Below, piece by piece: positions 1 through 50,577 of a DNA stretch of 50,577 nucleotides. The stretch's first letter is position 1. Every line of letters begins with the position of its first letter. The notes beneath the pieces were generated by a model that saw only the letters and a program-made list of their open reading frames with translations, was not told the DNA's origin and did not search any database. The position numbers and the translations under genes were made by a program. Source of the DNA: Bacilli bacterium (GTDB lineage: Bacteria > Bacillota > Bacilli > Paenibacillales > KCTC-25726); contig DASVDB010000176.1 of assembly GCA_036381315.1 (NCBI GenBank), forward strand, positions 1 through 50,577, in the 5' to 3' direction.

Positions 1-115
1 TCTTGCCGCTTTCTTGTTCCAGCGCGGTCAGAATTGCCTGCAGCACGGCTTCGTCGCCGCTGTTGCCAAATCCGTAAAACCCGGATATTACGACGGATTT
101 TCCGCGTTGTTCCAT
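1..115 (-). CDS. csaB: CsaB, polysaccharide pyruvyl transferase (5' end only)
   Basis: This is the first 38 codons of a gene that runs off the left edge. From the ATG at 115 the product begins MEQRGKSVVISGFYGFGNSG and continues DEAVLQAILTALEQE. The YGFGNSGDEAVL stretch is the N-terminal signature of CsaB, which adds pyruvate ketals to secondary cell-wall polysaccharide, the anchor for SLH-domain proteins. The start lies 28 bases inside the end of the DUF5693 gene, so the two are translationally coupled. An SLH protein encoded at 20.5-23.3 kb in this window would need this modification. Only the N-terminus is visible, so the assignment rests on this motif and on the DUF5693-csaB adjacency known from Paenibacillus. 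Confidence 0.8.
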   Translation of the reverse strand, partial: MEQRGKSVVISGFYGFGNSGDEAVLQAILTALEQESGK

Positions 116-2112
116 CGCCGCCACAACCTCTCCAGCCATTCCCAAACAACAATCAGACAAATGCCGATGATAGCGCCGAACAAAACGCCATATCCGACGC
201 GGATAAGTGAAATGACAAGCGGCGTATGGATATGGGCGAACGTATCGACAATCGACAGCTGGCCGATGACGCCGGCCACAAACAAATACAGGGCTTTCGG
301 ATATTTAACCGCCGCGTATGCGCCCAGCACAAAAAGCGGATGCGCAAACAAAAACTCCTTCGTGCGCGGGCGAACGTACAGCGTATTTTCCAAAAAGGAA
401 CGGAGCATCCGCTCCCATTCCGACGTTTGTCCGGCGTTGCCGGTTCTCGACATATAATATAACAGGCCGGCTCCCGCAATCATCGCGGCGAGCGCCCACC
501 ACACCTTGATGTTGGCCGTCAAAATCACGCGCGCTTGGGCGACAGCCTGCGAGAACCGAAAACCGTCGGCGAAAAACAAAAGATAAAGCAGGACAGCCGC
601 GATGGGGAGCATATGCAACAGGCTGACGCCGCGAAATTGCTGAATTTGCAGCATATACACAACATTATTGAGCAAGCCGACGATGAGGGCAACGCCGGAT
701 AGCGAAATCGCCGAAGCCATGATGAGTAAGCCAGTTGCGCGGCGAATCCGGACGATTGGCGGCGGGATTTGCTCCGTGGCCGGCCGGCTACGGCGAAGCG
801 CCTGAATCGCTTTAATCGCCGCAAGCGTGGCTGCGCATACCCCGACGCCAAGCGCGAGCGCCTGCAGCAAAAGGCCGGGGGCGACGACAACGAGTCCGGC
901 TGCGCCGAGCAAGCCCAAAGCGAACAGCGCAAGGAAGAGCGAAGGGAAAAATTCCGCCAGTGCAAGCGCAATAAGCGCGACGGCGCCAACGACAACTACG
1001 AGCCGCAGCGGCTTTTGCCACGACGGGTCTGTTGCTTGCAGCGGATCCGCCTGGCCGATATGAAATCCTGCCGCTTGCAGCCGCTTGATCGCGCCGTCCG
1101 GTCCGGTCAGGCTATCGTACAAATTGTCGAGCGGGTTGGTAAATTCCGCTTTGTCCGGATTTCTGCTCGCTTCCGCATTCAAATAGATCATGCGGATATT
1201 CCGATCCTTTGCGGCCAGGATATAACGGTCGGCCAACCTGTCGGCAGGCTGACCGGCCTCTCCTTCCAGCACCGAATGCAGTCTAATCACGCGGTAATCC
1301 GTCAAATAGGCCAGTTCCCCGCTACCTGACTGCGGCGTTTTAATGCTGACCGGTTCGATGATGACCTCGCCGATGCCATATTTTTGCATCAAGCTGGCCA
1401 TCGCCGGCACAGCGTGATCCGTATAGCCGGTCACGCGATCGCCGGAAAAAATCACCCATTTTACGCCATTTTGCGCAAATTGCGCGAGCATTTTTTCCAT
1501 ACGATCCCGGTTAAACGGACGATTGTCCGACAAACGCGGAACGATGTCAAAACCTTTTTCATGCAGCGCATTTAGCGCAATCGGGTCCGGTTCCAGCGGC
1601 TTCATGACACTTTCATCAAACGGCAACGGTATCTTCAAACCCGGTCGATTTGCAACGGTCCAGGGTTGAACTTGCACGCCATAGTCGGCAAAACCCGACT
1701 CGATAACCGGTGTAAGCGATTTGGCGGAATGGGCATCGCTAAATAGCACATATGTCGAATTATTCGTAGGGGAAACTGCCGTTCCGGCCAGCAAGGCGGC
1801 TTCCCGTGCAGAATACAAGGAAATTTCCCCGCTCAAACGAAAGTCTTCCAGCGTGCTCTCGTACAGAGCCAAAGCCTGAATGCCGATCTGTTGCATTTTG
1901 GCCAGCTCACTCGCGACAAACGCTCGCGGGTCGGGTTCGAATTGGGATATTTGCAGCAAATCACGGTAATCAAACACAAATTCAACGGTATCGGTAGACC
2001 GTTCAATCGCCATTCGGTTGGCCGCAAGGGGCAGCGCCGCCACGACCCCGGCCAGCACGATGACCCACAGCCAACCGGCTGCGATGCGATTTAATTTCGC
2101 GTAAAGTTTCAT
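88..2112 (-). CDS. DUF5693 family multi-pass membrane protein
   Basis: A 674-residue protein with one N-terminal membrane anchor (about 12-31) and a large extracytoplasmic domain (about 40-365). A C-terminal half of about eight or more hydrophobic helices follows, ending in a basic tail. The soluble part contains short blocks such as VKWVIFSGDRVTGY and RNIRMIYLNAEASRNP, typical of DUF5693. The function is unknown. In Paenibacillus this family sits immediately before csaB, and here the two genes overlap by 28 bases, which suggests a role in the same secondary-polymer or S-layer anchoring pathway; that role is inference. The ATG at 2112 follows an AGGAGAT ribosome-binding site and lies 29 bases after the phosphosugar mutase gene. 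Confidence 0.85.
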   Translation of the reverse strand: MKLYAKLNRIAAGWLWVIVLAGVVAALPLAANRMAIERSTDTVEFVFDYRDLLQISQFEPDPRAFVASELAKMQQIGIQALALYESTLEDFRLSGEISLYSAREAALLAGTAVSPTNNSTYVLFSDAHSAKSLTPVIESGFADYGVQVQPWTVANRPGLKIPLPFDESVMKPLEPDPIALNALHEKGFDIVPRLSDNRPFNRDRMEKMLAQFAQNGVKWVIFSGDRVTGYTDHAVPAMASLMQKYGIGEVIIEPVSIKTPQSGSGELAYLTDYRVIRLHSVLEGEAGQPADRLADRYILAAKDRNIRMIYLNAEASRNPDKAEFTNPLDNLYDSLTGPDGAIKRLQAAGFHIGQADPLQATDPSWQKPLRLVVVVGAVALIALALAEFFPSLFLALFALGLLGAAGLVVVAPGLLLQALALGVGVCAATLAAIKAIQALRRSRPATEQIPPPIVRIRRATGLLIMASAISLSGVALIVGLLNNVVYMLQIQQFRGVSLLHMLPIAAVLLYLLFFADGFRFSQAVAQARVILTANIKVWWALAAMIAGAGLLYYMSRTGNAGQTSEWERMLRSFLENTLYVRPRTKEFLFAHPLFVLGAYAAVKYPKALYLFVAGVIGQLSIVDTFAHIHTPLVISLIRVGYGVLFGAIIGICLIVVWEWLERLWRRWNNAENPS

Positions 2113-2141
2113 CTCGGCTCCATCTCCTGATTGGGCGCCAC

Positions 2142-3842
2142 TTAATGGGCGTCAATCCGGGCGCAAATTTCATTGACCAATTGTTCCAAAGCTTGGTCGG
2201 ACTCTTGTTCCGTTTTTTTGTTGACGGAAAAATACAATTTAATCTTCGGCTCCGTGCCGGAAGGACGCAGGCAAAACCACGATTTGTCCGCTAGGATGAA
2301 CTTCAGCACATTTTCCGGAGGCAAGCCGTCAAGGCCGCCCGCGTAGTCGCGCATCTCGACAACTTTCACCCCGCCGGCTTCCGTTGGCGGTTGTTTGCGG
2401 AAATCGTCCATGATGGCGGTGATTTTGGCCACACCGTCTTTGCCTTTCAGCGTGCGGGACACAAGTTTTTCTTTGTACGCCCCGTATTCGGCGTATAGTT
2501 CCTCGAGCACATCATGCAAAGTTTGCCCTTTCGCCTTGTAGTAAGCGCACGCCTCGCAAATCAACAGGGAAGCGAAGACAGCGTCCTTATCCCGCGCATA
2601 TGTGCCGCCCAAATAGCCGTAGCTTTCTTCGTAACCGAATAAAAATTGTTTTTCTTTGGACTGTTCGAACTGCGTGATTTTTTCGCCGATATATTTGAAT
2701 CCGGTGAGCGTGTCGACAATGGGAAGGCCGGCACGGCGCGCGATTTCCGCCCCCAATTCGCTCGTTACGATTGTTTTTACGACGACGCCGTTTTGCGGCA
2801 GCCGGTTATGTTCCCTGAGCGCTTCCAGCATATATCGGATCATGATGGCGCCCGCCTGATTGCCGGTTAGAATCGCGTATTCCCCCGCTTTTGTTTTCAC
2901 CACCGCGCCCATGCGGTCACAGTCGGGATCGGTGCCGATGATGATGTCCGCGCCGGTCTTTTTCGCCAATTCGATCGCCAGCGTAAACGCCGCCGTCTCT
3001 TCGGGGTTGGGCGATTTGACGGTGGAAAAATCAGGATCCGGCAGTTCCTGCTCTTTCACGACCGTTACCTGGGTGAAGCCGTTTTGCTTCAGTGCGGCCC
3101 GGACAGCCAGATTACCGCTGCCGTGCAGCGGCGTGTAGATGATTCCGACATCGCTTGCCAGGCCATGAATCCGCTCGCCCAGCGGGCTCGCGGCGCACAC
3201 GGCGTTCACAAAGGCTTTGTCCACTTCCTGTCCGATCCAAACCAGCAGTCCTGTCTTTTCCGCTTCTTCCTTCGCTATTTTTTTGATGCGGGAAAAATCG
3301 GCGATGCCGCGAATTTCGGCAATCACCTCTTCCGCCAAACGGGGAACAAGCTGACACCCGTTTTCGTCATACACTTTATAGCCGTTATATTCCGGAGGAT
3401 TATGGCTGGCGGTGATCACGACGCCGGCTGTGCAGCCCAGATGCCGCACGGCAAACGACAATTCCGGAGTCGGGCGCAAGGAGTCGAACAAAAACGCCTT
3501 GACGCCGTTTGCCGCCAGCACAAGCGCTGTTTCCAAGGCAAATTCAGGCGACATATGCCGGGAATCGTGGGCGATAACGGCGGAAATCGGCCGATGCTTG
3601 TACTTGTTAAGCAAATACTGCGCCAATCCCTGGGTCGCTTTGCCTACCGTGTAGCGGTTGATGCGGTTGCTCCCGGCGCCGATAACGCCGCGCAGCCCGC
3701 CGGTGCCGAATTGCAATTCGCGATAAAACCGATCCTCGATTTCTTGCGGCTGGTCGGCAATCGCGCGCAGTTCCCGTTTGGTCTCTTCGTCAATCGCGCT
3801 GTCTTGCAGCCAACGATGATACTCGGTTTGTGCCTGATTCAA
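2142..3842 (-). CDS. pgcA: Phospho-sugar mutase (phosphoglucomutase/phosphomannomutase)
   Basis: An alpha-D-phosphohexomutase of 566 residues, the usual length of the Firmicute PgcA type. It interconverts glucose-1-phosphate and glucose-6-phosphate (or the mannose forms), feeding UDP-glucose and cell-envelope glycan synthesis in the cytoplasm. The active-site phosphoserine is Ser146 in TASHNPPEYNGYKVY. The Mg-binding loop GTDPDCDRMG lies near residues 304-313, and the C-terminal phosphate-binding loop RPSGTEPKIKLYF is present. It is read in one direction with DUF5693 and csaB. Substrate preference between glucose and mannose cannot be decided from the sequence. Confidence 0.92.
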   Translation of the reverse strand: MNQAQTEYHRWLQDSAIDEETKRELRAIADQPQEIEDRFYRELQFGTGGLRGVIGAGSNRINRYTVGKATQGLAQYLLNKYKHRPISAVIAHDSRHMSPEFALETALVLAANGVKAFLFDSLRPTPELSFAVRHLGCTAGVVITASHNPPEYNGYKVYDENGCQLVPRLAEEVIAEIRGIADFSRIKKIAKEEAEKTGLLVWIGQEVDKAFVNAVCAASPLGERIHGLASDVGIIYTPLHGSGNLAVRAALKQNGFTQVTVVKEQELPDPDFSTVKSPNPEETAAFTLAIELAKKTGADIIIGTDPDCDRMGAVVKTKAGEYAILTGNQAGAIMIRYMLEALREHNRLPQNGVVVKTIVTSELGAEIARRAGLPIVDTLTGFKYIGEKITQFEQSKEKQFLFGYEESYGYLGGTYARDKDAVFASLLICEACAYYKAKGQTLHDVLEELYAEYGAYKEKLVSRTLKGKDGVAKITAIMDDFRKQPPTEAGGVKVVEMRDYAGGLDGLPPENVLKFILADKSWFCLRPSGTEPKIKLYFSVNKKTEQESDQALEQLVNEICARIDAH

Positions 3843-3928
3843 ACTTGCCCACTCCTTTTCATGATATCGGTCCGCTCGCGGACCAACCTATGCCATCCGC
3901 ACGGGGTGCTATATCCTCCACAAAGGAT

Positions 3929-4060
3929 GCTATATCGGCATTTTCGCCGTTATACGCGATGATTCGCTCCGCACAGGGTGCCATATCGGCATTTTTGCCG
4001 TTATACGCGCCAATTCGCTTTGCATGGAGTGCTATATCGGCATTTTTGCCGTTATAGGCG
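3929..4060. repeat. Palindromic intergenic repeat, family A, three units, period about 51 bp
   Basis: Three near-identical units begin at about 3929, 3980 and 4030, with a degenerate half unit before them near 3908. Each contains TATATCGGCATTTTTGCCG followed by TTATA, an imperfect palindrome that can fold as CGGCA-TTTT-TGCCG. The units are joined by more variable GC-rich spacers such as CGCCAATTCGCTTTGCATGG. The same family recurs at 34.3-34.5 kb in the opposite orientation. The array fills most of the 358-base gap between fabZ and the phosphosugar mutase gene (3843-4200), in which I see no gene. Confidence 0.85.
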
Positions 4061-4200
4061 CCAACTGTTGAGCGCAGTCTGCAGGAGCGGCGCGCATGGT
4101 CAACGCGCTGGAAAATGGCCGGCAAGAACCGGTTGGTTCACGCATGGGACGAATGCTGGCCGTGCCGCACCGAACGATAGTTTCGAAAGCTTCGTTATAC

Positions 4201-4629
4201 TTATGCGTCGCCGATCGCAAACATGATTTCGCCTTCCGCGACCACCCGGCCGTCCACCGAGGCAACCGCCTTCGCTTTGCCGATCGAGCCTTTCGCGCGG
4301 ATGATTTCCGCTTCAAGCCGCAGCGTGTCGCCCGGCGTTACTTGTCCGCGGAAACGGAATGCGTCGATGCCGGCGAGAAAACCGATTTTGCCCCTGTTTT
4401 CCTCTTTCTTCAGAATGGCGACCGCTCCCACCTGCGCCAAAGCTTCCACAATCAGGACGCCCGGCATGACCGGGTATTGGGGAAAATGTCCGGCAAAAAA
4501 CGGCTCGTTGATCGTGACATTTTTTAATCCGACGGCTTTTTTGCCTTCTTCGATTTCCAATATTTTATCAACCAACAAAAACGGGTAACGGTGCGGAATA
4601 ACCGCCTGAATCTCCGACACATTCAGCAT
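4201..4629 (-). CDS. fabZ: FabZ, 3-hydroxyacyl-ACP dehydratase
   Basis: A single hot-dog domain of 142 residues, the full family length. It dehydrates (3R)-hydroxyacyl-ACP to trans-2-enoyl-ACP in the fatty-acid elongation cycle in the cytoplasm. The start [20 protein letters not shown] is typical of FabZ. The catalytic histidine is in [13 protein letters not shown] and the catalytic glutamate in VLIVEALAQ. In B. subtilis fabZ is also next to flhP-flhO-mbl, so the position is conserved; here the pgsA-like gene and epuA lie between. A structured 164-base gap separates it from the upstream pgsA-like gene. Confidence 0.95.
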
Positions 4630-4698
4630 GCGAATCCTACTCCTTTACAAATGATTTGTGCGCATAAAAAGCAAAAAATATCCGACAATAAGAATGTC

Positions 4699-4772
4699 CC
4701 TTCGTTTCTGCAGGACGAAGGTTGATATAAGGGGCATATGTACGGCGACGAATCGCTGTTATTATGCCCTTT
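4699..4772 (-). other. Two hairpins in the gap between the pgsA-like gene and fabZ
   Basis: Read on the minus strand, the 164-base gap holds a long hairpin whose outer stem pairs 4729-4738 with 4763-4772 (the AAAGGGCATA arm with TATGCCCCTT). Its top is GCGA-TTCG-TCGC (4745-4756), a UUCG tetraloop. A second stem pairs 4699-4705 with 4715-4721 (CCTTCGT with ACGAAGG). Neither is followed by a strong run of U before the fabZ ribosome-binding site. They look more like leader, processing or attenuation structures than a simple terminator. Function is unknown. Confidence 0.45.
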
Positions 4773-4793
4773 TACATGTGCGGTCAGCAAAAC

Positions 4794-5324
4794 TTATTTT
4801 TGCCCGGTCTTTCCCGGCAATTTGGGGTTGAGAATGCGAAATTCAAAGATGTACACAACCGAAGTTACAAACGAAAAGAAAATAACAAACCATAAATACC
4901 GGATTGCGAAAGGAGCGTCATATACGATGAACAGCACCGCTATGTAATACAAAACCGTCGTCAGTTTGCCCATAAAATTTGCGGGGACGGTTTTTTTGCC
5001 GCGAAAGTGGAAAAAAGCCGAGCCGACGATCATCCCGGCGTCGCGAATGAACATGGCAGCGGCAGCCTGCCACGGAATCATTTCCGTGAAAACAAACGAC
5101 AGCACCACGACCAACATCATCGATTTATCCGCCAACGGATCGAGCATGGCGCCAAGTTGTGTCGCTTGCCCGTTGTTTCTGGCAATATAACCGTCGAGGA
5201 TATCCGTCAGCCCTGCCAGCACAACAATAAAAAACGCCCACTTTACATGTCCTGACAAGAAAACCGCAATGTACACGGGGATTAGCGTAAACCGGCAGAC
5301 TGTCAAAGAATTGGGCAAATTCAA
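4794..5324 (-). CDS. CDP-alcohol phosphatidyltransferase (PgsA-like)
   Basis: An integral membrane enzyme of about 176 residues. It is a CDP-diacylglycerol-dependent transferase, most likely making phosphatidylglycerophosphate, the precursor of phosphatidylglycerol. The family motif D-x2-DG-x2-AR-x8-G-x3-D-x3-D is complete in DILDGYIARNNGQATQLGAM followed by LDPLADK. About five hydrophobic helices follow. I chose the TTG at 5324 (MNLPNSLTVCRFTLIPVY) because a GGAGGA ribosome-binding site lies seven bases before it; the longer frame to 5354 would place that site inside the gene. Firmicutes usually have another pgsA near cinA-recA, so this may be a second paralogue. The acceptor alcohol cannot be read from the sequence. 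Confidence 0.85.
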   Translation of the reverse strand: MNLPNSLTVCRFTLIPVYIAVFLSGHVKWAFFIVVLAGLTDILDGYIARNNGQATQLGAMLDPLADKSMMLVVVLSFVFTEMIPWQAAAAMFIRDAGMIVGSAFFHFRGKKTVPANFMGKLTTVLYYIAVLFIVYDAPFAIRYLWFVIFFSFVTSVVYIFEFRILNPKLPGKTGQK

Positions 5325-5381
5325 CGCTTGTCCTCCTCCGCGGAAGATTCTCAATCATTATACATTGAGACGGAAAAAATG

Positions 5382-5410
5382 AAAACTCCTTCTCGGAGCG
5401 AAGGAGTTTT
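5382..5410 (-). terminator. Rho-independent terminator after epuA
   Basis: The stem AAAACTCCTTC (5382-5392) pairs perfectly with GAAGGAGTTTT (5400-5410) around a seven-base loop. On the minus strand it is followed by CATTTTTTCC. It starts 11 bases after the epuA stop and would end the mbl-flhO-flhP-epuA transcript before the pgsA-like gene. Confidence 0.85.
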
Positions 5411-5420
5411 CGACAACATA

Positions 5421-5636
5421 TTACTCGGCAAAAACCAAATCATACAAGTGCTTCCACGTTGACGGTTTCAACACGTCCGCCGGATTCTGCCCGCCCAGAT
5501 AGGAATAGCCGATTACCAAACCGGCATACAAAGCCAGAATACATAACAGCGGAACCCATATTGCTTTGGAGACTTTAATCAAAATGATTGCCCAGGTCGG
5601 CAGCGGTCTCCCCGATTTCTTCCGCTCGTCCGGCAT
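5421..5636 (-). CDS. epuA: EpuA-family small membrane protein (often labelled DNA-directed RNA polymerase subunit beta)
   Basis: A 71-residue protein with a basic N-terminus, one transmembrane helix (about 24-46, VSKAIWVPLLCILALYAGLV) and a short tail containing GQNPADVLKPSTWKHLYDLV. It matches the small PF11772 (EpuA) family. Databases often call it RNA polymerase subunit beta, but nothing in the sequence resembles RpoB. The family is commonly found after flhP or next to mbl in Paenibacillus, as here. It is followed by a strong terminator. The function is unknown; a membrane-associated role linked to the cell envelope would fit its neighbours but is inference. Confidence 0.8.
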   Translation of the reverse strand: MPDERKKSGRPLPTWAIILIKVSKAIWVPLLCILALYAGLVIGYSYLGGQNPADVLKPSTWKHLYDLVFAE

Positions 5637-5672
5637 CGTTCATGCTCCTTTTGTCGGCAAATCTTTGGCGCG

Positions 5673-6524
5673 TTATGCGCGCAAATTGTTGGCCAGATTC
5701 ATCATCGTATCGGCCGATGAAAGCGCGCGGGAGCCAAGCTGAAAAGCCCGCTGTACTTGCAACAAATCGGTCATCTCCGCCGCGATGTCGACGTTTGACG
5801 CTTCCAGAAACCCTTGCCGTACGGCGATAGGCTCCGTTTGCGCATCCAACAGCGCAAAGTCGGTCGGCTGCAACGCGGCGGCGACGTCGCCGCCTTTTAC
5901 GCCATACAGGTTGTCGCCTACATCCACAAGCAAGTGCGGACCGACGATCGTCATGATCTTGATCGCCCTGATGTCCACCACATCGGAACCGTCCTTGCTG
6001 GTGGCAATTACTTCCCCTTGCGGGCTCACCGTGATGGAATAACCCCGCGGCGCGATGATCGGCGCATCGTCTATCCCCATTACAACATATCCGTCGGCGG
6101 TGGTCAACTGCATGCTGTCAGGGTCGAACTCCATTGGCGTCATCCGGAAAGCGCCGTTTCTCGTCCATGCTCTCCGCGGCAAGCCATTTTCATCCAGCTG
6201 ATTGGTTTCGACCTCAAACAGAGCGTTGCCTTCCAGCGCCAGGTCAAGCGGATTGCCCGTCTCCCGCAAAGCGCCCTGGGTCAGATCCAGCCTGATTTCC
6301 CCGTTTTTGACGCCCCATTCGATTGGCAGCCCCAGCGGCGTTTTGCGGCCTGCCAGCATGTATGGGTTCGGTTGGCGCATTTCCGACGCCAATAAACTTT
6401 CAAACGGGGAAGCTTTGCGTTTGTACCCGTCCGTGTCCGCATTGGCAACGTTGCCGGCGATCATATCCAGTTTTTGCTGAAATGCCTGCATTGCGGAAAG
6501 AGCTGTTATCATTGAGGTGTTCAT
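5673..6524 (-). CDS. flhP: FlhP, flagellar hook-basal body (rod) protein
   Basis: A 283-residue protein of the FlgF/FlgG rod and hook family. The N-terminal rod-protein motif is MITALSAMQAFQQKLDMIAG continuing NVANADTDGYKRK. The C-terminus has the matching family block VRQGFLEASNVDIAAEMTDL followed by LQVQRAFQLGSRAL. The middle contains the variable hook/rod domain. It is secreted by the flagellar export apparatus, so it has no Sec signal. It lies 32 bases after flhO, in the order mbl-flhO-flhP known from B. subtilis, where these two genes are separate from the main fla/che operon. Confidence 0.9.
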   Translation of the reverse strand: MNTSMITALSAMQAFQQKLDMIAGNVANADTDGYKRKASPFESLLASEMRQPNPYMLAGRKTPLGLPIEWGVKNGEIRLDLTQGALRETGNPLDLALEGNALFEVETNQLDENGLPRRAWTRNGAFRMTPMEFDPDSMQLTTADGYVVMGIDDAPIIAPRGYSITVSPQGEVIATSKDGSDVVDIRAIKIMTIVGPHLLVDVGDNLYGVKGGDVAAALQPTDFALLDAQTEPIAVRQGFLEASNVDIAAEMTDLLQVQRAFQLGSRALSSADTMMNLANNLRA

Positions 6525-6556
6525 CGATAAACCTCCGTTTATACCCGACCTACTTC

Positions 6557-7435
6557 TTATACCCGTCCTACTTCATTAACCGCTTTATCCAAGCTGCGGT
6601 CATAAAACTGGATCACTTTCTGATTGGCTTCATATGCCCTGAGCGCCGTCATCAAGTCGACCATCGACTGGATCGGATCCACATTGGAGCGTTCAATCGC
6701 TCCCTGGCGGACGATCACCTGGTCGTCCGGATTGACCTGCGCGGGTTGCGCGGCATCGGCGTCAAGCCGGTACACTCCGCCCGTTTCCGGAATTAACCGG
6801 TTCGGATTTTCGATGCGCGAAATGAACAGCTGCGTAAGCGGAAAGCCGTCGGCATCCATGAGCGTGCCATCCGCCGCAACGTTGATTGCGTCAAGCGGGC
6901 GGTCCAGCACGATCGGCTGGCCGTCCGCGCCCAATACGCGATATCCGTTCGCCGTCACCAATTCATTTTGCTCATTGACGTGAAACGATCCATCCCGCGT
7001 ATACAAGCGCTCATCCGGATCCGTTGGCGAAGCCAGCGTAAAAAAAGCCTGCGGTTGGAAAAAAACTTGTCCGTTCGGATCCACATATTTGCCGGTCTGA
7101 TCAAACGGGATCCTGTTTCCTTGCGCGTCAAATACGGGAATATCGGAAACAAGCGCAAAATCGGAAGCGTTGTTCGTCGTCTGAATGTCTCCCTGGCTAA
7201 ACAAGGTTACCGCTTCTTCGGCAAAAACTCCGGTCGCAAGCCTGCCGATATGTTGCGGGGGCGCGTTTTGCTCCCCGTTAACCAGATAAATCAGCATCTC
7301 CGGGAAGGAACGCAGCGCCGCATTTCCCTCTTTGTAACCCGGCGTGTTGATATTGGCGATATTATTCGTAATCGCATCGTGCCTGCGCTCCTGGGCGATC
7401 ATGCCCGCAGCCGCCGTATACAATCCTCTCAGCAT
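6557..7435 (-). CDS. flhO: FlhO, flagellar hook-basal body (rod) protein
   Basis: A 292-residue member of the same family as the following gene. It begins MLRGLYTAAAGMIAQERRHD and continues AITNNIANINTPGYKEG, a classic flagellar rod N-terminus. It ends with VRQGAIERSNVDPIQSMVDL and the ALRAYEANQKVIQFYDRSLD block that forms the C-terminal coiled coil. B. subtilis FlhO and FlhP form the distal rod; the same role is expected here. It follows mbl by 49 bases and probably shares its promoter. Confidence 0.9.
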   Translation of the reverse strand: MLRGLYTAAAGMIAQERRHDAITNNIANINTPGYKEGNAALRSFPEMLIYLVNGEQNAPPQHIGRLATGVFAEEAVTLFSQGDIQTTNNASDFALVSDIPVFDAQGNRIPFDQTGKYVDPNGQVFFQPQAFFTLASPTDPDERLYTRDGSFHVNEQNELVTANGYRVLGADGQPIVLDRPLDAINVAADGTLMDADGFPLTQLFISRIENPNRLIPETGGVYRLDADAAQPAQVNPDDQVIVRQGAIERSNVDPIQSMVDLMTALRAYEANQKVIQFYDRSLDKAVNEVGRV

Positions 7436-7484
7436 CTTTTCACGCGCCTTTATGCAAATTCGCTTTATCCTTTATATCGGCATG

Positions 7485-8483
7485 TTATTTGCGAATGTTA
7501 ACCACCTTGTCAAGGTTGTCCAACATAATGCCGGTCCCTCTGACCACGCAATACATCGGATCTTCGGCAATGAGCACCGGCACTTTCAATTCGTCCGCCA
7601 TCAGCTGGTCAAGTCCGTGCAAGAGCGCTCCGCCGCCTGTCAGGATCACGCCGCGGTCAATAATATCCGCGGACAGTTCCGGGGGTGTGCGTTCCAAAAC
7701 CGCTTTGGCGGAAGCGATAATATTGGATACCGGGTCCCAAAGCGCTTCCCGGATTTCGTGCGACAGCACCGTAACCGTAAGCGGCAATCCGGTTACCATA
7801 TCCCGCCCGCGAATGTCCATCTCTTCATTGCGGTCTTCATACACGGTGCCGATCCGGATCTTGATATCTTCCGAAGTCCGTTCACCGATCAAGAGCTTGT
7901 ACTTGTTTTTAATATATTTGGCTATGGCCAAATCAAATTTGTCCCCGGCAATTTTAATGGAAGCGGAGGTGACGATATCGCCCATCGACAACACGGCGAC
8001 ATCTGTCGTTCCGCCTCCGATATCCACTACCATATTGCCGCTCGGCATAAAGATGTCCATTCCGGCGCCGATGGCCGCGGCTTTCGGTTCTTCCTCCAAA
8101 AATACTTCCTTGGCCCCGCTGCGTTCGGCGGCTTCCCGAATCGCCTTTTGCTCGACGGAAGTGATATTGGTCGGTGCGCAAATCAGAATGCGCGGGTGAC
8201 TGTACCACTTTTTCCCGCCTACCTTGCTGATAAAATGTTTCAACATCATTTCCGTAATTTCAAAATCGGCGATCACGCCATCGCGCAAAGGGCGTATTGC
8301 GACAATGTTTCCCGGGGTACGTCCGACCATGCGTCTGGCCTCTTCGCCTACCGCAAGGACGCGTTTGGTCTCGCTTTCAATGGCTACTACGGAAGGTTCG
8401 TCGAGCACCACGCCCCGTCCCTTGACATGAATCAATACATTGGCGGTTCCCAGGTCAATTCCGACATCTTTACCAAACAACAT
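7485..8483 (-). CDS. mbl: Mbl, MreB-like rod-shape actin
   Basis: A bacterial actin that organises lateral cell-wall synthesis along the membrane. The product of about 332 residues has the phosphate-1 loop GIDLGTANVLIHVKG, the phosphate-2 motif VVDIGGGTTDVAVLSMG and the adenosine motif VILTGGGALLHGLDQLM. Its place between spoIIID and flhO-flhP identifies it as Mbl rather than MreB or MreBH. The upstream GGGAGG site is 10 bases from the ATG at 8483 and 4 bases from the ATG at 8489. I prefer 8483 (MLFGKDVGIDLG); the difference is two residues. A good vegetative promoter lies about 40 bases upstream. Confidence 0.93.
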   Translation of the reverse strand: MLFGKDVGIDLGTANVLIHVKGRGVVLDEPSVVAIESETKRVLAVGEEARRMVGRTPGNIVAIRPLRDGVIADFEITEMMLKHFISKVGGKKWYSHPRILICAPTNITSVEQKAIREAAERSGAKEVFLEEEPKAAAIGAGMDIFMPSGNMVVDIGGGTTDVAVLSMGDIVTSASIKIAGDKFDLAIAKYIKNKYKLLIGERTSEDIKIRIGTVYEDRNEEMDIRGRDMVTGLPLTVTVLSHEIREALWDPVSNIIASAKAVLERTPPELSADIIDRGVILTGGGALLHGLDQLMADELKVPVLIAEDPMYCVVRGTGIMLDNLDKVVNIRK

Positions 8484-8524
8484 GCGCATCGTTCCTCCCG
8501 AACTGTTTCGCAACCGTAGCCCAG

Positions 8525-8553
8525 AGTATTTTTTTCGCGCGGTTGCATGTCAA
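8525..8553 (-). promoter_or_regulatory. SigA-type promoter of mbl-flhO-flhP-epuA
   Basis: On the minus strand a perfect -35 TTGACA (8548-8553) is followed, after exactly 17 bases, by the -10 AATACT (8525-8530, four of six consensus positions). The predicted start of transcription is about 30 bases before the mbl ribosome-binding site. It separates mbl expression from the sporulation gene spoIIID upstream. Confidence 0.7.
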
Positions 8554-8644
8554 TTGTTATGATTCGCTATGGAACGCCAATTTTCCTTTTCCTTCTTGTT
8601 TTTTTCCAAAAATGTTTTGAAAAAAGCGCCATTTCCCTCCCATA

Positions 8645-8935
8645 TCACGACTGCACAGAAACAAGCGGTATGTCTTCCTGCTTCTGTTTTCTCTTTTTAT
8701 ATTTGATTTTCGTTGCTTCTCCACCCCGCAAATGCCGAATTGATTTGTGGTATTCCAATATTTTTTTAACCTGGTTGGCCAAATCCGGATTGATTTCAGG
8801 CAGCCTTTCCGTCAAATCTTTATGCACCGTGCTTTTCGAGACACCGAATTCTTTGGCTATCGTGCGAACCGTATGTCTGGTCTCAACCAGACAGCGCCCG
8901 ATCTTGATGGTCCGCTCCTTGATGTAATCGTGCAC
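8645..8935 (-). CDS. spoIIID: SpoIIID, mother-cell sporulation transcription factor
   Basis: A 96-residue DNA-binding protein that switches mother-cell genes on and off between the sigma-E and sigma-K stages. It begins MHDYIKERTIKIGRCLVETR when read from the GTG at 8935. The helix-turn-helix VRTIAKEFGVSKSTVHKDLT is followed by ERLPEINPDLANQVKKILEY and the conserved HKSIRHLRGGEATKIKYKK, with a basic C-terminal helix. The GTG start has GGGAGG eight bases upstream, and the product then aligns end to end with B. subtilis SpoIIID. The longer in-frame ATG at 8971 lies upstream of that site and is not used. Confidence 0.95.
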   Translation of the reverse strand: MHDYIKERTIKIGRCLVETRHTVRTIAKEFGVSKSTVHKDLTERLPEINPDLANQVKKILEYHKSIRHLRGGEATKIKYKKRKQKQEDIPLVSVQS

Positions 8936-8969
8936 GCCCCTCGCCTCCCTGCTCGAGATAGTTTGGTAC

Positions 8970-8997
8970 ATTATATGAGGGGTATGCCTATATATTC
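8970..8997 (-). promoter_or_regulatory. Sigma-E-like promoter of spoIIID
   Basis: The minus strand reads GAATATA (8991-8997), 13 bases, then CATATAAT (8970-8977). The sigma-E consensus is KMATATT, about 14 bases, CATACANT, so there are six of seven and seven of eight matches with a spacing one short. The spoIIID gene of B. subtilis is transcribed by sigma-E. No TTGACA-like box stands 16-18 bases before the TATAAT, so sigma-A is less likely. Confidence 0.55.
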
Positions 8998-9033
8998 TTT
9001 GTTTCCAAGCGTGACAAGCCGTAAAAAAACAAA

Positions 9034-9056
9034 GCGGAAGGAGTTCTTCCTTCCGC
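9034..9056 (-). terminator. Rho-independent terminator after spoIIQ
   Basis: GCGGAAGGA (9034-9042) pairs perfectly with TCCTTCCGC (9048-9056) around a five-base loop. On the minus strand it is followed by TTTGTTTTTTT. It lies 29 bases after the spoIIQ stop and isolates spoIIQ from spoIIID. Confidence 0.9.
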
Positions 9057-9085
9057 CTGGTTGCAGATCGCGCCGCCTTTTCGGT

Positions 9086-9832
9086 TCAGTTTTCCGCGAT
9101 GAATGTTTCCGGATTGACCGGCGTGCCGTCCTGCAGTATTTCGAAATGCAGATGGACGCCTTGATCTTGCTCCAATTCGTTGCGCCCCGCCTTGGCGATT
9201 ACCTGGCCTTGTTTTACCGTATCGCCTTCCTTGACGACAATTTCCGCAAGGCTTAAATATTCCGTCTTCAAACCGTTGTCATGCGTGATTTCCACTTTAT
9301 GCCCGATCAACGGGACATTGGCCACCTGCGTCACTTTGCCGCTCATCGCCGCCAATACGTCAAACGGCTGGTTGTCCGGGCGGGAAAATGAAATGCCTGT
9401 GCTCGGAATAAACGTATTGTCATGTTTGATCATTGCAGCTTGCCGTTCTTCGCTGGACGCTTCATTGTCATAAAACTTCATGACAACATCCAGATCGTTC
9501 CGATTCGCCACCGGCCATTTCATCTCTTCCGCGGCCGCATTTACAGGCAAGGCGCCTTCCGGCTGGACGCCATCCGGCTCGACAGTTGCGCCGCTATCTT
9601 CGCTGACGGTAGTCTCTTCGCCCGCTGCAGGCGGAGCTTTGCTTGCGGAGTCTTGGTAGACCCACATCAAGGTTAGTATAATGGCCGCCGCCGCAATGTA
9701 AGCTGCCGGGAACATCCACTTTCTCGTAAACAATTTTCTCCATCCGGGCGCAGGCGCGGCTGCCGTTTCGTTGACGGTTTTGTGATTTCCGCTCCGTACC
9801 GGATTCTCGTGAATTTCCTTGTTTTCCTTCAT
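9086..9832 (-). CDS. spoIIQ: SpoIIQ, forespore membrane protein with a degenerate LytM (M23) domain
   Basis: A 248-residue protein with a basic cytoplasmic start, one transmembrane helix (about 40-62, MFPAAYIAAAAIILTLMWVY), an acidic linker and a C-terminal LytM fold. In B. subtilis SpoIIQ pairs with SpoIIIAH across the forespore membranes. The second zinc motif HLHFE is kept. The first (His-x3-Asp in active peptidases) reads PSTGISF here, so both the His and the Asp are lost. B. subtilis has STGID at this place and so still keeps the Asp. A structural role rather than peptidase activity follows. The ATG at 9832 has GAGGTGA eight bases upstream; the longer frame runs back into spoIID and is rejected. 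It is placed directly after spoIID, as in B. subtilis. Confidence 0.88.
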   Translation of the reverse strand: MKENKEIHENPVRSGNHKTVNETAAAPAPGWRKLFTRKWMFPAAYIAAAAIILTLMWVYQDSASKAPPAAGEETTVSEDSGATVEPDGVQPEGALPVNAAAEEMKWPVANRNDLDVVMKFYDNEASSEERQAAMIKHDNTFIPSTGISFSRPDNQPFDVLAAMSGKVTQVANVPLIGHKVEITHDNGLKTEYLSLAEIVVKEGDTVKQGQVIAKAGRNELEQDQGVHLHFEILQDGTPVNPETFIAEN

Positions 9833-9853
9833 ACTAGCAATCACCTCAATAAC

Positions 9854-9882
9854 CAGTGTTGCCAGTTGCAAGTCTTTTATAC
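9854..9882 (-). promoter_or_regulatory. Sigma-F-like promoter of spoIIQ, overlapping the spoIID stop
   Basis: The minus strand reads GTATA (9878-9882), 14 bases, then GGCAACACTG (9854-9863). This fits the sigma-F patterns GYWTA and GGNRANAHTR at every position, with a spacer one base short of the usual 15. The -35 uses the last sense codon and the stop codon of spoIID. The leader would be only about 15 bases and begin at the GAGGTGA ribosome-binding site, which is unusually tight. In B. subtilis spoIIQ is a sigma-F gene. Confidence 0.55.
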
Positions 9883-10920
9883 GTTGCGGCGCTTGCCAAT
9901 TGCCGCATAGATTTGTTCGAGCTTTACCCCCCGGTAGTAATAGAGCAAAATGTCTTTTGCGGATTTCCCCTGCTGCGCCAGCGCATCCGCTCCCCACTGG
10001 CTTAATCCGACGCCGTGCCCGTAGCCGTAAGTGGTTAGCAGGATATTCCCGCCGGCGAAACTCCAGGCGAATTGCGCAGAGTTCAGCGCCAGTTTTTCTC
10101 TTACTTCTCTTCCGGTAAACAAGTTTCCGGCGATTCGCATCGTTTTGATGCGCTGCCCTGTCGTTTTTTGCAATATTTCCATTTCCGGCGGCGTTTGTTT
10201 ATCCGGATTATTCGGGAGGCCCAACTTGCTTAAAAACTCGGTGAGCGGCATGGTTACGGTCGCTTTATATTTCGGCGAAATCAGCGGATCCCACGGGCTC
10301 GCCACGCTGCGCAAATAAGGGATGTAAGTCGACCAATATTCTTCGGAATTTTCGGTGAAGCCGTTGCTGGTGGAAAAATAAGCGGCGACAATCGGTTTTT
10401 GGGCAAACGTGAGGATGGTTCCTTCCGTGTCTTGAACGGCCTGATTCAATTTCTCAAGGTTGGCGGCAAACGCCGCGTCGCCCCATTTCGTGCGCATTTC
10501 GTCGACCGTCATATACGCTTGATGCGTTGCCAGGTCGGTTACCAGCGCGCCTGCCACCGGCACATTGCTCGTATCGTGGTCCATCGCCCGGCGAACGATA
10601 TAGGTCCTCGCGGCGATCGCCTGCGCTTTCAGCGCTTCCGGCGCGAAATCGATCGGCATCTCTGCCGCCAAAACGCCGCGAACATACAATTCTAGCGGTA
10701 TATCGGCAACACGCCGCTCTTTCGTCAAATAAACAGGGACGACAAAAGCGCTGTCCCGCGCCAATTTTTTGTCCGCAGGCAGTTCACCGCCGTGTGCCGT
10801 CCCCCCGTTTTCATCGCGGACCGGCTGCTTTTTCACCATCATGGTCGGAAATCCGATCATCACAAACAATAACAGCGCCGCAAGAAGAGCCGCCCAACCC
10901 GCCACCGTTTTTCGTTTCAC
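9877..10920 (-). CDS. spoIID: SpoIID, stage II sporulation lytic transglycosylase
   Basis: A 347-residue membrane-anchored peptidoglycan hydrolase that works with SpoIIM and SpoIIP to thin septal wall and drive engulfment. A single N-terminal helix (about 6-26, AGWAALLAALLLFVMIGFPT) is followed by the SpoIID domain. The catalytic glutamate is in GVLAAEMPIDFAPEALKAQA, followed by IAARTYIVRRAMD. The C-terminal signature is YGYGHGVGLSQWGADALAQQ followed by GKSAKDILLYYYRGVKLE. The GTG at 10920 follows GGAGG by eight bases and gives MKRKTVAGWAALL; the extra upstream codons to 10941 would span that site. The order murA-spoIID-spoIIQ is the same as in B. subtilis. Confidence 0.93.
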   Translation of the reverse strand: MKRKTVAGWAALLAALLLFVMIGFPTMMVKKQPVRDENGGTAHGGELPADKKLARDSAFVVPVYLTKERRVADIPLELYVRGVLAAEMPIDFAPEALKAQAIAARTYIVRRAMDHDTSNVPVAGALVTDLATHQAYMTVDEMRTKWGDAAFAANLEKLNQAVQDTEGTILTFAQKPIVAAYFSTSNGFTENSEEYWSTYIPYLRSVASPWDPLISPKYKATVTMPLTEFLSKLGLPNNPDKQTPPEMEILQKTTGQRIKTMRIAGNLFTGREVREKLALNSAQFAWSFAGGNILLTTYGYGHGVGLSQWGADALAQQGKSAKDILLYYYRGVKLEQIYAAIGKRRNV

Positions 10921-11011
10921 TCGCGCATCCTCCACCGACAATCGGAATATACCAAACCGCTATTTGTATATGGATATGAGGTTGCGCAATTTGCTAGAAC
11001 AACATGCTTGT

Positions 11012-12334
11012 TCAAGCCAGGGACGGTTGAACGGTATAGATGCCGAAGACGGCTTCCTCGGCTTCCGCCAGTTCTTCCTGTTCATAGCGAACGAGATCCG
11101 CGCCGATGCCGCGCAGTTTGCCCGTAATGTCGGCATAGCCCCGGTCGATATGATGAATCTGCGTTATTTCCGTCTCTCCTTCGGCGGCAAGTCCGGCCAA
11201 TATAAGGGCCGCCCCGGCGCGAAGATCGGTGGCGGCAACTTTCGCGCCGACCAAACGGGCATTTCCGGTGACGAAAGCGGTTCTGCCGTCGATTTTTATG
11301 TTCGCGTTCATTCTTTTCAGTTCCGCGACATGCTTGAACCGGTTTTCAAATACGGTTTCCGTTACGACCCCGGAGCCGTTCGCCGTCAACAGCAGAGCCA
11401 TCATGGGCGCCTGCATATCCGTAGGAAAGCCCGGATAAGGCAGCGTTTTAATATCGACCACGGTAAGCGGGCGGTTTACGCAAACCCGTATGCCGCTATC
11501 CTGTTCCACGATGTCCACGCCCATTTCCTGCAGCTTGGAGATAACCGGGCACAAGTGGTCGGCGATGGCGTTCTCGATCAGCACATCCCCGCCGGTGATG
11601 GCGCCGGCGATCATATATGTACCCGCTTCAATACGATCCGGAATCACGGTATGTTCCGTACCGTAAAGCGCGTCGACGCCTTCAATGCGAATCTGCTGCG
11701 TGCCTGCGCCCCGGACTTTTGCGCCCATTTCGTTTAAAAAGTTGGCTAAATCGACGATTTCCGGCTCCTTGGCGGCATTCTCGATAACCGTCAGTCCGTC
11801 CGCCAAAGCGGCCGCCATCATAATATTTTCCGTCGCGCCCACGCTGGCCACGTCCAGATAAATCTTGGCGCCCTTTAATCGTCCGCGCACGGATGCTTCA
11901 ATTGCTCCGTGACCCAATTCAATCCCGGCGCCCATTGCTTCAAACCCTTTCAAATGCTGGTCAATGGGGCGCGTTCCAATCGCGCAGCCCCCCGGCAAGG
12001 CGATGCGGGCATGTCCGGTGCGTGCCAACAGCGGGCCCATCACGAGGAAAGAAGCGCGCATTTTCCGTACCAGGTCGTAGGAAGCTTCCGATGTCTGCAA
12101 TTTTTGGGCGGAAATGCGTATCGTTTCATTTTTATATTCGATATTTGCGCCCAATGACGCAAGCACCCGGCACATCGTAAGCACATCGTCCAGCGGCGGG
12201 GCTTCATGGATTAATGTCTCTCCATCTTCGCATAATATAGCGGCAGCAATAATGGGGAGCACCGCATTTTTGGCTCCGCTTACTTTCAATTTGCCCGACA
12301 AGCGGTTTCCTCCGCGGACGATAATCTTTGCCAT
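11012..12334 (-). CDS. murA: MurA, UDP-N-acetylglucosamine 1-carboxyvinyltransferase
   Basis: A 440-residue enzyme that transfers enolpyruvate from PEP to UDP-GlcNAc, the first committed step of peptidoglycan synthesis. It has the N-terminal substrate loop [10 protein letters not shown] (Lys22), the flexible loop with catalytic Cys117 in [20 protein letters not shown], and the PTD-type block [20 protein letters not shown]. Because the loop residue is Cys and not Asp, fosfomycin sensitivity is expected. Its position next to spoIID corresponds to murAA of B. subtilis. It lies 200 bases after the DUF1146 gene; the ywmB gene found between them in B. subtilis is absent here. Confidence 0.96.
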
Positions 12335-12534
12335 TCCTGTTCCCTCCGCGCTCCTTTTCGTCTAAAACACACCAAGTTTACACGAGCCTGACTGTGCGTT
12401 CAACAGTAAAATTTTGGCCGGAATTTGGTAAACATCATGCGGCTTTCACTTCATGCGGCCGGATTCGTGGGGTTGTACAAATTATTGTTCACAATCCGGC
12501 ATTCTGTTATTCCGAAAAGTTCCGGCCGGGCATG

Positions 12535-12789
12535 TTAAAACAGCATCTGCAGCGTGAGGGACCAGCCCAAATAATCCATGATGAAGCGCGCCAATTCGTA
12601 TCCCAAAATGATGGTCAAAATCATTTGCAATCCTTTTGCCTGCGGGCTTTTCGCATTTTTCAAAAACACTTCCCAGCGGACTTGTTGGAGCGCCCACCAG
12701 ACTGCGACCATGCAGATCAGCACGACGACAATGCCGATGATCGCGTTCATCCGCACCATGCCGGAAAACGGGTCAAACGGAGTTCCCAT
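12535..12789 (-). CDS. DUF1146 (YwzB-like) small membrane protein
   Basis: An 84-residue protein with two transmembrane helices (about 15-35 and 57-75). The conserved stretch WWALQQVRWEVFLKNAKSPQ is followed by KGLQMILTIILGYELARFIM and DYLGW. It matches the DUF1146/YwzB family, found between the ATP synthase operon and murA in bacilli. Here the complex I operon and the accessory block have come between. The function is unknown. The ATG at 12789 has GGGAGG about eight bases upstream and an extended -10 promoter about 40 bases upstream. Confidence 0.85.
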   Translation of the reverse strand: MGTPFDPFSGMVRMNAIIGIVVVLICMVAVWWALQQVRWEVFLKNAKSPQAKGLQMILTIILGYELARFIMDYLGWSLTLQMLF

Positions 12790-12826
12790 ACTTTTTCCTC
12801 CCGTCCTGCAATTTCAATATTTCCAA

Positions 12827-12835
12827 ATTATATCA
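12827..12835 (-). promoter_or_regulatory. Extended -10 promoter of DUF1146-murA
   Basis: The minus strand reads TGATATAAT, a perfect extended -10 (TG-N-TATAAT). The -35 region is poor, as is common with extended -10 promoters. It drives the DUF1146 gene and probably murA. It shares the 166-base divergent gap with ctaB, whose own TATACT box may lie at 12913-12918, though I found no convincing -35 for it. Confidence 0.6.
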
Positions 12836-12955
12836 CAGGCGAAATGAATTTCTATGAAAAAATCGTTATAAATTGTTCATGAACTGCACGCTCGATATGG
12901 CGAGATTTATGGTATACTTCGAAACAAGCATTGATCATTTTTTGGGGGATGGGAA

Positions 12956-13828
12956 ATGCGTCTTGCTGATCTGAAATCGCTCGTGAAAGCCGGCGTTCTG
13001 CTGGCCAATGTGCTGCCTGTTGTTTCCGGCTTCTGGCTGGCGCTTTGGTATACGGATCAATCCCTGGCAGATAGCTGGGGGTTGTGCTTGCTGACGATTG
13101 CAGGGAGCACGTTCGTTATGGCCGGCGCGTTGATCTTGAATAATTGGTATGACGTTGACATCGATACGATTATGGCCAGGACGAAGCGTCGACCGACGGT
13201 TACGGGAAACATTCCCCTGAAAACGGTGCTTTTGCTGGGAATTTTCTTCACCGCGCTCGGTCTTTGCCTGCTCGCATTTTTTACGACTGTCGAAGCCGCC
13301 GCTTATGCGCTTATCGGCTGGATCGCCTATGTTTTGTTATACACCATGTGGTCCAAACGGCGGTTTACCGCCAACACTTTGATCGGAAGCGTCTCGGGAG
13401 CGGTCACGCCGTTAATCGGATGGTCCGCGGTAGAATCCAGCTTTCACGACATTCCGATCGTCCTGTTTTTGATTCTGTTTATTTGGCAAATGCCGCATGC
13501 GTACGCCACCGCGATGAAGAACTTCGATGATTATAAAGCCGCGGGCGTAGTGTTGCTGCCTGTGGTGCACGGGTTTGCCAAAACAAAAAAGCATATCGCC
13601 GCATATATCGCATGCCTTATTCCGCTGCCTTTTTTCTTGCAAGCGTTTGGCACCGCTTTTATCGTGATATGCACCGTGTTGAACGTTGTTTGGCTGGCGC
13701 TTGGCATTGGAGGCTTCTATGCGAAGGATGACAAAAAGTGGACGCGGGCAATGTTTCTCTATTCGGTTAACTACATCACCATTTTGTTTATTCTGATGAT
13801 TGTCGTCACGCTGCCGATGTTCGCTTAA
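12956..13828 (+). CDS. ctaB: CtaB, heme O synthase (protoheme IX farnesyltransferase)
   Basis: The only clear plus-strand gene. It is a 290-residue UbiA-family prenyltransferase with about nine membrane helices. The Asp-rich substrate motif is in LNNWYDVDIDTIMARTKRRP (residues 61-80), the form specific to heme O synthases. It adds a farnesyl group to heme B, making heme O, the precursor of heme A. It is convergent with the Sco and oxidase-like cluster and shares a TTAA with it: the last four bases hold the stop codons of both ctaB and the CtaG-like gene. Its presence suggests that some heme-copper enzyme in the cell uses heme O or A. It need not be the one encoded next door. Confidence 0.88.
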   Translation: MRLADLKSLVKAGVLLANVLPVVSGFWLALWYTDQSLADSWGLCLLTIAGSTFVMAGALILNNWYDVDIDTIMARTKRRPTVTGNIPLKTVLLLGIFFTALGLCLLAFFTTVEAAAYALIGWIAYVLLYTMWSKRRFTANTLIGSVSGAVTPLIGWSAVESSFHDIPIVLFLILFIWQMPHAYATAMKNFDDYKAAGVVLLPVVHGFAKTKKHIAAYIACLIPLPFFLQAFGTAFIVICTVLNVVWLALGIGGFYAKDDKKWTRAMFLYSVNYITILFILMIVVTLPMFA

Positions 13829-14421
13829 TCGGAATTTGCGCAATCTTGTTCCGGCTTTGCCTCTGTGAATTCGGACTGGTCAGTGAAAAGCAAATAGATC
13901 AGAAAGATAATCATGCACACGGCAACGAACAACGTGCCGAAACCGAGTTCTTTTTGTTCATAGAACTGGTAATTGTTGCACAATTGGTTCTTTGCGCCGA
14001 GATAAATCCCGGCCACAGCCAGAAAAATAAAGATGAACACGCCATACACGACATTTTTCCCGACTGAGCCGAGTTTCCGCCAGCTGTCGCGCAAGGGTAC
14101 TCCAGCGAGTAACGTCAGGCTTAAAAATTTGAACCACTCGACCGCGGGCGACGCGATCGCTTCATCCATCAGCCGCGGAATGAGCATCCAGTAACCGGTG
14201 ATTATCGTAAACAGCAAAATGCCCGGCACGCCGTTCGTATTCCATTTGGCAAAAAAACGCGGAAATTTGAGCTGAAAAAAACGGCCAATGAGAAATCCGC
14301 AAACGATAAACAGCGGCATTTGCATGTGCATGTGAAAAATCATCAGCGACTCGAGGAGATTTGCCACCGGCGGCAGCGCCAAAAAAACAAACAGCAAAAA
14401 TCCGTACAATGCCTGTTTCAT
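13825..14421 (-). CDS. Six-helix membrane protein, CtaG-like (putative oxidase assembly factor)
   Basis: A 198-residue protein with about six hydrophobic helices (roughly 4-23, 33-50, 65-83, 97-111, 122-142, 162-180) and a short acidic tail. At the start of helix II is LMIFHMHMQMPLFIV, a His/Met cluster like that of CtaG-type copper assembly proteins, although the overall similarity is weak. It is four bases after sco and in the same transcript as heme-copper reductase copy B. A role in copper delivery or assembly is inferred from context and from the His/Met cluster. I could not assign it to a named family with certainty. Confidence 0.6.
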   Translation of the reverse strand: MKQALYGFLLFVFLALPPVANLLESLMIFHMHMQMPLFIVCGFLIGRFFQLKFPRFFAKWNTNGVPGILLFTIITGYWMLIPRLMDEAIASPAVEWFKFLSLTLLAGVPLRDSWRKLGSVGKNVVYGVFIFIFLAVAGIYLGAKNQLCNNYQFYEQKELGFGTLFVAVCMIIFLIYLLFTDQSEFTEAKPEQDCANSD

Positions 14422-14425
14422 CGCC

Positions 14426-15058
14426 TCAACCCCCGCTTCCCCGCAACGCGTTCATAACCGCATCCAAGGTCTCTTCCACTTTCGTATAATTCATTGCTTG
14501 CAGCAAACGCCCGTCTTTGCCGATCAGATAAAAGGATGTGCTGTGCGTAAACTCGCCGTTGCCGTCCGGTATGACGGTGACGCCATATTGGTCCAGCACC
14601 CGCTTCAGTTCCGCCGCGTCATTGATGCGCGCCATTCGCCATGTTTCGCCGTCGCTGCCGAATGCGCTCCCGTATTTTGCGAGCACGCTCGGGGTGTCGC
14701 GCGCAGGGTCGAAACTGACGCTCAAAAATTCAATCTCTTTGCCCAGATAATGTTTGGGGACGGAACGATAAATTTTAGCCATATTCAGCTCGATTGCCGG
14801 GCAAACGTCCTTGCAAGTCGTATACATGAACGAAAGCAGCACATATTTGCCTTTGGCGAAACGGTCAAGACGAAATTCGCGCCCCTTGCCGTCCTGCAGC
14901 GTTACGGCGGGCAAGTGCGGCCTGCTGTGCAAAAGTTCATATTGAACCGCGCTCTTGGTGGTATAGGCGTGAAACCCGTCCGTGCTTGCATAAAACAAGG
15001 CAAAGCCAAACAAAAGAATGGTTGTGATAGCGATTGTTTGCCGCCAATTGTTACGCAT
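14426..15058 (-). CDS. Sco1/SenC-family copper chaperone
   Basis: A 210-residue membrane-anchored thioredoxin-fold protein of the Sco family, which loads the CuA centre of heme-copper enzymes outside the membrane. An N-terminal helix (about 8-24) anchors it. The copper ligands are present: Cys82 and Cys86 in YTTCKDVCPAIELNMAKIY, and His172 in GEFTHSTSFYLIGKDGRLL. I chose the ATG at 15058 (MRNNWRQTIAITTILL) with GGGAGG upstream; the longer frame adds a non-signal-like stretch. It lies between copy B of the CuA-type reductase and the CtaG-like gene, so its likely client is the CuA site of those subunits II. Confidence 0.9.
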   Translation of the reverse strand: MRNNWRQTIAITTILLFGFALFYASTDGFHAYTTKSAVQYELLHSRPHLPAVTLQDGKGREFRLDRFAKGKYVLLSFMYTTCKDVCPAIELNMAKIYRSVPKHYLGKEIEFLSVSFDPARDTPSVLAKYGSAFGSDGETWRMARINDAAELKRVLDQYGVTVIPDGNGEFTHSTSFYLIGKDGRLLQAMNYTKVEETLDAVMNALRGSGG

Positions 15059-15178
15059 CACAGGACACCTCCCAATAGCAGGATAGCCCGCGCAAGAACG
15101 GGCCATACAGGTTATTTTGCGGAGGGCAGCCATTGCCGGTCCTTTGCAATGACTACCCTGCCGCGCTTTTGCCGCCGC

Positions 15179-16861
15179 TTACCAGGTGCGAATAGGAGGC
15201 GATCCGGGCGGCGCGTTGACGATAAAGTCGACAACCGGAACGGCGTAAGCCATGCCGATATCCAGCAGCATCAACAAAATCCACAATCCCCAACGTTCCA
15301 GCCACATCGGCGTTGTGGCGATATCGTCCGCCTCGGCAATCGGGAATTCGGTGTTCCCTTTCGGAGAACGGAACATCATATGATAGACGGCGCATACCTG
15401 AATGATTACGGCGGTGAGCAAAAAGATCGCGCCGATGCCCATGACAAGTTCGTAAGGATCCCAGCTTGCCGCCACTTCGCTGCCGTTATAGGTCGTATAG
15501 GCGGTTCTGCGCGGGTCGCCCAACAAGCCGACCCAGTGTTGCGAGCCCGACATCAAGGTCATACCGAATGTCCAGACGATCGTTTGGATAACGCCGACCT
15601 TGTTCATGGCAGGCGTAAGCACCCGCCCCGTAAGATAAGGAATCAGCCAATAGCAGATGCCGAAGAAAGTAAGAACGGCGGTCATGGCTACGGTCAAATG
15701 GAAGTGTCCGACTACCCACAGCGTATTATGAATGACCTGATCCATCTGGTTGCTGGTGTTGATGATACCGCCGGCACCGCCGGGAATAAAGGCGATCATC
15801 GCGATCATCGGCGCCAGGAACCGGACGTCGCCCCATGGCAGCTTTTTATACCAGCCAAGCAGCCCTTTGCCGCCATTTTTTCTGCCGACACGTTCGAATA
15901 CGGCGAACATCGCAAAGCAGGTCATCAAGGAAGGAAACGCCACGGACATGCTCATAAACGCATGCAAATATTTCACGCCTGTGGAAATCGCCGGGTCGAC
16001 GATTTGGTGGTGAAAGCCGCCGGGCAGGTTCAAGATCACCAATAAAATGACGACGACGCGCGCCAATTTGTCGCTGAAGATTTTTCCGCCGATAATTTTC
16101 GGCACGGCCACATACCACGCCGATACCGCGACGAAATACCAGACATTCACCACGGTATGGCCGAACGTCCAGAAGAACGTCCGGTTCAGCATTACGTTGA
16201 CCGTCGGGACGATGCCCATCGACCAAGGAATGAGCGTTACCAATTCAATCATCAACGGAATGCTGGCAAAAAACCAGAGCACGAAAATGCCCATCGCAAA
16301 AAAGGCAAACAACGGCGTCGGCTGTCCGCGGTGCGTTTTCCGCCAATAATGGTAGTTGATGAAAACGCCTGCGCTGACCGACCACAATCCGAGCACAACC
16401 AAAACGAGCCCGATATAAAAGTACGGCGACGCGGCCAGCGGCGGATAAAAGGTGTACAACACGGACGCATCGCCCATGGCGACGGTAGTGACGACGATTG
16501 CGACGCCTACCACCATCAACCCGAAGCCGATCCAGGCCATTCTGCGGACTTGCGGCAAAATGCCTCCGTACACATGGGACAAGCCGGCATATATATATCC
16601 GATTACAAACGTCGTCGTGAAGACAAGCAGCATCAATATACCGTGCGCCGTCAAGACCTGATAGTAATTCAGCCATGATGGCAGCGGCATGATACCGGAA
16701 CGGTCCAGTCCTTGCAACAGGCCAAAAATTCCGCCGAGCAGCAAAGTGGCAAACGAAACTGCGATGTAGGTCAGCGACAATTGCGCATCCTGCACCTTCG
16801 CGCCCAGCACTTTCATGGATTTTTGCCTGAGAACCTGCGTTTTATTTAATGCGAGTTCCAT
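15179..16861 (-). CDS. B-family heme-copper reductase subunit I, copy B (ba3-like; NO reductase-like active site)
   Basis: A 560-residue catalytic subunit with about 13 membrane helices, most like the b(o/a)3 (B-family) oxidases. Heme and CuB ligands are all present: His73 (TAHGILML), His235 (FWTFGHTVVNVWY), His284 and His285 (LPGGFHHQIVDP), and His386 and His388 (VVGHFHLTVAM). The position four after the first CuB histidine, Tyr237 of Thermus ba3 (GHPIVYFW), is Asn239 here, and the usual Pro is Thr236. Tyr242 is seven residues after the histidine. Losing the cross-linked tyrosine is typical of NO reductases, so an NO-reducing role is possible; ctaB and sco nearby also fit an O2 reductase. 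It lies 33 bases after its subunit II gene. Copy A is a close paralogue of exactly the same length. Confidence 0.85.
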   Translation of the reverse strand: MELALNKTQVLRQKSMKVLGAKVQDAQLSLTYIAVSFATLLLGGIFGLLQGLDRSGIMPLPSWLNYYQVLTAHGILMLLVFTTTFVIGYIYAGLSHVYGGILPQVRRMAWIGFGLMVVGVAIVVTTVAMGDASVLYTFYPPLAASPYFYIGLVLVVLGLWSVSAGVFINYHYWRKTHRGQPTPLFAFFAMGIFVLWFFASIPLMIELVTLIPWSMGIVPTVNVMLNRTFFWTFGHTVVNVWYFVAVSAWYVAVPKIIGGKIFSDKLARVVVILLVILNLPGGFHHQIVDPAISTGVKYLHAFMSMSVAFPSLMTCFAMFAVFERVGRKNGGKGLLGWYKKLPWGDVRFLAPMIAMIAFIPGGAGGIINTSNQMDQVIHNTLWVVGHFHLTVAMTAVLTFFGICYWLIPYLTGRVLTPAMNKVGVIQTIVWTFGMTLMSGSQHWVGLLGDPRRTAYTTYNGSEVAASWDPYELVMGIGAIFLLTAVIIQVCAVYHMMFRSPKGNTEFPIAEADDIATTPMWLERWGLWILLMLLDIGMAYAVPVVDFIVNAPPGSPPIRTW

Positions 16862-16894
16862 TTTCCATCCCTCCTAAAGATTCCCGCAGGAAAA

Positions 16895-17356
16895 CTACTT
16901 CACCGTTATCGCAGTTGACATGAATTGATGCCCGCCGCCGCAATATTCGTTGCATAATACCAAATACTTGCCAGGTTTGTCGAACGTATGAGAGATTTGT
17001 TGAATTTGCCCCGGCATTACCATCGCATTGATATTGGTTTTGGCAATTTCAAAGCCGTGAACGACGTCTTTGGATGTCAGCTTAAAGGTCACTTTCGCTC
17101 CGGCAGGAATCTCCAAATTGGTTGGATTAAACTGGAACGCTTGCAAAGTCATGACGACTTCATACTCGTTATCCCCGATCTTGTTGATCCCCGGTTTGTC
17201 GAACGGCGGCGTCTGATCCACTTTTTGCGGATCAATCGTTTCCACATGGCTTGGAGGCCCCATCGCCAACACAAATGTTTGGTATCCGGCTATTAACAAA
17301 AACAACACGAGAACACCAAAGCTGACCGTAAGCCAGATTCGTTCCGATTTGTGCAT
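16895..17356 (-). CDS. CuA-binding subunit II, copy B
   Basis: A 153-residue protein with one N-terminal helix (about 9-31) and an extracytoplasmic cupredoxin domain. All CuA ligands are present: His100 in DVVHGFEIAKTNINAMVMPG, then Cys135, Glu137, Cys139, His143 and Met146 in LCNEYCGGGHQFM. It accepts electrons, probably from a membrane-bound cytochrome c, and passes them to subunit I. The short length and single helix match subunit II of ba3 oxidases. B-family enzymes such as Thermus ba3 have Gln where this one has Glu137. It follows the small subunit IIa by 12 bases. Confidence 0.9.
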   Translation of the reverse strand: MHKSERIWLTVSFGVLVLFLLIAGYQTFVLAMGPPSHVETIDPQKVDQTPPFDKPGINKIGDNEYEVVMTLQAFQFNPTNLEIPAGAKVTFKLTSKDVVHGFEIAKTNINAMVMPGQIQQISHTFDKPGKYLVLCNEYCGGGHQFMSTAITVK

Positions 17357-17368
17357 AAAAACCCCTCC

Positions 17369-17521
17369 TTAAACTCTGGATAAATATAGTAAAAAGACGG
17401 CCGTCCAAGATACGATGATGAAAGCCGTCACGAGACTTGCCGAAACAACCGCGCCTTTTAACGAGTGCTCTTCATCTTTGCCGTCAAGTTTTTTAGGCGC
17501 GTCAGTTTTTACCGATTCCAT
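17369..17521 (-). CDS. Small single-helix subunit (subunit IIa-like), copy B
   Basis: A 50-residue protein reading MESVKTDAPKKLDGKDEEHS then LKGAVVSASLVTAFIIVSWT and AVFLLYLSRV. An acidic cytoplasmic start is followed by one transmembrane helix. It is the counterpart of the single-helix subunit IIa of ba3 oxidases, which fills the place of a missing helix of subunit II. GGGAGGG precedes the ATG by eight bases. The same protein is encoded in copy A (20203-20355) at the same position; the two share the SLVTAFII and WTAVFLLYLSR blocks. It is the first gene of its operon, 63 bases after the FNR-like box. Confidence 0.85.
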   Translation of the reverse strand: MESVKTDAPKKLDGKDEEHSLKGAVVSASLVTAFIIVSWTAVFLLYLSRV

Positions 17522-17556
17522 TTTAATAACCCTCCCACTTTAATACGTTTTTTTAA

Positions 17557-17599
17557 ACAATAACTTGGAAGGGGTAGGCCAAATGTGATTCTAATCACA
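17557..17599 (-). promoter_or_regulatory. FNR/CRP-type class II promoter of reductase operon B
   Basis: TGTGATTCTAATCACA (17584-17599) is a perfect TGTGA-N6-TCACA box, the FNR consensus of bacilli. On the minus strand the -10 hexamer TATTGT (17557-17562) follows 21 bases after the box. The box centre (17591.5) would lie near -41.5, the class II position. No -35 is recognisable. The same box core, hexamer and spacing occur before copy A. Confidence 0.75.
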
Positions 17600-17614
17600 A
17601 CTTAAAGCCATTAT

Positions 17615-17625
17615 CGTTACAACAT
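17615..17625 (-). promoter_or_regulatory. Second conserved element upstream of the FNR-like box, copy B
   Basis: ATGTTGTAACG on the minus strand, 16 bases upstream of the FNR-like box. The identical 11-mer lies 17 bases upstream of the box of copy A (20450-20460), although the sequence between differs. It could be a second activator site. The binding factor is unknown. Confidence 0.45.
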
Positions 17626-17718
17626 CGTGAACAATTAGAACCATTTTATTTAATTGGGAAAATTGTCGTAATTGAACGAAGTTATACTCTGATTTGCTTA
17701 GGCGGGCGCGCTGCCCGG

Positions 17719-17913
17719 CAAATTTAATTGGATTTCGTCCAACTAATTTCGTTGAAACTACCGTTAAGATGCGATTAGTTGGATTTCATCCAACTATTTT
17801 ATTTAAAAAAAGCCAATATGCGGGAAATCGCCTGAATTAGATGGATGAAATCCATTTAACTTCTTAAAAACAGCATATTTCGGTAAATTTAGTTGTACAA
17901 AATCCAACTAAAA
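17719..17913. repeat. Palindromic intergenic repeat, family C, four units
   Basis: Four units at about 17719, 17771, 17833 and 17884. The best is TTAGTTGGATTTCATCCAAC followed by TA, a palindrome of TTGGAT and ATCCAA around TTC. The third is rearranged (ATGGATGAAATCCATTTAAC). The spacers hold AT-rich linkers with short GC clusters such as AATATGCGGGAAATCGCC. The array lies between the terminator of reductase operon A and the promoter of operon B, in the 506-base gap 17522-18027, where I see no gene. Confidence 0.8.
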
Positions 17914-17918
17914 GAAAA

Positions 17919-17948
17919 GACCGCACGGCAAAAATATGCCGGACGGTC
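17919..17948 (-). terminator. Rho-independent terminator of reductase operon A
   Basis: GACCGCACGGCA (17919-17930) pairs with TGCCGGACGGTC (17937-17948), with one internal mismatch, around AAAATA. On the minus strand it is followed by TTTTCTTTT. It ends the copy A transcript about 80 bases after subunit I and shows that copy B depends on its own promoter. Confidence 0.85.
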
Positions 17949-18027
17949 CAGAAAGCGCGCACCGTGCACACCCACTGCTTGCACGCGGATGGCTATCGGC
18001 GATTCCAATTCATCGCAATGGCCGCCA

Positions 18028-19710
18028 TTACCATGTGCGGATGGGCGGCGACCCGGGCGGCGCGTTGACGATAAAGTCGACTGCCGGAACCGCATATGCC
18101 ATGCCGATCACGAGCAACATGATGACGATCCACAACCCCCAACGTTCCATCCACATCGGCGTTGATTTTTCATCGTCCGCGTGCGCGACCGGAAATTCGG
18201 TGTTACCCTTCGGCGCGCGGAACATCAAATGGAAGACGTTGTACACCTGCAGCAAAAGGCCGATCAGCAAAATTACCGCGCCAATCCCCATGACGAGCTC
18301 GTAAGGGTCCCAGCTTGCCGCCACTTCGCTGCCGTTGTAGGTCGTATAGGCGGTTCTGCGCGGATCGCCCGACAAGCCGGCCAAATGCTGCGAACCGGAC
18401 AGCAAAATCATGCCGAATGTCCATATCAGGGTCGCCGCCACGCCGGCCTTGTTCATTTTTGGCGTCAGCACCCGCCCCGTCAAATGCGGGATCAGCCAAT
18501 AGCAGATGCCAATGAAGGTGACGGCGGCTGTCATGGCCACGGTCAAGTGGAAGTGCCCGACCACCCAGAGCGTATTGTGGACAACCTGGTCCAATTGAAA
18601 GCTGGTATTGATGATTCCGCCCGCTCCGCCGGGAATGAAGGAAATCATCCCGATCATCGGCGCCAGGAAGCGGACATCGCCCCACGGCAGCTTCTTGAAC
18701 CAGCCGAAAAGCCCTTTGCCGCCATTTTTTCTGCCGACGCGTTCGAATACGGCAAACATGGCGAACACCGTCATCAGCGACGGAAAGGCGACGGCCATGC
18801 TCATATACGCGTGCAAATATTTTACGCCGTTCGACAAAGCGGGGTCGATGATCATGTGGTGAAATCCGCCCGGCAAATTCAGCACAACCAACAGGATGAC
18901 GACGACGCGCGCCAATTTGTCGCTGAAGATTTTCCCGCCGATAATTTTCGGCACGGCGACATACCAGGCCGATACCGCGACGAAATACCAGACGTTCACC
19001 ACGGTATGGCCAAACGTCCAAAACAGCATGCGGCTAAACATCACGTTTATTGTCGGCAAAATGCCCATCGACCATGGTATGAGCGTCAAAACTTCGACCG
19101 CCACGGGAATGCTGGCAAAAAACCAGAGCACGAAGATGCCCATGGCAAAATAGGCGAATAACGGCGTCGGCTGCCCGCGATGCAATTTTCGCCAATACCG
19201 GTAGTTGATAAAGACGCCTGCGCTGCACGACCATAATCCGAGCACGACCAATACAAGCCCGATATAGAAGTACGGCGATGCGGCAAGCGGCGGATAAAAG
19301 GTGTACAACACGGACGCGTCGCCCATCGCCACGGTTGTCATAACCATGACGACGCCTGCAACCATCAGTCCAAAGCCGATCCAACCCAATCGGCGCACTT
19401 TTGGCAAAAGGCCGTCCAATGTATAGGACATACCGGCATAAATATATCCGACAACAAACGTTGATGTGAACACAAGCAACATCAGGATTCCGTGCGCCGT
19501 CAGCACCTGATAGTAACTGAGCCACGCCGGCAGCGGCATGATGCCGGAACGATCCAGCCCTTGCAAAAGCCCCATTATTCCGCCGACAAACAACGCCGCA
19601 AACGATACGGATAAATAAGACAATGACAGTTTCGCATCCTGCAGTTTTACGCCCAGCACTTTTTTCACAGCTTGCTGTGTCGAAGTTGTTGGATTCAATA
19701 CAAGTTCCAT
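18028..19710 (-). CDS. B-family heme-copper reductase subunit I, copy A (ba3-like; NO reductase-like active site)
   Basis: A 560-residue close paralogue of the subunit I at 15179-16861, collinear over its whole length. The heme and CuB ligands are the same (His73, His235, His284, His285, His386, His388). The helix-VI motif is again FWTFGHTVVNVWY, so the ba3 tyrosine is Asn239 here too. One difference close to the metal site is that the residue after the His-His pair is Met286, against Gln286 in copy B (the ba3 state). The two differ mainly near the N-terminus (residues 7-21) and in the last third. The gene starts 12 bases after subunit II and ends at a strong terminator. The exact substrate, O2 or NO, is not settled by sequence. 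Confidence 0.85.
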   Translation of the reverse strand: MELVLNPTTSTQQAVKKVLGVKLQDAKLSLSYLSVSFAALFVGGIMGLLQGLDRSGIMPLPAWLSYYQVLTAHGILMLLVFTSTFVVGYIYAGMSYTLDGLLPKVRRLGWIGFGLMVAGVVMVMTTVAMGDASVLYTFYPPLAASPYFYIGLVLVVLGLWSCSAGVFINYRYWRKLHRGQPTPLFAYFAMGIFVLWFFASIPVAVEVLTLIPWSMGILPTINVMFSRMLFWTFGHTVVNVWYFVAVSAWYVAVPKIIGGKIFSDKLARVVVILLVVLNLPGGFHHMIIDPALSNGVKYLHAYMSMAVAFPSLMTVFAMFAVFERVGRKNGGKGLFGWFKKLPWGDVRFLAPMIGMISFIPGGAGGIINTSFQLDQVVHNTLWVVGHFHLTVAMTAAVTFIGICYWLIPHLTGRVLTPKMNKAGVAATLIWTFGMILLSGSQHLAGLSGDPRRTAYTTYNGSEVAASWDPYELVMGIGAVILLIGLLLQVYNVFHLMFRAPKGNTEFPVAHADDEKSTPMWMERWGLWIVIMLLVIGMAYAVPAVDFIVNAPPGSPPIRTW

Positions 19711-19722
19711 TCGCTCGCCTCC

Positions 19723-20190
19723 TTACTTGACAGTAATCGCTGCCGACATAAATTGATGGCCGCCGCCGCAATACTCATTGCATAAAACCAAATACTTGCC
19801 GGGTTTATCAAACGTTTGCGTAATTTGTTGAATTTGGCCGGGCATCACCATTGCGTTGATGTTCGTTTTGGCGACCTCAAAGCCGTGCACGACGTCTTTC
19901 GAAGTCAGTTTGAACGTAACTTTCGCGCCTGCGGGAATCTCAATATCGCCGGGAGTAAACATAAACGCTTCCAAAGTCATGACGACTTCATATTCATTTT
20001 CGCCGATTTTCTTCACACCGGGATTGTCAAATGGCGCCGTTTGCCCGACTTTTTGCGGATCGATCGTTTCTCTGTGGCTGGGCGGACTCATCGCAAGCTG
20101 AACGGTCAAATATCCGCCGATCAACAAAAACAATACGAGAAAAGCCGTAGTGACGGTAAGCCAAATCTCTTCCGATCTGTGCATGCGCAT
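19723..20190 (-). CDS. CuA-binding subunit II, copy A
   Basis: A 155-residue protein closely matching subunit II of copy B: one N-terminal helix, then a cupredoxin domain with the DVVHGFEVAKTNINAMVMPG histidine and the complete CuA loop LCNEYCGGGHQFMSAAITVK. A GGGGGG ribosome-binding site precedes two possible starts, ATG at 20190 (six bases) and ATG at 20184. The second gives the MHRSEEIWLTV start collinear with copy B (MHKSERIWLTV). It is 12 bases after subunit IIa and 12 bases before subunit I, so the three are translated as one unit. Confidence 0.9.
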   Translation of the reverse strand: MRMHRSEEIWLTVTTAFLVLFLLIGGYLTVQLAMSPPSHRETIDPQKVGQTAPFDNPGVKKIGENEYEVVMTLEAFMFTPGDIEIPAGAKVTFKLTSKDVVHGFEVAKTNINAMVMPGQIQQITQTFDKPGKYLVLCNEYCGGGHQFMSAAITVK

Positions 20191-20202
20191 GCGAATCCCC
20201 CC

Positions 20203-20355
20203 TTACGCTCTGGACAAATAGAGCAAAAAGACCGCCGTCCAAGCGATGATGATAAATGCGGTAACCAAACTAGACGATACAATCGTACCTTTAAGGGTGT
20301 GATCCTCCTCACTTGCGTCATGCTTTTTTTCGTAATCGATTTCGTGCGTGTTCAT
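20203..20355 (-). CDS. Small single-helix subunit (subunit IIa-like), copy A
   Basis: A 50-residue protein from the ATG at 20355: MNTHEIDYEKKHDASEEDHT, then LKGTIVSSSLVTAFIIIAWT and AVFLLYLSRA. AGGAGG stands just upstream. It has the same length, operon position and transmembrane helix as copy B, while the acidic N-terminal 20 residues have diverged. It is probably the IIa helix subunit of the enzyme. The 13 extra codons upstream to 20394 overlap the predicted -10 hexamer of the operon and are rejected. Confidence 0.85.
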   Translation of the reverse strand: MNTHEIDYEKKHDASEEDHTLKGTIVSSSLVTAFIIIAWTAVFLLYLSRA

Positions 20356-20390
20356 TCTTCGCAACCTCCTATAAGTATGGCTACGAATAA

Positions 20391-20433
20391 ACAATATCCG
20401 TTTGCGAGGCTTGTGAAAGTGAGAATAATCACA
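20391..20433 (-). promoter_or_regulatory. FNR/CRP-type class II promoter of reductase operon A
   Basis: AGTGAGAATAATCACA (20418-20433) keeps the GTGA-N6-TCAC core of the FNR box. The -10 hexamer TATTGT (20391-20396) follows after 21 bases on the minus strand. The box is 63 bases from the first start codon, exactly as in copy B, and the hexamer is identical. The conserved ATGTTGTAACG element lies at 20450-20460. Confidence 0.7.
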
Positions 20434-20475
20434 ACCACCGGCGCAATTGCGTTACAACATGTTGAATAACGATAC

Positions 20476-23295
20476 TTATTTCAATACATTGTTCAGCATT
20501 TCGGCAAATTCCGCCCGGGAAGCGGGGCGATTCGGCATAAACGAACCGTCGGCGTAACCGGAAATCCAGCCCTTTTGCTTCATTTCCGCCAACATATCGG
20601 CTCCCCAACTGTTCGCCGTAATATCGCGAAACGGCGCCTTGCCGGTATGAATGCCTTTCAACTTCATAGCCGCGCCGATCATCACAGCCATTTCGCGGCG
20701 CGTGATCTTTTGGTTCGGCCGAAACGTCCGGTCCGGATAGCCGCTTATAATCCCCGCTTTAGCCGCTGCCGAAATATCCGCGGAAGCCCAGTGCGTGCTT
20801 TTCACATCGTTGAATACGAGCGTGCTGTCTTTTTTCAGCTTAAAAGCGCGGACGATCGCCGTTACCGCCTCCGCCCGGGTAATTCCCTGGTCGGGCCGGA
20901 ACGTGTAATCCGCATACCCGATTAAAATCTGTTTGTTGCGCAATGCCACAATGGCGTCTTTTGCCCAGCTGTTGTCGATATCCTTGTAACCGGCCGTCAA
21001 TTCGTGCGCCGTGACCTTGAAATGATAATACTGGGAAAAGAATGGTTCGTCCGCCGTAAGGCGAACATAATAAGTCCCCTTGGGCAACAATTTTTCAAAA
21101 CTGAGAGTCGTATTGCCCAGCGTGTTCACATTGATTGCCACTTGTTTCTGATTTGCGTCATACAAAGTCATGGACATGATGCGGTCAGCCGGAATATCAT
21201 AGAGAACCGTTTTCATTAACTTCTTGCCGTCCGCCCGGAACATGAACCAATCGGCGTCGTCCGCTTGGTGAATCACTCCTTCATAGACCGTATTCGGCGC
21301 GGTTGCCACCGCCTGGTAGAATTTATTATTGGGTTCGTTCGGATCGAGCAGTTTTTTGCTGAACGAAATATGCAGCGTGTATTGCCCGCGCACCGGCAAC
21401 GATTTTTCATCGCCGGAGATCACATTTTGGACGGCGATATAATATTGGCCCGGCGTGACATCAATCGAATCAATGCTTTCCTCCAAACCGTCCTGATTCC
21501 AATCTTTCGTGAAGGAAGCTTCATTTTTTCGGGAAAATGTGAGCGCCAAATCCATCCGCGCCGTATCCGTCGTAACATTCATGCTTAAAATTCCGGATTC
21601 GCGCACATTAACCATATACCAGTCCTGGTCATCCGTGTGGTCGAATGTGCCCACAATATCGGCAGAGCTATCCGGCAGCGTGTATGCCATATACTGCCTG
21701 TCATTGTTTTCAAACGGATCGGCGCCGATCGTAAATTGCGCATTCAGGCTGTAAGCAAACGATTTCGCCGCGCTTGGCGACGACACATTCAATTTGAGAT
21801 AACGGCGGCCCTTTTTTGCCTTGATATGAATCGTTTTGGTCAAAACGTCCGAATACGTTTTCGCGCGATCCGTCGCCGTGGCGTAATAAGACAGCGCCAC
21901 TTTTGCTGACACGCCATTCATGGCATGCAATTGTATTGCGAGATCCCCGTCATACGGGACATCAACGTAAAACCAATCGGCATCGTCCGGCCCGGTAAAT
22001 TCGCCATAAAGCAAACTGTCGACCGGCAGCGGTTTTGCCAGCGTAATCGTACCGTTGTTTTCATACATGTCTTTGCGATAGGGCGTGTTTAACGCCCTGT
22101 CGGCCCGCAAAAGCCCGTATCCGGTGAAAGGATCCCATCCTTTCGCCGCGACATCTTCCGCAGTCTGCCGAATCATGTTGCGAATTTCGTAAGGTTCCAT
22201 ATCGGGATATTTCGACCACAATAAAGCCGCTATCCCGGCAACTTGCGGGGCAGCCATCGATGTGCCCTGATTGTTGGCGTAACCTCCGCCAAGGGCAGTG
22301 GTCCTGACAGTCCAGGGAGCGACCACATCCAGTTCGGGGCCGTAATTGGACTCCGGTTCGACAAGATTATCGGGAGCAATGCCCCCTACCGCCAATACAG
22401 GCGGGTAGGCGGCGGGAAATTTAACGTCGCGGCTTTCGTTGCCGGAAGCGGCAACAAGCAGCACTTCATGGTCTTCGGCATATTTTATGACATCCCGCAT
22501 ATAAGCGGAATCGCGGTTCATGCCGACCGACAACACCACGATTTTCGCTCCATGGTCCACCGCGTAAGTGATTCCTTCCCCCAATTTATCTTCCGTGCCG
22601 TTGCCGTTTGCTTCCAGCGCCTTGATCGGCATAATTTTGGTTTTCCAGACGATGCCCGCCACACCGCGCTTGTTGTTGGCGATAGCGCCGATCACGCCGG
22701 CAACGTTGGTGCCGTGCCCGTTATCGTCCTGCGGCGGCTTTTCCGGATTTACGAGATTGGCGCCCGGAACCAGTTTGTCTTTCAAATCAGGGTGTTGCAA
22801 ATCCACTCCCGTATCCACGATGGCAATCGTGATTGTTCGCCAAAACTCGGTATGGTTCCATGCGTTTTCCATATGAATTTGCCGCAAATATGTTTGCTTG
22901 GGAAATTCCGGGTCGTTCGGGACGACGCTTTTGTTTGCGGCAGCCTTTACCTGTTGATCGGCCTGTATATACTGAATCTCCGGCCACGATTGAAGCTGCG
23001 CCAACCACCGCTTCAGGTTTACGCCTTTTTTCGGGCGCGCAACCGTAATGCCGAATTTGCCTTGTTCATCCAATATGTCGCTGTTCTGCCGAAATGCCGC
23101 CGGCGGCGTTTGCTTCCATTTGATGATCCATAAGCCGGTCTCCGGCTTCGCCAACGATTGACCGGAATTGGCCGCAGCCGAATTAGCCGGTGCGTTCGCC
23201 GCGGTCAGTGTCCTGCCGGCGAAGTCGGCAGTTCCCGCAATACCGGTTGCAGTCAAAGCTATTGCCATGATGATATGCAGCATCGTTTTTACCAT
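20476..23295 (-). CDS. Secreted subtilisin-family (S8) serine protease with PPC repeats and three SLH domains
   Basis: A protein of about 939 residues made as a preproprotein. It has a signal peptide (about 1-25, MVKTMLHIIMAIALTATGIA), a pro-region (about 50-120) and a subtilase domain (about 135-410). The catalytic residues are Asp161 (AIVDTGVDLQHPDLK), His194 (DDNGHGTNVAGVIG) and Ser346 (NNQGTSMAAPQVAGIAALLW), with Asn286 of the oxyanion hole (LLVAASGNES). Three beta-rich PPC-type domains follow, each with a DADWF or DQDWY start. Three SLH domains end the protein (each with GYADYTFRP or GYPDRTFRP type motifs) and attach it to pyruvylated wall polymer; the pyruvyl transferase csaB starts at the left end of the window. 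I use the ATG at 23295, seven bases after GGGAAG. Confidence 0.92.
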   Translation of the reverse strand: MVKTMLHIIMAIALTATGIAGTADFAGRTLTAANAPANSAAANSGQSLAKPETGLWIIKWKQTPPAAFRQNSDILDEQGKFGITVARPKKGVNLKRWLAQLQSWPEIQYIQADQQVKAAANKSVVPNDPEFPKQTYLRQIHMENAWNHTEFWRTITIAIVDTGVDLQHPDLKDKLVPGANLVNPEKPPQDDNGHGTNVAGVIGAIANNKRGVAGIVWKTKIMPIKALEANGNGTEDKLGEGITYAVDHGAKIVVLSVGMNRDSAYMRDVIKYAEDHEVLLVAASGNESRDVKFPAAYPPVLAVGGIAPDNLVEPESNYGPELDVVAPWTVRTTALGGGYANNQGTSMAAPQVAGIAALLWSKYPDMEPYEIRNMIRQTAEDVAAKGWDPFTGYGLLRADRALNTPYRKDMYENNGTITLAKPLPVDSLLYGEFTGPDDADWFYVDVPYDGDLAIQLHAMNGVSAKVALSYYATATDRAKTYSDVLTKTIHIKAKKGRRYLKLNVSSPSAAKSFAYSLNAQFTIGADPFENNDRQYMAYTLPDSSADIVGTFDHTDDQDWYMVNVRESGILSMNVTTDTARMDLALTFSRKNEASFTKDWNQDGLEESIDSIDVTPGQYYIAVQNVISGDEKSLPVRGQYTLHISFSKKLLDPNEPNNKFYQAVATAPNTVYEGVIHQADDADWFMFRADGKKLMKTVLYDIPADRIMSMTLYDANQKQVAINVNTLGNTTLSFEKLLPKGTYYVRLTADEPFFSQYYHFKVTAHELTAGYKDIDNSWAKDAIVALRNKQILIGYADYTFRPDQGITRAEAVTAIVRAFKLKKDSTLVFNDVKSTHWASADISAAAKAGIISGYPDRTFRPNQKITRREMAVMIGAAMKLKGIHTGKAPFRDITANSWGADMLAEMKQKGWISGYADGSFMPNRPASRAEFAEMLNNVLK

Positions 23296-23403
23296 TGCCA
23301 ATCTTCCCTTTGTATGTTTGCCACCGATTAAATTACAGTTCCTATTAATTTCTATACTTCAAGTAGATTCCCTTCCGGCAATTTCTGCCGCAATGCAAAA
23401 AGA

Positions 23404-23435
23404 CGGACCGTAAGGCGCCGCTGCCAACAGGTCCG
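23404..23435 (-). terminator. Terminator of the nuo operon
   Basis: CGGACC (23404-23409) pairs with GGTCCG (23430-23435). The inner GGCAGCGGCGCC can add base pairs. On the minus strand it is followed by TCTTTTTGC. It lies about 35 bases after the nuoN stop. The stem is short for the loop size, so this is a moderate call. Confidence 0.6.
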
Positions 23436-23467
23436 CACTGATTGCAACACAGCTTTTTTCCTTGCCG

Positions 23468-24973
23468 TCACCGGATAAACAAATCGGCGCTCAAGCTGAA
23501 CACTTGCTCGATCCCCTGCAGAATTTGCTGCGGGAACAAGCCCATCCAGAACGTGGCGATTGTCGTGAGCCAAATGGTGATGCCAAGCGGCACTCTGACA
23601 ACAACTTGCCCGGGCACGTCGGATGTTCGCATATACATCTGCCGGATGATCCCGAAATAGTAATAAAAAGAGGCGACGCTTGTGCCGATCATGATGGCGG
23701 CGAGCCAGTAATTTTGAAGCTGCAGCGTTCCCATAATGATATATAGTTTTCCGAAAAACCCGCCGGTAATCGGAAAGCCGGCCAATGAAACCAATAGCAC
23801 GGTCATTGCCGCCGCCGTAAAAGGAGCACGGTAATACAAACCGGCGAAGGCGCGCGTTTCCTCGCTGTTTGTCGATTCGCCGACAGCCATAAACACGGCG
23901 AACGCGCCAATCGTCATTAACAGATAAGCGATCAGGTAATAAAACAATTCGGAAAAATTGGAATAGTGGAACGCGGAAAACTTCGTCGCGATCGGAACGA
24001 GCAAATAGCCTGCGTTCGCCACGCCGGAGAGCGCCAGTAGCCGTTTCATGTTGCGCTGTTTAAGCGCCGAGAAATTGCCGACGATCATCGTAACCGCAGC
24101 CAGCACGGCCAACGCCTTAAAGACATCGTTGCTCAAATGCTGCACCTGCAGGCTGCCCAAGCCGAAAAAGACGCTGTAGGCAATCCTGAACAAAATCGCG
24201 AGCCCGGCAGCTTTGGAGACGACGGCTAAAAATGTCGTAACCGGTGTCGGCGCGCCCTGATAAACATCGGGAGCCCAATTGTGGAACGGCGCAGCCGAAA
24301 GCTTGAACCCGAACCCGAGAAACATCAGGAAAAAGCTCACATACGTCAGCGCCCCATAATTATTTAAAACTTGCTGCAATCCCGCATTGATCATGTCCAG
24401 GCTTGTTGAGCCGGTCATTCCGTACAAAAACGACATCCCGTACAAAACAAACGCGGAAGAAATGCCGCCGAGCACCAAATACTTGAACGCTCCTTCATTG
24501 GAGCGCAAATGATTCTTGCGCATGCCGACCAGAATGTAAGAAGTGATGCTCAAAAGTTCCAGCCCGATAAACATCGTAATCAGGTCGCCCGACGAAGCCA
24601 TAATGATCGCGCCGAGCGTAGCGGGCAAAAACAAATAATAAAATTCGCCAAGCTGCGGAATCTCCTCGCGTTTGACCGTCCCTATGCTCATCAGCACGAT
24701 CAAGCCGGTCGCGCCGAGGAAAAACAATTTGAACAAAATGCTGAAATCATCCACCCGATAGCTTTGGTCAAGCAACGCGACAGGCTTTTCCAAATCAAAC
24801 TGCATGCCTGTAAACAATGTGGCAAGAATGATGCCGGCAAGCGTAAACCACCCGAGAATATGTCTGCTGATTTGTTTGGGCATCGCCAAATCCAGGATCG
24901 CCGCCAAAACGGCGACGATTACAAGCACCATTTCCGGTCGCAGATATTGTAAATCTTCCATATGAAGCGGCAT
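23468..24973 (-). CDS. nuoN: NuoN, complex I antiporter-like membrane subunit
   Basis: A 501-residue protein with about 14 membrane helices. It is one of three proton-pumping subunits of respiratory complex I that derive from Mrp antiporters. The central helix region YILVGMRKNHLRSNEGAFKY followed by LVLGGISSAFVLYGMSFLYG holds the conserved charged pair, and APFHNWAPDVYQGAPTPVTT is the family signature. It is the last gene of the operon, three bases after nuoM, with GGGGG seven bases before the ATG. Confidence 0.95.
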   Translation of the reverse strand: MPLHMEDLQYLRPEMVLVIVAVLAAILDLAMPKQISRHILGWFTLAGIILATLFTGMQFDLEKPVALLDQSYRVDDFSILFKLFFLGATGLIVLMSIGTVKREEIPQLGEFYYLFLPATLGAIIMASSGDLITMFIGLELLSITSYILVGMRKNHLRSNEGAFKYLVLGGISSAFVLYGMSFLYGMTGSTSLDMINAGLQQVLNNYGALTYVSFFLMFLGFGFKLSAAPFHNWAPDVYQGAPTPVTTFLAVVSKAAGLAILFRIAYSVFFGLGSLQVQHLSNDVFKALAVLAAVTMIVGNFSALKQRNMKRLLALSGVANAGYLLVPIATKFSAFHYSNFSELFYYLIAYLLMTIGAFAVFMAVGESTNSEETRAFAGLYYRAPFTAAAMTVLLVSLAGFPITGGFFGKLYIIMGTLQLQNYWLAAIMIGTSVASFYYYFGIIRQMYMRTSDVPGQVVVRVPLGITIWLTTIATFWMGLFPQQILQGIEQVFSLSADLFIR

Positions 24974-24976
24974 CGT

Positions 24977-26608
24977 CTAACCCCCTATCCTCATATCGAA
25001 ATTTTGCAACATCGCATTGACGGTTTCTTGTATCTGTTGATCGAACAGTGAAGGATAGACACCGACGAGCACAATCGCCGCCGCCAGCGTAACCATCGGC
25101 ACAGCTTCAATCAAGCGCGCTTCTTTCAGCAGCTCAAAGCGTTCGGGTATCGGCCCGAACGTGATTTTCAAGACGGCCCGCAGCATATATACAGCCGCCA
25201 AAATAATGCCGATCATGCCGATTACCGTAACGGCCGGATGGGAATCAAACAGACTGGTAAACGCCATCAGTTCGGCAACAAAGCCCGAGAGCCCTGGCAG
25301 GCCAAGCGAAGCAAGACCGGCCAGCATTAATATTCCGCCTATAAACGGAATGGATTTCGCCAACCCGCCCAGTTCGTTCAACTCTGTCGAGCCGGTGCGC
25401 TCGACAATACTGCCGACCAGCAGGAACAAGAGCGCCGAAATCAAGCCGTGCGACAGCATCTGAAAGATAGCCGCCTTTACGCCGAGCACATTAAGGGCCG
25501 CGATTCCCAACAGGATAATTCCCATATGGCTGATGCTGGAATAAGCAAGCACAAGCTTGAATTCCGCCTGGCGGAATGCCAGCACCGCACCGTACAAAAT
25601 GTTGATAACGCCCAACACGGCGATCATAAACGCCCACTCTTTCGTCTGACCGGGGAACAGTTCCATGCCGAAGCGAATTAACCCGTACGCGCCCATTTTC
25701 AACATAATCCCGGAGTGCACCATGACGATGGAAGGCGGCGCTTCCGCATGCACTTTCAACATCCAGGTATGGAACGGGAAGATCGGCAGCTTGATGCCGA
25801 AGGCGATCAGAATCATAAGGAACAACGCCCACTTCATCGTATCGCCAAGATGCATCGGATTCGGGAAGCCCGGCTGCAATTCCGCGCCATAATTAACGAG
25901 CGCTTGCGAATTGTTCAAGTTCTGCACAATTTGATCATAGTCGCTGGTATAATACGCCGTAGTTCCCTGCTCGCCCGGAACTGCCACAAAACCGGCCGTA
26001 TTGATTAAAATGAGGAAAGCGATCAGCATGACCGCGGAACCGATCCCGTTATAGAGCAAAAATTTATTGGCCGCGCGTTCCCGTTCCTTGTATCCCCAAA
26101 TGCCGATCAGGAAGAAAGTCGGCACCAGCACCAGCTCGAAAAAGATAAAGAACAGAATCAGGTCTCTGGCCATAAAGACGCCCAGCAAACCGATTTCCAT
26201 AAGCAGGTACAGGATGTAGAACGTCTTCCACCGTTTCTTGATGTGCGCGGCGGCGAGCGCCGCCATTACAGAAACGAGCGCCGTCAGCACAAGCAAGACG
26301 AGGGACATGCCGTCCACAGCCATCTTGTATTGGATTTGAATGAAGTAATCGGATAAACCATAAATAAACTTGCCTTCTTGATTTAACGGAATATGCATCC
26401 ATGTTACATTTTCCACGAACTGAACTTCGCCGGAATGCCGGTCGAATTGCGTAAACAACAGTATCGACAAAACAAGCGGCAGCAAAGTGGTTGCAATCCC
26501 GACAATCTTCAGCCAACGTCCATTGCCGCGCGGCATGAACAGCAAAACCAATATGCCCAGAAGCGGGGAGAAGGTAATCAGGGACAAAATCGGGATATTA
26601 TCCAACAT
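24977..26608 (-). CDS. nuoM: NuoM, complex I antiporter-like membrane subunit
   Basis: A 543-residue subunit with about 14 membrane helices, the second pump module of complex I. Family marks include FFELVLVPTFFLIGIWGYKE (with the key Glu of helix 5), FPFHTWMLKVHAEAPPSIVM and YSSISHMGIILLGIAALNVL. I use the ATG at 26608 (MLDNIPILSLITFSPLLG), which has AAGGAGG just upstream. The start overlaps the last 11 bases of nuoL, so translation is coupled. Confidence 0.95.
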   Translation of the reverse strand: MLDNIPILSLITFSPLLGILVLLFMPRGNGRWLKIVGIATTLLPLVLSILLFTQFDRHSGEVQFVENVTWMHIPLNQEGKFIYGLSDYFIQIQYKMAVDGMSLVLLVLTALVSVMAALAAAHIKKRWKTFYILYLLMEIGLLGVFMARDLILFFIFFELVLVPTFFLIGIWGYKERERAANKFLLYNGIGSAVMLIAFLILINTAGFVAVPGEQGTTAYYTSDYDQIVQNLNNSQALVNYGAELQPGFPNPMHLGDTMKWALFLMILIAFGIKLPIFPFHTWMLKVHAEAPPSIVMVHSGIMLKMGAYGLIRFGMELFPGQTKEWAFMIAVLGVINILYGAVLAFRQAEFKLVLAYSSISHMGIILLGIAALNVLGVKAAIFQMLSHGLISALLFLLVGSIVERTGSTELNELGGLAKSIPFIGGILMLAGLASLGLPGLSGFVAELMAFTSLFDSHPAVTVIGMIGIILAAVYMLRAVLKITFGPIPERFELLKEARLIEAVPMVTLAAAIVLVGVYPSLFDQQIQETVNAMLQNFDMRIGG

Positions 26609-28484
26609 GGATGAACCTCCTTCCCACAAGTACGATCAGCAAAATCATAAAGCCGACAACGGTTATGAGCCCATAGGACTGCAGTTGCCCGTTTTGCATG
26701 CGGGCGTCCAGTCTGCCAAGAACAACCGCGATCAAGGCGACGAGGCGGACGATGCCGTCCACGATCAAATTGTCAAACCATTGCAACAAAAGCGCGATGA
26801 ATCGCAAAGGGCGCACGATGACCGCCTGATAGATTTCGTCGATGAAATACTTGCGATGCACCAACGTATAAAGCCAGGGGACACGCGCGCTGATCGCGTC
26901 GCGCGCAATTGTTTGTTTCGCGTACATGAGCCACCCAAGCAAAATGCCCAGCAACCCGACCGCGTTGGACAAAATGAAGACCGTCCAATTTACCGTCTCC
27001 GCCATATCTTCCTGGCCGGTCAACCAAACAGCCAACCACGGGTTGCCCGGAATCAGCACGAAGCCCGCGGCAACCGCCAATACCGCCAAAATCACGAGCG
27101 GAAAGGTCATCGAAGCCGGAGACTCGTGCGCATGTTCCGTTTTTTTCGGCTTTCCGGCAAATACGAGAAAAAACAACCGCGACATATAAAAGGCGGTGAA
27201 GAACGCGGCGATCAAGCCGATCCAAAAGAGCCACCGATTGTTGTCGTATGCCTCCGCCAAAATCAAATCTTTGGACCAAAATCCCGACAGCGGCGCGATG
27301 CCGGATAGCGCCAAAGCGCCGATGCCGAACGTCCAGGCGGTGATTTTCATCTTTTTTCCCAGTCCGCCCATTTCATTAATGTCCTGTGTGTGCGCAGCAT
27401 GAATCACGCTTCCCGCCCCCAGGAACAACAGCGCTTTGAAGAACGCATGCGTGAACAAATGGAAAATGCCGGCCGTATATGCCAACCAGGTTCCCAACCC
27501 CAAAGCCATCATCATATATCCCAGCTGGCTCACGGTTGAATAGGCGAGCACGCGTTTGATGTCGTTTTGCGCCACGCCGATTGTCGCGGCAAAAATCGCC
27601 GTAAAACCGCCCACTATCGCCACTACCGTCAGCGCCGTCGGTGAGGCCAGAAATACATCATAAGTCCTTGCCACCAAATAGACGCCCGCCGCCACCATCG
27701 TTGCCGCATGGATCAACGCACTGATCGGCGTTGGGCCCTCCATGGCATCGGGAAGCCAGATATGCAGCGGAAATTGGCCCGATTTGCCAACCGCGCCGAC
27801 AAAAATGAGAATGGCGATCCATGTGACAATGTTGCCGGAAATCAAGTTCTGGCTAATCGCATTATGTATCGCGCTGAATTCAAGCAGATGATCCGGGATG
27901 TTCCAGTACAGAAGCAAAATCGCCACCAATAAGCCGACATCGCCGATTCGCGTAACGATAAACGCCTTTTTCGCCGCCGCTTTCGCTTCGGGTTTGAAAT
28001 ACCAGAAGCCGATTAAAAGAAACGAGCAAACGCCGACGAGTTCCCAGAAAATGTACAGCTCAATCAAATTCGCGGAAATGACAAGCCCGAGCATGGAGAA
28101 TGTGAACAACGCCACATAGCTGAAAAAGACGTGAATGCGGTTGTCGCCTTGCATATAGCCTTTCGAATAGATATTGACGACAAAGCTGACAAACGAGACG
28201 ATGACGAGCATCAACGCATTCAGATTGGTGATTTCATATCCGATCCGTACAATAAAGTCGCCGAGATGGATCCATTGCCAGCCATCCTGCGTATAGTCCT
28301 GCACGGATCCGCCCAAACGCTCGCTCCACACCAGAATGGACAAAACGAAGGCCACGAACGTCGCGATGATGCCGATGTATGCCCCATTCTCTTTTAGCAT
28401 CCTGCCCGCGGCCATCAGGATCAGAAACGCCAAAAGCGGCAGCAACGGGATCAGCCAGGCCAGTTGTGAAAAAGTCGATTCCAT
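26598..28484 (-). CDS. nuoL: NuoL, complex I antiporter-like membrane subunit
   Basis: A 628-residue subunit, the distal pump of complex I, with about 16 helices and the long lateral helix near the C-terminus. Typical motifs are FFSYVALFTFSMLGLVISAN, FWELVGVCSFLLIGFWYFKP and FPLHIWLPDAMEGPTPISAL followed by IHAATMVAAGVYLVAR. Sequence before and after is normal nuo context; 57 bases separate it from nuoK. The length is at the upper end of the usual range and no frameshift is seen. Confidence 0.95.
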   Translation of the reverse strand: MESTFSQLAWLIPLLPLLAFLILMAAGRMLKENGAYIGIIATFVAFVLSILVWSERLGGSVQDYTQDGWQWIHLGDFIVRIGYEITNLNALMLVIVSFVSFVVNIYSKGYMQGDNRIHVFFSYVALFTFSMLGLVISANLIELYIFWELVGVCSFLLIGFWYFKPEAKAAAKKAFIVTRIGDVGLLVAILLLYWNIPDHLLEFSAIHNAISQNLISGNIVTWIAILIFVGAVGKSGQFPLHIWLPDAMEGPTPISALIHAATMVAAGVYLVARTYDVFLASPTALTVVAIVGGFTAIFAATIGVAQNDIKRVLAYSTVSQLGYMMMALGLGTWLAYTAGIFHLFTHAFFKALLFLGAGSVIHAAHTQDINEMGGLGKKMKITAWTFGIGALALSGIAPLSGFWSKDLILAEAYDNNRWLFWIGLIAAFFTAFYMSRLFFLVFAGKPKKTEHAHESPASMTFPLVILAVLAVAAGFVLIPGNPWLAVWLTGQEDMAETVNWTVFILSNAVGLLGILLGWLMYAKQTIARDAISARVPWLYTLVHRKYFIDEIYQAVIVRPLRFIALLLQWFDNLIVDGIVRLVALIAVVLGRLDARMQNGQLQSYGLITVVGFMILLIVLVGRRFIHVG

Positions 28485-28541
28485 GGAAATTTCCCTTCCT
28501 CCTCAACGTTTTGCGCAGCAAGACATCCGCAAAAGCGCATT

Positions 28542-28853
28542 TCAGTGCTTCATTTCATCCATTTCCGTGACGTCGCTTGTTCCCTTGTTGCGATAAAGCG
28601 AAATAAGGATCGCAATGCCGACGGCGGCTTCAGCCGCGGCAACCGTAATGTTGAATAAGGAAAAAATTTGTCCCGTCAACGAGGGATGTTCCCCCAGTTT
28701 TGCGAAGGCGAGCAAATTCAGATTGACCGCATTCAGCATCAATTCGATGGATAACAGGACAATGACGGCGTTCTTTTTGGAAAGCGCGCCATACAAGCCG
28801 ACGCAGAACAAAATGGCCGCAAGGATCAAATAGGATGAAATCAAACCGTTCAT
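28542..28853 (-). CDS. nuoK: NuoK, complex I membrane subunit
   Basis: A 103-residue subunit with three helices. Conserved glutamates within membrane helices are present in [20 protein letters not shown] and [20 protein letters not shown], both needed for proton transfer in homologues. It begins two bases after nuoJ and is the usual size. Confidence 0.94.
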
Positions 28854-28855
28854 CG

Positions 28856-29380
28856 TTATTCATCCTCCCTTTTCGCAATGACAATAGCCCCGATAAACGC
28901 CACGGTCAACAGTACGGAAACAATTTCAAACGGAATCACATACCGGTTGAACAAAAGCTCGCCGATTTGCAGCGTGTTGTTTTGCGCCGGGTGAAAATCC
29001 TGCGCCCCGGGAAATGTGGAATTGCGGATCGCGTAAAACAATACGCCAAATAACGCTGCCGACCCGATCAACAGCAACGCCTGGTGCCACGGACGTTTCG
29101 GCTGTTCCTCATCCTGATTGTGCTTTGTCAGCATGATGCCGAATATCATCAAAATGGAAACGGCCCCGGCATAGATCAGCACTTGTACGAACGCGACAAA
29201 TTCCGCTTCCAGCAAGACATATAGCCCGGCTAAACTTAAGAAGGTAAACGCCAGCGAAATGACCATATGCACGACTTTTTGAAAATTGATCATGAAAATG
29301 GCCCCGCTGATCACGCAAATCGAAAAAAAGGTAAAGACAAGCGTTTCACCGTGGCTGAAAAAATCGATCAGATTGCTCAT
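28856..29380 (-). CDS. nuoJ: NuoJ, complex I membrane subunit
   Basis: A 174-residue subunit with five helices. The start [20 protein letters not shown] is used because the ATG at 29380 forms an ATGA overlap with the nuoI stop; the longer frame to 29572 lies inside nuoI. The conserved TM3 region [20 protein letters not shown] followed by MIFGIMLT is intact. Confidence 0.93.
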
Positions 29381-29832
29381 TCGCTTTTCGTTCCCCCTCT
29401 TGCCTTGGCGGCGAAGGAATTGTTGTCCTTGCGAACGTTCTTGTTGTTTTTGTCCAACCATTCCATGTTTTTGAACAGATCGTCCCTGCTGTATGTCGCC
29501 AATTCGAAATTGTTCGTCATCAAAATGGCTTCCGTCGGGCAAACTTCCGTGCAAAGGTCGCACAGAATGCACAGCTCGTAGTTGATATCATATGTGGAGA
29601 TGACTTTCCCTTTCTTTTCCGGATCGGGGTTCGGCTTTCCGGTCAAATTGATGCATTGCGTCGGGCAAATCTTTTGGCATTGATAACAAACAATGCACAG
29701 ATCCGGCACAAAATGCTGGACGCCGCGGAAGCGATCGGGCATTTTGATTGGTACATCGGGATATTTGGTCGTTACTTTCTCCTGAAACATCGTCTTGAAG
29801 GTAACTCCCAACCCTTTCATGAGGCCCTTCAT
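29377..29832 (-). CDS. nuoI: NuoI, complex I 2x[4Fe-4S] ferredoxin-like subunit
   Basis: A 151-residue peripheral subunit with two complete cluster motifs, CIVCYQCQKICP and CILCDLCTEVCP, that bind clusters N6a and N6b and pass electrons to NuoB. An N-terminal amphipathic helix (KGLGVTFKTMFQEKVTTKYP) docks it to NuoH. The charged tail after residue 125 is longer than in E. coli. It ends in an ATGA overlap with nuoJ. In the absence of NuoE/F/G the electron donor to this module is unknown. Confidence 0.95.
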   Translation of the reverse strand: MKGLMKGLGVTFKTMFQEKVTTKYPDVPIKMPDRFRGVQHFVPDLCIVCYQCQKICPTQCINLTGKPNPDPEKKGKVISTYDINYELCILCDLCTEVCPTEAILMTNNFELATYSRDDLFKNMEWLDKNNKNVRKDNNSFAAKARGGTKSE

Positions 29833-29863
29833 CCTGGTTCACCCCTTATGATGAGTAATCATA

Positions 29864-30871
29864 TTATTTGACAAGCTCAAGCACAAATGCGGTCACGAAA
29901 ATATTGATGAGCGAAAGCGGAAGCAACCATTTCCAGCCCAAACCCATCAATTGATCAATACGCAAGCGCGGCATCGTGGTCCGAACCCAGAAAAGGACAA
30001 AGACGACCGCGGCAAATTTCAGCAAGAACCAAATGATCCCCGGGATAAATTCAAGGAACGGCGCCGGCGCGTGCCATCCGCCCAAAAACAAGTGCGTCGT
30101 AAGCGCGGCAATCGCAAACATATACACGTATTCAGCCAGCATAAAAAACGCCCAACGGAAACCGCTGTACTCGACAAAATAACCCGCTACAAGTTCGGAT
30201 TCCGCTTCCGGCAGGTCAAACGGCGTACGGTTCAACTCGGCGATCGCCGCCACAATAAACACGCAAAATCCAAGAATTTGCGGGATGAAATTCCAGTTCC
30301 AAAAGTACCCTTCCTGACCGGCAACGACGGTCTTTAAATCCATGCTGCCGCTTATCATGATCACACCGACGACCGACAGCACAAGCGGAATTTCATAGCT
30401 GATCATCTGCGCCGCGGAGCGCATGCCCCCGATCAGCGCGTATTTGTTGTTGGAAGCCCAGCCCCCCAGAATAATACCGATTGTGGAAATTCCCGACAAC
30501 GCCACATAATACAACACGCCGACATCCAGATCGGCAAAATGGATGGTGGAAGTATAAGGAATCGTCGCCAGCACGACAAACGACGGCACAAACGTGATTA
30601 CGGGAGCCAGAATAAACAGCGCCCGGTCCGCATTTTGCGGAATCGTATCTTCCTTGATCAGCAATTTTAGCACATCAGCCACGGTTTGCAGCAATCCGAA
30701 CGGGCCGACGCGGTTTGGGCCGATGCGCGCCTGCGACCAGCCGATGACTTTGCGTTCCGCCAAAATCGCCATCGTCACAAATCCAAGCACGAGAAACAGC
30801 AACACTACGGCAAAGATAAAATAGATGGCAAAATTGCCGAACGTTAAATTTTTCTCCAGCAGGGATTCCAT
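29864..30871 (-). CDS. nuoH: NuoH, complex I quinone-site membrane subunit
   Basis: A 335-residue subunit with eight helices that forms the quinone entry path together with NuoB and NuoD. The family signatures are AERKVIGWSQARIGPNRVGP followed by FGLLQTVADVLKLLIKED, and FDLPEAESELVAGYFVEYSG followed by FRWAFFMLAEY. The start ATG shares one base with the TGA of nuoD (TGATG), so translation is coupled. Confidence 0.95.
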   Translation of the reverse strand: MESLLEKNLTFGNFAIYFIFAVVLLFLVLGFVTMAILAERKVIGWSQARIGPNRVGPFGLLQTVADVLKLLIKEDTIPQNADRALFILAPVITFVPSFVVLATIPYTSTIHFADLDVGVLYYVALSGISTIGIILGGWASNNKYALIGGMRSAAQMISYEIPLVLSVVGVIMISGSMDLKTVVAGQEGYFWNWNFIPQILGFCVFIVAAIAELNRTPFDLPEAESELVAGYFVEYSGFRWAFFMLAEYVYMFAIAALTTHLFLGGWHAPAPFLEFIPGIIWFLLKFAAVVFVLFWVRTTMPRLRIDQLMGLGWKWLLPLSLINIFVTAFVLELVK

Positions 30872-31971
30872 CAGCCGTCAACCTCCCCAAGGACAATGTC
30901 GATTCCGCCCAAAAACGTGATGACGTTCGCCATTTGCTCGCCGACCAGCAATTTCGGCAAAATCTGCAGATTCACAAAGGAGGGGCGGCGGAATTTCAAC
31001 CGGTACGGTTCCTGTTTGCCTTTTGACATAATGTATGCGCCGAGTTCGCCGCGCGGCGACTCGATCGCCACATAGGTTTCGCCTTCCGGCGGGCGGATGA
31101 CGCGCGGAACTTTGCCCATCGTTTCGCCCCCTTCGGGAAACTGTTCCAGCGCTTGTTCCAGGATGCGCAGGCTTTGTCTGATTTCTTCCATGCGGCAAAC
31201 ATAGCGGTCGTAGCAGTCCCCGTTTTTGCCAACGGGCACATCGAATTCAAAACGATTGTATATGGAATACGGTTTGTCCTTGCGAAGATCCCACTTGACG
31301 CCCGTGGAACGCAGATTTGCCCCGGATAAACCGTAATCGATGGCTGTCTTGGCGTCATACGCGCCTACGCCTTTGATTCTGGCCAGAAAAATTTCGTTGC
31401 CGCTTACCAGGTCGGCATAAACATCCAGCCGGCCTTTCATGTATTGCACAAATTGCTTTACTTTCTCGATCCAGCCTTCGGGCGCGTCCCATTTGACCCC
31501 GCCGACGCGCATATAGAAGTAGGTCAACCGCGCGCCGCAAAGTTCGTTAAACAGATTGACGATCATTTCCCGGTCTTTGAACGCGTACAAAAACGGGCTC
31601 ATCGCGCCAATATCCAGCAAATAGGTGCCCCACCATACCAGATGGCTGGCGATTCGCTGCATTTCCATCACGATCAGACGCAAAAATTCGGCGCGTTCCG
31701 GGATTTCCAGATTCAGCATCGTCTCGACGGCATGGCATAAAACATAGTTTCCGGTCATGGCCGAAACGTAATCCATACGGTCCGTGTAGGGAATAATCTG
31801 CGTGTAGTTCAAACCTTCCGCCAATTTTTCCGTACCGCGATGCAAATAGCCGATTACCGGATTCGCTTCCGTAATCACTTCGCCATCCAGCTTCAAAATG
31901 ATGCGAAACACGCCGTGTGTGCTGGGGTGCTGCGGCCCGACATTCAACAGCAGTTCTTCTGTTCTGATCAA
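30871..31971 (-). CDS. nuoD: NuoD, complex I 49 kDa-type subunit
   Basis: A 366-residue peripheral subunit related to the large subunit of NiFe hydrogenases, forming the quinone-reduction site. The signature LLNVGPQHPSTHGVFRIILK and the quinone-contact block EKLAEGLNYTQIIPYTDRMD are present. The C-terminus VITFLGGIDIVLGEVDG is the usual end. As expected for NuoD, the nickel-binding cysteines of hydrogenases are lacking. It is a separate gene from nuoC, three bases apart. Confidence 0.95.
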   Translation of the reverse strand: MIRTEELLLNVGPQHPSTHGVFRIILKLDGEVITEANPVIGYLHRGTEKLAEGLNYTQIIPYTDRMDYVSAMTGNYVLCHAVETMLNLEIPERAEFLRLIVMEMQRIASHLVWWGTYLLDIGAMSPFLYAFKDREMIVNLFNELCGARLTYFYMRVGGVKWDAPEGWIEKVKQFVQYMKGRLDVYADLVSGNEIFLARIKGVGAYDAKTAIDYGLSGANLRSTGVKWDLRKDKPYSIYNRFEFDVPVGKNGDCYDRYVCRMEEIRQSLRILEQALEQFPEGGETMGKVPRVIRPPEGETYVAIESPRGELGAYIMSKGKQEPYRLKFRRPSFVNLQILPKLLVGEQMANVITFLGGIDIVLGEVDG

Positions 31972-31974
31972 TGC

Positions 31975-32808
31975 TTACACCTCCGGATCGACTGGTACAT
32001 AATCCTTGCGCAACGGATGCCCGACCCAATCATCGGGCAGCATGATTCTGCGCAAATCGGGATGTCCCGGAAAGTCGATGCCCAACAAATCATATATTTC
32101 GCGCTCATTCCAGTTTGCGGCGCTCCAAATTGCCGTCACGGAGGAGATGCTCGGCCGATCGCGATCCGTTTTCACTTTCACGCAGTATTCGCGTTTGGAT
32201 ACGAGCGAAAGCAGATGGTAAGCCACTTCCATATGCGTTTCCGCATCGATCCCGGTCATGTTGCGCAAATAATGCAACTGCAGTTCGTCATGATCGCGCA
32301 ACAGACGCGCGACCTTGTCCCAATATTCCGCTTTGACATAAACAGTCGGCAAATGTTTGCTGAGTTCGTTGACTACCGCCGATTCCACCGCCTCTTCGCC
32401 GACCTCTTCCTTGATGATCTGCACCAGGCGATCAAGCCGCGGCTGCTCCGGCGAAGGTTCCTTCGGCGCCGCGTTTTCTTCCGCCGCTTTGCGGGCCGCC
32501 CTTTCTTTCGCCCGCGCTTCTCTGGCGGCGGCTGCGGCATCTCCGGCCGCCGGCGTTGCTCCGGCATCGCCTGCGGCTGCGGCCCGCGGCGGTCTGGCCG
32601 GTCGCTCCGGCTTCTCCGATGCAGTCTCTGCGGCATCTCCGGCTGCCGCGGCGGGGGCGGCTCCCGCCGCTTTTTCATTGGCGGTTCCGTCTTGCATGAC
32701 AACCGCTTCCGAACGCGGCGGTCTGCTTGTTTCCGCAGCCTGTTCCTTCAATTGTTGCGCGGAATTTTCCGCCTTCTCCGCTTGCGGTTGTTTCTGCTCA
32801 TCGCTCAT
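31975..32808 (-). CDS. nuoC: NuoC, complex I 30 kDa-type subunit with a long low-complexity N-terminus
   Basis: A 277-residue protein of which only the last 155 residues are the NuoC domain. The signature is [20 protein letters not shown] followed by [20 protein letters not shown]. Residues 1-120 are Ala/Pro/Glu/Arg-rich and contain repeated AAGDA blocks (near 55-59, 77-82 and 87-92) and a charged coil-forming stretch [18 protein letters not shown]. coli and Thermus NuoC lack this. The extension stays in frame and overlaps nuoB by ATGA, so it is part of the gene. Its role is unknown. Confidence 0.93.
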
Positions 32809-33323
32809 AAATTGGTCACCTGCCTGCCCGTTTTCGCCTCATAACGAATCTTCTCCTGCAGCTTGTTGATGCCGTATATAAGCGCTGCCGGGTTCGGCGG
32901 GCAACCCGGTATATAAACATCGACGGGCACGATTTGATCGACGCCTTTCACGACGGAATAAGATCTGACATAAGGTCCGCCCGCGGTTGCGCACGAGCCC
33001 ATCGCAATCACCCATTTCGGTTCGGGCATTTGATCGTACAATCTGCGCAACAGCGGCGCCATCTTTTTCGTTACGGTGCCAGCCACGATCATGACGTCGG
33101 ACTGCCGCGGCGAGGCGCGGAAAATGACGCCGAAGCGATCCAGGTCATAGTGTGAGGCTCCGGTACCCATCATTTCGATCGCGCAGCATGCTAATCCAAA
33201 AGTAAGGGGCCACAGCGAGTTGCTGCGCGCCCATCCTTTTAATTCATCTAAAGTTACCAGAAGTACGTTGCGGGATAATTCCTGTTTTTCCTCCAACGTA
33301 ATTTCCGTCAAATCGATGTCCAT
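32805..33323 (-). CDS. nuoB: NuoB, complex I PSST-type [4Fe-4S] subunit
   Basis: A 172-residue subunit that binds cluster N2, the last carrier before quinone. The cluster cysteines are the pair in [20 protein letters not shown], one in [12 protein letters not shown] and one in [20 protein letters not shown]. It overlaps nuoA by 16 bases and nuoC by four. Confidence 0.96.
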
Positions 33324-33679
33324 TGCAGCACCTTCTTTTTCCAGGCATAAATTAACCCCACAACAAGCAGGGCTACAAAGATCAACATTTCGATTAAGGC
33401 AAACATCCCCAATTTATGGAAGGCAACCGCCCAGGGGTATAAAAAGACAGTCTCAACGTCAAAAACAACAAACATCAAGGCGAACAAATAATAGCGGATG
33501 TTGAATTTGACCTGCCCCAGCCCCACAGGTTCGTTGCCGCTTTCATACGTTGTCGCTTTTTGCTCGCTCGGTTTGTTCGGACGAAGCCATTTGCCGATCG
33601 TAAGCGCTACAACCGGAAGCAAAATGCCAAGCGCGATAAAGATGATCACAATCACATAGTTATTCGTATATACCGGCAT
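33308..33679 (-). CDS. nuoA: NuoA, complex I membrane subunit
   Basis: A 123-residue subunit with three helices. The conserved cytoplasmic loop [20 protein letters not shown] is followed by [20 protein letters not shown] with the conserved acidic pair. It is the first gene of the 11-gene operon nuoABCDHIJKLMN. A good promoter lies about 50 bases upstream. Confidence 0.95.
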
Positions 33680-33727
33680 TGTATCCCTCCATTGTTTGGA
33701 GTATGAAAAGTGCTTAAACCCCTAAAT

Positions 33728-33756
33728 ATTATAGCAAATGGTATTTGTTTAGTCTA
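33728..33756 (-). promoter_or_regulatory. SigA-type promoter of the nuo operon
   Basis: On the minus strand the -35 TAGACT (33751-33756) and a perfect -10 TATAAT (33728-33733) are separated by exactly 17 bases. It lies after the 33809-33839 terminator and before the nuoA ribosome-binding site. Confidence 0.75.
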
Positions 33757-33808
33757 TGATCTGCATCCAACAAAAGAAAATACGGCTGACAGGCGGAAAA
33801 AACAACGA

Positions 33809-33839
33809 AAGGCCGCCCCGGTTCATGCGGGACAGCCTT
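33809..33839 (-). terminator. Rho-independent terminator upstream of nuoA
   Basis: AAGGCCGCCCCG (33809-33820) pairs with CGGGACAGCCTT (33828-33839), using two G-U pairs in the minus-strand RNA. It is followed by TTTCGTTGTTTTTT. It sits 12 bases after the stop of the small ORF at 33852 and supports transcription reaching this point from the right. Confidence 0.8.
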
Positions 33840-33851
33840 CTACACATCGCG

Positions 33852-33989
33852 TTATCTATAGTTTCCATGCGCCAGGACAAAACCCGCTGCTTTTAGGCGG
33901 TCAGCCTCCAGCGCCTGCGCTTTGTAGACGTTAAGCCACACCGCATAGCGCTCCTTGCGCAACGATAAAACGGGTGGATCGCCTTCCAC
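33852..33989 (-). CDS. Doubtful small ORF between atpC and nuoA
   Basis: A possible gene of 45 residues from a GTG at 33989: MEGDPPVLSLRKERYAVWLN, then VYKAQALEADRLKAAGFVLA. The open frame continues upstream to 34064. I found no good ribosome-binding site for either start. In its favour, a strong terminator begins 12 bases after the stop and the codons look like those of the neighbours. I recognise no family; the YAVWLNVYKAQALEADRLKAAGF part faintly recalls SPOR-type repeats. It may instead be the remnant of a longer gene. Confidence 0.3.
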   Translation of the reverse strand: MEGDPPVLSLRKERYAVWLNVYKAQALEADRLKAAGFVLAHGNYR

Positions 33990-34071
33990 GCCTACCCGTT
34001 CAACGCTAAAATGTTGGCTCCCCTCCCTGCGTAACTCGAGTGCCCCCCTAGATAACCCATCCACACACCGC

Positions 34072-34254
34072 TAACGGACGTAACTGAGGCTATTTGCCGA
34101 AAAAAGGCTGGGCAAAAATTTTAACGGACGCCACAGCGGCTATTTGCCGTTTTTTTACCTGAATGCCGCACAAAGTGCTAAAATAAGCGCGCCTGCGTCC
34201 GTTAAACTTGAAAACCGGGCGTAATACCCAAAATAGCCTCTGTCACGTCCGTTA
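34072..34254. repeat. Intergenic repeat, family B, four units in two orientations
   Basis: Units with the core TAACGGACG-n(5-6)-GGCTATTT-GCC at 34072-34097 and 34122-34147 read on the plus strand, and at about 34181-34204 and 34231-34254 on the minus strand. Two direct copies thus face two inverted copies, and the array can fold on itself. It is unrelated to families A and C. No gene is seen within it. Confidence 0.8.
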
Positions 34255-34302
34255 GAACTGGAAGCCCACTACCACGTCCGGACTGAATTTCCTTGAATTT
34301 TA

Positions 34303-34462
34303 CCTATAATGCACAATTGCCGATATAGCGCCCCATGCTGAGCGTGATTATGCCTATAACCGCAAATATGCGGATATACGGATCCACGCGGGGTGAACAG
34401 GAGCCCATAACGGCAAATATGCCGATATAGCGCCTCGTACCGAGCGAGATGGTGCCTATAAC
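34303..34462. repeat. Palindromic intergenic repeat, family A, three units plus a half unit
   Basis: Units start at about 34303, 34352 and 34403 with a half unit (GCCTATAAC) at 34454. The cleanest is CCATAACGGCAAATATGCCG followed by ATATAG, the reverse complement of the units at 3.9-4.1 kb. The period is again 49-51 bases. The array lies directly after the atp operon terminator and beside the family B array. Confidence 0.85.
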
Positions 34463-34466
34463 AAAA

Positions 34467-34509
34467 AGGGCTGTCCGTCCGGCATGTTTCGGCCTACTTG
34501 GACAACCCT
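34467..34509 (-). terminator. Rho-independent terminator of the atp operon
   Basis: AGGGCTGTCC (34467-34476) pairs with GGACAACCCT (34500-34509). On the minus strand the stem is followed by TTTTTGTTA. It begins 36 bases after the atpC stop. Confidence 0.85.
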
Positions 34510-34545
34510 GCAATTTCGTTGCTTCATCTCTATATTACGCAATAT

Positions 34546-34959
34546 TCAATCAAGCTTCCGGCCGCTGACGGTAAGCCGGTTGATCGCCTTCTGCAGTGCC
34601 AATTCGGCCCGGCGGAAGTCGTATTCGTCCTTTTTGCCTTGCAGCCGTTTTTCCGCACGTGCTTTTGCGGCCAAGGCGCGCTCCACGTCAATCTCGTTCG
34701 GGAGTTCCGCCGACTCGGCCAGAATGACGACCCGATCTTTGCGCACCTCCAAAAATCCGCCGTTAACCGCAATCAACTCTTCCTGGTTGCCCCGCTTTAC
34801 TTTAACCGGAGCAATCTTGAGCGGGGTGACAAGCGGAATATGGTTTGGCAAAATACCGAGTTCGCCAGCCGCCCCTTTCACGACGACCATATTCGCTTCA
34901 GCGGAATACGCTTTGCGCTCGGGGGTGACAACTTCCAATATAAGAGTGCTCACTTTCAT
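34546..34959 (-). CDS. atpC: AtpC, F1 ATP synthase epsilon subunit
   Basis: A 137-residue subunit with an N-terminal beta-sandwich (MKVSTLILEVVTPERKAYSA; GAAGELGILPNHIPLVTPLK) and a C-terminal helical hairpin (LPNEIDVERALAAKARAEKR) that can inhibit ATP hydrolysis. It connects F1 to the c-ring. It is the last gene of the operon, 17 bases after atpD. Confidence 0.95.
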   Translation of the reverse strand: MKVSTLILEVVTPERKAYSAEANMVVVKGAAGELGILPNHIPLVTPLKIAPVKVKRGNQEELIAVNGGFLEVRKDRVVILAESAELPNEIDVERALAAKARAEKRLQGKKDEYDFRRAELALQKAINRLTVSGRKLD

Positions 34960-34976
34960 TCCTCCCCGGCGAATCT

Positions 34977-36410
<1,434 letters not shown>

Positions 36411-36472
36411 TTAAGCATTGCCGCGAGTAAGCATTCGCCAAACGCTTCCGAAAAGAAAGCGGCGCTGTAAGA

Positions 36473-37333
36473 TTAGACTTGCGCGTTAGCCCCGGCGACG
36501 ATTTCCGATATTTCCTGGGTAATAGAAGCCTGGCGGGCGCGATTGTACTGCAGCGTATACGTGTTGATCAGCTTGGTCGCATTCTTCGCGGCGTTGCCCA
36601 TTGCGGTCATCCGCGCCCCGAATTCGCTTGCCTTCGCTTCCAGCACCGCGCTGTAAATTAGCGTCTCCGCATAACGGGGCAACAGCGCTTCCAGCACTTC
36701 TTCGGGAGACGGTTCGTATTCATAGCTTGCGCCCACCCCCTCAGGCTTCACCTCAGCAAGGGGAAGAAGGCGTTTTTGCTCCGGTTTTTGCGAGATGGCA
36801 TTGATAAACCGGTTGTATACGATCACCAGTTCATCGCATTGTTCCGTTTCATAAGCGCGCACCGCGGCGTTGGCGATTGCCCGAATGTCCGAAAAACGGA
36901 CAAAATCCGGCAGACCCGTCAACTCTTCGGCGATCCGGAAACCGCGTCTCTTAAAGAAGTCGCGGCCCTTGCGACCGATCACAAACAGGATATATTCATG
37001 TTCCGATTTGTGTTTTTCGCGGATCGTTTGCAAGATGCCGCGCAGCAAATTGGCGTTGTAACCGCCTGCCAGGCCGCGGTCTGAAGTAATAACCAGATAA
37101 CCGGTCTTCTTCACTTCCCGCGTTTGCAGCATCGGGTGTTTGATCCCTTTTGATCCGGCGGCGATGCTGGCGATAACCTCTTTCATCTTATCGGAATAAG
37201 GACGGGAAGAAACTGCCGCATCCTGCGCCTTTTTCAACCGGGATGCCGCGATCATTTCCATCGCTTTGGTGATTTGCTTCATGTTTTGCGTGCTTTTGAT
37301 TCGCCGCTTGATGTCGCGCATTCCTTTAGCCAT
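36473..37333 (-). CDS. atpG: AtpG, F1 ATP synthase gamma subunit
   Basis: A 286-residue central-stalk subunit. The N-terminal helix MAKGMRDIKRRIKSTQNMKQ and the C-terminal helix with ARQASITQEISEIVAGANA form the coiled-coil rotor shaft. The middle has the usual Rossmann-like domain (TSDRGLAGGYNANLLR). It lies between atpA and atpD as in all bacterial F-type operons. Confidence 0.96.
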   Translation of the reverse strand: MAKGMRDIKRRIKSTQNMKQITKAMEMIAASRLKKAQDAAVSSRPYSDKMKEVIASIAAGSKGIKHPMLQTREVKKTGYLVITSDRGLAGGYNANLLRGILQTIREKHKSEHEYILFVIGRKGRDFFKRRGFRIAEELTGLPDFVRFSDIRAIANAAVRAYETEQCDELVIVYNRFINAISQKPEQKRLLPLAEVKPEGVGASYEYEPSPEEVLEALLPRYAETLIYSAVLEAKASEFGARMTAMGNAAKNATKLINTYTLQYNRARQASITQEISEIVAGANAQV

Positions 37334-37399
37334 ACTTTATTCACCGCCTTGAAACTTGAGGTGCACTCAAGCCAAACTCATGTTTAAGAAATCCAGTTC

Positions 37400-38920
<1,521 letters not shown>

Positions 38921-38930
38921 TCACCCCTGA

Positions 38931-39482
38931 CTAGATTGCTTTCGATTCCGTCAAACCTTTTTTCAAACGTTCCAATTTTCCGGATAAGCTGCCGTCGTAC
39001 AACCTGTCGCCGATACGCACCTTTATTCCGCCCAACAGCGTCGGGTCCATAACCGTTTGCACGCGGATTGTCTTTCCGCACAATTTGCTGAACTTGTCGG
39101 CAATTTCCTGAACCTCTTCGGCGGAAACGGGAAACGGGGAGGCGACAATTGCGTCCGCGCGACCGAGCGCGTCATTGGCCGTTTGCACAAAAGCGTGATA
39201 CAGTTCGGCCAACATGGCGCTTCTGCCGCGCTCGAACAAGAGATTGACAGTGCGCAGGAGAGTTTCGTCCATTTCTCCTTTGAAGACTTGTTTGACCAAT
39301 TCCGTTTTGGCTGCCGCATCGATGTTCGGGTGCCGAATGATGCGCCTGAATTCCGGATGCGCGGACACCGTTTCAACAAGAAGCTTCAGCTGTTCCTCGA
39401 CAAGAGCCTGACTGTCATGCTCGCGGGCAACTTCAAACAGCGCCCGGGCATATCTTCTGGCTACCACGCCATCACCTGTCAT
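38931..39482 (-). CDS. atpH: AtpH, F1 ATP synthase delta subunit
   Basis: A 183-residue peripheral-stalk subunit. The N-terminal helical domain includes RRYARALFEVAREHDSQALV, and the C-terminal part DPTLLGGIKVRIGDRLYDGS continues SLSGKLERLKKGL, the family signature. It ties the b-dimer to the top of F1. It overlaps atpF by ATGA. Confidence 0.95.
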   Translation of the reverse strand: MTGDGVVARRYARALFEVAREHDSQALVEEQLKLLVETVSAHPEFRRIIRHPNIDAAAKTELVKQVFKGEMDETLLRTVNLLFERGRSAMLAELYHAFVQTANDALGRADAIVASPFPVSAEEVQEIADKFSKLCGKTIRVQTVMDPTLLGGIKVRIGDRLYDGSLSGKLERLKKGLTESKAI

Positions 39483-39964
39483 AGCTTGTCTCCCACCTCA
39501 TTCAAGTAGTGGTTGACAATCTCCGCCTGCGATTTCTCGTCGATTTGTTTCTCGATAATTTTCGAAGCAATCAGCACGGACATGGCGCTGACCTGGCTGC
39601 GCAATGCGGCAACCGCCTTGTTCTTTTCGCTCTCGATATCTTTCAACGCTTCCGCTTGCAGGCGGGCGGCCTCATCTTTCGCTTTCCGGATGATTTCCTC
39701 CGCCTCGCGCACGCTGGTCGTCTTGGCCCGCTCGATGATCTCGTAAGCGTCCTGGCGCGCCTGATTCAGGACCTGCTTTTGCTCCTCCAGCAGCTTTTCC
39801 GCCTGCACGCGGTTTTGTTCAGCGGTCTTGATGTCACTCAGTACGCGCTCGCGGCGTTTTTCCATAATGCCGAACAACGGTCCGAACGCTTTTTTCTGCA
39901 AAAAATAATACAGGATGCCGAACGCTATAATGGCATACACAAATGTCGTCCATTCAAAAGACAA
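39479..39964 (-). CDS. atpF: AtpF, Fo ATP synthase b subunit
   Basis: A 161-residue protein with a single N-terminal helix (about 5-25, WTTFVYAIIAFGILYYFLQK) and a long charged coiled coil that dimerises as the stator stalk. There is one copy only and no b' gene, as in other Firmicutes. Confidence 0.95.
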   Translation of the reverse strand: MSFEWTTFVYAIIAFGILYYFLQKKAFGPLFGIMEKRRERVLSDIKTAEQNRVQAEKLLEEQKQVLNQARQDAYEIIERAKTTSVREAEEIIRKAKDEAARLQAEALKDIESEKNKAVAALRSQVSAMSVLIASKIIEKQIDEKSQAEIVNHYLNEVGDKL

Positions 39965-40048
39965 CTTGGAGTCACTCCCTTCTTGGCTACTCGCGGAAAA
40001 AGCAAAACGAAGGCGTGGAAGGCTCTTCCTTCCGCGCCGTTTGGAACC

Positions 40049-40282
<234 letters not shown>

Positions 40283-40307
40283 TCAAATATAATTAGTAGT
40301 TTTTTGT

Positions 40308-41087
40308 TTAATGCTCTTCATGCGTTGCCAACGCCGTAGATAAATACACCATCGTCAAAATGGTAAACACAAACGCCTGAATTGCGCCTACAAAAATACT
40401 GAATCCCTGCCAGGCAATAAGCGGAATGATGCCCACGAATCCTGCCGAAATAATAACCGAGATCAGCACTTCACCGGCATAAATATTGCCAAAAAGCCGC
40501 AAACCAAGCGTTAAAAACTTCGACACTTCTTCAATAATCGAAATCGGCAAAAATACCGGGTTTGGCGATACATAATGCTTGAAATAGTTTTTGGCGTTGC
40601 GCGTAATTCCCAAAAAGTGGACCATGAAAATGACCATGAACGATAGCCCCATCGTGGTCATTACGCTGGCCGTGGGCGATTTCCACCAAACCAGGGAGAC
40701 GCCCTCATGGCCTTTCGCAGCCGCAGCGGCAATGTCAGCCTGGGAAACAACCTCCAGACCAAAGATGGAAAACGGCTTTGTATGTTCGGTCACGATCGAG
40801 AACGGCAACCCCAACAGATTTCCGATAAAAATGAACATAATCAGGGTAATCCCCAGCATGATGAAGGACTTTCCTTTTTTCATATCCATTGTGCTGGCGA
40901 TTAAACCCTGAACAAATTCAACAACCCACTCGAAAAAATTTTGCATCTTGCCGGGATTTTCCGCCGACAGTCTGCGCGTACCCGCCCAGGCAAGGATGTA
41001 CACGATGATTGCGGTAACGGTGATCATAATGATGCTCGCCAAATCAAACTTGATGCCAGCCAAAGTGATTATCGGTGATTCATGCAT
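40308..41087 (-). CDS. atpB: AtpB, Fo ATP synthase a subunit
   Basis: A 259-residue membrane subunit with about six helices that forms the proton half-channels. The essential arginine is in TLGLRLFGNIYAGEVLISVI. The C-terminus AIQAFVFTILTMVYLSTALA is typical. I use the ATG at 41087 (MHESPIITLAGIKFDLASII), preceded by AAAGGGGTG; the 25 extra codons upstream look like non-coding gap. Confidence 0.94.
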   Translation of the reverse strand: MHESPIITLAGIKFDLASIIMITVTAIIVYILAWAGTRRLSAENPGKMQNFFEWVVEFVQGLIASTMDMKKGKSFIMLGITLIMFIFIGNLLGLPFSIVTEHTKPFSIFGLEVVSQADIAAAAAKGHEGVSLVWWKSPTASVMTTMGLSFMVIFMVHFLGITRNAKNYFKHYVSPNPVFLPISIIEEVSKFLTLGLRLFGNIYAGEVLISVIISAGFVGIIPLIAWQGFSIFVGAIQAFVFTILTMVYLSTALATHEEH

Positions 41088-41180
41088 TGAACAGATTTCA
41101 CCCCTTTCCGCAGGAAACCATAGTGCTTGCAAGTCCATGAACTTGAACCGGAACCATAACAAAGCTCCGGCTCGTTGCTA

Positions 41181-41561
41181 TCAGCCGTGTCGATTTCTTA
41201 TATTAGCAATAATGCCCAGTAGGAGTGTTACCAATTGCGTAAAAAATAATCCCGCCAGCGTCGTGGAAAATGCAATGTCTTCGGCTTCAAGCGAAACCAG
41301 GACTGCCAATAACGAAATTGCCGCTCTCGGAACAAAGCCGATATTGACTTTCTTGCCGGTCTTGCGAAGAACAGCATCCGCCGCCAGACGAATCTTCAAA
41401 GCCAAATACATCGAATTGATCCAACTCGCCGCCGCACCAAGCAACAGTCCGGCAAAATACGAATGGTAACGCGGAACGGCAAACCATCCGAGCAAGCAAA
41501 TTCCCAGAAAAACAAGGGATACTTTGCTAACCGCTTTCAGATGGGCGGAAAATTCATCCAT
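41181..41561 (-). CDS. atpI: AtpI, ATP synthase subunit I
   Basis: A 126-residue protein with four helices (about 15-32, 34-50, 78-96, 100-118) of the ATP synthase I family. In other bacilli such proteins help assemble the c-ring or take up Mg. The start overlaps the end of the preceding AtpZ-like gene by eight bases. Conservation of this family is low, and operon position is the main support. Confidence 0.85.
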   Translation of the reverse strand: MDEFSAHLKAVSKVSLVFLGICLLGWFAVPRYHSYFAGLLLGAAASWINSMYLALKIRLAADAVLRKTGKKVNIGFVPRAAISLLAVLVSLEAEDIAFSTTLAGLFFTQLVTLLLGIIANIRNRHG

Positions 41562-41781
41562 GACGGTCCCCCATGAATCTTCTCATGATCATTACCACGC
41601 TCGCAATTCCCGCGAGAAGGCCGGCCATGATTCCGATCACTATCCAATATTGATGGCTCGTCCAAGCGGCAATCGTCCGGCCGCCGAAAAACCCCGCAGC
41701 CATAAAAACGGCCAGATCAACTCCAATCGCGCCGACAAGCGACGCGGCCAGCCATGGATTCTTATCCGGCTTTTCATTCAT
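41554..41781 (-). CDS. AtpZ/AtpI-type small membrane protein
   Basis: A 75-residue protein with two helices (about 9-29, 39-59), starting MNEKPDKNPWLAASLVGAIG at the ATG at 41781, with GGAG 11 bases upstream. The glycine-rich helix GVDLAVFMAAGFFGGRTIAA matches the AtpZ/AtpI family that precedes atpI in Firmicutes and is linked to Mg or Ca transport for the ATP synthase. It is the first gene of the operon. Confidence 0.85.
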   Translation of the reverse strand: MNEKPDKNPWLAASLVGAIGVDLAVFMAAGFFGGRTIAAWTSHQYWIVIGIMAGLLAGIASVVMIMRRFMGDRHG

Positions 41782-41845
41782 GGGAAAAATCACTCCACGG
41801 GAAGCCTGCCAGGGGAAAAACACATTTTTTCACGAACCCTCATTT

Positions 41846-41875
41846 ATTTTATCGAAGTGAACTTCGGTTTGTCAA
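41846..41875 (-). promoter_or_regulatory. SigA-type promoter of the atp operon
   Basis: On the minus strand a perfect -35 TTGACA (41870-41875) is followed after 18 bases by -10 TAAAAT (41846-41851). The spacer contains the hairpin-forming CGAAGTTCACTTCG. It lies 65 bases before the first start codon and after the end of wecB, so the atp operon has its own promoter. Confidence 0.8.
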
Positions 41876-41994
41876 TTTGAATAAATTTAAACATTTCGTG
41901 AACGTAATTTGAAAAACCGCATAAAATCAATGATTCCGGCCGACGGCAACTGTACAGTGCAACGAAACGGTGTCGGCAAAACCGCTGCACGCCG

Positions 41995-43143
41995 TCAAGT
42001 TGCGCAAAAAGGCCGCGGCTTGTCCGGACTTAGCCCGTGTCCGTACAAAATCGCCTGGACAATTCGCCGCGAAGCTTGTCCGTCTCCATACGGGTTTGCC
42101 GCTTTGCTCATCTTTTCATATAAAGCGGGGTAGGTCAGCAAGGCCGCGGCGCGATCATACACCCGCTCTTCAGCGGTCCCCACCAGTTCGAGAACACCCG
42201 CTTCCACGCCTTCCGGCCGCTCGGTCGTATCCCGCAAAACAAGCGCCGGAATGCCGAATGACGGCGCTTCTTCCTGAATGCCGCCGGAGTCCGTCAAAAT
42301 CAAATGCGTATGCGGATAAAAGTTGTACAAATCAACCACATCAAGCGGTTCAATCAGGCGAATGCGCGGGTGGTTTCCCAAAATCTCATGGGCGGGTTCC
42401 AGCACGGCCGGATTCGGATGAACCGGGTAAACGATCCGCACGTCGGTAAATTCATCGGCGATTCGCCTGACTGCCCGAAAAATGCGGCGATGCGGCTCGC
42501 CCTGCGCCTCGCGGCGGTGCGCCGTCATCAGAATTAACCGGTTGCCGTTAGCCCAATCCAACACCGGGTGCGTAAAGTTGTCTTTAACCAAATATTGCAT
42601 CACATCGGTAATCGTATTGCCGGTCACAAAGATCGCCGCTTCCGGCTTGTTTTCCTTGCGCAGATTGCCGGCCGACCACGCGGTCGGAGCGAAATGCAAG
42701 TCAGCGAGCACTCCCGTCAATTGCCGGTTCATTTCTTCCGGGTATGGCGCCATCTTGTTCCATGTACGCAAGCCGGCTTCCACATGCCCAACCGGAATTT
42801 GCTGCATGAAGGCGGCGAAACTTGCCAAAAAGGTCGTAATCGTATCCCCGTGCACGAGGATCAAGTCCGGCTTGGCCTCCCGCAAAACCGGCTCCAGGCC
42901 TTGCAGCACCCGGACAGACAACTCGTTCAGCGTTTGCCTTTCCCGCATCACGTTCAGATCGTATTGCGGCTTAATCCCGAACAGATGGAGCACTTGATCC
43001 AGCATTTCCCTATGCTGCGCCGTCACGCAAACAATCGGCTCCATTTCATCCTTATGCTTGTTCATTTCGAGCACGAGCGGAGCCATCTTGATTGCTTCCG
43101 GACGCGTGCCGAAAATGGCCATCACTTTTAACTTGCCGCGCAT
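41995..43143 (-). CDS. wecB: UDP-N-acetylglucosamine 2-epimerase (non-hydrolysing)
   Basis: A 382-residue cytoplasmic enzyme, also called MnaA, that interconverts UDP-GlcNAc and UDP-ManNAc for secondary wall polymers and linkage units. The N-terminal motif is VMAIFGTRPEAIKMAPLVLE. The catalytic-site blocks VHGDTITTFLASFAAFMQQI and PVGHVEAGLRTWNKMAPYPE and the C-terminal UDP-binding loop LTDSGGIQEEAPSFGIPALV are present. ManNAc is a component of the pyruvylated SLH-binding polymer, which links it to csaB and the SLH protease in this window. It starts 15 bases after upp. Confidence 0.93.
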   Translation of the reverse strand: MRGKLKVMAIFGTRPEAIKMAPLVLEMNKHKDEMEPIVCVTAQHREMLDQVLHLFGIKPQYDLNVMRERQTLNELSVRVLQGLEPVLREAKPDLILVHGDTITTFLASFAAFMQQIPVGHVEAGLRTWNKMAPYPEEMNRQLTGVLADLHFAPTAWSAGNLRKENKPEAAIFVTGNTITDVMQYLVKDNFTHPVLDWANGNRLILMTAHRREAQGEPHRRIFRAVRRIADEFTDVRIVYPVHPNPAVLEPAHEILGNHPRIRLIEPLDVVDLYNFYPHTHLILTDSGGIQEEAPSFGIPALVLRDTTERPEGVEAGVLELVGTAEERVYDRAAALLTYPALYEKMSKAANPYGDGQASRRIVQAILYGHGLSPDKPRPFCAT

Positions 43144-43158
43144 GTTCTACTCTCCAGT

Positions 43159-43788
43159 CTATTTCGTGCCGAACAGCCTGTCGCCCGCGTCTCCCAATCC
43201 CGGAACGATATATCCGTGATCGTTCAGACAGTCATCGATTGCCGCAACATAAATATCGATATCCGGATGGGCTTGCTGCACCGTCTTGATGCCTTCCGGC
43301 GCTGCGATCAGGCACATCAATTTGATTTGCGTACAGCCTCTTTTTTTCAGCATTTCAATAGCGGCGCTGGCGGAACCCCCGGTCGCCAGCATCGGATCGA
43401 TCACGATCAACTCCCGCTCCTGCACATCGGTAGGAAGCTTGATATAGTATTCAACAGGCCGCAGCGTGTCGGGATCGCGGTACAAGCCGATGTGCCCGAC
43501 TTTCGCCGCCGGCAGCAGTTTCAAAATACCGTCAACCATGCCGAGCCCGGCCCGCAAAATGGGAATAAGCCCAAGCATGCGCCCGGAGATGATTTTCCCT
43601 TCGGCAACCGCCACGGGTGTTTTCACTTGCGTTTTTTCCAACGGGATGTCGCGTGTAATTTCATACGCCATTAATGTCGCAACTTCATCAACAAGTTCGC
43701 GGAATATTTTCGTATTTGTTTCCTCGTTGCGGATGAACGTCAGCTTATGCTGTATCAGCGGATGATCACAAACGAAGATTTTGCCCAA
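43159..43788 (-). CDS. upp: Upp, uracil phosphoribosyltransferase
   Basis: A 209-residue salvage enzyme making UMP from uracil and PRPP, the same length as B. subtilis Upp. The PRPP-binding loop is [20 protein letters not shown] and the uracil-binding C-terminus is [19 protein letters not shown] chose the TTG at 43788 ([20 protein letters not shown]), seven bases after GGGAGG, rather than the upstream frame that spans that site. Its place just upstream of the atp operon is conserved in B. subtilis. Confidence 0.95.
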
Positions 43789-43840
43789 TGCTGCTCCTCC
43801 CAACGTCTTTTATGGCAAAAACACATTTCAAGCCTTGTCC

Positions 43841-43849
43841 ATTATATCA
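43841..43849 (-). promoter_or_regulatory. Extended -10 promoter of upp-wecB
   Basis: The minus strand reads TGATATAAT, a perfect extended -10. The -35 region is GC-rich and poor. It lies after the 43875-43899 terminator and about 53 bases before the upp start. Confidence 0.6.
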
Positions 43850-43874
43850 TTCCGCGCGCCCGCTTGCACATAAG

Positions 43875-43899
43875 AAAAAACCCCCGAAAATATCGGGGG
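43875..43899 (-). terminator. Rho-independent terminator after the lipoprotein gene
   Basis: CCCCCGA (43881-43887) pairs with TCGGGGG (43893-43899). On the minus strand the stem is followed by TTTTTT (43875-43880). It begins 16 bases after the lipoprotein stop codon. Confidence 0.9.
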
Positions 43900-43914
43900 A
43901 TGGCGGTGCAAGCG

Positions 43915-45429
43915 TTAGTCAAATTCGATCGTGATTTCCTGTGTTTCCTGATCCCACGTCACTTTTGCGCCCAACTTTTCAACAACAAACCGCAAGGGCA
44001 CAAAAGTGCGTCCGTTTTTGATGACCGCCTGTTCGGGCATTTGAACTTTTGCGCCGTTTACGATAGCCGTTTGATCGTTTGGCCGTACGACCACCTCGTT
44101 GCCGTTTGCCGTAAACGTGATTTCATGCGTTTCCTGATTCCAGACAGGCTCGGTATCGGCAACTTTACTGATAAATTTGACCGGTATCATCGTGTTGTTA
44201 TTTGTGGTTATATAGGGCGGCTCATCCAGATAGACGATTTCGTTTCCCACAGTGGCAAAACCGTCGCCGATCGTCACGTTGCCTGTGCGCTTCAGATACT
44301 GTTCCGCAAAGAAGCGGATAATCGAGTGATCGCCCAATTGTTTGATTTTGGTCCGGTCGGTTAAATCTTCAATGGACAATGCGTTCGCAAAATCGGCTTC
44401 CGGCAGGGAAACATCCTGATTGATATTCCAGTTTTGCGTTTCGATGTTCAACTTCAGTTTTACCACATCTCCCAGTATCGGCTGGGATACGCCCAAATCG
44501 ATGTTGACGTTGGCTCCGACGGTATGCGCGTCCGGTGTAAGATACAGATCGGCCTGCGTCAGAAAATCGACGTTCGCGCCCGTCTCCTCTTCGATTTTTT
44601 GTTCGTTATATTGGTCCAACTCCGCTTTCATGTCAAGCAGAAAATTACGAAAATCCTCTATTTCCGCATCCAGTTCTTCATCGGTCAGGGCGTCCGCCGA
44701 ATCGCCCTCCACAATTGCGGAAAACTCTTTCGCCATCGGCTTTAACCCGTCGTATTCAGCCAAATTGCCCAAGAAGTACGAAACAAACGAAATGATATCG
44801 TCAACCGTCAGTTCAACATGAATTTGCTTGACGCTTTGCGTTCCTTCCGGCGTAGTAACATTCACAAATCCGCGGTCTTCGATTTTTCGCAAGTTGAAGT
44901 TAAACTGGTCAAGATAATCTCTGAATGTGTCGGCAAAAAAGCCTTTTAATTTCGCAGTCATTTCCTTGGAGTCGAAAGAACCCGCCAAATATGCGGCGAA
45001 TTCCGGATCGGACGGACTGATTTTAATATACCGATCCTCCGATGATGTGCGGGCGTATATTTCATCATCTTTTGCAAAAATTTCTAAAAAGGGATCTTTG
45101 TCGCTTTTCCAATATTTCGAGTTCTTCAGCGGGGCCGGGTCGACAAAACTAAATTTTACGTAAATATCTTGCTCTTTCGTCGTTTTCTGTTCAATGATGA
45201 TTCCCGATTTTAACAGTTCGGAGACCATGCCGGTTACTTCCTCATCTACGCTGCCATACGCTTCTGTGATTTGATCCGGAATTTGCAAGTCTATCTTCAA
45301 AACCATTTTCGATTCCACAGAATCTACCAACAAATTATTCAGCCAGGCATCCTTTAAAGCAGGTGACGTCGAAGAGCAGCCAACTAGCAGCAGCATAAGC
45401 GCTAATGACGCCAGTAAAATTTTTTTCAC
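43915..45429 (-). CDS. Lipoprotein with a C-terminal copper-amine-oxidase-like (stalk) domain
   Basis: A 504-residue secreted protein. The lipobox is LLLVGCSS, giving lipidation on Cys18 after a short signal peptide. Residues about 30-380 form a divergent domain that I do not recognise, rich in acidic coil-forming stretches. The C-terminal 110 residues are a copper-amine-oxidase N1-like domain (Pfam Cu_amine_oxidN1) with two repeats: NTMIPVKFISKVADTEPVWN and RTFVPLRFVVEKLGAKVTWD. This stalk domain is very common in Paenibacillus secreted proteins and does not imply oxidase activity. The GTG start has GGAGGGG upstream. The gene is a single transcription unit with its own terminator. Confidence 0.85.
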   Translation of the reverse strand: MKKILLASLALMLLLVGCSSTSPALKDAWLNNLLVDSVESKMVLKIDLQIPDQITEAYGSVDEEVTGMVSELLKSGIIIEQKTTKEQDIYVKFSFVDPAPLKNSKYWKSDKDPFLEIFAKDDEIYARTSSEDRYIKISPSDPEFAAYLAGSFDSKEMTAKLKGFFADTFRDYLDQFNFNLRKIEDRGFVNVTTPEGTQSVKQIHVELTVDDIISFVSYFLGNLAEYDGLKPMAKEFSAIVEGDSADALTDEELDAEIEDFRNFLLDMKAELDQYNEQKIEEETGANVDFLTQADLYLTPDAHTVGANVNIDLGVSQPILGDVVKLKLNIETQNWNINQDVSLPEADFANALSIEDLTDRTKIKQLGDHSIIRFFAEQYLKRTGNVTIGDGFATVGNEIVYLDEPPYITTNNNTMIPVKFISKVADTEPVWNQETHEITFTANGNEVVVRPNDQTAIVNGAKVQMPEQAVIKNGRTFVPLRFVVEKLGAKVTWDQETQEITIEFD

Positions 45430-45526
45430 AAAGGTTCCCCTCCCATTATCGATACACTACCATAAAATGCCACCCGCAGCAGACACCATAACTTTATCAT
45501 GTTCCATTTCAACAAACAAGGAAAAA

Positions 45527-45551
45527 ATAGGCAGCCCTGATGGCTGCCTAT
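45527..45551 (-). terminator. Strong Rho-independent terminator, probably of the rhamnosidase operon
   Basis: ATAGGCAGCC (45527-45536) pairs perfectly with GGCTGCCTAT (45542-45551) around five bases. On the minus strand it is followed by TTTTTCC. It lies 366 bases after the rhamnosidase stop, so either that transcript has a long 3' end or a lost gene once lay between. Confidence 0.85.
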
Positions 45552-45669
45552 AAGATAAATTTACTTTATTAATTTTTATCTTAAAGATGTAATGAGTAGC
45601 CAATGTCACTAGCGTTGCATCAAACTTTATTACAAAAATTTTGTTAGAACCTCGATGCAACGTTAGTGA
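45550..45669. repeat. Nested inverted repeats in the AT-rich gap after the rhamnosidase gene
   Basis: A 16-base inverted repeat has arms at 45606-45621 (TCACTAGCGTTGCATC) and 45654-45669 (GATGCAACGTTAGTGA), with one mismatch, around a 32-base AT-rich centre. A second, smaller pair (TAAGATAAA near 45550 and TTTATCTTA near 45577) lies beside it. The whole gap 45430-45916 is clearly richer in A and T than the rest of the window. I see no convincing gene in it, and no transposase. It may be a remnant of a small mobile element or of a regulatory RNA. Confidence 0.6.
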
Positions 45670-45916
45670 GCTAATGTGCTTCTAAAACGCAGTTGGTCAA
45701 GGATATTGACGTTTTACAAGCAAATAAAGGATTCTAGTATGAACAAAAATAGAACGCAATAGCACTTGAAGAAAAAAGAGAGCGCTTCTCAGAGCCGTCA
45801 GCTTTTTTTGAACATCTAGTGGAACTTGGGATTTTCGCATACAAATAAAGTCTTTAGCGGGCAATTTGGCCGCCTGTTAGGCAAGGAGTATATATTTTGT
45901 AATCAATCTAGAAATC

Positions 45917-48802
45917 TTACAGCTTCGCTAGGTCTGCCAAAATGACGTTCATTACTCCAGTCGGCACACGTGCCATGCTGTTCTCGGCAACTTGCTTCAG
46001 GGTATACATGCTCATAAATTTGAGCATGGGCCCTTCAAACAGATGCGGCAAATGCTTACGCAACACTTCCGTTGCAGCCTCATCGTTCAAAATATCGTTC
46101 AATACTGTATTTTCCGTATAATCGGTATGGAACAGATCCGCGTTTTCATAACGAAAAATATAGGTGCCCGATCCGACGACGAGTTTGACGCCGCCATCGT
46201 ACTCCGATAAGGACATGATGCCATCCACAGTATCTATCGGCTTACCTCCTTCCATCAAACCAGAGGCTGACGCGCCTTTTAATATAACTTCCGCCGTCGT
46301 ATTCGGGGGAACGATCACATTCACTTCGATCTGGGCGCCATCCACCTTCCAGCCTGACTCTATTTTTCCGTACGGGGAAATATGAGACGCCTTGGCATAG
46401 GAAATCGCCTTGGTTCCAAATAATGGCTCGATATGAATCCGCTTGAATGCAGGAACAGAAGGATCCATGTCCAAGCCGGCCATTTTTCGGTACATCCAGT
46501 CTCCGATTGCACCGTATGCGTAGTGATTGAACGAATTCATATCGTCACTCCAGAACGAGCTATCTGGTTTGATGCTGTCCCAATGCTCCCAGATCGTCGT
46601 CGCACCCTTAGACACCGAATACAGCCAGCCCGGGTAGCTTTCCTGAAGGAGCAGCCGAACTGCGGTGTCGTGATATCCGTGGTTTGACAACGCGAAGCAT
46701 AGGTACGGCGTGCCGACGAAGCCGGTCATTAGATGATAGCCGTTCTCCACAATCAAAGCGTTGAGATCTTTAGCCACGCGCGCGCGAACGCTCTCCTCCG
46801 CCAAATCGAACATTAGCGTCAGCACATGCGCTGTTTGCGTGGGTGCTGCCACTCTTCCCGACGCAGTGAGGAACTCCTCCTGGAACGCACGGACTACGCG
46901 TTCATGTAGTTCCCCGTACTTTGCTTCGTCTTCTTTGAATCCCAAAACTTTCGCCGCCTCACGAACCAATCGTGTCGAATAGGCGTAATACGCGGTGGCG
47001 ATAAGCTCGCGCGGGGTAGCACCCACATAACTGTCTTCGTTCGCGTCGAGGCCGAGCCAATCTCCGAAGTGAAATCCTGTGTCCCAGAGATACTCATTTT
47101 CTCCCTGCGCTCGGATATATTCCACCCACGCTTTCATGCTTTCGTATTGCTCGGAGAGCAGACGCTTGTCGCCGTAATATTGATACACGGTCCAAGGGCA
47201 TATGACTGCGGCATCCCCCCATGCGGCGGAGCTTGCCCCCTCCGCCACATTGGGAATAACGAACGGCACGCCGCCATCCATATACTGCTCCGCCTTCAGA
47301 TCGTGAAGCCACTTCGTGAAGAAGGGAGCGCCTTGAAAATTGAATAGGGCGGTACTGATGAACACCTGCGCATCCCCCGTCCAACCGAGCCGTTCATCCC
47401 GCTGAGGGCAATCGGTCGGCACGTCTAGGAAATTACCCCGTTGGCCCCATCGGATATTGCTCTGCAACCGGTTCACCCGGCTGTCCGAGGTCTCAAATGA
47501 GCCCACCGATTCCATATCCGAATGCAGAACTTCCCCAACGAAAGCGTCTAACGGCAGTGAATCGCTAGGATAACCTTCCACTTTCACATAACGAAATCCC
47601 ATGAAGGTAAAGTGCGGAGCATAACTCTCAATTCCAGCGCCCCTGGCAGTATACTCTACAGTTTGATTCGCCAAACGGAGGTTGCCGAAATAGATATTGC
47701 CCTCCTTATCCAGCACTTCGGCATGCCGTAAAACGATCTTCGTACCCGCTGGGGCCTGCACGTTCATTCGTACGCGTCCCACCATGTTCTGACCCATATC
47801 AAGTACATGATCACCAGCCGGTGTGATGAAGGCAGATACCGGCCGGATCTTCTCAGTGACACGTGTTGGCCAGTTTTCCTGTGGCACTAAGATGTGCATC
47901 GGCAAATCCAGCACCTCAGCGGCAATCCACGTCTCGTCCTCGAACTCGCTCTCTGTCCAGCCGTCCTGCTCCAGACGCGCGTCATATGTTTCTCCGTTGT
48001 AGATAGTAGCGTACAAAACCGGGCTCGTGGCACATTTCCAAGAAGCGTCAGTGGCAATAACTTCTTCGGTGCCGTCTTCATACTGAACATGCAATTGTAA
48101 CAACGCAGCGCGACGATCTCCGTATTTGAAATTCTGATTTTCGAATCCCATACCGCTGCGATACCAGCCATCACCAAGATGGATGCCGATCACATTGTAA
48201 CCGGGCCGTAGAAGTCCCGATACGTCATAGGTTTGATATTGCAGTCGATACTGATAGCTGGTCCAGCCGGGAGCCAGCACGTCATCCGACACCCGCTTGC
48301 CGTTCGCGTATAACTCGTACACCCCTGCAGCTGTGGCGTAGATGCGGGCAGTAGCGATCCCATCTTTTAATTCAAAACTTTTGCGAAGCAAAAACGCCGC
48401 TTCCGTCTGGGGATCGATTCTCGAAGCGTCCGGCGTTATCCATTTCGCTTGCCATTCCACCTCGTCCAACAGTGTCGTCTCGAACCAAGCTGTCACGCTC
48501 CAATCCGATTCGTTTCTCTCGGTATCCCACACTTTTACTCTAAACGCATAACGTGCCCGGGACTGCAAGGTGGGGCCGGCATATTGGACTTGTATGGAGG
48601 CGTCGCTTTCCGTATAGCCGGAATCCCAAATCGGCGCGCTGAAATCCCCATTCGCACCGGAGACGACTATCCGATATCCCTTCTGCAACGTGCCGCGCCG
48701 GTCCGAAAGCAAACGCCAACCGAAGCGCGGTACTCGAGTCCCAATCCCCAACGGATTATGCCGGTATTCGCAGGTCAGATCTGTTACTTGTAAAACACGC
48801 AT
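45917..48802 (-). CDS. Alpha-L-rhamnosidase, GH78 family
   Basis: A 961-residue enzyme that removes terminal alpha-L-rhamnose from plant or microbial glycans. It has no signal peptide (MRVLQVTDLTCEYRHNPLGI), so it acts in the cytoplasm on imported oligosaccharides or glycosides. The N-terminal half contains the usual beta-sandwich domains (about 1-110, 140-300 and 310-430). The (alpha/alpha)6 catalytic domain starts near 440. Its signature at residues 459-478 reads LDVPTDCPQRDERLGWTGDA and includes the Asp-Glu-Arg cluster typical of GH78. It follows two ABC permeases in the same direction after 45 bases, with AAAGGGGG before the ATG. The substrate specificity is not predictable beyond rhamnosides. 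Confidence 0.92.
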   Translation of the reverse strand: MRVLQVTDLTCEYRHNPLGIGTRVPRFGWRLLSDRRGTLQKGYRIVVSGANGDFSAPIWDSGYTESDASIQVQYAGPTLQSRARYAFRVKVWDTERNESDWSVTAWFETTLLDEVEWQAKWITPDASRIDPQTEAAFLLRKSFELKDGIATARIYATAAGVYELYANGKRVSDDVLAPGWTSYQYRLQYQTYDVSGLLRPGYNVIGIHLGDGWYRSGMGFENQNFKYGDRRAALLQLHVQYEDGTEEVIATDASWKCATSPVLYATIYNGETYDARLEQDGWTESEFEDETWIAAEVLDLPMHILVPQENWPTRVTEKIRPVSAFITPAGDHVLDMGQNMVGRVRMNVQAPAGTKIVLRHAEVLDKEGNIYFGNLRLANQTVEYTARGAGIESYAPHFTFMGFRYVKVEGYPSDSLPLDAFVGEVLHSDMESVGSFETSDSRVNRLQSNIRWGQRGNFLDVPTDCPQRDERLGWTGDAQVFISTALFNFQGAPFFTKWLHDLKAEQYMDGGVPFVIPNVAEGASSAAWGDAAVICPWTVYQYYGDKRLLSEQYESMKAWVEYIRAQGENEYLWDTGFHFGDWLGLDANEDSYVGATPRELIATAYYAYSTRLVREAAKVLGFKEDEAKYGELHERVVRAFQEEFLTASGRVAAPTQTAHVLTLMFDLAEESVRARVAKDLNALIVENGYHLMTGFVGTPYLCFALSNHGYHDTAVRLLLQESYPGWLYSVSKGATTIWEHWDSIKPDSSFWSDDMNSFNHYAYGAIGDWMYRKMAGLDMDPSVPAFKRIHIEPLFGTKAISYAKASHISPYGKIESGWKVDGAQIEVNVIVPPNTTAEVILKGASASGLMEGGKPIDTVDGIMSLSEYDGGVKLVVGSGTYIFRYENADLFHTDYTENTVLNDILNDEAATEVLRKHLPHLFEGPMLKFMSMYTLKQVAENSMARVPTGVMNVILADLAKL

Positions 48803-48847
48803 AAATATTGTTCCCCCTTTTATGGATGGTCCCGATCCGAAACCTTC

Positions 48848-49678
48848 TCAGCCTTTGACTGAACCGCTGGTCATACCTGCCACAATTTTCTTGTTGAAAA
48901 AGAGAAACAGCAAAAGCGGCGGAATCGTGATCAGTAAAATGTCCGTGAATAGCAAATTCCACTGCGATATGAACTGACTGGTAAAATTATATAACGTTAG
49001 CTGTACTGTAACATTTTTTGATCCCGGCAAGAAATACAATGGATTAGTAAAATCGTTAAAAATGAAAACCGATTGCGTCACGATAATTGTGGCGGTGACC
49101 GGCTGTAACAAGGGGAAAATGATCGTGAAGAACAGCCGGTATCCTCCAAATCCGTCCACAACCGCGGCTTCATCGATTTCACGCGGGATTGTAGCCATAA
49201 ATCCCCGATAGAGCAACACGCAGAAAGGAAAGCCGAGCGCGACCTCCACAAGCACCAAACCTGTCATCGTTTTGAAGAGATGAAGTTCATTTAGTACCCA
49301 TATAGTCGGCACGATCGCGGGAGGAATGATCAGACCGGACAGAACGAAGAAGCTGATCCACGGTGTTGCCTTGTCTTTCCGGCGCTGCATTACGAAGGCG
49401 GCCATCGAACTGACGACAACCATCGCCATTATGGACAAAACCGTGAGCACCGAACTGTTCCAAAGCGCGCGAACCAGCATAAAATCACGAAAAGCGATAA
49501 CGTCCTTAATGTTCTGCCACAACTGAAAATTCGAAGGCCATGCCAGATTCATTTCGGAAGCTTCCTGTGCGCTCTTCATAGCGGTCAGCATAACAAAATA
49601 CAAGGGGACCCAGAAAATGACAATGCTTGCGAGCACGGCCACCACTTCGATGATTAATTTGCGCAGTTTGCGGCTCAT
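48848..49678 (-). CDS. Carbohydrate ABC transporter permease (MalG-like)
   Basis: A 276-residue inner subunit of a type I sugar importer with six helices. The EAA loop for ATPase contact is EIDEAAVVDGFGGYRLFFTI, followed by IFPLLQP. The C-terminus LFFNKKIVAGMTSGSVKG is characteristic of the MalG/LacG group. It starts in an ATGA overlap with the other permease gene. No ATPase gene is seen, so a shared MsmX-type ATPase is likely. Confidence 0.92.
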   Translation of the reverse strand: MSRKLRKLIIEVVAVLASIVIFWVPLYFVMLTAMKSAQEASEMNLAWPSNFQLWQNIKDVIAFRDFMLVRALWNSSVLTVLSIMAMVVVSSMAAFVMQRRKDKATPWISFFVLSGLIIPPAIVPTIWVLNELHLFKTMTGLVLVEVALGFPFCVLLYRGFMATIPREIDEAAVVDGFGGYRLFFTIIFPLLQPVTATIIVTQSVFIFNDFTNPLYFLPGSKNVTVQLTLYNFTSQFISQWNLLFTDILLITIPPLLLFLFFNKKIVAGMTSGSVKG

Positions 49679-50541
49679 AGGTCCACCTCTTTACGCGTGA
49701 GATATCGAGACAACGGATATACGATGGCGGTGACAAACAAGAACAGGATGACATTGCCTGCCGTAGCCAATCCGTAAAATCCGCCCTGATACTGTTTATA
49801 AATAATGGAGGCAATCACGTCAGTCGCGAAGCCCGGGCCACCTCTGGTCATTGCCCAAATCAAGTCGAACGACCGCAAACCGCCAATGAAGGCGAGAATG
49901 ATGACCGCGTTCGTCGCTGGACGGCTGAGCGGCACGATGATGTTCCAGAACTTGTTCCAGGCGTTCCCGCCGTCAATCTGCAGCGCCTCGTAGTATTCCT
50001 GTGGAATTGCCATTATTCCGGCGATATAAATGACTGTAGCCAAACCTACTCCCTTCCACACATCTACCCATGCGACCGACAAGAGCGCGATCCGCGTGTC
50101 TCCCAGCCAGTCTGGACCTTCGATGCCGATCCGAGCCAAGGCCATATTGAATAGACCCGTTGTAGGATGCATCATCATGCTAAAGGCGATGCCGACGGCA
50201 ATTGTACTAACAAGTGTGGGAAAGAAGACAACAGAACGGAGGTAATCTTTCGTTCGGATATTGCCGGTCAGGAACACGCCGAGTAGCAATCCCCCGACGA
50301 CCTTTAAGGAACAGGTGACCACCGCGTAGACGAAAGTGTTTCTGAATCCAATGCTAAGCGAAGGCTCTTGAAAAAAGGTGATGAAGTTTTCTAGCCCGAT
50401 ATATTCCCAATCCGAAAGCGTCCATCGGGTCATGCTAAAAAAGAAGGACATGATGGTCGGCACAATGAAAATGATTATATAGATAATGGCCGCGGGCAGC
50501 AAAAAGTTGTAGGTATATATTCTTTTGAATACTTTAGTCAA
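49675..50541 (-). CDS. Carbohydrate ABC transporter permease (MalF/UgpA-like)
   Basis: A 288-residue membrane subunit with six helices, partner of the permease at 48848. The EAA loop is EYYEALQIDGGNAWNKFWNI followed by IVPLSRP. I use the TTG at 50541 (MTKVFKRIYTYNFLLPAAII), with GGGAGG eight bases upstream. An in-frame TTG at 50547 is only two bases from that site and less likely. The 36 bases beyond it to the right edge could hold the end of an upstream gene but are too short to call; a sugar-binding lipoprotein gene would be expected nearby. Confidence 0.9.
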   Translation of the reverse strand: MTKVFKRIYTYNFLLPAAIIYIIIFIVPTIMSFFFSMTRWTLSDWEYIGLENFITFFQEPSLSIGFRNTFVYAVVTCSLKVVGGLLLGVFLTGNIRTKDYLRSVVFFPTLVSTIAVGIAFSMMMHPTTGLFNMALARIGIEGPDWLGDTRIALLSVAWVDVWKGVGLATVIYIAGIMAIPQEYYEALQIDGGNAWNKFWNIIVPLSRPATNAVIILAFIGGLRSFDLIWAMTRGGPGFATDVIASIIYKQYQGGFYGLATAGNVILFLFVTAIVYPLSRYLTRKEVDL

Positions 50542-50577
50542 ACCCAATCCCTCCCGATGGCAACCAGCAGTTTGCCC

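Follow-up and report, generated by a model that had tools for sequence, protein, structure and literature searches.

Gene content of the locus

The window, i.e. the whole stretch of 50,577 nt analysed here, encodes two tandem cassettes on the minus strand, referred to as copies A and B. In brief, each cassette is complete and consists of a small peptide, a CuA subunit II and a subunit I. The subunit I genes, located at 15179..16861 (copy A) and 18028..19710 (copy B), both on the minus strand, were assigned to the bNOR type by ORF analysis, alignment and tree. Their products are 560 aa each and are identical at 457 of 560 positions (82%). The subunits II, encoded on the minus strand at 16895..17356 (copy A) and 19723..20190 (copy B), are 153 and 155 aa long and have one transmembrane helix followed by a CuA cupredoxin domain (CNEYCGGGHQFM); the CuA motif CxExCxxxHxxM is present in both. 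The small peptides (17369..17521 in copy A and 20203..20355 in copy B, minus strand) are 50 aa, IIa-like, with a single transmembrane segment. These peptides were absent from the preliminary description of this DNA, and subunit II and the peptide of copy B lie just beyond the range that it covered.

Downstream of copy A we found a gene for an SCO1/SenC copper chaperone (14426..15133, minus strand), whose true start may be internal, and a gene for a multi-transmembrane protein (13825..14421, minus strand). The latter has no Pfam family and matches the 6-TM protein described for bNOR clusters in the literature. The convergent neighbour is ctaB, encoding heme O synthase (12956..13828, plus strand). 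No other copy was detected in the genome, and this ctaB thus probably serves general heme O/A supply; ctaA was found on another contig. Directly upstream of the cassette pair (20476-23301) is an ORF of 941 aa, subtilase-like and with C-terminal SLH-like repeats. Rfam gave zero matches within the window.

Active site of subunit I

Both subunits I contain FWTFGHTVVNVWYF, with the motif form GHTVVN-WY. The sequences were aligned with that of the Thermus thermophilus ba3 oxidase (1XME), and the alignment is free of gaps around this helix VI motif. H233, Y237, W239 and L240 of the Thermus enzyme correspond to H235, N239, W241 and Y242, and the ligands H72, H233, H282, H283, H384 and H386 to H73, H235, H284, H285, H386 and H388. 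The asparagine in place of the tyrosine and the full set of six heme and CuB histidine ligands, both reported in the preliminary description, are thus confirmed. Since N239 occupies the position of Tyr237, the pair lacks the cross-linked helix VI tyrosine of the ba3-type (B family) O2 reductases.

Asn is found at this position in all 87 rows of the clade to which the pair belongs, and Tyr in all 35 ba3 oxidases compared, so Asn239 is not a chance substitution. Further positions switch along with it in the clade (Thermus numbering): Pro234 to Thr, Leu240 to Tyr, Val279 to Gly and Thr315 to Ala, the Thr315 position being Ser in most bacilli. Regarding the K path, the equivalent of Tyr244 is Val, Thr or Ile in the clade, and the equivalents of Tyr248, Ser309 and Thr312 are retained. 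In a search with NCBIfam, even the top-scoring oxidase models stayed well short of their cut-offs, and no NOR name came up.

Relatives and phylogeny

Heylen & Keltjens 2012 (PMC3475470) identified the genes of the purified menaquinol/cytochrome c NO reductase of Bacillus azotoformans. In their description of this enzyme, which they named qCuANOR type I, Asn takes the place of the cross-linked Tyr, subunit II carries CuA, and the genes lie with those for a small membrane peptide, SCO and a 6-TM protein. The cluster of Neobacillus bataviensis, including an adjoining ctaB, was assigned to the same type (PMC3475470). CuANOR, or qCuANOR type I, has since been renamed bNOR and was counted in many Bacillota (PMC11388526).

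The GTDB genome collection, scanned with the clade alignment, yielded 362 relatives, and 80 named loci among them were retained. The gene order peptide-II-I-SCO-6TM recurs in nearly all of these. With tblastn the small peptide itself was recovered from roughly half of the loci; in the rest it was probably missed, being short and divergent. The preliminary description had taken the nearby ctaB and sco as arguing against an NO role. This argument was rejected: SCO belongs to the published bNOR cluster, ctaB lies nearby in about 20 of the 80 loci, N. bataviensis LMG 21833 (locus L089) included, and the ctaB of the window is the single copy found in a genome that encodes a caa3-like oxidase as well.

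A quick maximum-likelihood search with 69 rows gave a tree with long branches for Thermus and sNOR. In it, every bNOR-like subunit I with Asn falls on one side of a branch with an SH-aLRT of 100, apart from the Tyr-bearing oxidases. Both copies and N. bataviensis LMG 21833 are inside this all-Asn clade. Copies A and B are each other's nearest relatives (SH-aLRT 100), and the nearest rows to them are Lentibacillus and Virgibacillus. The bNOR of B. azotoformans was not among the fetched loci, and the link to the purified enzyme runs via N. bataviensis and the text of PMC3475470. The preliminary description had left the choice between the CuANOR group and a new one; the asparagine, the gene order and the clade shared with the qCuANOR type I of N. 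bataviensis decide for the former.

Two loci (L025:1501-3126 and L026:1501-3120) form a deeper Asn-bearing branch, sister to bNOR in the tree and 53-54% identical. They carry GHTLVNIWM, with Met at the place of Tyr242, and GHLH instead of GHFH, and possibly represent an undescribed subgroup. Two Bacillus-like bNOR clusters (L074 and L105) come from records titled Arthrobacter and Pseudomonas, which are probably mislabelled or contaminated assemblies.

When 61 taxonomically close relatives were examined, bNOR turned up in the window's own genome only; the best matches in the others are Tyr-bearing oxidases. The distribution in the order is thus patchy, and the genes may have come from donors resembling Bacillaceae.

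Promoters

A Crp/Fnr-type palindrome, TGTGATTAGAATCACA, is located in the promoter of copy A (17584..17599, minus strand), with TATTGT 21 nt downstream (17557-17562). The promoter of copy B has the corresponding site TGTGATTATTCTCACT (20418..20433, minus strand), again with TATTGT 21 nt downstream (20391-20396). Each palindrome lies 243 nt before the start of subunit II and 78 nt before that of the peptide, in the layout of a class II activator. A further match to TGTGATCCTCCTCACT at 20298-20313, inside the coding sequence of peptide B, is on the other strand, lacks the -10 spacing and is probably due to chance.

A box matching at least 8 of 10 positions, with a -10-like hexamer at 20-23 nt, was present in all 79 relatives' loci tested and in 2 of 79 shuffled sequences. 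With at least 9 of 10 positions the counts were 60 of 79 and zero. In the window's own genome the layout precedes bNOR A and B, qNOR, scdA, sNOR and nosZ; the stretches retrieved for caa3 and ba3 did not show it. As a control, 20 of 34 ba3 oxidases of the relatives carry a Crp/Fnr promoter at 9/10. We therefore rejected the promoter as proof of an NO role; it indicates low-oxygen control rather than NO specificity. From these promoters we infer expression at low O2 under a Crp/Fnr regulator. In our literature search a promoter of this kind was nowhere described for bNOR, and its being shared across the bNOR clade is a new, if modest, point.

Tandem duplication

The promoter, the peptide, subunit II and subunit I are doubled, and the SCO and 6-TM genes are single. 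We suggest that both cassettes arose by duplication of the promoter and three genes in the lineage of the window or in its donor, and that the one downstream SCO/6-TM pair would serve both in common. No second subunit I was present in the fetched flanks (up to 6 kb) of the 80 relatives' loci. When up to three candidates were scored in each of 399 genomes of the class, the window's own genome alone had two matches in the high-identity group (59% or more). The tandem duplication is the sole unusual trait of the bNOR described here, and it is lineage-specific.

The gap between the cassettes (17726-17909) holds three imperfect copies of the inverted repeat AGTTGGAY-NNN-RTCCAACT, where 0.01 were expected from shuffles. 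This is possibly a dispersed intergenic repeat of the genome.

Predicted nitrogen oxide reduction in the genome

The genome encodes six heme-copper subunits I: those of a caa3-like oxidase, a Tyr-bearing ba3, the two bNORs, a qNOR and an sNOR. The qNOR gene is located on contig C147, beside a gene for ScdA-type iron-sulfur repair. The sNOR cluster (L010:4845-11773, contig C119) encodes a CuA subunit II, a 494 aa subunit I with GHIIAN, an SCO-like protein and a multi-transmembrane protein. A Crp/Fnr regulator and a VWA/NorD-like ORF without Pfam match are also found in this cluster. A clade II NosZ is encoded, and narG gave three matches above the cut-off. The predicted set is thus four NO reductases (bNOR twice, sNOR and qNOR) together with NosZ and NarG. 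A search of the genome for NirK gave nothing above the cut-off, and a search for NirS did not find cytochrome d1. That neither NO-forming reductase was detected counts against the assignment of the pair to bNOR.

Probable function of the pair

The asparagine with the six histidines, the CuA site, the gene cluster and the clade with a named member are all those of bNOR. We conclude that the window very probably encodes two tandem, complete bNOR cassettes, each most likely reducing NO to N2O. The asparagine is the already published signature of bNOR, and the mechanism is not new.

One alternative is that the two proteins are O2-reducing ba3-type oxidases, working either without the tyrosine or with Tyr242 as a stand-in, the latter a role for Tyr242 that the preliminary description had considered. 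The fold and the overall sequence are indeed those of Thermus ba3: the predicted model (mean pLDDT 80.5, pTM 0.85) matches it with a TM of 0.86 and a Z of 41-42, which confirms the fold and not the substrate. The Crp/Fnr promoter, being common to many ba3 oxidases, is also compatible with such a role, and Tyr242 is nearly invariant, occurring in 86 of 87 clade rows. However, residues 235, 239 and 242 are all held in one uninterrupted predicted helix (223-256), in which Tyr242 is 7 residues, or about 10 Å of helix rise, from His235. It aligns to Leu240 of Thermus, and is replaced by Phe in one clade member and by Met in the sister branch. A replacement cross-link to His235 was rejected on these grounds, and Tyr242 is unlikely to substitute for the missing tyrosine. 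Further, the tree keeps the clade apart from the oxidases that carry the tyrosine, and a purified NO reductase of the same type is reported to have Asn (PMC3475470). The genome, moreover, already encodes two other oxidases, one a Tyr-bearing ba3 and one caa3-like. We consider O2 reduction by the pair highly improbable.

A refinement of the bNOR assignment is that the copies have diverged in function, e.g. into high-affinity NO detoxification and NO respiration, or towards another substrate. Each copy has its own promoter, and at 82% identity the 18% divergence implies time to diverge. On the other hand, the layout of the two promoters is the same, and the copies agree at every active-site and clade-defining residue that was checked. 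The subunits I have a dN of 0.12 against a dS of 0.82 (NG86), which suggests that purifying selection acts on each of them. Such divergence appears unlikely to us. We see a similarly small chance that the two bNORs have separate roles, differing for example in their affinity for NO, their tolerance of O2 or their electron donor, and that the organism lives on NO produced by other organisms.

Sequence, gene order, residues, phylogeny and promoter sites were observed directly; activity, cofactors, donors and electrogenicity are proposed after the characterised relative, with high confidence for NO reductase function. CuA would receive electrons from cytochrome c and/or menaquinol, and the low-spin heme would hand them on to the active site, made up of the high-spin heme and FeB or CuB. 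In this site Asn239 replaces the redox tyrosine of the O2 reductases. Protons would probably come from the cytoplasm via the remaining K path (Y250, S311, T314). PMC5826923 relays a report that NO reduction by CuANOR is electrogenic.

With four encoded NO reductases, tandem copies among them, and no NO-forming nitrite reductase detected, the organism is a candidate NO scavenger. General databases annotate such genes as cytochrome c oxidase subunits, a case in KEGG being noted in PMC11388526, and NO reduction in this genome would therefore be overlooked.

Comparison with known enzymes

The pair is most similar to the bNOR of B. azotoformans (BAZO_06394-06409) and N. bataviensis (BABA_00215-00235), sharing the asparagine, the six histidines, the small peptide, the SCO and 6-TM neighbours and a CuA subunit II with a near-identical N terminus (MHKSERIWLT here, MHKSEKIWLT in the purified B. 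azotoformans enzyme). As in N. bataviensis, ctaB is nearby, and subunit I is about 62% identical to that of this species. The two known systems have one cassette, whereas the window has two in tandem.

The sNOR, or qCuANOR type II, likewise has a CuA subunit II, an asparagine in place of the tyrosine and an SCO neighbour, but its subunit I is shorter (494 aa, GHIIAN) and its subunit II has a longer N-terminal membrane part, with two transmembrane helices. The pair is not of this type: its subunit I of 560 aa matches Thermus ba3 end to end, and its subunits II are only 153 and 155 aa. With the O2 reductase of T. thermophilus the pair has in common the fold, the six ligands, the CuA subunit II and part of the K path, whereas Tyr237 is replaced by Asn and Pro234 by Thr, and Tyr244 of the K path and Thr315 are lost. 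The qNOR has the same proposed reaction, NO to N2O, but is a single fused NorB with a cytochrome-c-like domain and without CuA.
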